Below, piece after piece: positions 1-38,651 of a stretch of DNA of 38,651 nucleotides (positions are counted from its first letter, which is position 1; each line of letters begins with the position of its first letter). A program made the position numbers and the translations under genes. The stretch covers positions 1 through 38,651 of the forward strand of contig JAFVDZ010000014.1 of assembly GCA_017478205.1 (NCBI GenBank), read 5' to 3'. A model generated the notes under the pieces. That model ran no database searches, had not been told where the DNA came from, and saw only the letters and a program-made list of their open reading frames with translations. This DNA comes from Spirochaetales bacterium (GTDB taxonomy: Bacteria > Spirochaetota > Spirochaetia > Sphaerochaetales > Sphaerochaetaceae).

Positions 1-4
1 ACAT

Positions 5-136
5 TTAATATTTGTAGATCCAATTAGCTTGCTTATATGAGATGGATAGAATAGTGAAATTGCTGAAGTTCACACTTTCTGCAAAGATTCCGAAGAACAG
101 ATGCTTAATCTGCTTCTTTTTCAGTATTTCCAGCAT
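5..136 (-). CDS. short ORF, possible truncated GtrA-like membrane protein
   Basis: A 43-codon reading frame begins ATG-CTG-GAA three bases after the stop of the GT2 gene, so it reads like the next gene of that operon. The product has a basic start (KKKQIKHLFF) followed by a moderately hydrophobic stretch (FFGIFAESVNF). This is reminiscent of the first helix of GtrA-family flippase-like proteins, which often accompany DPM-type GT2 enzymes. GtrA proteins are usually about 120-150 residues, so this would be a decayed or frameshifted copy. Assignment is weak; it may simply be a chance ORF. Confidence 0.25.
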   Translation of the reverse strand: MLEILKKKQIKHLFFGIFAESVNFSNFTILSISYKQANWIYKY

Positions 137-139
137 CTG

Positions 140-907
140 TTAGTGACTCCTGTGTGCTAGGTATTCTCTCTTTCTGAGTCTTATGCGAACTACATCCGTC
201 AAAGTTCTGATAGAGTCTCTTACGATATGTACAGTTGTGCTGAAAACATCGTTCTTATAGACAACAGGCAGGGAAACAATCTTGAAATTGTAAAGTCGTG
301 CAATATAGAGATACTCCATATCAAAGGCAAATCTCTTCACCTTCTGAGCGCCTGCCAATGCTTTTGCACATTTTCTATTGAATCCCTTGAAGCCTGCCTG
401 GGTGTCCTTGAATGGGATTCCCAATATGACTTTTGTCGTCATGAAGCCGAACATGCTGACAAGGTGTCTTAGAAAGCTTGCATTTTCAGATCCACCTTCG
501 CTTCTTCTGTCTGCCAGTACAAAATCTGCCTTATTGGTTTTCAGCATATCGTACATCTGCTTGATGCAGGAAACATCTACAGGAAGATCTGCATCTACAA
601 AGATTATATATTCACCATTTGCATGAAGAATTCCTTGCCTTACAGCTTCTCCCTTTCCTTTGTTGGGGCTATATGAGACCTTTCTGATGTCTCCCCAGAC
701 ATGATTGATGCCGTTATTATCTCGTTGTTTGTCTTTTGTGGCTTGATCGATTAGCTTCTCGGTATCATCTTTGCTTCCATCGTTGACTGGTATGATTTCA
801 TAATTAAGGTCTTTCGAAATAAGGAAGGAGTCTATTCTTTGGATTGTATCAGCAATATGCTTCTGTGCATTATAGCAGGGGATAATAATACTCAAATCAT
901 ATTGCAA
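140..907 (-). CDS. family 2 glycosyltransferase, polyprenyl/dolichyl-phosphate sugar synthase type
   Basis: Cytoplasmic GT-A fold glycosyltransferase, likely moving a sugar from a nucleotide donor to a polyprenyl phosphate. Visible landmarks, numbered from the upstream ATG, are the N-terminal strand LSIIIPCYNA, the NDGSKDDT nucleotide-binding turn (~44-51), the DAD metal motif (107-109) in FVDADLP, and the DTQAGFKGF acceptor-loop motif typical of the Alg5/dolichyl-phosphate glucosyltransferase group. Start choice: an ATG exists at 911-913, but the strong GAGGAGG lies directly against it. A TTG at 905-907 lies 6 bases after GAGGAGG, so TTG is preferred (255 aa; 257 from the ATG). It is the first gene of a leftward unit divergent from the LicC-like gene. 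Sugar identity cannot be read from sequence. Confidence 0.85.
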   Translation of the reverse strand: MQYDLSIIIPCYNAQKHIADTIQRIDSFLISKDLNYEIIPVNDGSKDDTEKLIDQATKDKQRDNNGINHVWGDIRKVSYSPNKGKGEAVRQGILHANGEYIIFVDADLPVDVSCIKQMYDMLKTNKADFVLADRRSEGGSENASFLRHLVSMFGFMTTKVILGIPFKDTQAGFKGFNRKCAKALAGAQKVKRFAFDMEYLYIARLYNFKIVSLPVVYKNDVFSTTVHIVRDSIRTLTDVVRIRLRKREYLAHRSH

Positions 908-913
908 ATACAT

Positions 914-1226
914 CCTCCTCTATGAACAAGATAACAACGATATGAGACTTCATTTTATTTGTCTTTGTTCATCTGTGTTTAAATATATTTTGATTTTGTG
1001 TTCATTATTGATTTAAAATATCTTTTTACTGAACAATAATCCGATAGATATGCTATCACCGGATGAAAATATCATCAATAATTATCATGTAATTTTGTTT
1101 GAGGGAAATGAAACAAGTCTTTAAAGCAACATTTAAATAACTATTGTCGGTATTGAAACTTGCTCTTCCTTTTTTCCTTGAGTTTGCTGTAGACTCGTGA
1201 TTGGAAAATATTGGGAGATTAGGGCA
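914..1226. other. AT-rich divergent intergenic region
   Basis: This 313-base gap separates the leftward GT2 gene from the rightward LicC-like gene and should hold both promoters. It is strongly AT-rich, and no convincing ORF, RNA gene or paired -35/-10 can be singled out. A GGGAG at about 1211-1215 provides the ribosome-binding site of the LicC-like gene. Confidence 0.5.
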
Positions 1227-1928
1227 ATGATTGCAATTCTTATGGCAGCAGGACTTGGAACCAGAATGGCTCCTTTGACAGAAACTGTAGCAAAGCCTCT
1301 TGTAAAGGTGCATGGAGAGGCCATGATCGAAACCATCATAAAGGGGCTTAGAGAAAGGGTTGACCATATCTATGTAGTTGTTGGCTACAAGAAAGAGCAG
1401 TTTGAAAGTCTTGAAGAAAAGTATCCAAATCTCACATTGATCGAGAATACAGAGTTCATGACGATAAATAACATCTCTTCAATTCATGCAGCAAGAGATG
1501 TGATGGGGACAGATGACTGCTTCATCTGTGAAGCTGACCTCTATGTTTCAGATCCTTCGATCTTCCAAGCTGAATTGGATCAGTCCTGCTACTATGGAAA
1601 ATTTGTTCAGGGGCACTCTGATGACTGGGTATTCGAGCAAGATGCTTTTGGTAGGATAACTAGAGTAGGTAAGCACGGAGATAATCTTTATAACATGTGC
1701 GGGGTTGCTTTCTTCAAGAAGGATGATGCAGCGTTGATCCGTGATGCGATCGATGAAGCATACAAGCACAAAGGAGAGTATGAAAATCTCTTCTGGGATG
1801 ATATCGTTAACCAACAGCTTGATAAGCTTGAATTGACTGTACATCCAGTCAAGCATAGCCAGATAGTTGAGATTGATTCTGTTTCTGAGCTTGCTGTAGT
1901 AGATCCAGAATACTACAAATATAACTAA
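1227..1928 (+). CDS. licC: LicC-like CTP:phosphocholine (or related) cytidylyltransferase
   Basis: Cytoplasmic nucleotidyltransferase expected to make a CDP-activated alcohol such as CDP-choline from CTP and phosphocholine. The N-terminal AAGLGTRMAPLT is the nucleotidyltransferase signature and KPLVKV follows. NNISSIH, EADLY (metal), LFWDDIV and the C-terminal VEIDSVSEL track the pneumococcal LicC pattern over the whole 233 residues, the usual family length. The upstream TTG at 1197 would add ten residues before this motif; ATG 1227, preceded by GGGAG, is preferred. A LicC relative in Treponema denticola, PntC, acts on 2-aminoethylphosphonate, so the substrate could be a phosphonate rather than phosphocholine. 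No licA, licD or phosphonate gene is in the window. It sits convergent with the YidC-sulfatase gene. Confidence 0.85.
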   Translation: MIAILMAAGLGTRMAPLTETVAKPLVKVHGEAMIETIIKGLRERVDHIYVVVGYKKEQFESLEEKYPNLTLIENTEFMTINNISSIHAARDVMGTDDCFICEADLYVSDPSIFQAELDQSCYYGKFVQGHSDDWVFEQDAFGRITRVGKHGDNLYNMCGVAFFKKDDAALIRDAIDEAYKHKGEYENLFWDDIVNQQLDKLELTVHPVKHSQIVEIDSVSELAVVDPEYYKYN

Positions 1929-1932
1929 AAAG

Positions 1933-1970
1933 GAGCTGTCACATTATGATTGGAACAAAAGTGACAGCTC
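1933..1970. terminator. hairpin between convergent genes, probable bidirectional terminator
   Basis: A perfect 10-bp inverted repeat, GAGCTGTCAC (1933-1942) and GTGACAGCTC (1961-1970), with an 18-base loop starts 5 bases after the LicC-like stop. A run of A precedes it and ATTCTTTAT follows, so it can act for both the rightward gene and the leftward YidC-sulfatase gene. Confidence 0.7.
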
Positions 1971-2048
1971 ATTCTTTATGTAGCAACTTTGCAATTTAAC
2001 TTGTAGCTTTCTTCGTCTCTTAGAATGTTTTCACAAGATATTCATTCC

Positions 2049-4769
2049 TTAAAGACCTTCAGGTACCTGTTGTTTCCAGTTCTCTGGGTTAAGGATATTA
2101 TCCTTTACAATGAACCATTCATCTTTCGTTATTGGGAACTTATATGGATTGACAGGAGGATCTGGTTCTTCTGTGCTTGTAACGTAAAAGCCATTCTCTT
2201 TTCCTTTCATGGTCAGTTCATTGCCTGTGTATGGGTTTTCTAAGCTATCGAGGACTCCATGGGCTGCAAGATATGGGACATCGCAGAGAGTCATAAAGTC
2301 ATTATTTATTACAAGTGGACTTCTCTGGTCGAAATCCTTCACAAGAAGCAATGCTTGATATCTGTCAACAGTATTTCTTCCGTCTGGAAGTTTTGGATTA
2401 TTTCCATCTGGATGCAGAGACCTAGAGCCATGGTCGGAGACGAAAATTATTCTTGTATTGTCATATACATCATTTCGTTTTAGATACCTTAACCATTCTG
2501 CGATGAATCTGTAACTAGCTGCATTCACACAATAATCACTTCGATTCTTGAATGGGCTATCATAGTTGCTATTATCTACTTCTTTACTGAAAACGTAATC
2601 TGGAGCCTGCAGTATGAAAGGTTCGTGAGTGAGATATGAGATGAATGCAGTATATGTACCATTATTATCTGTTATTCCAGTAAGGCGGGAAAGATTGTCC
2701 ATCAGGATATATTCCCTCATAAATGCAGGTGGTTCGTCATTATATGATAGATTTGGATTGATGGTATTGTAATAACGTCCAGCATCATAGAATGCCATCC
2801 TGACTGAAACAGGTAATAAGCGGAAAAGTGCATATCTTATGAGAGAGCATTCAAGAATTTTTGCAGCACCTCCCTCTCCTAGGTCATTATAGCCATGTTC
2901 CTTTTTCCATCTCTCGTTATATCGGTTTAGAGGGAATGTAACCTTTATTTCAGGGATATTCTCAAATGGAACATAAGATATATCTTCATAATTTGGCCAA
3001 GGTGCATTGACGATGAACGAGTTCATGCCATTTTTCGAGAACATGAGAGGTAACATTGAAATTGCTTCATTATGCTTTACTCTAAGTTCTGTATCTTTTC
3101 TGGTAGTACTTAGATTTTGAAGTGAATAGTCATAACCTCCAAATAGACAAGGTGTCCCATGAAGAGTTTTGTTACTAGCAGAAACAGTGTTTGGATAGAA
3201 AACAAATCCTTCAAATTCATCTCTTACATTAGGGTTTTCTTCTAGTATGTATGGTAGATATGAGCTTATTGCTCTATCCATCATGAAAACTATTACATTC
3301 CTTTCTCTCTTGGATAATTCAATAATTGGTTGCATTTCATCATCTGCTTCGACATCAGTAAGAGTTCTTTCATATATAGGAATGTAATCTTTATATGTTT
3401 TCTGAATCGACATTATCTTCATGAACGACAGCAGGGTAAGAGCAATGATCAAGATCAAGAATATAGGATTCATTCTTTTTACAAGCTTTGTTCCACAAAG
3501 TGCAATTGCAGCGATCAGGGAAGCAATAATGCAGAGTGTATTCATTTGAGTCATGAAATTGCTCTGGAAGAAGGTTCTTATATAATCTATTTCCAGCCTT
3601 ATCGAGACAACTCCATAATCTGCAGTGAATACAAACTCATTTATAAGGGTAGCAAAGACGTAGAAAAGAGTAATAAGCAGTACTGTGTTCTTGTACTTCT
3701 TTGGGAATAGAAAGTACAAGATCAGAGGCCAGGCCACACAGATTCCAACAGCCTGGGAGAATGTGATCAAAACAAATGATAGTGGTGAGGAATAAGGATG
3801 CAGGAAAGAAAAATCCACAGGTGAGGAAGCAATTAATGAGGAAGGAATCAACAGGCCCATCAAAAGAGCAAGCACAACTGAAAGAGAAATAAATAATTTT
3901 GTGCAGGTCTTTTCTTCACCTTCGAGCCACAGGAGAGTGTGATCATAGAAGAATCCCAATGGTTTTCTTATCAAATACCCAAGCGCAACAATGACAAAGA
4001 GGAGAGTGCCATAATTCATGATACTTCTACTCTTGGTGTACAGGTGGATTCCGTATACAAGACCAAAGGCCATAAGAAGGAAAAAGAAATTCCTAACTGG
4101 GTGCTTCTGTTTGTAGAAGATGTTCTTAACAAGGGAAAGAAAGTTGTTCATTGTCCAGTAGACAAGAAGACCTGCAGGAGAGTTGTATAGTATTACAAGG
4201 AAAATTGCAGCAAGCCCATAGATCTGAATCTTCTCCTTTAGAGGATGGCCCTTGGAATAGATAAATCCTGCAATACAGTTGAATGTAGTCATAAGGATTG
4301 GAAGAAGATTCAAAGTGAGTGGCCCAAGCTTCAAAAGTCCATCTGGAGAGCCTAGGTCATTGATGAATAGGAATGAATAACCTTTTAGGACAGGCAGGTT
4401 CGAAAGGAAGTTGTAGGCAGCAAAGAAGAACGGAATCTGGATGAGAATGCTGAAAGATGAACGAAGTGCATAGATAGGCCTATAGCCTTGCTGGCGATAG
4501 TAGGTCGAGAGGATCATGAAGCCTTCATCGCCCTTGAATACTTCCTTTATCATCTTCACTCTAGGTGCCATTTCCATGGTCTTCCTTCTTTCTATATCCT
4601 GCCAGTGCTCAGCAATTGCATATATTGGAAGAGTTACAAGAGTGATGAAGAAACTGAGACCAATTATTGTGTATCCCAAGTTTCCTGTGAACGTGAGGAA
4701 AGTGAACGCAAATTCAATTATCTCAGTAATTGGGAAAATAAATATGTTGTAAAGAATTTTTGAAATCAT
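2049..4769 (-). CDS. YidC/Oxa1-like domain fused to a sulfatase-fold phosphotransferase
   Basis: A 906-residue polytopic protein in two parts. Residues ~1-225 are YidC/Oxa1-like: helix at 32-51, charged cytoplasmic hairpin (52-100), QIPFFFAAYNFL (111-122) and the signature NSPAGLLVYWTMNNF (196-210). The Arg that lines the YidC groove five residues before the conserved Pro is Thr43 here. About seven more hydrophobic segments span 227-450. From ~490 an alkaline-phosphatase/sulfatase domain follows, as in LTA synthases and phosphoethanolamine transferases: VIVFMMDRA (Asp498), SASNKTLHG (candidate nucleophile Thr535), THEPF (His715) and FVSDHG (Asp779, His780). It probably transfers a phospho-group to a glycan on the outer face of the inner membrane. 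AAGGAG precedes ATG 4769, which starts one base after the stop of the TagF-like gene, so the two are translationally coupled. Substrate is unknown. Confidence 0.8.
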   Translation of the reverse strand: MISKILYNIFIFPITEIIEFAFTFLTFTGNLGYTIIGLSFFITLVTLPIYAIAEHWQDIERRKTMEMAPRVKMIKEVFKGDEGFMILSTYYRQQGYRPIYALRSSFSILIQIPFFFAAYNFLSNLPVLKGYSFLFINDLGSPDGLLKLGPLTLNLLPILMTTFNCIAGFIYSKGHPLKEKIQIYGLAAIFLVILYNSPAGLLVYWTMNNFLSLVKNIFYKQKHPVRNFFFLLMAFGLVYGIHLYTKSRSIMNYGTLLFVIVALGYLIRKPLGFFYDHTLLWLEGEEKTCTKLFISLSVVLALLMGLLIPSSLIASSPVDFSFLHPYSSPLSFVLITFSQAVGICVAWPLILYFLFPKKYKNTVLLITLFYVFATLINEFVFTADYGVVSIRLEIDYIRTFFQSNFMTQMNTLCIIASLIAAIALCGTKLVKRMNPIFLILIIALTLLSFMKIMSIQKTYKDYIPIYERTLTDVEADDEMQPIIELSKRERNVIVFMMDRAISSYLPYILEENPNVRDEFEGFVFYPNTVSASNKTLHGTPCLFGGYDYSLQNLSTTRKDTELRVKHNEAISMLPLMFSKNGMNSFIVNAPWPNYEDISYVPFENIPEIKVTFPLNRYNERWKKEHGYNDLGEGGAAKILECSLIRYALFRLLPVSVRMAFYDAGRYYNTINPNLSYNDEPPAFMREYILMDNLSRLTGITDNNGTYTAFISYLTHEPFILQAPDYVFSKEVDNSNYDSPFKNRSDYCVNAASYRFIAEWLRYLKRNDVYDNTRIIFVSDHGSRSLHPDGNNPKLPDGRNTVDRYQALLLVKDFDQRSPLVINNDFMTLCDVPYLAAHGVLDSLENPYTGNELTMKGKENGFYVTSTEEPDPPVNPYKFPITKDEWFIVKDNILNPENWKQQVPEGL

Positions 4770-4770
4770 T

Positions 4771-5985
4771 TTATTTACTCTCCTTCATATGTTCTTCGAG
4801 ATAATCGGCAATCTTGATTGCACTTTCTCCCTGGTTGGCCCAGCATTCTGTCCTTGCCTTGGCTCTTGCTTTTGAAAGCTCTTCGCTGTCAGCTGCATTT
4901 TTTATGATACTTTCGATATTTTTAAGATCTTCTTTTCTGAGTTCGATACCAAAGCTCTTCAATGATTCGAACTGCCAAAGCTGATATGGAATGTCATAGG
5001 CATCATAGATTCTGTTATCAAAACCTTGAGACAGGTAGATTACAGGTTTGTCAAAAACTAGAGTGTAGTCAAAGATGATACCAGAGAAATCTGAAATCAT
5101 TATGTCTGCTGTACTGAGAGAGTTATAGTTGTCGGGTGAGGTATCAAAAACTATATTTTTGCTGTCTTTGTATCTTTGTTTGAGACTCTCAATTAGATCT
5201 GTTTCTACCCTTAGAGATTGAGGATGAGGTCGCAAAATGACATTGAAGTTTGATTCTTCAAGTGGGTCAAGTAGCTCAGTGCCAAACCTAGAAAGCAAAG
5301 AGGAAGGACCCCAGGAAGGGGATACAAGAACAGTGAATTGATGTTCTTTTCTCTCATCCTTTTCACTCTTTTCTTTCAATATATCGATGTATGGACATCC
5401 TACTGTAACTAACTCCTTTTCCTTTAATCCTCTGAGTTTTTCAAGATACCTTATATCTCTCTTCTGATACTCTCCCGATAGGAGTACTGCATCGAAGTAA
5501 TCTAAGCCAAAGACACGGTAGGTTGCAGTATCACTTGGCATATGGACTAGGTGGATATATCTTTTTACACCTTTTGACCTCTTCATCTGATATACATCGA
5601 GGCCAGGTGTTGTCATTAGGACATTGTCTGCCTTTATGAGATTCAGTTTTGCAAAGGCCTTGTTTCCTTCTCCGATGAATTCAGATTTGAACCCATCAGC
5701 TTTTTTCTCAAGAAGTGGATCCTTGTCATAAGAAGTCAAATATGTAAAAGGGACTTTCCTTTTGATGAGCTCATTGACTACGGGAGTAAAGAGATTCATA
5801 TATTGCTTGCCTTCGTTGTAGATGACAAGCTTTTCATTTGCCATGGAAACTGAACCTTTTCCGAGCAGTATCCCTTTTGATTTGATCCAAATTGTCCTAA
5901 ACGAAAAATAAAGTGTTGCAACAACACCAATTACTACGGAAAACAGCATTGATCCTGTGCCTGGATCGATATATAGAGCAATCAC
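4771..5985 (-). CDS. CDP-glycerol glycerophosphotransferase-like (TagB/TagF family) protein
   Basis: Membrane-associated transferase of the teichoic-acid polymerase family, expected to use CDP-glycerol or a similar CDP-alcohol. The N-terminus carries the YIDPGTGSMLF motif plus one hydrophobic helix (to ~30), often seen ahead of surface-glycan transferases. The C-terminal half has the family landmarks SPSWGPSSLL, RPHPQSLR and the ADIMISDFSGIIFDY block that binds the CDP moiety. Length (404 aa) fits a single catalytic domain. It starts at GTG (5983-5985) with AAAGG eight bases upstream, is coupled to the YidC-sulfatase gene, and is divergent from the GT-D gene. Wall teichoic acid is not expected in a two-membrane cell, so a lipoteichoic-like glycolipid or capsule is the likelier product. 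Confidence 0.8.
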   Translation of the reverse strand: MIALYIDPGTGSMLFSVVIGVVATLYFSFRTIWIKSKGILLGKGSVSMANEKLVIYNEGKQYMNLFTPVVNELIKRKVPFTYLTSYDKDPLLEKKADGFKSEFIGEGNKAFAKLNLIKADNVLMTTPGLDVYQMKRSKGVKRYIHLVHMPSDTATYRVFGLDYFDAVLLSGEYQKRDIRYLEKLRGLKEKELVTVGCPYIDILKEKSEKDERKEHQFTVLVSPSWGPSSLLSRFGTELLDPLEESNFNVILRPHPQSLRVETDLIESLKQRYKDSKNIVFDTSPDNYNSLSTADIMISDFSGIIFDYTLVFDKPVIYLSQGFDNRIYDAYDIPYQLWQFESLKSFGIELRKEDLKNIESIIKNAADSEELSKARAKARTECWANQGESAIKIADYLEEHMKESK

Positions 5986-6089
5986 AGTTTAAACCTTTGA
6001 TTTTAAAGAAACTAAAACCAATTTGAATAATAATGGAAAAGGTTTGATAAGTCTATTGATGGCATCACTTGATTTGACTTAAATGCTAA

Positions 6090-6117
6090 TTGCCAGTATC
6101 TATTTTTATTGTAGAAT
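6090..6117 (+). promoter_or_regulatory. candidate sigma-70 promoter for GT-D/Caps_synth pair
   Basis: TTGCCA at 6090-6095 and TAGAAT at 6112-6117 are separated by 16 bases. An AGGG ribosome site (6123-6126) lies between the predicted transcription start and ATG 6135. Consensus reading only. Confidence 0.45.
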
Positions 6118-6134
6118 GATTTTAGGGTATATAG

Positions 6135-6959
6135 ATGAGTAAATGGCCACCAAGAATTCTTACTAGAGAGGAAACAATAGAGCATATCGAAAGAACAGGA
6201 TGCTCCTTCAGTCGCTTTGGAGATGGAGAACTCTCGATGATGCTTATGATGCCTGTGTCTGGATTTCAGCGAATCAGCTTCAAGCTGAGACGTGAACTTA
6301 TCAATGTTGCGAGAGCAAAGGATGATGGTTTTCTTGTCTGCATTCCAGGTCCAATCATTGATGACTCCTACTATACAGACCTTGCAAGGAAGTGGTGGCA
6401 GAACAATATAAAGAAATGGGGATGGGCGTGGAAGCACTACTTTGCCGATGGCAAGGTATATGGAGATACAGAGATAACTCGTCCCTGGATCGATGTTCAA
6501 AAAGAAGATATTGCAGAGCTTTCGTTTACCAGAATCAAGGCACTATGGAATGATAGAGATGTTGTGATGGTAGAGGGTGAAAGATCGAGAGTTGGGGTAG
6601 GAAATGACCTCCTTGATAATGCTCAATCTGTTAGAAGGATTATATGCCCATCAAAGAGTGCCTACAGCTACATAGATGAGATAGAAAAGGAATGCAGAAA
6701 ACTACCTAAGGATACTCTGTTCCTTTCTGCTCTCGGAATGAGTGCAACCTGTCTGTCATATCGCCTCTTCAAGGCGGGGTATCAATCATATGATATTGGG
6801 CACATGGATGTAGAACTTGAATGGTATAGAATGAGAGCAACCAAGAAGGTTCCGATCAAAGGTAAATTTGTCTGCGAAGCAGGTGGCAACCGCTCTTTTA
6901 AAGAGATGGAGATCGACAGAAAGTATACAGATGAGATAATTGCAAGGGTTGGTGTATGA
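6135..6959 (+). CDS. GT-D fold glycosyltransferase (former DUF1792)
   Basis: Cytoplasmic glycosyltransferase of the GT-D class, known from streptococcal adhesin glycosylation, where the domain uses a DxE metal motif. That motif is seen here as SRFGDGEL (Asp30-Gly31-Glu32) after the usual N-terminal helix (EETIEHIE). The family C-terminal block LSALGMSATCLSYRLFKAGY followed by SYDIGHMDVELEWY is complete. Length 274 is typical. The next gene starts inside its stop codon (ATGA overlap), so the two enzymes are made together. In this locus it probably adds a hexose to the surface glycan. Donor and acceptor are unknown. Confidence 0.85.
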   Translation: MSKWPPRILTREETIEHIERTGCSFSRFGDGELSMMLMMPVSGFQRISFKLRRELINVARAKDDGFLVCIPGPIIDDSYYTDLARKWWQNNIKKWGWAWKHYFADGKVYGDTEITRPWIDVQKEDIAELSFTRIKALWNDRDVVMVEGERSRVGVGNDLLDNAQSVRRIICPSKSAYSYIDEIEKECRKLPKDTLFLSALGMSATCLSYRLFKAGYQSYDIGHMDVELEWYRMRATKKVPIKGKFVCEAGGNRSFKEMEIDRKYTDEIIARVGV

Positions 6960-7870
6960 AGAAGCGTGAATTCCCTTTCTCTATCTACTTCTACCGCTTC
7001 GCTGCAAAGTATTCCTATGCTTTGCTTCTTCATAAAAGACTACATCTGAAGAAGTACAGCAATATCCTCTCTTTCATGGAAAAGGATTGCTCTTCTATCC
7101 TTGATAAGTACAGAAATATGGATGTAACTCTTTCTGCTCCCATTCCAAAACAGCTGTGGGTCCTCTGGTGGCAGGGAAAGGATAATCTTCCACCAATTGT
7201 GAAAGAGTGCGTCAAGAGAATGGCTTCACTTGAGAATTACAATCTTACCATTCTCGATAAAGAGAATATCTCATCCTATATAGATCTTTCAGATGTACTT
7301 CCTCTGCTTGAATCTGGTGAACTTAAAATCCAGTTCATGTCAGATATAATTCGCATGAGAATTTTAAGAAAGCATGGTGGTTTCTGGATCGATTCAACAA
7401 TGCTTATCATGGATGAGAGTTTCCTTGATAGCATTGTTGAAAAGTATAGCTTCTATTCAATAAGACTTAAGGATTTCGAAGAGTGGTGGAATGTTTCAGC
7501 TGCGCGCTGGAGCGCCTACTTCTGGGCAACGAGCAAAGATAATCCATTCTTTAGCTATATGGATGATGCTTTTACTTACTTTGCATTGAAACACAAAACC
7601 ATCATCGATTACTTCCAGATAGATTTCACTGTCCGTCTTGGTTATGAGAATATTGCTTGGATCAGAAAACTTATCGACAGTTTCCCATATTACGAAAATG
7701 ATATGTTCTATCTTGATAAGGTGTCTTCCAAGGTGCTCACTGAAAAGAAAAGAGCACTGATCGACAGTGCTCCTATGTATAAACTCAATTGGCGAAGAAA
7801 ACTTAAAACGCTTGAAGGCAAGACAACTTGTTATGAGTATGCCATCAGGCGCCTTGGTCTATTTGATTGA
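6956..7870 (+). CDS. capsular-polysaccharide-type glycosyltransferase (Caps_synth/GT32-like)
   Basis: Glycosyltransferase of the Caps_synth group, resembling GT32 enzymes. Landmarks: PKQLWVLWWQGKDNLPP (~64-80), the family start of the catalytic domain; KIQFMSDIIRMRIL (~124-137); and RKHGGFWIDSTML, corresponding to the GG-(I/V)-x-D-x-D metal site, with Asp146 and then Ser-Thr rather than a second Asp. It overlaps the GT-D gene by four bases and ends convergently, with 12 bases shared with the barrel-protein gene. It likely transfers a sugar in building the same glycan as its partner; the sugar is not predictable. Confidence 0.8.
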   Translation: MKKREFPFSIYFYRFAAKYSYALLLHKRLHLKKYSNILSFMEKDCSSILDKYRNMDVTLSAPIPKQLWVLWWQGKDNLPPIVKECVKRMASLENYNLTILDKENISSYIDLSDVLPLLESGELKIQFMSDIIRMRILRKHGGFWIDSTMLIMDESFLDSIVEKYSFYSIRLKDFEEWWNVSAARWSAYFWATSKDNPFFSYMDDAFTYFALKHKTIIDYFQIDFTVRLGYENIAWIRKLIDSFPYYENDMFYLDKVSSKVLTEKKRALIDSAPMYKLNWRRKLKTLEGKTTCYEYAIRRLGLFD

Positions 7871-8485
7871 AACTCCAATAAAAGGAATCAATCCAAATCT
7901 GTTGTAATCTTCAATCCATCCATTTGATAGTTCGCTGTTTACCCAGCCAACCATATAGCGTGCAAAGTCATACTCGACTCTAGCACCTGCGAGCATGCTT
8001 ATTCTGTCTGTCAGGTTAATTATTGCAGCCCCTTCAATATCGAAACCAACGTTGAAGGAGAAGGTTGGGAAGCCGTAGTTCCAGGTATCAACAGATACAG
8101 TTGGGTCTATAGAAAGGTAGAAGTTTCTCATGCGGAATGTTGGACCAGCAGCAAGCTCCATTCCAAGAGGAAGTGTGTGAATCTTGAGGTCACAGCTTTC
8201 GACTGAATAGTCGTTGTTCTTTGTGTCAAAGATTTCGTGGTAACCACCAATTGGAGCATAGACTGTTGCTCTTGCATTCCAGCCATGATTCTTTTCATCC
8301 TTGATGTGGTAATGGGAAAATGAAGCTCCAACGAGGTTTACTTCTTCTTCTGTTCTGTACTTCTTGCCATCTCCGAAATACCAGTCCTCAAGAAAATATT
8401 CATACTGAACGGATAATGTATTGAAGGAAGCAAACAGTGAAGTTACTGATATCAATATAAGTAAAATAGCTATAGTTCTTTTCAT
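7859..8485 (-). CDS. signal-peptide protein, probable outer-membrane beta-barrel
   Basis: A 208-residue exported protein that I do not recognise. Residues 1-19 are a signal peptide (MKRTIAILLILISVTSLFA). The remainder is aromatic-rich with alternating beta-type segments (LPLGMELAAGPTFRMRNFYL, FPTFSFNVGFDIEGAAIINL) and ends in a strand, GLIPFIGVSIK, as small spirochaete outer-membrane barrels do. GGAGGAGAG lies five bases before the ATG. It follows the CotH-kinase gene by 15 bases in the same operon, so the two may act on or in the same envelope structure. No family assignment beyond the barrel inference. Confidence 0.7.
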   Translation of the reverse strand: MKRTIAILLILISVTSLFASFNTLSVQYEYFLEDWYFGDGKKYRTEEEVNLVGASFSHYHIKDEKNHGWNARATVYAPIGGYHEIFDTKNNDYSVESCDLKIHTLPLGMELAAGPTFRMRNFYLSIDPTVSVDTWNYGFPTFSFNVGFDIEGAAIINLTDRISMLAGARVEYDFARYMVGWVNSELSNGWIEDYNRFGLIPFIGVSIK

Positions 8486-8500
8486 CTTGTCTCTCCTCCA

Positions 8501-9913
8501 TTAAAGATTATAGATCAGGGAATCTAGTGTTTCAGCTCTATCGTCAAGGTACTCTTTCAATGAGTATGCATGTCCTTCGATAGTCTGGAACTGACCGCCA
8601 AGGGCACTGATCCTGTTGTCATAGATCTTTCCGTTTGCATTCCAGCTTCTTCTGATTTCTTCTGCCTTGTTATCAATGTAGGTAGCAACATCAACAACGA
8701 AATCTCTTCCAGTGGAATCAGTATAATCACCTGTATTGGCCTTGTAGCCATCTGCTTCGTATCTATACTTGATAGTTCCAAAATTTCTGAGCTGGAACCA
8801 GTAATTTTTCAAGATATCAATAAACCCATCATATTCCATGAAAGTTTCATAGTACCAATCATCTGTGAGGAAAAGATCGTGGTATGGTTCAAGGAAGGTC
8901 CACATATCGAAGTCCCAACCTGGACCACAGTAGAGTTTAGTGTCTCCATTCTTGTTCAGCTGATAGAAGTATACCGAGAAAGGTAATTCAGGGTCAGATG
9001 TACCAACAATGTTTACAAGGATCCAGAATTTTGCAAATGAGTCGATATCAAAAGCTTCTTTTATAGCATCCCAGCTGCCACTATTGAGTACTCCTTCTTT
9101 TTCTTCAAGTGCACTCTTGAATCTTGCAACCTCTGGTGCATACTCGGCGTCAGAAAGCTTTACATCTTTATCATAGTCATCTTTGTAGTCATCAGCTTCA
9201 GGCCATTTTGGCATTACAGGTAAGTTGTATTCTGCTGTCCTAAACTTTGGATCTTCATCATAGTGGTCATCAATACTAAGGAAGAACCCGGATTCACCAA
9301 CCTTTTTATTGAATTCAAGGAACTTGGTGATGTTCTTGGTTGCATCTGTCATCAAGTATGTGCCCTTGTAGTCATTATTGAGATAAAGGTCTACAAATTC
9401 ATGGTTTACAGTCCACTGGAAATTGAGAGGTGGAGCACCAGCTCCCAGATTATTTCCCATCATTGCAAAGCTGATATCATTTCTCATCATTGAAGCTTCG
9501 AGAGCGTTTGCAAGAAGGGTAACTCGCTTTATTTCTCCATTTGTGCTGTTGTCTACATAATTTGTATAGGTAAGGTCGGAGAAGAAATTAACAGCTTCTC
9601 TCTTTTTTGGAAATTTCAAGTTATATGGTCTCTTTGTTCCTGTATTGGTTGTGTTTCCCCTAAGACGGAAATCAAACCCTGATAAAAGCTCTTCCTTGTT
9701 GTCTTTGTCGAATCCATTTGTCTTAGAACCATATTCATAGAATCCTGCAGAAGCGTCGATATACTCTGTCTTTGTCAGCAGAGCTTCGTCTGTTTCAATA
9801 ACAACACGAGCAAGTCCTGTGTCAGGACTGTCCTCTAGGGAATAGGAGTCGTATTTACATCCTACAAATAGAATTATTGTAAATACAATGCATAAGGGTA
9901 GTAGTTTTCTCAC
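8501..9913 (-). CDS. CotH-kinase family lipoprotein
   Basis: Extracytoplasmic protein of the CotH family, whose spore-coat members are atypical protein kinases. Domain landmarks: RLRGNTTNTGTKRPYNLKF, ALEASMMRNDISF, VDLYLNNDYKGTYLMTDA and the catalytic-region CGPGWDFDMW. Start choice: GTG 9911-9913 gives a lipoprotein signal, MRKLLPLCIVFTIILFVGC, with Cys19 in the lipobox, and has GAGG nine bases upstream. A GTG 33 bases further upstream would put eleven polar residues before the signal and has no ribosome site. From 9913 the protein is 470 aa. It is the first gene of an operon with the barrel protein at 7859-8485. Target protein unknown. Confidence 0.85.
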   Translation of the reverse strand: MRKLLPLCIVFTIILFVGCKYDSYSLEDSPDTGLARVVIETDEALLTKTEYIDASAGFYEYGSKTNGFDKDNKEELLSGFDFRLRGNTTNTGTKRPYNLKFPKKREAVNFFSDLTYTNYVDNSTNGEIKRVTLLANALEASMMRNDISFAMMGNNLGAGAPPLNFQWTVNHEFVDLYLNNDYKGTYLMTDATKNITKFLEFNKKVGESGFFLSIDDHYDEDPKFRTAEYNLPVMPKWPEADDYKDDYDKDVKLSDAEYAPEVARFKSALEEKEGVLNSGSWDAIKEAFDIDSFAKFWILVNIVGTSDPELPFSVYFYQLNKNGDTKLYCGPGWDFDMWTFLEPYHDLFLTDDWYYETFMEYDGFIDILKNYWFQLRNFGTIKYRYEADGYKANTGDYTDSTGRDFVVDVATYIDNKAEEIRRSWNANGKIYDNRISALGGQFQTIEGHAYSLKEYLDDRAETLDSLIYNL

Positions 9914-9978
9914 GTCGCTTTTCCTCAAAATATATATTTGCGACACAACAATAATATATATTTTATTTTTGATAAAGC

Positions 9979-11646
9979 TTAGACAGCCCCATAAATTGAA
10001 CCTCCGATGAATTCTCTTAGCACACTGTCTAAAGGGATGCGGTCTTCGTTAACTATATAAATGAGCTCTAGGAATTTTAGAAGTCTTCTTGCATTTGTAT
10101 ATGCTTCACCAGATTGTGGCTTGATGCTTCTGAGAAGTGGAATTGCATATGGAGCCAAAGCAGCAAGTTCATAAACGAGAGAAGAGGAAAGCATTGCATC
10201 AGCATTGTTCTGATATGGGAAGATGTTATTCTTCTCTCCTCTCTCGACACTTGGCCAGATCTGAAGTGTGCTCTCTGCCGAGAAACCTCTCGTGCGAGCA
10301 TCTCTTACACATCGCCTTATTATCCTTGTATCTGTTGTACTTATTCTGTTGTGGTCATCGATTGTGAGACCTGTGAGAGCAGAAACATATACCTTGTAGA
10401 TACTATCTGGCGCAAAAGACTCATAAAGGGCAGGGTTGAGACCATGGATTCCTTCGATTACAAGGATCGAATTCTCAGTGAGGATAGTTTCCTTTTCTGC
10501 ATCTTTCCTTGTGTGAGTCTTGAATGTGTAGAGAGGAAGGTGGATACCCTTTCCCGCAAAAAGGTCAGATAGCTGTTTCTTGAAGTAGGCAACATCGATT
10601 GCTTCGAGAGCCTCATAGTCAGGCTTTCCTTCTTCATCAAGAGGGGTGCTATTCTCACCTGGGAGATAATAATCATCAAGACTGATCTTTATTGGCTTGT
10701 AGCCAAAAAGTTCAAGCCTAGATGAAAGTTTCAAAGATGTTGTTGTCTTGCCAGATGAAGAAGGGCCAGCAAGGAAGATTGCCTTTACACTTCCTCTCAT
10801 CTTTATATCTCTTGCAACTAGGTCGATATCACTATTTCTTATTGTTTCTGATAACTCGATTATATGGTTGATCGAGCCATCGGCAATTGCTTTGTTGAGT
10901 TCACCAATGGATGTGACTTTCATCACCTTACAATTCTTTCTTTCACGATTGAGTACATCGAATAGCTTTTCATTGTTCTCGAACCCTTTTATCTTGTCAA
11001 AGTCTGGAGCAAGAGGGTGTCGTAAAAGGAGAGTGTTCTTATAAGCCTTGAGCTCCCAGAGCTTCAAAAGTCCTGTAGAAGGAAGTACTGGTTCATATAG
11101 GATATCCTGATAGCCATCAAGAATGCAGACGTTGATCTTGGCATCATTTCTTGTCTCAAGAAGTGAATTGGTCCTAGGAAATGCTTTCTGGTCGAAGATT
11201 TCCAGAGCCTTCGTGTAAGGAATTGCAGTATATGTAATTTCAAGATTGTCTTTGACTGCCTTTTCCATGACAGTGCTTAATTTCGATGCAACATCTTCGC
11301 TTACTTCACCATTTTCAAAATGAAAGCAATGCCCATCACCTAGAGCGTAATCTATGACAAAGTGAAGCTCTGGGTAAGTCTTTGCTGCTGCATAGGAAAG
11401 CAGAAGAGCAAGAGTGTGCCTATATACTCTCTTTCCAAGTGGAGAAAAGAGTCTGATAGGTTTGACTTCTGCATCGTATAGTATTGCAAAGCCCAAGTTT
11501 TTAAGTTCTCCATTTACAAGAGCTGCAACATATGGATTGGCTTCGTAGTTTGTGGAAATCCCATCTTTGAATATTTCATGAATAGTTACACCCCTTTCAA
11601 AGGAGTACTTTTTGTTGTCTACCGTAATTGTGATCATATTCTGCAT
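9979..11646 (-). CDS. TGS-domain nucleoside (uridine) kinase family protein
   Basis: Cytoplasmic protein made of a TGS domain (MITITVDNKKYSFERG, ~4-65), a ThrRS/AlaRS second-additional-domain-like region (~75-160) and a P-loop uridine-kinase-type domain. Walker A is GPSSSGKTT (294-302), followed by ISLDDYY, VIEGIHGL and RRCVRDARTRGF. This architecture is known in Thermotoga and spirochaetes as nucleoside kinase. The SAD zinc motif HxxxH is broken: His77 is followed by LALLL, so editing-type metal binding is unlikely. A longer reading frame to 11808 would run through the opposing promoter; ATG 11646, or 11637 (three codons in), is preferred. From ATG 11646 the mRNA is predicted to be leaderless. 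Length 555 aa. The physiological nucleoside is not certain. Confidence 0.85.
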   Translation of the reverse strand: MQNMITITVDNKKYSFERGVTIHEIFKDGISTNYEANPYVAALVNGELKNLGFAILYDAEVKPIRLFSPLGKRVYRHTLALLLSYAAAKTYPELHFVIDYALGDGHCFHFENGEVSEDVASKLSTVMEKAVKDNLEITYTAIPYTKALEIFDQKAFPRTNSLLETRNDAKINVCILDGYQDILYEPVLPSTGLLKLWELKAYKNTLLLRHPLAPDFDKIKGFENNEKLFDVLNRERKNCKVMKVTSIGELNKAIADGSINHIIELSETIRNSDIDLVARDIKMRGSVKAIFLAGPSSSGKTTTSLKLSSRLELFGYKPIKISLDDYYLPGENSTPLDEEGKPDYEALEAIDVAYFKKQLSDLFAGKGIHLPLYTFKTHTRKDAEKETILTENSILVIEGIHGLNPALYESFAPDSIYKVYVSALTGLTIDDHNRISTTDTRIIRRCVRDARTRGFSAESTLQIWPSVERGEKNNIFPYQNNADAMLSSSLVYELAALAPYAIPLLRSIKPQSGEAYTNARRLLKFLELIYIVNEDRIPLDSVLREFIGGSIYGAV

Positions 11647-11652
11647 TCTCTG

Positions 11653-11715
11653 ATTATAAAGCCAAACTTTGCCGCTGTCGTTAAGAATTGACGTCAACTT
11701 TTCAATGGTTATATT
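11653..11715. promoter_or_regulatory. divergent promoter pair for nucleoside kinase and AOR-like operon
   Basis: Leftward: ACGACA (complement of 11676-11681), 17 bases, TATAAT (complement of 11653-11658), then six bases to ATG 11646. Rightward: TTGACG (11688-11693), 16 bases, TATATT (11710-11715), then 11 bases to ATG 11727. The two -35 boxes are back to back with six bases between them, and TTGACGTCAA (11688-11697) is a perfect palindrome. Neither gene has a visible Shine-Dalgarno sequence. Confidence 0.6.
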
Positions 11716-11726
11716 ATTTCTATTTG

Positions 11727-13229
11727 ATGGATAGAAGAATTCTAGAAGTAGATATTGCTCAATCGAGAGTAGAAGAAAGGAGTGTTTCTGTTTCTTCTCT
11801 CTATACACTTGAAAATAGTGTCATTGAAAATCTATCGGGGCGCATTGTGTTTACCTTCTCAGGTAGCATCCTGAGAGCAAGTTATTTGAATCCTAGAAAC
11901 GGCAACAGGATAACAGAGACAACTTCTTGTGAGTTTGCAAGGGTTATAAGTCAAAAAGGTATCTCTGCTGTAATTATTTCTGGTAAGGCATCAAGGCTTT
12001 CATTTCTAGACATTTCAGAGAGTGGAATCGAGATCCATCTGTGTGAGAAACTTAAGTTTTCTTCTCCTCACACCTTCAAGAAGCTGCTTGGAGAGAACCC
12101 TTCAGATTGTTTTATCTCTATTGGAAAGGCTGGCGAGATGAAGGCACCTCTTTCATCTCTTGTGTTTGATACATCATTTATATTTGGCCATGGGGGAATT
12201 GGCGCTGTTTTTGGCGAGATGAACCTGAAGGGTATCATCCTCCGAAATAGAGGAGAGGTTAAGAACAAAGAAAGAGAAGGCAAGAGGAAGTCAAAACTTA
12301 GAAGTCGTATTGACAAGGAAGGATGGCTTACTCTTGTCAATGAAGCATTTATGAATGGGTGGGCGCCTGTAAAGAATTTTTCAGGAAGAAAAGATCCTCG
12401 TCTTCTACACCTTTCCAGTGCTAACTTTGAAAGGGTGATGGATAGAGAGGAAGATGCTCCAATAGATCTGTTTTCTGCCTTTGCTCTTGGCTCAAATCTT
12501 GGTTTCTTCGATCCTGTAAAGGTTCAGTTCCTCTTTGAGGGCTGTCTTGCACTTGGTCTTGATCCTATAAGTGTTGGATATGTCCTTGCCAATGTGAAAT
12601 ATCAAGAGAAGCTAGAGTATCCTTTCCCAGATCTCTACAACGCTGATGTTGATGACATCTTATCACTTCTAGATGAAATGGCAGAGATGAAAGGATTTGG
12701 AGAACTTTTCAATTCACTTGCTATCAAGTTACTTGAAGACAAATCCTTTTTCCCTCTCTGTGATTTGCGTGGAAGCTTGATGATGGCTCTCTCTTATGCT
12801 CTTGGTGACTTATATCCTTTCTATGCAGACCTGGCCCTAGGTCTTTCTAGGAAATTCTCTAACAAGAATATTGGCTTAATATATGCATACCTGAGGTTAT
12901 ATTACCTATATCAAATCGATAATGGTGTTTCTCCAGATCTTGCACTTGTCTCTGTTTCTGAAATCCTTTTCAAGTTTGTCCCTGATAACGCATTCTTGCT
13001 CAGAGCTTCACTTTCATCTCTCGTACTTGGGAAAATGAAGGACAAGGCTCTAGTTGAATGTGCTCTTGAGAAACTTTCTGAAGAGGAACTTGAGAGCCTT
13101 CCTAAATTCTTTACTACGACAATTGGTGAAAATGATTACACCGATGAGATCAAAGAGAAGGAACTCGGTGTAGCATATCTTCTGGAAATAGATATAATTA
13201 GAAGTAGATATGCAAAGAAAAAGAAATAG
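11727..13229 (+). CDS. aldehyde:ferredoxin oxidoreductase-like protein lacking cofactor ligands
   Basis: A 500-residue homologue of the tungsten/molybdopterin AOR family (usual length ~600). N-domain matches: RRILEVDI (start), GISAVIISGKA (79-88), CFISIGKAGE (128-137), HGGIGAVFGEMNLKGIIL (155-172). C-domain matches: ALGSNLGFFDPVKV (253-266), CLALGLDPISVG (273-284), DLRGSLMMALSYA (346-358). Between GWAPVKNF and ALGSN, where the family carries CxxCxxxC for the [4Fe-4S] cluster, there is no cysteine, and the later cluster Cys and the RGacH-type pterin residues are also absent. It is therefore unlikely to be an oxidoreductase; a structural or binding role is an inference. ATG 11727 matches the family N-terminus; an upstream ATG at 11688 lies in the -35 box. 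First gene of an operon with two envelope proteins. Confidence 0.75.
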   Translation: MDRRILEVDIAQSRVEERSVSVSSLYTLENSVIENLSGRIVFTFSGSILRASYLNPRNGNRITETTSCEFARVISQKGISAVIISGKASRLSFLDISESGIEIHLCEKLKFSSPHTFKKLLGENPSDCFISIGKAGEMKAPLSSLVFDTSFIFGHGGIGAVFGEMNLKGIILRNRGEVKNKEREGKRKSKLRSRIDKEGWLTLVNEAFMNGWAPVKNFSGRKDPRLLHLSSANFERVMDREEDAPIDLFSAFALGSNLGFFDPVKVQFLFEGCLALGLDPISVGYVLANVKYQEKLEYPFPDLYNADVDDILSLLDEMAEMKGFGELFNSLAIKLLEDKSFFPLCDLRGSLMMALSYALGDLYPFYADLALGLSRKFSNKNIGLIYAYLRLYYLYQIDNGVSPDLALVSVSEILFKFVPDNAFLLRASLSSLVLGKMKDKALVECALEKLSEEELESLPKFFTTTIGENDYTDEIKEKELGVAYLLEIDIIRSRYAKKKK

Positions 13230-13980
13230 AGTAGTACTGCTCTCAATTTTGGCGCTCCTTGTCAGCTTTGGATTATGGGCTGATGATAATGGTTATTTTT
13301 CGGCAAGAGGTAATTATACATTCCTATCTTCAACAATCGATGGCGCAGACAGTGCTATTTCCTTTTCAGGCTCATACCTTGGAAAGAATTATTCTTTAGG
13401 TTTTTCCTTCTATTCAAGTGGAGATGATAGAGCTATATCGGTAAAGGATCGATTCATCGTTCCCAAAAAGGAAAGCACGAGAACAGTCTTCAAGGATGGA
13501 TTTCTGAGGGAAGAAAGGTGTGGCCTCTTCCATACCTCTTTGAAGCTCTTGCAATATGGACAAGGCAATATTGCAAAGCATACAGAGGCTGAATTCATGG
13601 TAGGCATTCGCTTGGAAAAGGATAGATTTGAAAATGTATCCTTTATCTTCGATGCCTCTGTTGGTATCTACTCCTTTGAGACCAGGATGAGAAACTTCAA
13701 GACAGGAAAACTTTTGAATATCAACCTAGCTTATGATTTAACTCTTGGTGTGAATGTAAGAAACAGGTTGTTCATGAATGTTTCTGCTACCTCTGAAACA
13801 GATTTCTATATCCCTTACAACACATCATGGGCATTCAGAAGTGAGCTCTTGTATCGCATAAATGACTCGTGGAGTCTCGGCTATGAGGATAACATGGCCT
13901 TCAATGATCTTTATTTCAATGCAGTTTATGTAACAAGACATGAAAGATCTATCTTCTTTGTGTGGAGGTGTAAGGTATGA
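13210..13980 (+). CDS. exported envelope protein, probable beta-barrel
   Basis: A 256-residue protein of unrecognised family. A basic start (MQRKRNR) and hydrophobic segment ending GLWADD form a signal peptide. The mature part is rich in aromatic and alternating residues (SFSGSYLGKNYSLGFSFYSS, RLFMNVSATSETDFY) and ends RSIFFVWRCKV, consistent with an outer-membrane beta structure. It begins 20 bases inside the AOR-like gene, and its stop overlaps the phosphoesterase gene (ATGA), so the three are translationally coupled. Confidence 0.65.
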   Translation: MQRKRNRVVLLSILALLVSFGLWADDNGYFSARGNYTFLSSTIDGADSAISFSGSYLGKNYSLGFSFYSSGDDRAISVKDRFIVPKKESTRTVFKDGFLREERCGLFHTSLKLLQYGQGNIAKHTEAEFMVGIRLEKDRFENVSFIFDASVGIYSFETRMRNFKTGKLLNINLAYDLTLGVNVRNRLFMNVSATSETDFYIPYNTSWAFRSELLYRINDSWSLGYEDNMAFNDLYFNAVYVTRHERSIFFVWRCKV

Positions 13981-14906
13981 AAAAAGCAATATTGTCACTT
14001 GTTCTGATCCTTCCTCTTCTGCTTTCATCCTGTGAGTGTCCTGTTTCTGATGTGATAGACAGATATGCTTCAACTTCTTTCTCAGATCCATTTGATGATG
14101 TAAAAGAGAACACATTCCTTACTGATAAATTCTCGTGGAATGTTAATGGAGGTAACGATTTCTCGTTTGTAATTATTACAGATGAGCACTTTGGCGCCAA
14201 AGGAACCTGGGGAACTTCTGCCTTTGTTTCCTGGCTTGATGGAATCAAATCGGATATTACATTTGTTGCATCTTTGGGAGACCAGACAGATTACTCAAGA
14301 AAGAGCGAATTGCAAAGCTATATCGATTTGATCGTTACTCCAGTTGAGGCAATGTCTATCCCTGTTGTTTCCATTATGGGTAACCATGACTCTGTAAATG
14401 GAGGACTTGATGACTACAAGAGCATGCTTGGGTATGAGCATTCATTCTTCAGATTCTCCTGTAATGACATAGAGTTCTATGTTCTGGATTCCTCACTCAG
14501 AACCTTGGGACGCAAGCAGCTTGAGTACTTCAAGGCAGCTATGAATGTTCCTAAAACAAAGAAACGAGTCATCCTTTCCCATGTACCAATATATGGCACA
14601 TTGAGTGAAGCTTGGGGCACATTATACGACTCCCTTGAGAGAGCAAGAATCATCAACGCCTACCATGATGGAAAGGTTTCTCTATCTCTCTCTGGCCATG
14701 TGCATAGAGGAATAGACCCATTTGAGATGTTTGAAGGCTGCAATGAGTACGTACTGAAATCTTTCATCGGTGAAAATGGCGGTTCAGATTATCCTCGATG
14801 GTACAGAGTCGATTACGATGTATCAGAAAGCAAGCTCACATTTACTTGCTATTATTACAAGAATGGTGTTGTATCGAGTGATGAAAGCCGAACACTTAGT
14901 CTTTGA
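13977..14906 (+). CDS. calcineurin-like metallophosphoesterase lipoprotein
   Basis: Exported phosphoesterase anchored as a lipoprotein: signal MKKAILSLVLILPLLLSSC with Cys19. The full set of metallophosphoesterase motifs is present in order: ITDEHFG (family D-x-H), SLGDQTD (GD), MGNHDS (GNHD), LSHVP (H) and SGHVHRG (GHxH). It should hydrolyse a phosphomonoester or diester outside the cytoplasm; substrate unknown. It is the last gene of the AOR-like operon, starting four bases inside the preceding gene, and its last 11 bases overlap the convergent YfcE-type gene. Confidence 0.85.
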   Translation: MKKAILSLVLILPLLLSSCECPVSDVIDRYASTSFSDPFDDVKENTFLTDKFSWNVNGGNDFSFVIITDEHFGAKGTWGTSAFVSWLDGIKSDITFVASLGDQTDYSRKSELQSYIDLIVTPVEAMSIPVVSIMGNHDSVNGGLDDYKSMLGYEHSFFRFSCNDIEFYVLDSSLRTLGRKQLEYFKAAMNVPKTKKRVILSHVPIYGTLSEAWGTLYDSLERARIINAYHDGKVSLSLSGHVHRGIDPFEMFEGCNEYVLKSFIGENGGSDYPRWYRVDYDVSESKLTFTCYYYKNGVVSSDESRTLSL

Positions 14907-15435
14907 TAGAGAGACTGTCTATCAGCTTCCCATCAGGATAGCTTAAGAGTTTGATTACATCTCTTTCGATAATTGCATATGTTGGCCCCGCTTGACTTCG
15001 CGGCCTTGTTGCAGAGCCTGGGTTTAACCTGATTATCCCATTTTTGTCCCTATAAAGGTGAGGAACATGTGTGTGTCCTGTTATCACAATATCGCTATGT
15101 CTTAAGAATGATGACATCTCCTCAGGTTCACTCATCAAGTGTCCATGAGCGAACACAATTCTGATTCCATCCGATCTGATCACTTCATTTACGATAGGGG
15201 GATAGGGCAAGCCAAAATCCTCAAAGTCCCAACGGCTATCACAATTTCCTCTGGCAAGATATACAGGAAAAGGTGCATTTTCTATCTCTAGAGCCATTCT
15301 CATGTCTCTTGGACATAGATCTCCTGCAATTATCATACCATCAGCATTGGCTTTTTTTGCCACACTGATCAGTTCAACTGTTGTTTCTCTACTTCCATGT
15401 ATGTCAGAAGTAACAAAAAAAGTATATTTGTTCAC
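14896..15435 (-). CDS. YfcE/MJ0936-type phosphodiesterase
   Basis: Small cytoplasmic metallophosphoesterase of 179 residues, the normal size for YfcE. Motifs: VTSDIHGS, IIAGDLC, ARGNCDS, FAHGHL and ITGHTHVPH, followed by the family RLNPGSATRPR. No signal peptide. The start is GTG (15433-15435) with AAGG about ten bases upstream. It is convergent with the other phosphoesterase gene; despite the shared fold the two are not close relatives. Members hydrolyse phosphodiesters with Mn2+; the cellular substrate is not known. Confidence 0.85.
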   Translation of the reverse strand: MNKYTFFVTSDIHGSRETTVELISVAKKANADGMIIAGDLCPRDMRMALEIENAPFPVYLARGNCDSRWDFEDFGLPYPPIVNEVIRSDGIRIVFAHGHLMSEPEEMSSFLRHSDIVITGHTHVPHLYRDKNGIIRLNPGSATRPRSQAGPTYAIIERDVIKLLSYPDGKLIDSLSIKD

Positions 15436-15504
15436 ACTGTTGCCTTGAATTCTACGCTATAATCCTTTTATATGTATTATAATATTAATTGAGGATTAAC
15501 GGCT

Positions 15505-16434
15505 ATGGAAGAACAGTATGTCGAAATGAGGGATGGTCATAGACTTTTTGTTCGTATTTGGCGACCAAAAGGCGAAGTAAAAGCGACTCTCCACATAAAC
15601 CATGGAATGGCCGAACATTCATATCGCTACAATCGTTTCGCGACACGGCTTACAAATTTTGGCTATGCTGTCTTCATGCAGGATCATAGAGGTCATGGCC
15701 TTACCAAAGAGGAAGATGAGAGAGGTTGGTTTGCTGAATCTGATGGCTGGAATACTGTATGCGAGGACTCCTTTGCTGTTGATTTCATGATCGAAAGAGA
15801 ATATCCAGGATATCCACACTTCCTGATGGGACACTCAATGGGTTCATTTATTGCACGAAATGTGCTTGCAAAGCACCCAGAAGCGTTTGTTGGTGCCATC
15901 ATCATGGGAACAGGAACCTCTCTTAAGCTTGCTGGAAAAATTGGCAGATATATTGCACTCAGAGATGTAAAGAAGTATGGCTCAAGAATGCCTAACCAGA
16001 GGATGAACAAACTGAGCTTCGGTCGATATAACTCTAGGATACGTAATCCAAGGACAGAGTTTGATTGGCTTTCCCACGATGGAAAGGAAGTAGATAAGTA
16101 TATTGAAGATCCTCTGTGTGGATTTGTCTGTTCATCACAGTTCTATGCTGATTTGATCGAGGGTATCGAGAAGGCAAACGACAGATTCAGGATGAAGAAA
16201 ATCATCAAGGATATGCCAATGCTTTTGATAAGCGGACTGGAAGACCCTGTCGGCGGCTATGGCTCTGGTGTAAAGAAAGTATATAATCTTTACAAGCGCA
16301 TAGGTATGACAGAAGTTACATTGAAGCTTATTCCAAATGCTCGTCATGAGATTCTTAACGAAGTTAATAGGGATGAGGTAGAAAAGTCCATTATAGATTG
16401 GATGGGGAACATTGTTTCTGATTACCATGAATGA
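15505..16434 (+). CDS. alpha/beta hydrolase, monoacylglycerol-lipase-like (Hydrolase_4)
   Basis: Cytoplasmic serine hydrolase of 309 residues. HGMAEHSYRYNRFA (~33-46) and QDHRGHGLT (~59-67) are typical of the monoacylglycerol lipase/lysophospholipase group. The nucleophile is Ser111 in GHSMGSF, with the acid in GLEDPVGG and His in NARHEIL. GAGGA (15491-15495) lies nine bases before ATG, and two TATAAT hexamers lie upstream (15458-15463, 15478-15483). It leads a three-gene unit with YihY and the 150-residue unknown, each overlapping the next. Likely a lipid esterase; the exact substrate is not determined. Confidence 0.85.
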   Translation: MEEQYVEMRDGHRLFVRIWRPKGEVKATLHINHGMAEHSYRYNRFATRLTNFGYAVFMQDHRGHGLTKEEDERGWFAESDGWNTVCEDSFAVDFMIEREYPGYPHFLMGHSMGSFIARNVLAKHPEAFVGAIIMGTGTSLKLAGKIGRYIALRDVKKYGSRMPNQRMNKLSFGRYNSRIRNPRTEFDWLSHDGKEVDKYIEDPLCGFVCSSQFYADLIEGIEKANDRFRMKKIIKDMPMLLISGLEDPVGGYGSGVKKVYNLYKRIGMTEVTLKLIPNARHEILNEVNRDEVEKSIIDWMGNIVSDYHE

Positions 16435-17701
16435 GAGAATAAGGAAAGGTAGAGAGTTTTTTTCAGAAAAGTTTGAGGATTTTCTTAGTGTCGCTTGGCG
16501 ATCACTGCAAAGTGTAGCGAGTAACGATATTTCTATTCTTGCATCTGGTCTTGTATATTCTTCGCTCGTTGCTCTTGTTCCGAGCCTCACTATCCTTTTT
16601 ACATTCTTGACCTTCTTTGGTGTTATGAACTCTTTTTCTGAGTTCTTCTTTCGTTTCCTGATAGATATTCTGGGAAATGATGTTGGACAGAGCGTTTTTG
16701 AGTTGCTTACTCAATATACGAAATCTGCAATGGGGCTTGGAATCTTCGGCCTTATCTCATTTATTATTTCGGCTATTCTGCTCATCGGAAAGATATACAA
16801 GGTCATAAACACTATATTCTTTTGTAAGAGTGAGAGTGGATCTGTGAAGCAATATGGATCGTTTTTCCTCTTTTTGCTTCTGACCGCCTTCTTGATCGTA
16901 GTCTCTCTCACTATTGTAAACTCCACAGAGCAAATGCTTGCACAAGTCTCTGGTGTGTTTCTTGATATCTCTTTTCCAACAATGTTGCTTGAAAGATATG
17001 GCATGTATCTTATGGTACTTGTTGCTCTCTGCTGCCTTTTCTATTACGTTCCAGCTGTAAAGATAAGGTTCAAGTCAGCCTTGCTTGGCTCTGTTGTTGG
17101 AACAATTGGTCTTTATGTTACCACATACCTTTTCAAGAAGATTGTAGTAGGCTTTGTTTCATATTCGATCATCTACGGCTCCTTTGCTGTAATCTTCTTT
17201 GTTTTCATCTATCTGTATGCATCCTGGTATGTAATACTCTTCTCAGCAGAGATAACCTATGTGCATCAATTCAGACCTGATATAAGCCAGATACATGGGC
17301 TCTCTGCTAGCCCTGAGCAGCAGGTTGCTTCCTGTATCGACCTTCTTCTCTTGATCGCAGATAGTTTCAATGAAGGTAGAGGACCAATGAATCAGAAGCA
17401 GATCATCAAGAGTCTGCCTCTATCACCAAAGGAACTCTACACATATCTTGGTCTTTTCATAAAGAAGGGCTTTGTCATTGAGACAAGCAAGAGTGGAAGG
17501 AACCGAACAAGCTATATGATTGCAAGGCCTCTTTCAAGTATACTCGTAAGGGATGTTATCGAACTTGCCTTCAAACATGAGTATGAAGGTAGGGGAGCAA
17601 TTGGTGAAAGGCTCTGCAATGGGTTCTTGATCAATGCAACTGAAAGATATGAGGATATGACACTCGAAGAATTGATGGAGACAAGAAAGAATGCTGATTG
17701 A
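16427..17701 (+). CDS. YihY/BrkB family inner-membrane protein with C-terminal winged-helix-like tail
   Basis: Polytopic membrane protein of the YihY (UPF0761, once called ribonuclease BN) family. The N-terminal SLVALVPSLTILFTFLTFFG, several helices through ~290, and the family block SIIYGSFAVIFFVFIYLYAS WYVILFSAEITY (broken here for length) are clear. After ~300 a soluble region (QIIKSLPLSPKELYTYLGLF) resembles a winged helix, as in longer members. ATG 16427 overlaps the hydrolase stop by eight bases and implies coupling; a TTG at 16412 would add five residues. Function of the family is unsettled; transport or lipid-related roles have been proposed. Confidence 0.85.
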   Translation: MNERIRKGREFFSEKFEDFLSVAWRSLQSVASNDISILASGLVYSSLVALVPSLTILFTFLTFFGVMNSFSEFFFRFLIDILGNDVGQSVFELLTQYTKSAMGLGIFGLISFIISAILLIGKIYKVINTIFFCKSESGSVKQYGSFFLFLLLTAFLIVVSLTIVNSTEQMLAQVSGVFLDISFPTMLLERYGMYLMVLVALCCLFYYVPAVKIRFKSALLGSVVGTIGLYVTTYLFKKIVVGFVSYSIIYGSFAVIFFVFIYLYASWYVILFSAEITYVHQFRPDISQIHGLSASPEQQVASCIDLLLLIADSFNEGRGPMNQKQIIKSLPLSPKELYTYLGLFIKKGFVIETSKSGRNRTSYMIARPLSSILVRDVIELAFKHEYEGRGAIGERLCNGFLINATERYEDMTLEELMETRKNAD

Positions 17702-18143
17702 TATAACCAAGGCAAGAGATATAACGCGTGAGGAGCAATCCTTTGCACCTCGAATTGAAGAAAATGTAGCAAAGCGTTTCAAGGCAGGAGATGTCGATAT
17801 TCTCTTTGAAAAGGGACCAAGGAGCCTTTCAGGTCAGGACCTGACCTATATCGAATATGCTCTTATAGGCATCTACAAGGGAAAATATAGATATGCAGTG
17901 ACTGTAGAGAAGCTGGATCTGAGAAGCCTCGCAGCCTCTTCTGGTGTATCTGTCAAGGAAATACAGAACGATTATGGAACCAAAAGCTTCTTCGTAGACG
18001 CCAAGGTTTATCAATATGGGGAAGGGGAAAGAGAAGAATTTGGCCCATTGCAGGAAGAAGAGAAGGATGAGTACATCCTTCCCTTCCTGATGGATATTCT
18101 GCTTGATAGCATCGATTCTGCTGACGACCCTATCGAGGTCTGA
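17691..18143 (+). CDS. conserved-looking hypothetical protein
   Basis: A 150-residue soluble protein with no motif I recognise. It has no signal peptide or membrane segment and is acidic at the C-terminus (QEEEKDEYIL, DSADDPIEV). A predicted alpha/beta core surrounds TYIEYALIGIYKGKYRYAVT. It starts 11 bases inside the YihY gene, so it is probably co-translated. Its TGA stop is immediately followed by the complement of the TGA stop of the GT4 gene (TGATCA across 18141-18146), leaving no room for a terminator between them. Confidence 0.65.
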   Translation: MLIDITKARDITREEQSFAPRIEENVAKRFKAGDVDILFEKGPRSLSGQDLTYIEYALIGIYKGKYRYAVTVEKLDLRSLAASSGVSVKEIQNDYGTKSFFVDAKVYQYGEGEREEFGPLQEEEKDEYILPFLMDILLDSIDSADDPIEV

Positions 18144-19301
18144 TCACTTCTTCTTGTTTTCGATAGCGTATCTATAAACGTCCAGGACCTTTTCAGCAAA
18201 GAGCTCGCTTGAGAATTTCTGGAAGGCTTTGGTGGAGGCATATTTGCCCATTTCCTTTGCCTTGTTTCTATCAGAAATTATTATATCGAGATACTTTCTG
18301 AATTCTTCTTCTGTTTCAAAGGTCCAGCCATTCTTTCCCTGTTCTACGACACCATCAAGACAAGGGTCTTTCTTGCAGAGAATCGGGATACCAGCAGAGA
18401 GAGCCTCGATATATGTCAATCCTTGAGTCTCACTCTGGCTTGCGGAAACAAACAAATCTCCAAGTCTGTAGTATTTGGCAACCTCTTCCTGTGCAACCAT
18501 ACCAGTGAATATGGCCTTGTCCTTGATAGCAGAGGCAGCAACCTGCTCCTTTATCTCATTCAAGTCTGGACCATCTCCAACTCCGATGAATTGGAAATCA
18601 TAATCCTTGTATCTAGATAGGTAGTCTATAACAAGGCCAATATTCTTTTCTTTTCCCATTCTTCCAATGAAGATTATGGAGAAGATGTCCTTCTTTATCC
18701 CATGGCGAGCTCTGATCTCATCAAGCTCTTCCTCTGTTGGAGGGGTCTTGTATCTATCAAGATCGAGACCTGTAGGAATGACATCTATTCTCTTTTTTAC
18801 TCGGTAGCTTTCAAGTAGCTTCTTCGTCTTCTCTGTTGGAGCAATTACAGCCTCCATCCTGTTTGTTACAAACTTTACGGCCTGTTTAACGATAGGGTGC
18901 CCAAGCAACTTTGGAATGTGAACATAGTGAACATAATCCTCGTAATCTGTATGGTATGTGAGTACCATTGGCGTGTTTATGCGCTTTGCAATCTTTCTAG
19001 CATATAGGAATGTCGAGAACTCTGTGTTGACATGTATTACATCTGGTCCCCATGAAAGGATTGGTTCCAGCGTTGCCTTCTGTGGATGGACCTTTGCTCT
19101 GACATCTGGATATACATAACCTGCGTTATGAGAACCCAGGTAAATCACATCTTCGCTTATTTTTGTGCTATGAGATTCCGAAAGTGTGACAACCTTAACC
19201 TCATGGCCTTTTGCTTCTAACGCCTTCTTGAGGTTCATTACTGAGGTAGTGACACCATTCACTGCGGGAAAATATCTATCACATGTAAGTAGTATTTTCA
19301 T
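18144..19301 (-). CDS. GT4 glycosyltransferase, 1,2-diacylglycerol 3-glucosyltransferase-like
   Basis: Peripheral membrane GT-B enzyme of family GT4, closest by motif to the monoglucosyldiacylglycerol synthase group. The N-domain has DRYFPAVNGVTTSV and VNTEFSTFLYARKIA, with TYHTDYEDYVHY as the acceptor-region block. The C-domain has FIGRMGKEKN and the nucleotide-sugar EX7E region in SASQSETQGLTYIEALSAG (two Glu eight residues apart). Length 385 fits. Its promoter places transcription start at or within two bases of the ATG with no ribosome site. It likely makes a glycolipid of the inner membrane that could anchor the glycan from the left-hand locus; that link is inference. Confidence 0.82.
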   Translation of the reverse strand: MKILLTCDRYFPAVNGVTTSVMNLKKALEAKGHEVKVVTLSESHSTKISEDVIYLGSHNAGYVYPDVRAKVHPQKATLEPILSWGPDVIHVNTEFSTFLYARKIAKRINTPMVLTYHTDYEDYVHYVHIPKLLGHPIVKQAVKFVTNRMEAVIAPTEKTKKLLESYRVKKRIDVIPTGLDLDRYKTPPTEEELDEIRARHGIKKDIFSIIFIGRMGKEKNIGLVIDYLSRYKDYDFQFIGVGDGPDLNEIKEQVAASAIKDKAIFTGMVAQEEVAKYYRLGDLFVSASQSETQGLTYIEALSAGIPILCKKDPCLDGVVEQGKNGWTFETEEEFRKYLDIIISDRNKAKEMGKYASTKAFQKFSSELFAEKVLDVYRYAIENKKK

Positions 19302-19309
19302 CTTTTTCT

Positions 19310-19373
19310 ATTATTGCCGACATTCGAAACTACTTCAAGTTCTCTTGAAAGAAAGAGAGTGAAAGTTTACCAT
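19310..19373. promoter_or_regulatory. divergent promoters of GT4 and MFS genes
   Basis: Leftward: TTGAAG (complement of 19333-19338), 17 bases, AATAAT (complement of 19310-19315), eight bases, ATG. Rightward: TTGAAA (19345-19350), 17 bases, TACCAT (19368-19373), 11 bases, ATG 19385. The -35 boxes form an inverted repeat, TTCAAG-TTCT-CTTGAA (19334-19349), a possible operator or simply the result of back-to-back boxes. Confidence 0.5.
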
Positions 19374-19384
19374 TGCAAACCATT

Positions 19385-20578
19385 ATGGAATCAAACGAAA
19401 AAAAGATTCAGTTTTGGGGCCTCAATATTGCCTCTTTTCTTGCTCAGCTAGGCTTCAGCACAGTCAATCTTGCTCTTGTCTATTACCTACGATATACGTT
19501 GGGAGTGTCTGCAACATTGATTGGAATTGCAGCAGGAACCTATACAGTGACCTATTTGCTCGGATGCATATTCTTTTCTCCTGTAGTAAGACGCTTCAGG
19601 CCAAGACATACTATAGAAGCTGCGATGATTGGGATTTCACTTTGTTTTCTTATGATAGTGAATACTACAAACATCCCTCTCATCTTCTTCCTGCTTGGCA
19701 TCTATGGCTTCCTGCTCTGTTTTCAATGGCCACAGATGGAGACGTGGATAAGCAGAGACACTGAAGGGAAGGAGCTTTCCTTCAAGCTCTCTTCTTTCAA
19801 CTTCTCCTGGTGCTTCGGTATTTCGATTTCTGCACTCACAGGTTCATATCTTGTCACAATCGATTCAAGATATGGTTTCTATTTCAGTGTATTCGTTCTA
19901 ATAATTGTCTATTTGATAATCTTTCTGATCAGTGCATTGTTTCCAACAATAAGGAGTGTTGATGCAGAAAGTCGCCATGTAAAGGAACTTGTCAGGGAAG
20001 AAAGTGTAGATAGAAGCACTGTCTTGCGCTATGACTCCTGGTGCGCAATCTTCTTGGTATACACAGCGCTTTCTGTAATTCTCAATATCTTTCCTCTCTA
20101 TGCAAAGGAAGGCATGAAAATTGCAGAAAGTACATCAGGACTATTACTTCTGTTCAGAGGTCTTGCTACCTGTTTTTCTTTCATATTCTTTGGAGCAACA
20201 ACCTTCTGGACTTTCAAGGCATGGCTTATATATCTATGTGAAGCAATCTTTGCCCTCCTGTGCCTTATCTTTGCCTTCTCAAGTTCTGTTTTTGCTCTTG
20301 GAATCTTCTTTGTGCTCTTTGGTGTACTGTTTTCAATCTGCTATAACTTCTCGATCTTCCATTCTGCTGTTGGTGCTATCAACAAGGGAAAGAGAATGGT
20401 CATACATGAGTGCATGATATCTATAGGGCAGATAATCGGTTCCTCAGTTGGTGGAACAATCTATCAGCATATGGGTTGGAATCGTGTCCTATTGGCACTT
20501 GGTTGCATTGGATTAGTTTTTCTCTCTATTCAGCTTTGTTTCTATTTCCTTGGAAGAAGAAAAAGCTTCACACGATAG
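19385..20578 (+). CDS. major facilitator superfamily transporter
   Basis: An inner-membrane permease of 397 residues with about twelve hydrophobic segments and a central charged loop (SVDAESRHVKELVREE) between the two six-helix halves. The first segments (FWGLNIASFLAQLGFSTVNL, YLRYTLGVSATLIGIAAG) and RRFRPRHTIE after helix 2 match the MFS layout. A TTG at 19373 would add MQTI; ATG 19385 is preferred, although neither has a clear ribosome site. Substrate cannot be inferred. Divergent from the GT4 gene. Confidence 0.75.
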   Translation: MESNEKKIQFWGLNIASFLAQLGFSTVNLALVYYLRYTLGVSATLIGIAAGTYTVTYLLGCIFFSPVVRRFRPRHTIEAAMIGISLCFLMIVNTTNIPLIFFLLGIYGFLLCFQWPQMETWISRDTEGKELSFKLSSFNFSWCFGISISALTGSYLVTIDSRYGFYFSVFVLIIVYLIIFLISALFPTIRSVDAESRHVKELVREESVDRSTVLRYDSWCAIFLVYTALSVILNIFPLYAKEGMKIAESTSGLLLLFRGLATCFSFIFFGATTFWTFKAWLIYLCEAIFALLCLIFAFSSSVFALGIFFVLFGVLFSICYNFSIFHSAVGAINKGKRMVIHECMISIGQIIGSSVGGTIYQHMGWNRVLLALGCIGLVFLSIQLCFYFLGRRKSFTR

Positions 20579-20601
20579 AGAATCATTCTAGTTAATATAT
20601 C

Positions 20602-20636
20602 GGTATACCATTCCTTTTTTGTGGTTATGGTATACC
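20602..20636. terminator. GGTATACCAT inverted repeat downstream of MFS gene
   Basis: A perfect 10-bp inverted repeat, GGTATACCAT (20602-20611) and ATGGTATACC (20627-20636), with a 15-base T-rich loop lies 23 bases after the MFS stop and is followed by TTAGTTTTAG. Likely a weak terminator, though the palindromic arms also allow a protein-binding site. Confidence 0.5.
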
Positions 20637-20650
20637 TTAGTTTTAGAAAA

Positions 20651-20674
20651 AGTATACTATAAAGTATACTATAA
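20651..20674. repeat. tandem 12-bp repeat AGTATACTATAA
   Basis: Two exact copies of AGTATACTATAA (20651-20662, 20663-20674). Each contains GTATAC, which also occurs in both arms of the inverted repeat just upstream, giving four GTATAC hexamers in about 70 bases. The rest of the 281-base gap up to 20859 holds only a short AGGAGT/ACTCCT stem (about 20750-20780) and no ORF of note. Confidence 0.6.
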
Positions 20675-20859
20675 AAACTTCATAAATAAGGATGAGTCAT
20701 AATTAAGGAAATAGAGGCAGACACCTTTTTCTGTATCGTATATGAAAAAAGGAGTCCTTTGATATACATCAAAAAACTCCTATCGATATGTGTTTAATCT
20801 TTATCCTTAATACAGTTGAGCAACAGTAAAGATGAAATGCTCATCAGCATTGAATTATA

Positions 20860-21926
20860 TCAGAATTCTTTGCTCTCCGGATGCTGAAGTTTGAACATTG
20901 TCTTCTGTTTCTCAATCTCCGCTCTCAACTGCTCCTTTGAGGGAAGATATGTAGGATACTTTGACATGAACAGATTGTTGTTGTCATGAAGAACGGAGTA
21001 TCTTGCAATATCCTCACTGGTCTTGGAACAGAGAAGGATTCCAATAGTGGGATTATCTCCATCTTTCCTCTTGAGTTCATCATACATTCGAACATACATA
21101 TCCATCTGCCCAACGTCCTGATGAGTGACTGTTCCCATCTTGAGATCGATGAGCACATAGCATTTCAGTTCAATATTGTAAAAAACAAGATCAATGAAGT
21201 AATCCTGAGTATCGGTGACAATGTGCTGCTGTCTTGAGACGAAGGCAAAGCCACGGCCCATTTCCATCAGAAAATCTCTGATGTGTGACAGAATCGCGTT
21301 CTCCAGGTCGTTTTCCGAGAAAGAGTCTTCAGTCCTGAATTCAAGGAACTCAGCGACAATTGGATTCTTCAGGAGCTCAAACTTGGTTTTCTGGTACTCA
21401 CTGGTCTTATTCCGCATCTCTGCAATCACTTTCTCTTTCTGGGGAGACTGCAGAAGCCTGTAGTAGTATTGAGTACTTATGTTCCTATCCAGTGTTCTTG
21501 TACTCCATCCGTTCTGGAATGCTTCGTTCATATACCAAAGTCTGGCATCCTCATCATCAACGCTTATTAGAGTGCGAAAGTGAGTCCAGTTTAGATTTGG
21601 AACGCATGCGTGCCAAATCTCTAAATTTGGGAAACACAAATAGAATTGCCGGAAATTACGTAGATTCCTTCCTGTATATCCCTTTCCAAACTCTGTAGTG
21701 AGCTTTTCAGATAACGCCGCAATGATTTGTTTTCCATACTCCGCCCTAGCAAAACCATGTTGTTCTTCCTCGACTATTCGCTTACCGATGTTCCAGTATG
21801 TCTCGATCATTGCGGAGTTGACTGCATCGTAGGCTACAGACTGACCAGTTCTGATTATTTTCGAATATCATCAACCAGAATCGCTTCGGATTCTATGACT
21901 GCATTTGAATAAAAGGATTTCTTCAT
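20860..21926 (-). pseudogene. DUF1016/YhcG PDDEXK nuclease, 5' end out of frame
   Basis: YhcG-type protein: an N-terminal DUF1016 domain (YWNIGKRIVEEEQHG, GKGYTGRNLRNFRQFYLCFP, SWTHFR-like NLNWTHFRTLI) and a C-terminal PDDEXK nuclease domain (DYFIDLVFYN, YVLIDLKMG, QMDMYVRMYD). The intact frame covers 316 codons from ATG 21810, but family members begin about 40 residues earlier. Those residues (MKKSFYSNAV, then AYDAVNSAMIETYW) are encoded from ATG 21926 in another frame. The switch is at the T4 run 21858-21861, where one missing base creates a TAA. So this is a frameshifted gene, or an assembly error, or it is translated from the internal ATG as a shortened protein. The family is often linked to mobile and defence loci. 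Confidence 0.75.
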
Positions 21927-22065
21927 AATCAGATATTACCTCAAGTTGAAGGACCTGTAGCAACAAAAATGTCTGTTTTCCCTAGGTCATTGCAAAAAGT
22001 CCTACCATGGTCCGCAGTGCATTTCTGCCTTATGCGTGGTAGGCTCTGTCAAGCTTAATGTAATT

Positions 22066-22092
22066 GGCTATCCGAAAAAGTCAAGGATAACC
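22066..22092 (-). terminator. hairpin downstream of recombinase remnant
   Basis: GGCTATCC (22066-22073) and GGATAACC (22085-22092) form an 8-bp stem with one mismatch and a 10-base loop, 28 bases beyond the recombinase stop. A second, looser inverted repeat (CCTACCA 22001-22007, TGGTAGG 22037-22043) lies further on. No gene is seen in 21927-22120. Confidence 0.3.
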
Positions 22093-22120
22093 GACATTCT
22101 ATTTACGTATGGTTATTGTT

Positions 22121-22702
22121 TCAGACCTCTCTCCCGTCACGGAAAGTGAACACTATACGTTTCTCCGGGTAGACCATGGCATAGTCTATCAGGACGCTGA
22201 CCATCATCGGGTCGAATTCCGTAATCAGATCAGGCTGACCAGATAGGGCCTTGAAGTATTCCCTTAGCATACCCTGTCTTCGCTTTCTCTCGTTGATCTC
22301 GGCTTCAAGCTCACTGTGGCGATTCTGCAATGATTCATATCTTTCAGCAAGACTATCAAAATCCGAGGATCCCTCTCCCGAGGAGGAAAGCACCGGCTTG
22401 TTCAGACTTTTTTGCATAAGACCAATAACTACTTCAATTTCCTGATTCACTGACGACAACTCCTTTTCACAATTTGAAGTGCTGAATTCGACCATTGTTG
22501 CCTTTTCTATGGCCTCCATGACAACGGCCCTCGTGGCTGTCATAAGACTGTTCTGAGCTTTGATGAATGCCGTCTTGATCTCATCCTCCGTGAGATGTGG
22601 TGTCTTGCATCCGCTACCCTTGAGGTACTTCCCGTTACATTGCCAGACAATGTGGCGGTACTGGTCATTGGAATGCCAGACCTTGCTTCCGAACTGTAAG
22701 CG
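22121..22702 (-). pseudogene. large serine recombinase, C-terminal remnant
   Basis: An open frame, bounded upstream by a stop at 22703-22705, matches the C-terminal third of large serine site-specific recombinases. It starts inside the zinc-ribbon domain (QFGSKVWHSNDQYRHIVWQC then SGCKTPHLTEDEI), keeping only the second pair of zinc cysteines. The long coiled coil (LAERYESLQNRHSELEAEI) follows and the family ending FDPMMVSVLID and IVFTFRDGREV closes it. The catalytic resolvase and recombinase domains are absent, so it is inactive. Truncation lies close to a transposase remnant at 22767, which suggests IS-mediated loss. No other part of the recombinase is found in the window. Confidence 0.75.
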
Positions 22703-22766
22703 TCAAATAAAACAATATTTTCCATCGTAAAGCTCGTGAGCTAATCTTTTCCCAAGGAGAAATGCG

Positions 22767-23043
22767 ATGGAAACAGTAGTCAATCGTTATACCGAAGAAG
22801 AGAATAGAAATCATGTCGAGAAAATCAAGAGTCTTGGGGGTAAACCAAGCCGAATATCGAAAGATGACAGGAAAAGCCAGGACCACTCTCAGTAGCTGGA
22901 TGAAGAAGTATGGTGAAAATAGAGAAGGATCATCCAGGATCGATGCAGGGAAAGAAGGCTTCGTCAGGATAGGCAGCAGGCCACAGGGCATATCGAATGG
23001 CGATATGGTGATGGTGTATATGCTAATATCAATATCAACATAA
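22767..23043 (+). pseudogene. frameshifted helix-turn-helix transposase remnant (IS66 TnpA/IS3 OrfA-like)
   Basis: Two overlapping frames make one recognisable protein. From ATG 22767, preceded by AAGGAGA, the frame reads METVVNRYTEEENRNHVEKI (then KSLGG). After the G5 run at 22836-22840 the next frame continues NQAEYRKMTGKARTTLSSWM then KKYGENREG and ends at 23043. Together they give the N-terminal HTH of an IS accessory transposase (GxSQAEYAxxTGxxRTTLSSW pattern), followed by a short FVRIGSRPQG tail as in IS66 TnpA. A one-base change in the G run explains the break. No catalytic transposase ORF follows, so the element is dead. Confidence 0.55.
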
Positions 23044-23056
23044 TTATGAAGTAGAT

Positions 23057-23224
23057 ATGATTGAAGGTGATGCCGGAAGATGTGAGACAATGGTCGCACA
23101 GTTTCTTACACTCGATTACTACGGCAGGGGTGCGGTTGAGGATCTTATCAAGAGTGAACTTATAAGGTGTAAGGCACAGGGGACAACAATGAATCCGAAC
23201 GATTACCAGATTGTTGTTCCCTAA
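23057..23224 (+). CDS. small orphan ORF in mobile-element debris
   Basis: A 55-codon frame, MIEGDAGRCETMVAQFLTLD then YYGRGAVEDLIKSELIRC, ending QIVVP. It may be part of a longer lost gene, since the frame stays open upstream to about 23025. I do not recognise the product. No ribosome site is evident. It could be the tail of the neighbouring transposase region or an unrelated fragment. Confidence 0.3.
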   Translation: MIEGDAGRCETMVAQFLTLDYYGRGAVEDLIKSELIRCKAQGTTMNPNDYQIVVP

Positions 23225-23258
23225 CTGCTGGGAATTCGGCATTCAGGCCCCAAAGACA

Positions 23259-23288
23259 CTGAAAGCAGCCACTCAGGACTGCTTTCAG
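23259..23288. terminator. perfect 10-bp hairpin beyond the tRNA 3' end
   Basis: CTGAAAGCAG (23259-23268) and CTGCTTTCAG (23279-23288) enclose a 10-base loop. It lies 34 bases past the 3' end of the leftward tRNA and after the orphan ORF, so it may end either transcript. Only short T runs flank it. Confidence 0.5.
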
Positions 23289-23322
23289 GGTTTAACTTTG
23301 TATTAAAGTCATTGTTCAAGGT

Positions 23323-23395
23323 TGGGCCCACCTGGATTTGAACCAGGGACCAACGGGTTATGAGTCCGCAGCTCTAACCTCTGAGCTATGAGCCC
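23323..23395 (-). tRNA. tRNA with CAU anticodon, probably tRNA-Ile2
   Basis: A 73-base cloverleaf read on the minus strand. Acceptor arm GGGCTCA/TGGGCCC (one T-G pair), D-arm GCTC/GAGC, anticodon loop CTCATAA with CAT, and T-arm CCTGG-TTCAAAT-CCAGG. The anticodon stem has an A-C mismatch next to the loop. The D-loop (AGAGGTTA) and the variable-to-T region (TTGGTC-CCTGGTTCAA) resemble E. coli tRNA-Ile2 more than elongator tRNA-Met, so the anticodon C is probably converted to lysidine by TilS. CCA is not encoded; the bases after the discriminator A are ACC. Confidence 0.9.
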
Positions 23396-23406
23396 GTGCA
23401 ACAGTG

Positions 23407-23435
23407 ATATTATCACAGCATTTTTTTTATCGCAA
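23407..23435 (-). promoter_or_regulatory. candidate promoter of the tRNA gene
   Basis: On the minus strand TTGCGA (complement of 23430-23435), 17 bases, TAATAT (complement of 23407-23412). The tRNA 5' end follows 11 bases later. Confidence 0.5.
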
Positions 23436-23596
23436 GCTATGTAATAGGTTTAATTTACACTCAAATCCTGTAGAGTGACATCTTTTGTTATTTTGTTTAT
23501 ATTACTCACACGAACGAGAAAAGATAGTTATTGGTCACATGGACAAAATTAATGCTCCATGAAGTGGTTTCTTGATTCATTTATTTTGATGAGGAT

Positions 23597-24766
23597 ATGC
23601 GTAATAGCGCTAATATGAAAAAACTACTTATTGCAACTTTACTTATTGTATCTATATTACAAGCTGCCTCTTCTGCTCCTTTGCATTTCGTCTTTGGAGA
23701 CATGTCCCGTCATCCTGAAGTCATGAAAGGATTTTTCCCAACATATCTGCTTGCAGGTGCCGGTTATGATTTAAAGCCACTGCTTGAAGGAAACAGAACT
23801 GAACTTCAGTTTCTTTTTGGTGCAGGGTATCAGGAAAGAAAGCTTTGGCAGGACCCAGTAAGTGGTGAAATCATTTATGATAACCCAATCATCTACGATA
23901 CATTGAGAAGTGACCTAGTTGTTCGCCTCAAGCAGGGACTTGGCGACTCCAAAGTAAGAAATAAGGACCTTCTCACATTTACATTGTCAGGTGAAATAAA
24001 GGCTGAATCTAATATCGATTCGATGGTGAAAGGAAAGTATCGAGACAACTATAATTCCCATAAGGTCCTTTCTCTCGATAGCTATATTGGAGATGACTAC
24101 AGTGGTATGATCTATCCTGATTTGAGAGGGGACAGGAATTATTTGGGAACCTTCCTTTCTTTCCAGATAAGGTATGACCAGATGGATGATAGGAAAACTG
24201 CAAGTGATGGTTTTCTTGCTGCACTTGATTTGAAGCACGCTCCTGAGATCATAAACAGAGATTCAGATTTCAACCTTATCCGTCTCAATGCTGTTGCATC
24301 CAAAACAGTCTATGAAAAGTTATCAAATGGAAGAAATCTCTTTTCGATCACAATCATCGATAGAGCGAACCTGACATATCTAACTGGTAGCAAGATACCA
24401 GTTGCTGTGCAGGAGCCGACTGCTCTTGGTCGCCTTGTCAGAGGCTTCAACTACTACACATATGGCACCGAGCTTGCTGTCGTCAATAATTTCGATATCC
24501 GCTTCGCAGGTCCTGATATGAAGGGTAAGGGCATCTTCCCAAGAATGAACCTCTTCTTTGATATGGGTTATGGAACCGGTGATTACTACAACACCTCGAT
24601 CCATGATGAGAATTTCCTCTCATCATGTGGTGTGCAGATTACAATCTCTTTCTTTGACTTCATGGATCTGGGTTATCAGGTTGCATATCTGTTTTCAGGG
24701 GACAAGTTCTCAGAAGGGCCTGACAAGAAGCTAGTAGGTAGCTTTACATTCTTCCTGGACTTCTGA
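23597..24766 (+). CDS. Omp85-like outer-membrane beta-barrel without POTRA domains
   Basis: Exported protein of 389 residues with signal peptide MKKLLIATLLIVSILQAASS (from Met7). The C-terminal part fits the Omp85/BamA barrel end: LGRLVRGFNYY with the VRGF/Y L6-loop motif (281-284), NNFDIRFAG, NLFFDMGYGTGDYYN, a penultimate-strand-like VQITISFFDFM, and FTFFLDF ending in Phe. No room exists for POTRA repeats before the barrel. Two starts are possible: ATG 23597 (GAGG only two bases before) and ATG 23615 (no close site). Divergent from the tRNA, upstream of lysS. If the assignment holds it is a stand-alone barrel, not BamA itself; a generic spirochaete porin-like barrel is the alternative. Confidence 0.6.
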   Translation: MRNSANMKKLLIATLLIVSILQAASSAPLHFVFGDMSRHPEVMKGFFPTYLLAGAGYDLKPLLEGNRTELQFLFGAGYQERKLWQDPVSGEIIYDNPIIYDTLRSDLVVRLKQGLGDSKVRNKDLLTFTLSGEIKAESNIDSMVKGKYRDNYNSHKVLSLDSYIGDDYSGMIYPDLRGDRNYLGTFLSFQIRYDQMDDRKTASDGFLAALDLKHAPEIINRDSDFNLIRLNAVASKTVYEKLSNGRNLFSITIIDRANLTYLTGSKIPVAVQEPTALGRLVRGFNYYTYGTELAVVNNFDIRFAGPDMKGKGIFPRMNLFFDMGYGTGDYYNTSIHDENFLSSCGVQITISFFDFMDLGYQVAYLFSGDKFSEGPDKKLVGSFTFFLDF

Positions 24767-24785
24767 TCAAGGCCGATATTCTCGG

Positions 24786-24814
24786 TTGCACAAATGAACT
24801 TACTTTGACATAAT
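24786..24814 (+). promoter_or_regulatory. lysS promoter predicted to give a leaderless mRNA
   Basis: TTGCAC (24786-24791), 17 bases, CATAAT (24809-24814), then eight bases to ATG 24823. No purine-rich ribosome site lies in between. Confidence 0.6.
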
Positions 24815-24822
24815 CACATACT

Positions 24823-26397
24823 ATGAATGAAAATCAGCTAAACCATTGGGCAGATATATATGCCGATAAGATTATCCGCGAGAAGGGTGATAAGGAAGTG
24901 TATACTTGTGCAAGTGGAATTACACCTTCCGGAACTGTACATATTGGTAACTTTAGAGAGATCATCTCCGTAGAACTTATTGTTCGTGCTTTGAAAGCAA
25001 GAGGCAAGAAGGTTCGCTTCATCTACAGCTGGGATGACTATGATGTATTTAGAAAAGTTCCAAAGAATATGCCTCAGCCTGAACTTCTTGAGACATATCT
25101 CAGAAAGCCTATCACGCTTGTCCCTGATACAACAGGTAGAGCAGATAACTATGCTAGGGGAAATGAGCTCGATGTCGAGAAGATTCTCCCAGCTGTTGGT
25201 GTAACTCCAGAGTATCTCTATCAGGCAGAGAGATACAGAAGCAGTCTCTATGCTGAAGGCATGAAGAGAGCTCTTGAGAAGAAGAATGAGATCAAGGCAA
25301 TCCTCGATTCTTGCAGAACAGAACCACTTCCAGAGGACTGGTGGCCAATTTCTGTCTTCTCTTCCTTTACAGATAAGGATACAACTACTGTCCTCGATTG
25401 GGATGGTGAATACGGTGTAACCTATCGTGATGACTCAACAGGTCAGACCGAGACTATAGATCTTAGAACAACTCCATATGCAAAGCTTCCATGGAGAATC
25501 GACTGGCCAATGAGATGGGCACACGAAGGTGTAGATTTCGAGCCTGCTGGAAAGGATCACCACTCTCAGGGTGGCTCCTTCGATACTTCAAAGCAGATCG
25601 TAGAGCTCTTTGATGGTCACGCTCCTGTTTCGTTCCAGTATGACTTCATCTCTATCAAGGGCCGTGGTGGCAAGATCAGTTCATCTTCTGGTGAAGTCAT
25701 CTCCCTTTATGATGTTCTTGAGGTCTATACTCCAGAAATCTGTCGCTATCTCTTCGTCTCGACAAGACCAAACACAGAGTTTGCAATCTCCTTCGATCTC
25801 GATGTTCTCAAGATCTATGAGGATTATGATAACTGTGAGAGAATCTATTTTGGTCTTCTTCCTGTCAATGAAAAGAGACTTGAGAAAGAGAAGAGAATCT
25901 ACGAGCTTTCTCAGGTTGGTGAAATTCCTACTGAGCCTTCATATCAGATTCCTTTCAGACATCTTTGCAATCTTTTACAGATTCACGGTGGAAATATCGA
26001 CACTGTACTTGCTTCCATCAAGGATGCAACTCCAAGTCAGATTGAAAGACTCAGGACAAGATGTAAGTGCGCATGGGCTTGGATCACACAGTTCAGCCCA
26101 GAGGATTTCAGATTCTCTCTTTCCACAATGGATAGCCCAAAGGCTGAACTAACCGAAGCAGAGGCCAAGGCTGTGAGAGAGCTTGGTGGATATGTAGAAG
26201 AGTTCCTCGGAACAATGAGCGACAAGGAGTTCTCCAACTATATCTACAAGGCTGCAGCAGACAATGGTCTTGATAATGTTGCCTTCTTCCGTGCAGTCTA
26301 TCTTGCTCTTATTGGCAAAGAAAAGGGACCAAAGCTTGCAGGCTTCCTTGCAATCTGCGGAAAGGATAAGGTTGCTCCTATCCTCAAGAGATATTGA
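24823..26397 (+). CDS. lysS: class I lysyl-tRNA synthetase
   Basis: Cytoplasmic enzyme charging tRNA-Lys with lysine. It is the class I type found in archaea, some alphaproteobacteria and spirochaetes, not the class II LysRS of most bacteria. GITPSGTVHIGNFRE carries the HIGH-type motif (His40-Ile-Gly-Asn43) and IKGRGGKISSSSG the KMSKS-type motif (Lys284-Ile-Ser-Ser-Ser). AGKDHHSQGGSFDTS is a further class I LysRS landmark, and the alpha-helical C-terminal cage follows. Length 524 is normal. The promoter implies a leaderless start at ATG 24823. A strong terminator shared with era follows. Confidence 0.97.
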   Translation: MNENQLNHWADIYADKIIREKGDKEVYTCASGITPSGTVHIGNFREIISVELIVRALKARGKKVRFIYSWDDYDVFRKVPKNMPQPELLETYLRKPITLVPDTTGRADNYARGNELDVEKILPAVGVTPEYLYQAERYRSSLYAEGMKRALEKKNEIKAILDSCRTEPLPEDWWPISVFSSFTDKDTTTVLDWDGEYGVTYRDDSTGQTETIDLRTTPYAKLPWRIDWPMRWAHEGVDFEPAGKDHHSQGGSFDTSKQIVELFDGHAPVSFQYDFISIKGRGGKISSSSGEVISLYDVLEVYTPEICRYLFVSTRPNTEFAISFDLDVLKIYEDYDNCERIYFGLLPVNEKRLEKEKRIYELSQVGEIPTEPSYQIPFRHLCNLLQIHGGNIDTVLASIKDATPSQIERLRTRCKCAWAWITQFSPEDFRFSLSTMDSPKAELTEAEAKAVRELGGYVEEFLGTMSDKEFSNYIYKAAADNGLDNVAFFRAVYLALIGKEKGPKLAGFLAICGKDKVAPILKRY

Positions 26398-26414
26398 TTG
26401 TTTCCACATAAATG

Positions 26415-26457
26415 AAAAGTGGTTCGCCTCTAAAACAGAAGTGAACCACTTTTTCTT
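26415..26457. terminator. bidirectional terminator between lysS and era
   Basis: AAAAGTGGTTC (26415-26425) and GAACCACTTTT (26443-26453) form an 11-bp stem with a 17-base loop. TTCTTT follows, and the arms end in A and T runs on opposite strands, so it serves both converging genes. Confidence 0.85.
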
Positions 26458-26471
26458 TGTGCTAAAAGAAA

Positions 26472-27359
26472 TTAGAAATCTTTGAAGACTCTATCAAGAA
26501 TCACTTGATTGTTTCTCCACTTGTCCTTGGCCTTTACCTTCAGATCGAGAGAGAGCTGGCTTCCTGGGAATATCCTTTTTATCTCGTTGAAGGACTGCTT
26601 CCTTATTTTCCTTATATTTTCTCCACCCTTGCCAACAACTATTCCCTTCTGACCATCGCGTTCAACATTTATGAATGCTCTTACCCAGACTTCCTTCGTC
26701 TCTTCCCTGTACTCTATATCTGCAACTTCGACAAAGATTACATGAGGAAGTTCGTCAGAGAGCAAGTTTATGGTCTTCTCTCTTATGATTTCAGAGATTC
26801 TGAATTCAAGTGGCTGATCTGTATATTCGTTTTCTCCATATAGGAGCTCACCTTCAGGAGCTACCTTAAAAAGTTCGATCAATATTTCATCAACTCCATC
26901 ATCTACCTTTCCACTAGCGAGTAGTATTGGCGCATCAGGAAGGTTGTGCTCGAGGAAGAATTTCGCTTCATCAATCTGATCCTGTGTAAGAATATCTTTC
27001 TTGTTGATAACACAAACCTTTGGAGACTTTACTTTCTTCAGCATCTCTACAATTGCTTCTTCCTCTGCCTTTACACCTCTCGTTCCATCGATGAGATATA
27101 AAACAGCATCGCTATCTTCAAGTGCCTTTATTGTTATCTCCTGCATCCTTTTGTTAATTGTCTTGTCAGAAAGATGATAGCCTGGAGTGTCTGTAAAGAT
27201 TAACTGTCCTCTTTGGTCAGTATATATTCCCCTTATCGCATTCCTGGTTGTCTGTGGGGTTGCTGCTGTGATAGAGACCTTCATCTCACAGATTGTATTT
27301 ACAAGTGTGGATTTTCCTGCAGAAGGTCTACCTATAACAGAAACAGTTGCACATTTCAT
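26472..27359 (-). CDS. era: GTPase Era
   Basis: Ribosome-assembly GTPase acting on 16S rRNA and the 30S subunit. G1 is GRPSAGKST, G2 TPQTTRNAIRG, G3 DTPGYH, G4 NKKD; then the C-terminal KH domain with GKGGENIRKI. Start choice: a TTG at 27378-27380 would add seven residues, but GAGAGGA five bases before ATG 27359 and the family N-terminus (CATVSVIGRP) favour 27359, giving 295 aa. It is divergent from clpP, and the two -10 boxes appear to overlap. Era in other bacteria is essential or near-essential. Confidence 0.97.
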   Translation of the reverse strand: MKCATVSVIGRPSAGKSTLVNTICEMKVSITAATPQTTRNAIRGIYTDQRGQLIFTDTPGYHLSDKTINKRMQEITIKALEDSDAVLYLIDGTRGVKAEEEAIVEMLKKVKSPKVCVINKKDILTQDQIDEAKFFLEHNLPDAPILLASGKVDDGVDEILIELFKVAPEGELLYGENEYTDQPLEFRISEIIREKTINLLSDELPHVIFVEVADIEYREETKEVWVRAFINVERDGQKGIVVGKGGENIRKIRKQSFNEIKRIFPGSQLSLDLKVKAKDKWRNNQVILDRVFKDF

Positions 27360-27373
27360 AGAGTTCCTCTCGC

Positions 27374-27402
27374 TTTTCAACGTAATGTTTTTTGATTATA
27401 CT
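27374..27402. promoter_or_regulatory. overlapping divergent promoters of era and clpP
   Basis: For clpP: TTTTCA (27374-27379), 17 bases, TATACT (27397-27402), seven bases, ATG 27410, with no ribosome site. For era on the other strand: TATAAT (complement of 27395-27400). The two -10 hexamers share four positions. The era -35 (TTTTCT, complement of 27418-27423) would lie within the clpP reading frame. Confidence 0.5.
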
Positions 27403-27409
27403 TGTTTCC

Positions 27410-27982
27410 ATGAGTGAAGAAAAGAAGAAAGAGGCTGCCTCTGATCCAGCTCTCAACGAGAAACTTTTGAAGACAAGGTCAGTAATGCTTACCGGCGAGA
27501 TTTCAAAGGAAAGTGCAGATATTATCATTAGAAACCTACTGGTTCTGGATAGTGAATCCAACGATCCAATTACTATGTATATAAACAGCCCAGGTGGAGA
27601 TGTGGATGCCGGCTTTGCAATCTACGATGTAGTCAGATACATCTCCTCTCCAGTAATTATGGTGGGAACAGGACTTATTGCTTCTGCTGCATCTCTTGTT
27701 CTTTTGGCTGTTCCAAAAGAGAGAAGAGTTGGCCTTCCTAACTCCACATATCTTATCCATCAGCCACTTTCCAGCATGAGAGGCACTGCAATCGATATTG
27801 ATATCCATGCAAAGATTCTTGAGCGCCTCAGAGCAAAGCTTGATGGTGTGATTTCAGAGGCAACTGGAAAGAGTCTTGAGGATGTAAAAAAGGATACTGA
27901 AAGAGACTATTGGCTGTTTGCCGAAGAAGCTCTTGAGTATGGACTTATCTCCAAGATTGTAAAATCCAAAGCAGAGATTTGA
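27410..27982 (+). CDS. clpP: ClpP-family serine protease subunit
   Basis: Cytoplasmic peptidase subunit that would form the ClpP barrel with Clp ATPases. From ATG 27410 (190 aa) the landmarks are MYINSPGGDVDAGFAIYD, the nucleophile Ser92 in GLIASAASL, His117 in YLIHQPLSS and the Asp in KKDTERDYWLFAEEALEYGL. The usual Met-Gly after the active Ser (ASMGA) is Ala-Ala here, which places it with divergent second ClpP copies. A TTG at 27392 would add six residues but lies in the spacer just ahead of the -10 box. Predicted leaderless. The lipoprotein at 28014 follows 31 bases later and may be co-transcribed. Confidence 0.9.
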   Translation: MSEEKKKEAASDPALNEKLLKTRSVMLTGEISKESADIIIRNLLVLDSESNDPITMYINSPGGDVDAGFAIYDVVRYISSPVIMVGTGLIASAASLVLLAVPKERRVGLPNSTYLIHQPLSSMRGTAIDIDIHAKILERLRAKLDGVISEATGKSLEDVKKDTERDYWLFAEEALEYGLISKIVKSKAEI

Positions 27983-28013
27983 TACGATATTTCAATTATT
28001 GATGTAGATAGAG

Positions 28014-29003
28014 ATGAATATGAAAACCTTCATCTCTATTTTTTTGTCCATATTGATTCTTCTTTTATCCTGTTCGAGCGAAACAGACCAAAATGACAGG
28101 GATCTTACTGTCATTTCATACAATGTGCAGAATCTATTTGATGACCTTGAAGTGGGAACTGAGTATCCAGAATTCAAGAAATATTCAGGTTGGAGTTCTG
28201 AACTATACAACAAAAGACTTTCTCTCTTTCAGAAACTTTTCAAGAAAGAGCGCTATTCAGATGCTGATATCATCATCCTTGAAGAAGTTGAGAGCAAGGA
28301 GGTGCTTTCTGCTTTACTTGATAGTGGTTTAAGGCGAAGAGGCTTTATCTACTATGGGATAATCGAAGATGAGAATCCAATTTCGGTAGGATATATCTCT
28401 AAAATATCCATGAAGACAGTTACTCTTCATAAAACAGGAGACCAGAGAACTCTACTATGCTTGGAGATCATGAAAAACGATATGCAACTTGTAATTGTTG
28501 CTCTGCACGCAAAAAGCAATGTAGGTGATGATGATGAAGCAAGAGAGAAGCGAAAGGAGTATGCTCGTCACATCTTATTCTTATCTGAATACTATGAAAG
28601 AGTTCCATTGATAATAATTGGAGATTTCAATACAGAACCAAGGACAGATACTCAGGATATGCTTTCAGATGTAGCCTGCACTAAAGTAGAGATTGCTCTA
28701 TCTGAAGGCTCTGTTCCAATTACAGGTGAAAGAGAGAAAGCTGACGGGTGTGTGTTATATGATCCGTCATATGATAACTACATGCCATTGAGCGCTGATG
28801 GTAGCTATTACTATAATGGCCGCTGGTATATATATGACAGGGCATTGGTCAATAGGTGTCTCATCGATAGCGCTGTAGATGTTTCCTTTGATATACTTGG
28901 AGATGATACAGCATCGACTTATGGGACTCCGCTTCCTTTTGACCGCAGTACAGGTGTTGGCTACAGTGACCATTTTGCTGTAAAACTTAAAATATCATTC
29001 TAG
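28014..29003 (+). CDS. endonuclease/exonuclease/phosphatase-fold lipoprotein
   Basis: Exported DNase I-fold protein anchored by a lipobox (LILLLSCSS, Cys20). Fold landmarks in order: TVISYNVQNLFDD (Asn), IIILEEVES (metal Glu), VIVALHAKS (His), IIGDFNTEP (Asp, Asn), YDRALVN and the terminal YSDHFAVKLKI (Asp-His catalytic pair). All expected catalytic positions appear present, so nuclease or phosphodiesterase activity outside the cytoplasm is likely; substrate unknown. Start could be ATG 28014 or 28020. The DNA glycosylase gene follows after ten bases. Confidence 0.85.
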   Translation: MNMKTFISIFLSILILLLSCSSETDQNDRDLTVISYNVQNLFDDLEVGTEYPEFKKYSGWSSELYNKRLSLFQKLFKKERYSDADIIILEEVESKEVLSALLDSGLRRRGFIYYGIIEDENPISVGYISKISMKTVTLHKTGDQRTLLCLEIMKNDMQLVIVALHAKSNVGDDDEAREKRKEYARHILFLSEYYERVPLIIIGDFNTEPRTDTQDMLSDVACTKVEIALSEGSVPITGEREKADGCVLYDPSYDNYMPLSADGSYYYNGRWYIYDRALVNRCLIDSAVDVSFDILGDDTASTYGTPLPFDRSTGVGYSDHFAVKLKISF

Positions 29004-29013
29004 GGGTTTGATA

Positions 29014-29754
29014 ATGGATGCTTTGGAAGAGATTTTGACAGGTGGTCAGTCTTTCAGCTGGACAAAGGCTGAGGATGGTTCATATTTTGCTGTTCTAAAT
29101 GAGAAGGTCTATCGAGTAAGGAGAGAGGAGGATTTTCTCTCAGATCCTTTCTTGAGAAATTACTACGATGTAGATACTGACTATGAAAAGGCAAGAATTG
29201 AAATAGCAAGTAAGGATGATCTATTGAAAGAGGCTGTAGAGAAATTCCCATCCTTGAGAATTCTTAGACAGGATCCTTGGATCAGCACCATAAGCTTCAT
29301 CCTTTCTCAGAACAACAACATCAAGAGGATAAAGCAGCTCTATGATCGTCTTTCTCAAGTCTATGGTCATGAAGTCGAAAAGGGATATTACAGTTTCCCA
29401 ACACCTGAGGAGCTCTCTAGAACGAGCATTCAAGAGCTTCGAGATCTCAGAGTCGGATTCAGAGATCGATTCATCATGGATGCTATCGAGAAGCACGAAA
29501 TCTTAAAGAGGGTGCCTGAATTGGAATACAGTGAAGCAGAAGAACTTTTGATGAGCATAACTGGAATTGGAAAGAAGGTAGCCTCATGTATTCTTCTCTT
29601 TGGCTTTCACAGGATGGAGGCTTTCCCTGTAGATGTCTGGATCCGCAAAGTGTTGAATACATACTACCCTGGAAAAGAGATTTCCTATTTCGAGCCACAT
29701 CCTGCGCTCTGTCAGCAATATCTCTTTTCCATGGCAAGGTACATCAAACTGTGA
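29014..29754 (+). CDS. OGG1-type 8-oxoguanine DNA glycosylase/AP lyase
   Basis: HhH-GPD base-excision repair enzyme of the OGG1 subgroup. TGGQSFSW at the N-terminus and RILRQDPWISTISFILSQNN (~83-102) parallel the eukaryotic RQDPWETLFSFICSSNNN. The helix-hairpin-helix GIGKKVASCILL carries the candidate Schiff-base Lys188, and FPVDVWI gives the catalytic Asp207. AGGGG lies seven bases before ATG 29014, which decides against an upstream TTG at 29008. 246 residues. It ends four bases from the convergent rex stop. It should remove 8-oxoguanine and nick the strand. Confidence 0.9.
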   Translation: MDALEEILTGGQSFSWTKAEDGSYFAVLNEKVYRVRREEDFLSDPFLRNYYDVDTDYEKARIEIASKDDLLKEAVEKFPSLRILRQDPWISTISFILSQNNNIKRIKQLYDRLSQVYGHEVEKGYYSFPTPEELSRTSIQELRDLRVGFRDRFIMDAIEKHEILKRVPELEYSEAEELLMSITGIGKKVASCILLFGFHRMEAFPVDVWIRKVLNTYYPGKEISYFEPHPALCQQYLFSMARYIKL

Positions 29755-29758
29755 TGTG

Positions 29759-30391
29759 TTATTTCTTTGGGAACTTGAGTTCGTAGAAAATCTGCTCAAG
29801 CTCAAGACCTATGTTGATGTTGTGTACGACTGGATTTGAGCCATCTTGAGTAGCAACAGGTCTCAATGTTATTGGTGTGAAGTTGAGAATTCCCTTTATA
29901 TTGCACTCCAAAATGTGCGCATATGTATCTTGAGCAGAGGATTCAGGCACTGCAATTATCGCAACCTGTACATTCAACTTTTCACAGATTTCCTTCAGTT
30001 TTGAGACAGGATAGATTGGGATTGTGTTTCTCTCATCTGAGATGAGGGAAATGTCATTGTCGAAGCCTGCGACGATATTTATTCCGTCGCTTTCAAATCC
30101 TGTGTAGTGCATCAGAGCCTTTCCAATTCTTCCACAGCCGACAACGACTACATTTTCACTGTCTCCCTTACCGAGAATCTTGCCAAGAGATGCGATGAGC
30201 TCAATGATTTCATAGCCACCGCGCTTTTGACCGTGGATACTGAGCTGAGAGAAGTCCTTTCTCACTATTGCAGCAGAAACTCCGGCTGCATCAGCAAGGT
30301 TGTGTGCGAAAACCTTTTCAAGTCCGATGGTTCTGAGCTTGTTCAGGGCTCGATAATACCTAGTTATTCTGATAAGCATTTCGTTGTTCAT
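29759..30391 (-). CDS. rex: redox-sensing transcriptional repressor Rex
   Basis: Cytoplasmic homodimeric repressor responding to NADH/NAD+. N-terminal winged helix (RITRYYRAL, GVSAAIVRKDFSQL), the Rex segment QKRGGYEI, and the Rossmann motif VVVGCGRIGKAL, ending with the swapped C-terminal helix (GLELEQIFYEL). Length 210 is typical. AGAGGT lies eight bases before the ATG and TATAAT (complement of 30423-30428) upstream. TGTGA-N6-TCAAA at 30432-30447 loosely resembles a Rex half-site pair (TTGTGA-N6-TCACAA) and sits in the promoter, which would fit autoregulation; this is weak. Confidence 0.95.
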   Translation of the reverse strand: MNNEMLIRITRYYRALNKLRTIGLEKVFAHNLADAAGVSAAIVRKDFSQLSIHGQKRGGYEIIELIASLGKILGKGDSENVVVVGCGRIGKALMHYTGFESDGINIVAGFDNDISLISDERNTIPIYPVSKLKEICEKLNVQVAIIAVPESSAQDTYAHILECNIKGILNFTPITLRPVATQDGSNPVVHNINIGLELEQIFYELKFPKK

Positions 30392-30486
30392 TGGAAAATA
30401 CCTCTAATAATGTGAAGAGTGTATTATAAAATGTGATATTTTTCAAATATTTTGATTTGATGTGTACTAAAATAGAAATAAAACAT

Positions 30487-30515
30487 CCATATTGGCAGAA
30501 AAACTGCCAATATGG
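30487..30515 (-). terminator. terminator of the 30524-32575 lipoprotein gene
   Basis: CCATATTGGCAG (30487-30498) and CTGCCAATATGG (30504-30515) make a perfect 12-bp stem with a 5-base loop, eight bases past the stop codon. On the minus strand ATGTTTTATTTC follows. Confidence 0.85.
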
Positions 30516-30523
30516 GAAATAAA

Positions 30524-32575
30524 TCAGTTGGTCTTGATCCTGAACATCGAAATCGTGTTGCTGTCAGCTGCACAGCAGAGCAGGTATGCACCGCTTCGAG
30601 ATATAGCAACTCTTTCTGGTGCAAAGTTTGTCTTTGTGACGCCAACGAATACTGGAAGGTTGTTTTCAATTTTCCAGGTGCTTATAGATTGCTCGTTGAA
30701 GATATACAGGAAGCTCTCATCATAGTTCATTAGCATCTTTACACTTGAAACATTGCTTCCTTCGTCACTGCTTCTTACGATAGTTCTTACTTTTGTAATA
30801 GACTCACCATCGCAAGCATAGACAAAGAGATTCTGTCCAACAGTAACTACTGCTCTTGATATCTCACCATTTCCAGCGGGAAGCAGTGAAACAGCTGTTG
30901 CTCCTATAAGCTCTGTTGCATCATCAAGGAACAAGGATCTACAGATATTTGCTTCACTCCAGATGAAGTCGATGTATCCATCGGTTGGGTTTACGAATAC
31001 AGATTTCTCTCCATCGTCTGAAGAGTCCATAAGAGTGTACTGTGTTACAGTCTTTCCTCCGTGGATTACTCGTCCTGTTGTGTAATAGCAATCTGCAGAG
31101 CCCAGTGTAGTATTCGAGTTCTCGATGCTTCTGAGTGGAATGAAGTTTCTTGGCTGGTTCGAATAGCCAAAGAAACCAAAGTTTCCATTCATCCAGTTTG
31201 CATTCTTGATAAGTCCGACTGGCTTTACGATGTAGTAGTCGCTGTTGTTGCTTCTGATAAGTCCGTCTCCTGATACCTCCTTTGTCAATGTCATTGCGCT
31301 GCCATCATATGCGTAACGTGCTGTTGCACCTCTTGTGGTTCCATCGACTACAGCATTCTCATAGAGTAGGACAATCTTGTTGTAGCCATTGAGCTGGATT
31401 GCGTCACAAACTGGATATTCATATGTGGTGCTTGTGTTGGCTACAAGTTCATTTAGCTGTATTGAACAGATTGTTGCTGTCTTTGTAGCATCGGAAGTGA
31501 GAAGAATGTTTCCATCTGATAGAAATTCCATCGTATTCCTTCCTCCGATCTTCAATTCTTCTGAACTTGTTGTTACTCCGGCAAGTACTGGGACACCTAC
31601 CTCTCCCAAGATTGCAGCTTGGAAGGAAATAGATGTCGAACCTGTAGTTCCGAGCATCTTTGTTGCTGCAATGATATCAAGACGATGCTCTCCAGGGGCA
31701 GGACAAATGGTGATTTCGGTACCAGTTCCGATTTTGATACCATCAAGATACCAGGTTACAGTGATATCACTTGAATTGATGGAGCTGGTGTCGAGCTCAA
31801 CTTTCAGATCTGTCTGAGCCGGAACTTGATCGCCGGATGAAATATTCTTCACAGTGCAGATGACTGGTGTTCCTGCCTTATTTTCGAGTGTCAGCTGACC
31901 AACTACATCAGGAAGGGCGGTTACGTTGAAGTTCAAGGAGCCTGAGGTAGTCCTGCCATCTGCAATTCTTACAGCCTCTGTATAACCAGCAACCTTCTTT
32001 CCCTTGTTATATAAGAAGGCATGGACGATATAAGAGCCTGCAGGAAGCTCATTGACAGAGAGGGTTGCGCTCGAGTTGCTTATATCGAGATTTCTTGCAG
32101 AAAGGAAGATGTTTCCATTCTGGTCCTCGATGCTCACTTCGACAGATGGGACTTCGACATCAGAGCCAGGCCAGGTGTAGATCAGATTGAGTGCACCCTG
32201 TCCGATAAGCTGGTTGAGAACTACAACAGCTGAAGTGTTGGTCTTGTTCAGGTTGAAGTTTGTGCTTCCCTTTACAAGCGATGTTCCTTCATCATTACAA
32301 CCCTCTGCTGTGATGTTCCAGGAGCCTACAGGAACCCCCTCAAGAAGGAATGTGCTCCTTCTTGTGTTGTACACATGAGTCTTGTTGTCTGGTCCGACAC
32401 ATGTGATCTTGTAACTGGAGATGGAAAGATCGAGGTTGGAAGGAGTGATGGTTCGAGTCTCCTTGTCCAGGATTATCCTCATATCCTGTGTGCTCGCTTC
32501 TTCTTGGCTACATCCTACAAAAAGCATCAGTGATGCTAAAAAGATAAGTAGGAGATTTGAAAGAGATTTTTTCAT
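30524..32575 (-). CDS. large lipoprotein with Ig-like region and propeller-like C-terminus
   Basis: A 683-residue exported lipoprotein of unrecognised family. Signal and lipobox: LLLIFLASLMLFVGC. Residues ~60-230 look like repeated beta-sandwich segments (LLEGVPVGSWNITAEGC, LSVNELPAGSYIVHAFLYNK), and TDLKVELDTSS with DITVTWYLDGIKIGTG suggests an Ig/PKD-like domain. From ~340 onward, repeated beta motifs (TMEFLSDGNILLTSD, FLYIFNEQSISTWKIENN) suggest a beta-propeller. GGAGG six bases before ATG 32575 fixes the start; a more upstream ATG at 32617 would place 14 basic residues first. A single gene with its own terminator. Ligand unknown. Confidence 0.75.
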   Translation of the reverse strand: MKKSLSNLLLIFLASLMLFVGCSQEEASTQDMRIILDKETRTITPSNLDLSISSYKITCVGPDNKTHVYNTRRSTFLLEGVPVGSWNITAEGCNDEGTSLVKGSTNFNLNKTNTSAVVVLNQLIGQGALNLIYTWPGSDVEVPSVEVSIEDQNGNIFLSARNLDISNSSATLSVNELPAGSYIVHAFLYNKGKKVAGYTEAVRIADGRTTSGSLNFNVTALPDVVGQLTLENKAGTPVICTVKNISSGDQVPAQTDLKVELDTSSINSSDITVTWYLDGIKIGTGTEITICPAPGEHRLDIIAATKMLGTTGSTSISFQAAILGEVGVPVLAGVTTSSEELKIGGRNTMEFLSDGNILLTSDATKTATICSIQLNELVANTSTTYEYPVCDAIQLNGYNKIVLLYENAVVDGTTRGATARYAYDGSAMTLTKEVSGDGLIRSNNSDYYIVKPVGLIKNANWMNGNFGFFGYSNQPRNFIPLRSIENSNTTLGSADCYYTTGRVIHGGKTVTQYTLMDSSDDGEKSVFVNPTDGYIDFIWSEANICRSLFLDDATELIGATAVSLLPAGNGEISRAVVTVGQNLFVYACDGESITKVRTIVRSSDEGSNVSSVKMLMNYDESFLYIFNEQSISTWKIENNLPVFVGVTKTNFAPERVAISRSGAYLLCCAADSNTISMFRIKTN

Positions 32576-32671
32576 AGAATACCTCCGAAAAAAATGTCTA
32601 TATCTCCTCTTGCTCAAAAAAATGGTTTTTCGTTCAACTTTTTTTTGGTATATTTCGAAAAAGGGATAAAT

Positions 32672-33166
32672 ATGTTGAAAAAACTAGTTCTTTTGCTCCT
32701 TTTTCTTACCTTTGCAACACTGATGTTCGTACCAATACAGAACAGAGTCATCTATTACTCTCTCTTTCCTCTGATGATGATATGGGTGTTGCTGTTTCAT
32801 TTCCTTGAGGACAGTGTCAGTGTAAAGGAGATGAAAAGAAAACTTGGAAAGGAAGATTTCTTTTATATAAAGGCAGGCTACATCTTCATGGATGGAAACG
32901 CTGCGACACTTACAAATGGAATGCTTGTGATTGACAATGGAAATGTACTCTTCTATAAGAGGGACAAGAGCACAAAGGCAAAGCTTGTCTATTCATTTCC
33001 TATCGATTCTGTAATTGGCTATACACTTGGAAAGGTCGATGAGTACCATTTTGGAGTTACATTCACTGTTGAAGGTGAAAAGAATGAGATCAGGTTTGCA
33101 GGAAAGGAATTTGCTTCGAGAGAAAAAGAACTCAGAGTTGCATTAGCTTGGCCTGAAGAAGAGTGA
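32672..33166 (+). CDS. small membrane protein with PH-like cytoplasmic domain
   Basis: A 164-residue protein: two hydrophobic helices (LVLLLLFLTFATLMFV, YYSLFPLMMIWVLLFHFL), then a soluble beta-rich domain (NGMLVIDNGNVLFYKR, VYSFPIDSVIGYTLGK) that resembles a bacterial PH domain by pattern only. AAAGGG before ATG 32672 decides against an upstream ATG at 32594. It is divergent from the large lipoprotein gene. No known family recognised. Confidence 0.65.
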   Translation: MLKKLVLLLLFLTFATLMFVPIQNRVIYYSLFPLMMIWVLLFHFLEDSVSVKEMKRKLGKEDFFYIKAGYIFMDGNAATLTNGMLVIDNGNVLFYKRDKSTKAKLVYSFPIDSVIGYTLGKVDEYHFGVTFTVEGEKNEIRFAGKEFASREKELRVALAWPEEE

Positions 33167-33240
33167 TTTCAACCAAAATGAATTGAAAGTGGGCAAATAT
33201 ACCCCGCTTTATTATTGCTGTGGCTTCTATGCTATCTATT

Positions 33241-33783
33241 ATGAAAAAAGACATAGCTATAATTCTTTTTCTTTTCCTTTCATTTTCTCTCTCTGCCACA
33301 AATCTAGCCCTTGGCATCGATATGATGAGCCTTGATAGTCTTGATGGGCCGTTATCGATAAGGGGAGAGTGTGGTGTGATCCTTGATGATGATTTCAGAT
33401 TCTCTTTCAATTTTGGGTATTATCAGAAAAAGGATGTGGATATCTTGCTCAAGGGAGCAAGATTTGCTCTCTCTGCAGACTGCTTTCTTTTTGAAAACAG
33501 TGGTATGTATGCAGGTGTGAATGTTGTAGACTTGAGTTACCTCTGGGGTTTTGATGCTCCTTCTGATAATCCATTTGTAATGACGCAGGTGCGTCTTGGA
33601 TACCTCTACACTTATCATGATCGTTTTTCACTTGATATAAGGCTCACATTGAATGACCCAGTTAAGGTCAGCGAGAGCAGTTCTCGTTTCCTTCAAGATT
33701 GCTTCAAGCAATATTCGAAATACTACTTTGCAATCATTCTCTCCTATGGTTTTTCCATTCCTTGGCTCTTGAAAGGTGAATGA
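33241..33783 (+). CDS. exported protein, probable small outer-membrane barrel
   Basis: A 180-residue protein with signal peptide MKKDIAIILFLFLSFSLSA. The mature part has alternating beta segments (FRFSFNFGYYQKKDVD, MYAGVNVVDLSYLWGF, QVRLGYLYTYHDRFSLDIRL) and ends in SYGFSIPWLLKGE. It looks like other short barrel candidates here (7859-8485, 13210-13980) but no family is recognised. ATG 33241 is preferred to GTG 33220 because it starts the signal peptide. No ribosome site is visible; TATGCT seven bases upstream could be a -10 box but no good -35 accompanies it. Confidence 0.6.
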   Translation: MKKDIAIILFLFLSFSLSATNLALGIDMMSLDSLDGPLSIRGECGVILDDDFRFSFNFGYYQKKDVDILLKGARFALSADCFLFENSGMYAGVNVVDLSYLWGFDAPSDNPFVMTQVRLGYLYTYHDRFSLDIRLTLNDPVKVSESSSRFLQDCFKQYSKYYFAIILSYGFSIPWLLKGE

Positions 33784-33888
33784 AGATTCCACTTCAACCG
33801 CTTTTAGTGAAAGTGGGCTGAAATTGAAGATTTCTGACCCTCCCTAGAATCTAATCTTTGAGACAGGAAACACTCTAAGGAGGAAAAT

Positions 33889-34746
33889 ATGAGAGCAGTT
33901 GAGCATTTTAGAAGATACTTCAACATTGTCATGCTAGTGTTCATGACAAGTTTCCTTCTCTTTAGCTGTACTATGGAAGCAGAGTCGCTAACAGCAGAAT
34001 TAGAAGGTGAAGTGAAGAGCAGGGTTGCAAGAGCAATCGATTCACAGCTTGAGGATGTCATTCCCCAGATAAAGGATGATATTGCAGGTGATATCGAAGA
34101 CATCGATCTACTTTATCAGGCAAATGGCGAATACATCGTTGCAAGAGCGATCGAGGAAGGTGGTATGGATTACCTCGTCTTCTCTGACAAGATAACAAGA
34201 GCAAACACTACAGATGAGATATTGTCAGCAGCCAAGCCAGTGCTTCCTGAAGAGGAGTACAAAGTGCTCCTTGAAAGAGTAGAAGAGGAAGAGAGCAAGG
34301 CTAGAGCGCTCTATGAGGAGTGTTCTAGAGCAATGACGAGTGCTCAGCAGAAGGCATTCTACAAGGACCTCAAGAAGATGGTCGTAAAAGCAGTTGTACT
34401 TTTGACTGCAGGACTTGTATATGCTTGCATTCCAAAAGCTATGGTATGGGGAAAGGTATCTGCTGCCTGTGCTGTCTCGGTCGCTGCTGGTATTGCTGCA
34501 AGCGGTATTCTCAATGTCATGGAATATTATCGCTATGGCAAGGAGTTCGACTCTCTAGATACCTGGCTTAAGGATGTCTACAGCTCTGCATATGGTGAAT
34601 GGGCACTTGCATCGACAGTCATAGCAACAGGAACTGCAGCAAAACGCTCTCCTGTTGTTACAGGCCTTATCATAATTGCATATGCACTTTATGGTGTTCT
34701 GGAGAATATGAAGCCACTCATGAGTAAATATGGCTTCTCGATATAA
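33889..34746 (+). CDS. lipoprotein with C-terminal membrane segments
   Basis: A 285-residue protein of unrecognised family. The signal has a long n-region and a lipobox (MTSFLLFSC). Residues ~30-145 are charged and helical (EGEVKSRVARAIDSQLED, LLERVEEEESKARALYEEC), possibly coiled coil. Hydrophobic glycine/alanine-rich stretches follow (VVLLTAGLVYACIPKAMVWG, AVSVAAGIAASGIL, VTGLIIIAYALYGVL). AAGGAGG six bases before ATG is the strongest ribosome site in the region. TAGAAT lies upstream at about 33845. Single gene, with a hairpin after it. Confidence 0.7.
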   Translation: MRAVEHFRRYFNIVMLVFMTSFLLFSCTMEAESLTAELEGEVKSRVARAIDSQLEDVIPQIKDDIAGDIEDIDLLYQANGEYIVARAIEEGGMDYLVFSDKITRANTTDEILSAAKPVLPEEEYKVLLERVEEEESKARALYEECSRAMTSAQQKAFYKDLKKMVVKAVVLLTAGLVYACIPKAMVWGKVSAACAVSVAAGIAASGILNVMEYYRYGKEFDSLDTWLKDVYSSAYGEWALASTVIATGTAAKRSPVVTGLIIIAYALYGVLENMKPLMSKYGFSI

Positions 34747-34761
34747 TGACTTGCATTTGTG

Positions 34762-34793
34762 GGATGGTAGTCTCTTGCTGCCATCCTTTATTG
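34762..34793 (+). terminator. terminator after the 33889 lipoprotein gene
   Basis: GGATGG (34762-34767) pairs with CCATCC (34781-34786), with AG/CT extending the stem around a bulge, followed by TTTATT. Confidence 0.65.
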
Positions 34794-34815
34794 ATGTTCC
34801 TGATAAAACTCTGAC

Positions 34816-34845
34816 TTCAATAAACTAATCAGAGTATGGCATAAT
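34816..34845 (+). promoter_or_regulatory. pepT promoter predicted to give a leaderless mRNA
   Basis: TTCAAT (34816-34821), 18 bases, CATAAT (34840-34845), then six bases to ATG 34852. The bases between (AGCCAC) hold no ribosome site. The -35 is weak. Confidence 0.5.
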
Positions 34846-34851
34846 AGCCAC

Positions 34852-36075
34852 ATGATAGATTTCAAGGAAAGCGTAAGCAATCGTTTTATTAGATATACTC
34901 AGTTTGACACCATGAGTGATGATAGCCTTGTGGGTAAAGTGCGTCCTACGACTCCAGGTCAGATGATACTCCTTAAGCAGTTGAAAAAGGAGCTTGAGGA
35001 GCTTGGTCTTGAAACCTATCTAGGAAAAGAAGCAGTTCTTATGGGAACTTTGAAGGGCAATACTTCAGCAAAAACGATTGGCTTCATGGCCCATGTAGAT
35101 ACTGCAAACGATGTGATGGGCAATGGAGTCAAGGCCCAGCGACATGTTTACCGTGGTGGTGATATCAAACTTGATAATGGAACAGTCATAAAGGAAAGCG
35201 AGAACAGAGACCTCGAACTGTATATGGGAGAAGAGGTCATAACAAGCGATGGAAGCACTCTCCTTGGCTCAGATGACAAGGCAGGCGTTGCCGAGATAAT
35301 GGAGGCTCTTACTTACATCAAGGCACATCCTGAAGTTCCTCATGGTGATATTGAAGTCTTCTTCACACCTGATGAAGAGACAGGTAGTGGCATGGATGCC
35401 TTTCCGTTTGATAGAAAGAAAAGTGTTTGCTGTTACACGATAGATGGCGGAAGGGAAGGTGAAATTGAAAGTGAATGCTTCAATGCAGCTTCAATAGAGG
35501 TTGTTGTCCATGGCGTCTCAACTCATTTGGGCTCTGCTAGGGGCAAGCTTGTCAACGCTGTCACTGTTGCATCCCATATCGTCACATCCCTTCCTCAATC
35601 AGAGAGCCCTGAGGCAACTGATGGTCGCTATGGCTATTATTGTGTTCTTGGTTTTGAAGGAAACCAGGCAAAAGCTAAGCTTGATATATTCATCCGTGAT
35701 TTCGATTCAAAATGTTTTGATGAAAGAATCGAGAATGTTGAAAGAGTTGTCAGGTCAATTGAAGCACTTTACCACGCCAAGATCGACATAAATAAAAGTG
35801 TGACATATAGGAATATGGCAATAGCGAACAGTAAATTGCCTGAAGCAACAAAAAGTATAATGGAAGCAGGAGAGGCTTTGGGAATCGAAATCTATGAATC
35901 GATAATTCGAGGCGGAACAGATGGCGCAAGACTTGCCGAAGAGGGCACTCCATGTCCTAATATATTTACAGGAGGACACAATCTTCACTCCCTTGAAGAG
36001 TGGATAGGTGTTCCTGCAATGTCAAAGAGTGTTAATCTGATAATTGAAATTGCTAGATGGTGGGCTTCAAAGTGA
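34852..36075 (+). CDS. pepT: peptidase T (tripeptide aminopeptidase, M20B)
   Basis: Cytoplasmic zinc aminopeptidase releasing N-terminal residues from tripeptides. Metal and catalytic motifs: FMAHVDTA (His81, Asp83), LLGSDDKAGVAEI (bridging Asp141), TPDEETGSG (Glu175-Glu176), YTIDGG and FTGGHNLHSLEEW (late His ligand). IRGGTDGARL is a further family landmark. Length 407 matches PepT. First gene of a three-gene unit, with the next gene starting inside its 3' end. The promoter predicts a leaderless message. Confidence 0.95.
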   Translation: MIDFKESVSNRFIRYTQFDTMSDDSLVGKVRPTTPGQMILLKQLKKELEELGLETYLGKEAVLMGTLKGNTSAKTIGFMAHVDTANDVMGNGVKAQRHVYRGGDIKLDNGTVIKESENRDLELYMGEEVITSDGSTLLGSDDKAGVAEIMEALTYIKAHPEVPHGDIEVFFTPDEETGSGMDAFPFDRKKSVCCYTIDGGREGEIESECFNAASIEVVVHGVSTHLGSARGKLVNAVTVASHIVTSLPQSESPEATDGRYGYYCVLGFEGNQAKAKLDIFIRDFDSKCFDERIENVERVVRSIEALYHAKIDINKSVTYRNMAIANSKLPEATKSIMEAGEALGIEIYESIIRGGTDGARLAEEGTPCPNIFTGGHNLHSLEEWIGVPAMSKSVNLIIEIARWWASK

Positions 36076-36980
36076 AAAGATTGGTTTTATTACTTCTATT
36101 ACTTTTATCAGCTTCTTCACTGCTGTTTTCTGCCACTTTGCCCGATGAAGATATGGCAGCTTTGACCAAGGCTGTAAACCAGCTTTATTTCCCTTTGTCT
36201 GGTGATGAACTATATTGCAATATTATCGATTACGAAGAGCGTGGAAATCTTTCTTTCTTGACTGTTTCACTCTCTGGAACTGAGAGAGTTCTTGTATATG
36301 AAAGGGGAAAGCACCTTGAGAAGAACATCTACAACGCTTTTCATGATGTCCTGCTTTACAACCCTGATTTCAATATGGTGTCTCCTTGCCTTGATTACAT
36401 CACAGCGCGTGAACGCTCTTCAATTTCAATAGAGGGCAAGCACCCTTACACAGCGAGATTTACGCTTAAAAACCTCGAAGGCACTCCTGTTGCACTCTAT
36501 GATATAAAAGAGAGGACAGGGGAGGCTGTAATCTTTGAGCCTGTCTGGATCGGCAGTGAAATGACAGGTCTTCAACTTGAAAAGACAAGATCTCTTGAAT
36601 TAAATGGACTTGTCCGATTTGGACCAAATGGTGTTTCCACATTAGCTGCAGGCCTTTCTTGCAATACACCGATCAAGAGGATAAAGGCACTCTTGAGAGT
36701 AGATACTAAAGAGCTGACTTTTGCTGCAGGTCTTGGAACAACTCTTTCACTGACAACGTTGACAAATAGTCACTTTACACTATTTGAGGATGGAAGACTA
36801 AATGCTTCTTTCCTTGTAGGATTCGATTCCCTTGATGACTTCAAATTGAGTGGTGGCTTCACGATCTGCTATGAGCACTTTATCAACAACCACTATTTCT
36901 GGGGTATCGGATATGAGAGAATGGCAAGTGAAAAAGTTTTGAACACAGGCATCGTAATGAAGGTGGGCTACGTATTATGA
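36072..36980 (+). CDS. exported envelope protein of unknown family
   Basis: A 302-residue protein with signal peptide MKRLVLLLLLLLSASSLLFS. The first half is mixed (DEDMAALTKAVNQLY, RERSSISIEGKHPYTARF). The last third has alternating beta segments (FTLFEDGRLNASFLVGF, FKLSGGFTICYEHF, GIVMKVGYVL), consistent with an outer-membrane barrel ending. The start is taken as GTG 36072, with GGTGGG seven bases upstream and a GTGA overlap with the pepT stop; ATG 36057 would add five residues. It overlaps the next lipoprotein gene by four bases. Confidence 0.65.
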   Translation: MKRLVLLLLLLLSASSLLFSATLPDEDMAALTKAVNQLYFPLSGDELYCNIIDYEERGNLSFLTVSLSGTERVLVYERGKHLEKNIYNAFHDVLLYNPDFNMVSPCLDYITARERSSISIEGKHPYTARFTLKNLEGTPVALYDIKERTGEAVIFEPVWIGSEMTGLQLEKTRSLELNGLVRFGPNGVSTLAAGLSCNTPIKRIKALLRVDTKELTFAAGLGTTLSLTTLTNSHFTLFEDGRLNASFLVGFDSLDDFKLSGGFTICYEHFINNHYFWGIGYERMASEKVLNTGIVMKVGYVL

Positions 36981-38365
36981 AGAAGTTTTTCTCTCTTGCC
37001 ATCCTCCTTTCTCTCTTGCTTCTGACATCCTGCCAGAGCATTGCTCTTGTGCTAAGATCTGGCTTTGGTGGTGTTCCTGTCTGGGTAAATAAACTCCCAC
37101 AGGCAGAGGGAATGGCCTACTTCGTTGGTAAGGGGGTTGGAGAGACTCTTTCACAAGCAAAGGGAGAAGCTATCAACAATGTGCTTGAGGAGATTTCTGC
37201 TGTAGTTGGTATTGATATAACAGGTCGATATTTTTCACAGATGATGGCATATGAATATGTCGAGGATGCAGGAATCAGCATAGATGCCGATTACTACAGA
37301 AGAGATATCGATAGCAATCTGTACAACTATTATGTCCTGGCTATTGCTTCTGAGGAGAATCTATCGAAGATCCGTGCACCTGAGTTTCAGAATGTACTTG
37401 AAAGGGAAAGAAGAATAGCTAGTCTGCTTGAAATGGCAAAGGAAAGCTACAAGACGAATAATGATGTTCAGGCAGTGATCTATTGCCTTGAGGCTGTAGA
37501 GGTTTCAGCAAGAGGCAGAATGGATAAGGAAGAGTATCAATATCCTGCTTTGATCAAAAAGGCTACTGAATATCTTTCCAGAATAAAGATCCGCCTTTCA
37601 GAGCAGCGTCCTGAGAAGGGAACTGTACGTGTAACACTCTTACGAAGGAAGGGATTCTTCAGCCCAGGAATTGTGAATGCAGATGTATCAGCTCGCTTCC
37701 CGATTTCGAGCTATGAAGGCAAGACCTTCGTCCTGCCTTTCAAGACTGGTGATGATGGTAGCTTTGTCTTTAAGAAGAACTATTCACCTATGGCCAATGA
37801 GGGAACTGTTGTCTTCTATCTCGATTTCTCATCTCTGATCGATAGGGCTTTGAAATATATCGATGAGAGTGAATTCGAAGAATTTCTGAGTGTAAACGAA
37901 AATATCAGGGAAGAATTCAGTTACTCAAAGACCTCATATATCAGTGATGGAGAACTTATCATAAGCATTGGAGAGTTCGATGCAAAAGGTAGGTTGTTGG
38001 AAAGTACATATGCTCAGGATGCTATCAAGGCCTACTTTGTGAATGAGGGTATAGTCTCAGAAAGCACAAGGCTCAAGTCGGAAACAAAGGAAGAACTGCT
38101 TGAGGAAGTGAAACAGCACTTCCCAGATGCGAAGTATCTGATCTGGGGCAAGGTCGGCTTTGATGATGTATATTCAGCTCCAACAGGAAACAAGATAAGA
38201 ACAGCAGAGGGAAGAGCCTACTTCTACCGTCTTTCAGATGGCTCTCTTATATTAAGTGATGACCACATCAGAAGCCTTACCTGGGTAGATGAAGAGAATG
38301 CAGCTGAAGCACTTTTCACATCATATGGAAAGGATTTGGCGACCAATATTACAAATTACCTCTGA
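36977..38365 (+). CDS. LPP20-like lipoprotein
   Basis: A 462-residue exported lipoprotein: MKKFFSLAILLSLLLLTSC with Cys19. Residues ~35-125 resemble the LPP20/FlgO-associated domain (VPVWVNKLPQAEGMAYFVGK then GETLSQAKGEAINNVLEEIS). After a helical linker (~130-200) there is a beta-rich middle (GTVRVTLLRRKGFFSPGIV) and a C-terminal alpha/beta region (AKYLIWGKVGFDDVY, AEGRAYFYRLSDGSLILSDD) reminiscent of LpoB/CsgG-type lipoproteins. ATGA overlap couples it to the preceding gene. Its last 17 bases overlap the convergent nfo remnant. Specific role unknown. Confidence 0.7.
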   Translation: MKKFFSLAILLSLLLLTSCQSIALVLRSGFGGVPVWVNKLPQAEGMAYFVGKGVGETLSQAKGEAINNVLEEISAVVGIDITGRYFSQMMAYEYVEDAGISIDADYYRRDIDSNLYNYYVLAIASEENLSKIRAPEFQNVLERERRIASLLEMAKESYKTNNDVQAVIYCLEAVEVSARGRMDKEEYQYPALIKKATEYLSRIKIRLSEQRPEKGTVRVTLLRRKGFFSPGIVNADVSARFPISSYEGKTFVLPFKTGDDGSFVFKKNYSPMANEGTVVFYLDFSSLIDRALKYIDESEFEEFLSVNENIREEFSYSKTSYISDGELIISIGEFDAKGRLLESTYAQDAIKAYFVNEGIVSESTRLKSETKEELLEEVKQHFPDAKYLIWGKVGFDDVYSAPTGNKIRTAEGRAYFYRLSDGSLILSDDHIRSLTWVDEENAAEALFTSYGKDLATNITNYL

Positions 38366-38540
38366 GCAGGGTATCGATTTCCTCTCTCCAAAGGTCTGTA
38401 TTAGGTGTTTCCAGAACCATTGGAATGCCCTCAAAGCGCTTGTCATTTGCTATATAGAGAAAGGTATCAAGTCCAATCTTTCCCTTTCCTAGACTTTCGT
38501 GTCTATCAAGATGGTTCTTTACAATAAACGGTTGGATTTG
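38349..38540 (-). pseudogene. nfo: endonuclease IV, C-terminal remnant
   Basis: The frame closing at 38349-38351 encodes the C-terminal ~60 residues of deoxyribonuclease IV, an AP endonuclease of base-excision repair. KNHLDRHESLGKGKIGLDTF carries the DRHxxxGxGxIG zinc-site motif, and GIPMVLETPNTDLW with the LETP motif supplies a further metal Glu. It ends EEIDTLLRGNL. Upstream of about QPFIVKNH the similarity stops and the sequence becomes an ISL3-like transposase end. So nfo is cut here and the N-terminal ~220 residues, if kept, would lie beyond the window. It converges on the LPP20-like gene with a 17-base overlap. Confidence 0.75.
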
Positions 38541-38651
38541 TATTCATAGGCTGGAAGTCTGCTGGCTATAAGGATCTTCATGAAAAAGTATTTGGAGTCC
38601 TTGAATCCATAGGACTTCTTCTTCAGGGTTTTGACCATATTGTTTGTACCC
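38519..38651 (-). mobile_element. ISL3-like transposase, C-terminal end (runs off window)
   Basis: A minus-strand frame entering from the window edge reads TNNMVKTLKKKSYGFKDSKY then FFMKILIASR. This resembles the ending of ISL3-family DDE transposases (N-N-x-x-K-x-L-K-R-x-x-Y-G-F-R-x-F pattern). Its stop (38519-38521) lies inside the nfo sequence in a different frame, so the element's end and the junction are near 38530-38550. No terminal inverted repeat can be confirmed because the other end is outside the window. Confidence 0.6.

Follow-up and report, generated by a model that had tools for sequence, protein, structure and literature searches.

YidC-family proteins are protein insertases, and we know of no biological pathway for the lipid scrambling that members of this family carry out in vitro. 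Such scrambling was reported for E. coli YidC, Oxa1 and Get1 (PMC10491306), and scrambling by the YidC family is also mentioned in a further study (PMC7618853). Two other groups of enzymes bear on the locus considered here, namely the lipid-donor phosphotransferases EptA/MCR and LtaS and the CDP-polyol phosphotransferases of the TagF/TagB/TarL type. In the window, by which we mean the whole 38,651-nucleotide stretch of a Spirochaetales contig that was analysed, a single gene joins a YidC-like module to an enzyme resembling the former group, and its neighbour encodes a protein resembling the latter. An initial sequence-only reading stated that no characterised protein with this architecture was known, and in agreement with this our search of the open-access literature found no paper on a YidC-sulfatase protein.

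The fusion protein and its distribution

The frame of the fusion is single and uninterrupted from an ATG at position 4769 on the minus strand (Table 1), as the sequence-only reading, which gave no strand, had claimed for its 906-residue protein, and both Pfam domains scored above their curated cut-offs: PF02096 (60KD_IMP) at residues 32–220 (E-value 1.6e-21, 77.4 bits versus a cut-off of 35) and PF00884 (Sulfatase) at residues 490–785 (1.7e-7, 31 bits versus 25). The residue numbering given earlier was likewise right for Thr43, Pro48, Asp498, Thr535, Asp779 and His780, and the NSPAGLLVYWTMNNF signature lies at residues 196–210. None of the NCBIfam YidC models reached its cut-off, the best being TIGR03592 (76 bits versus 84.3) and the equivalogs scoring far lower. 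An AlphaFold2 model, made with 105 homologues in the alignment, had a mean pLDDT of 91.2 and a pTM of 0.89 (91.3 and 0.89 for residues 247–906 alone), with the joint at residues 220–270 modelled less confidently (pLDDT 64–84 per ten-residue block). In this model the linker helices span residues 224–246 and 251–284; the middle region has five predicted TM helices (286–315, 330–354, 357–379, 404–426 and 430–474), and the part resembling EptA/MCR and LtaS spans about residues 286–906. The loop charges are consistent with a joint in the cytosol and an enzyme on the outside.

Table 1. Features in and around the fusion gene, in window coordinates
Feature	Position	Strand	Remarks
YidC-like / EptA-LtaS-like fusion protein	2049..4769	-	906 aa, ~12 TM helices; PF02096 + PF00884; AF2 pLDDT 91.2
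YidC-like module, residues 1-222	4104..4769	-	amphipathic helix, five TM core, cytosolic hairpin; groove position 43 = Thr
Linker and TM region, residues 223-474	3347..4103	-	leads to outside catalytic domain (AF2, loop charges)
Alkaline-phosphatase-superfamily domain, residues 484-906	2052..3320	-	invariant residue set, Foldseek, VIA
TagF-like partner	4771..5985	-	N-terminal TM with YIDPGTGSM, then PF04464 glycerophosphotransferase domain; ends 1 bp before fusion
LicC-like NTP (cytidylyl) transferase	1197..1928	+	convergent with fusion; possible CDP head-group source; relatives near other fusions
Family 2 glycosyltransferase	140..913	-	possible member of same surface-glycan locus (Pfam)
Two divergent surface-polysaccharide genes	6135..7870	+	GT-D fold PF08759; Caps_synth PF05704

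A Foldseek search matched the N-terminal part to E. coli YidC (6al2) over 214 columns (rmsd 3.7, 23% identity, probability 1.00). The observation that the groove Arg of YidC, five residues before the conserved Pro, is replaced by Thr43 extended to the whole family: the fusions have N, S, T, Q or F here, with R or K in 0 of 111, whereas the position is charged in 12 of 12 canonical spirochaete YidCs (K in 11, R in one), including a Lys in the canonical YidC of the source genome itself, and it is Asn in all three stand-alone copies of the module described below. Position 103 of the fusions is R or K in 109 of 113, and Y96, P113–F115, D143, P157, T161, N164, Y204, W205, N209 and K215 are invariant; this many invariant core residues argues that the module is under strong selection. 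In a phylogenetic tree the canonical YidCs were split from all fusion and stand-alone modules by a branch of 5.05 changes per site with 100/100 support.

In the catalytic half D498, T535, H715, D779, H780, K811 and D830 were invariant (113/113 fusions), a set that contains the four residues previously put forward as a plausible metal site in an alkaline-phosphatase-superfamily domain. From what is known of the family we take Thr535 to be the nucleophile and Asp498, Asp779 and His780 to be the acidic and Asp-His metal ligands; a Thr in place of the formylglycine Cys/Ser presumably marks a phosphotransferase of the EptA/LtaS type and not a sulfatase. A formylglycine sulfatase could be rejected, as Thr535 is invariant and lies in the context T-x-x-G-x-P, not C/S-x-P-x-R. 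Foldseek placed full-length MCR-1 (9nww), EptA (5fgn) and PbgA/YejM near the top, together with LtaP and LtaS. Its alignments run through both the TM and the outer domain of MCR-1, EptA and PbgA, but the TM part superposes poorly (rmsd 13–20) and is thus at most a possible relative of the EptA TM domain. With VIA-align the catalytic domain alone gave Z-scores of about 20 (rmsd 3.5–4.5, 276–327 residues aligned), and as these were similar for LtaP, PbgA, EptC, LtaS, phosphonate monoester hydrolase and sulfatases, choline sulfatase included, the fold alone does not pick one of these enzymes. The earlier assignment of this half as phosphotransferase-like is supported, and it resembles the lipid-donor enzymes EptA/MCR and LtaS.

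The source genome has four PF02096 proteins, three of them fusions and the fourth a canonical YidC (587 residues, L009:2993-4756), so that confusion of the fusion with the canonical protein can be dismissed; each of its three PF00884 matches is a fusion. Eight of 60 relatives had clear counterparts of the fusion, and at least 80 loci turned up among the 84,980 species genomes scanned, nearly all covering the whole protein, with hosts among the matches listed in Treponema, Sphaerochaetaceae, other spirochaetes, Lachnospiraceae, Oscillospiraceae, Coriobacteriales and one Actinomycetes MAG. In a sample of 296 Spirochaetota genomes about 68 matched at E-values of 1e-80 or less, fragments included. 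The 113 fusions compared throughout are full-length or nearly so and come from Spirochaetota, Bacillota and Actinomycetota. It had been cautioned that the joint might reflect a missed stop or an assembly join, or be unique to one contig. However, the same joint occurs in all 113 homologues across many genomes, among them isolates (e.g., Butyrivibrio sp. MB2005 and Coriobacteriales OH1046) and the single-contig genomes G017 and G059, which excludes both a missed stop and an assembly join as its origin; being found in three phyla, it is also neither rare nor restricted to one contig or to Spirochaetota. One genome (G056, L037-L040) has four strongly diverged fusions of about 950–1134 residues, that at L039 on a very long branch, and G128:C20 and G366:C236 hold paralogues with frameshifts or a stop, possibly pseudogenes or phase-variable genes.

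A two-gene unit, its neighbours and its variants

The protein encoded directly upstream of the fusion matched PF04464 (Glyphos_transf) at 49.9 bits versus a cut-off of 22.1, a partial match covering residues 179–323. Proteins of this TagF-like type conserve RPHP and SDFSG motifs, and YIDPGTG is invariant in 58 of 58, within a set of 59 of which 57 were picked by a looser form of that very motif and the other two end at a contig end. The TagF-like gene is on the same strand as the fusion and overlaps it or lies within 90 bp in 42 of 46 cases. Of 198 genomes of the class, 37 encode the catalytic part, 36 the TagF-like protein and 34 the YidC-like module; 36 genomes had both enzyme and TagF-like protein, one had the enzyme only and 161 had neither, so that the TagF-like set lies entirely within the enzyme set (Fisher p = 8.5e-39, the genomes being taken as independent though they are related). 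This pattern persists over some 19 genera, and the exceptions (G413, G395 and G403) are draft genomes; in G413 and G395, at least, the matches lie at contig edges. That the fusion and the TagF-like gene form a conserved, near-obligate two-gene unit, of which the sequence-only reading made no mention, is well supported, and at many clostridial loci these two genes stand with no glycan genes nearby. A third, shorter TagF-like match, a 290-residue frame covering query residues 119–399 (G000:C37:15708-16550), lies apart from all listed fusions.

The genes nearest to the fusions (n = 103) included 20 NTP transferases, 11 class I/II aminotransferase domains, at least some of them joined to an NTP transferase, four PEP mutases and three BCCT choline-family transporters, as well as glycosyltransferases. 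PEP mutase lies near the fusion at seven loci (L030, L046, L048, L050, L051, L056 and L117) and TagD at three (L035, L131 and L134). These neighbours suggest that the products of the surrounding genes may be CDP- or CMP-activated head groups, such as those of glycerol, choline and 2-aminoethylphosphonate, a pathway to the last of which, through PEP mutase and PntC, was described in Treponema (PMC6697681). As the neighbours vary, the activated head group would vary too while the TagF-like/fusion pair stays the same. An NTP transferase fused to a PLP domain of the class I/II aminotransferase type, as at L133:8820-10709 and L043:10057-11883, is frequent beside the unit and may make CDP-ethanolamine-like donors. 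Elsewhere in the window, positions 8501–9946 encode a CotH-kinase-family (PF08757) lipoprotein-like protein of this spirochaete-type genome.

Homologues with separate domains, which the sequence-only reading had foreseen as an argument against the fusion, do exist in three genomes (G370, G415 and G416). In each, the YidC-like module is a gene of its own (226–229 residues; e.g., L131:11216-11905) directly after the TagF-like gene. The catalytic half is encoded separately at another place in the locus in G370 (721 residues) and G416 (739 residues), and in G415 it seems to be the following gene, truncated at the end of the contig. In G370 and G415 the cytidylyltransferase of the locus is TagD; in G416 it is a fusion of an NTP transferase with an aminotransferase. 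Domains encoded by separate genes of one locus in some genomes and by a single fused gene in others classically indicate joint function, and the retention of the separated parts in the same locus therefore strengthens the functional link between the two domains. As the stand-alone modules nest among the fusions in the tree, where branches are long, we suggest that they may have arisen by fission of a fused ancestor. Adjoining a locus with a complete stand-alone module there is also an 867-residue fusion (L134:11029-13632) whose YidC part is without most of the cytosolic hairpin (profile positions ~55–95).

Many loci have two to five fusions, five at L085, for a single TagF-like gene. Each of the 30 within-locus pairs was more similar in the YidC module than in the catalytic domain, at a mean of 78% versus 53%. 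Two tandem fusions (L034:5318-10670) are identical at third codon positions over codons 41–200, and this identity drops to about 40% just beyond the joint, a sharp recombination boundary; the same step is seen at L088 and L095, and while the exact identity at L034 could partly reflect assembly, the copies at those two loci are not identical. When third positions were compared only at codons with the same residue, a synonymous excess of more than 0.15 for the YidC module was found in 10 of 30 within-locus pairs versus 0 of 200 between-locus control pairs. We interpret these patterns as gene conversion or an exchange of modules, by which the YidC part would stay the same as the catalytic part diversifies, and a constant module with diverged enzymes would fit one shared lipid donor serving several acceptors.

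A possible lipid relay and its alternatives

The predicted catalysis of the outer domain and its association with the TagF-like protein are well supported, and the enzyme probably attaches groups that contain phosphate to the cell surface. We also think it likely, with considerable confidence, that the two genes encode a unit for phosphotransfer at the surface, with the YidC-like module serving either its TagF-like partner or the product of that partner. Our main reading of how this might work, to which we assign a probability of only about 0.4, is a relay in which the two proteins form a machine placing phosphate-linked head groups on a surface glycan. In the cytosol the membrane-anchored TagF-like protein would move the head group from a CDP or CMP carrier to a membrane lipid, the neighbouring cytidylyltransferase setting whether this is glycerol phosphate, choline phosphate, an amino-alcohol phosphate or 2-aminoethylphosphonate. 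The YidC-like module, devoid of the insertase groove charge, would carry or scramble the head group of the lipid across the membrane, and on the outside the EptA/LtaS-like part would take it onto Thr535 at the metal site and hand it to a glycan acceptor, a different one for each paralogue. The direction of flow, the lipid intermediate, its movement by the YidC-like module and the glycan acceptor are the steps that we infer. The proposal of the sequence-only reading that the YidC domain may handle the lipid-linked substrate of the transferase gains indirect backing from the invariant TagF-like partner, from the constancy of the YidC module between paralogues and from the scrambling of lipids by E. 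coli YidC in vitro (PMC10491306). To our knowledge, however, the characterised members of PF04464 pass polyol phosphates on to polymers or to lipid-linked sugars, and none makes a phospholipid. The absence of nearby glycan genes at many clostridial loci also counts against the relay. Further, lipid scrambling appears general among insertases and so gives no specific pointer to a lipid role here.

Nearly as good a fit is a docking role, although we consider it somewhat unlikely, in which the YidC-like domain moves nothing and recruits the TagF-like protein through YIDPGTGSM, thereby coupling the inside and outside transferases. Docking is equally compatible with the homogenised YidC module of paralogues that have a single TagF-like protein in common and with the strict co-occurrence of that protein with the enzyme, and it would also agree with the invariance of YIDPGTG and with the position of the stand-alone module directly after the TagF-like gene. 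However, the polar residues T161, N164 and N209 are invariant within the membrane core, and suggest a working groove rather than a mere surface contact.

Another reading is a dedicated insertase, acting on the one N-out TM segment of the TagF-like protein or on the fusion's own second half. The PF02096 fold would suit this role, as would the TagF-like protein, which has a short N-tail and one hydrophobic segment at its N-terminus and so resembles the type of substrate that YidC handles, but the groove charge is gone in 111 of 111 fusions while the same genome retains a canonical YidC with Lys, and the module is made with each paralogous enzyme copy, a behaviour for which we know of no precedent among insertases; we regard this role as improbable. 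Still more doubtful is a lipoteichoic-acid-type polymerase or primase, whose outer domain would build a polymer from phosphatidylglycerol independently of TagF-like chemistry: the structural matches to LtaS and LtaP and the TagD genes beside some fusions point that way, but the neighbouring head groups vary (phosphonate, choline, amino-alcohol) and up to five paralogues per TagF-like gene better suit acceptor-specific transfer. Least probable by our estimate is a phosphodiesterase or phosphatase trimming surface or lipid phosphates with no transfer, as although phosphonate monoester hydrolase and choline sulfatase have the same VIA Z-score, the nucleophile is Thr as in EptA and LtaS and the nearby head-group biosynthesis genes point to addition, not removal.

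Taking the lipid relay further, we tentatively speculate, with somewhat less confidence than in the relay itself, that one branch of the Oxa1/YidC superfamily may have given up protein insertion in favour of dedicated lipid translocation for the decoration of surface glycans, coupled to a cytosolic TagF-like loader and an outside transferase, exchangeable catalytic modules evolving behind a constant YidC module kept so by gene conversion. The component families are each known; their combination, the partner gene and the pattern of constant and variable modules we did not find in the open-access papers searched, and the system would thus be a new use of the YidC fold that lends itself to testing. 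The genetic and physical tie between a YidC-like domain and phosphotransferases of the lipid-donor type, present in many gut and oral bacteria, offers a direct way to ask whether lipid movement is the actual function of a protein of the Oxa1 superfamily. The unit could also account for the attachment of phosphonate, choline or glycerol phosphate to surface glycans in spirochaetes and clostridia.

Comparison with known systems

The TagF-like partner shares the PF04464 domain and the RPHP and SDFSG motifs with the CDP-polyol phosphotransferases TagF, TagB and TarL, and differs from them in its partial Pfam match, its N-terminal YIDPGTGSM membrane segment and its near-obligate pairing with the fusion. 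The Ppm/Ppd/PntC clusters of Rice et al. 2019 (PMC6697681) have counterparts beside several fusions (L030, L050, L051 and L056), where PEP mutase, Ppd and a PntC-aminotransferase are also found; that study names LicD-like and glycosyltransferase genes, YidC and sulfatase being unmentioned. Like the fusion, EptA/MCR enzymes have a TM domain and, after it, a sulfatase-fold domain on the outside that carries a Thr nucleophile and an acidic/Asp-His metal site. The fusion, however, is only 10–14% identical to them, has the YidC-like module and is linked to a TagF-like partner. LtaS and LtaP belong to the same superfamily and have the same topology, matching the fusion with Z-scores of 19.6 (rmsd 4.0, 298–300 aligned) and 20.5 (rmsd 4.2, 301 aligned), respectively, but the known enzymes are without a YidC part or a TagF-like partner and again share 10–14% identity. 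Finally, the fusion module has the fold, the five-TM core, the cytosolic hairpin and the C-terminal signature of the YidC/Oxa1/Alb3 insertases (PF02096), yet it has N, S or T for the groove Lys/Arg, an R or K at position 103 and a clade of its own, and unlike these insertases it is attached to an enzyme or paired with a TagF-like protein.
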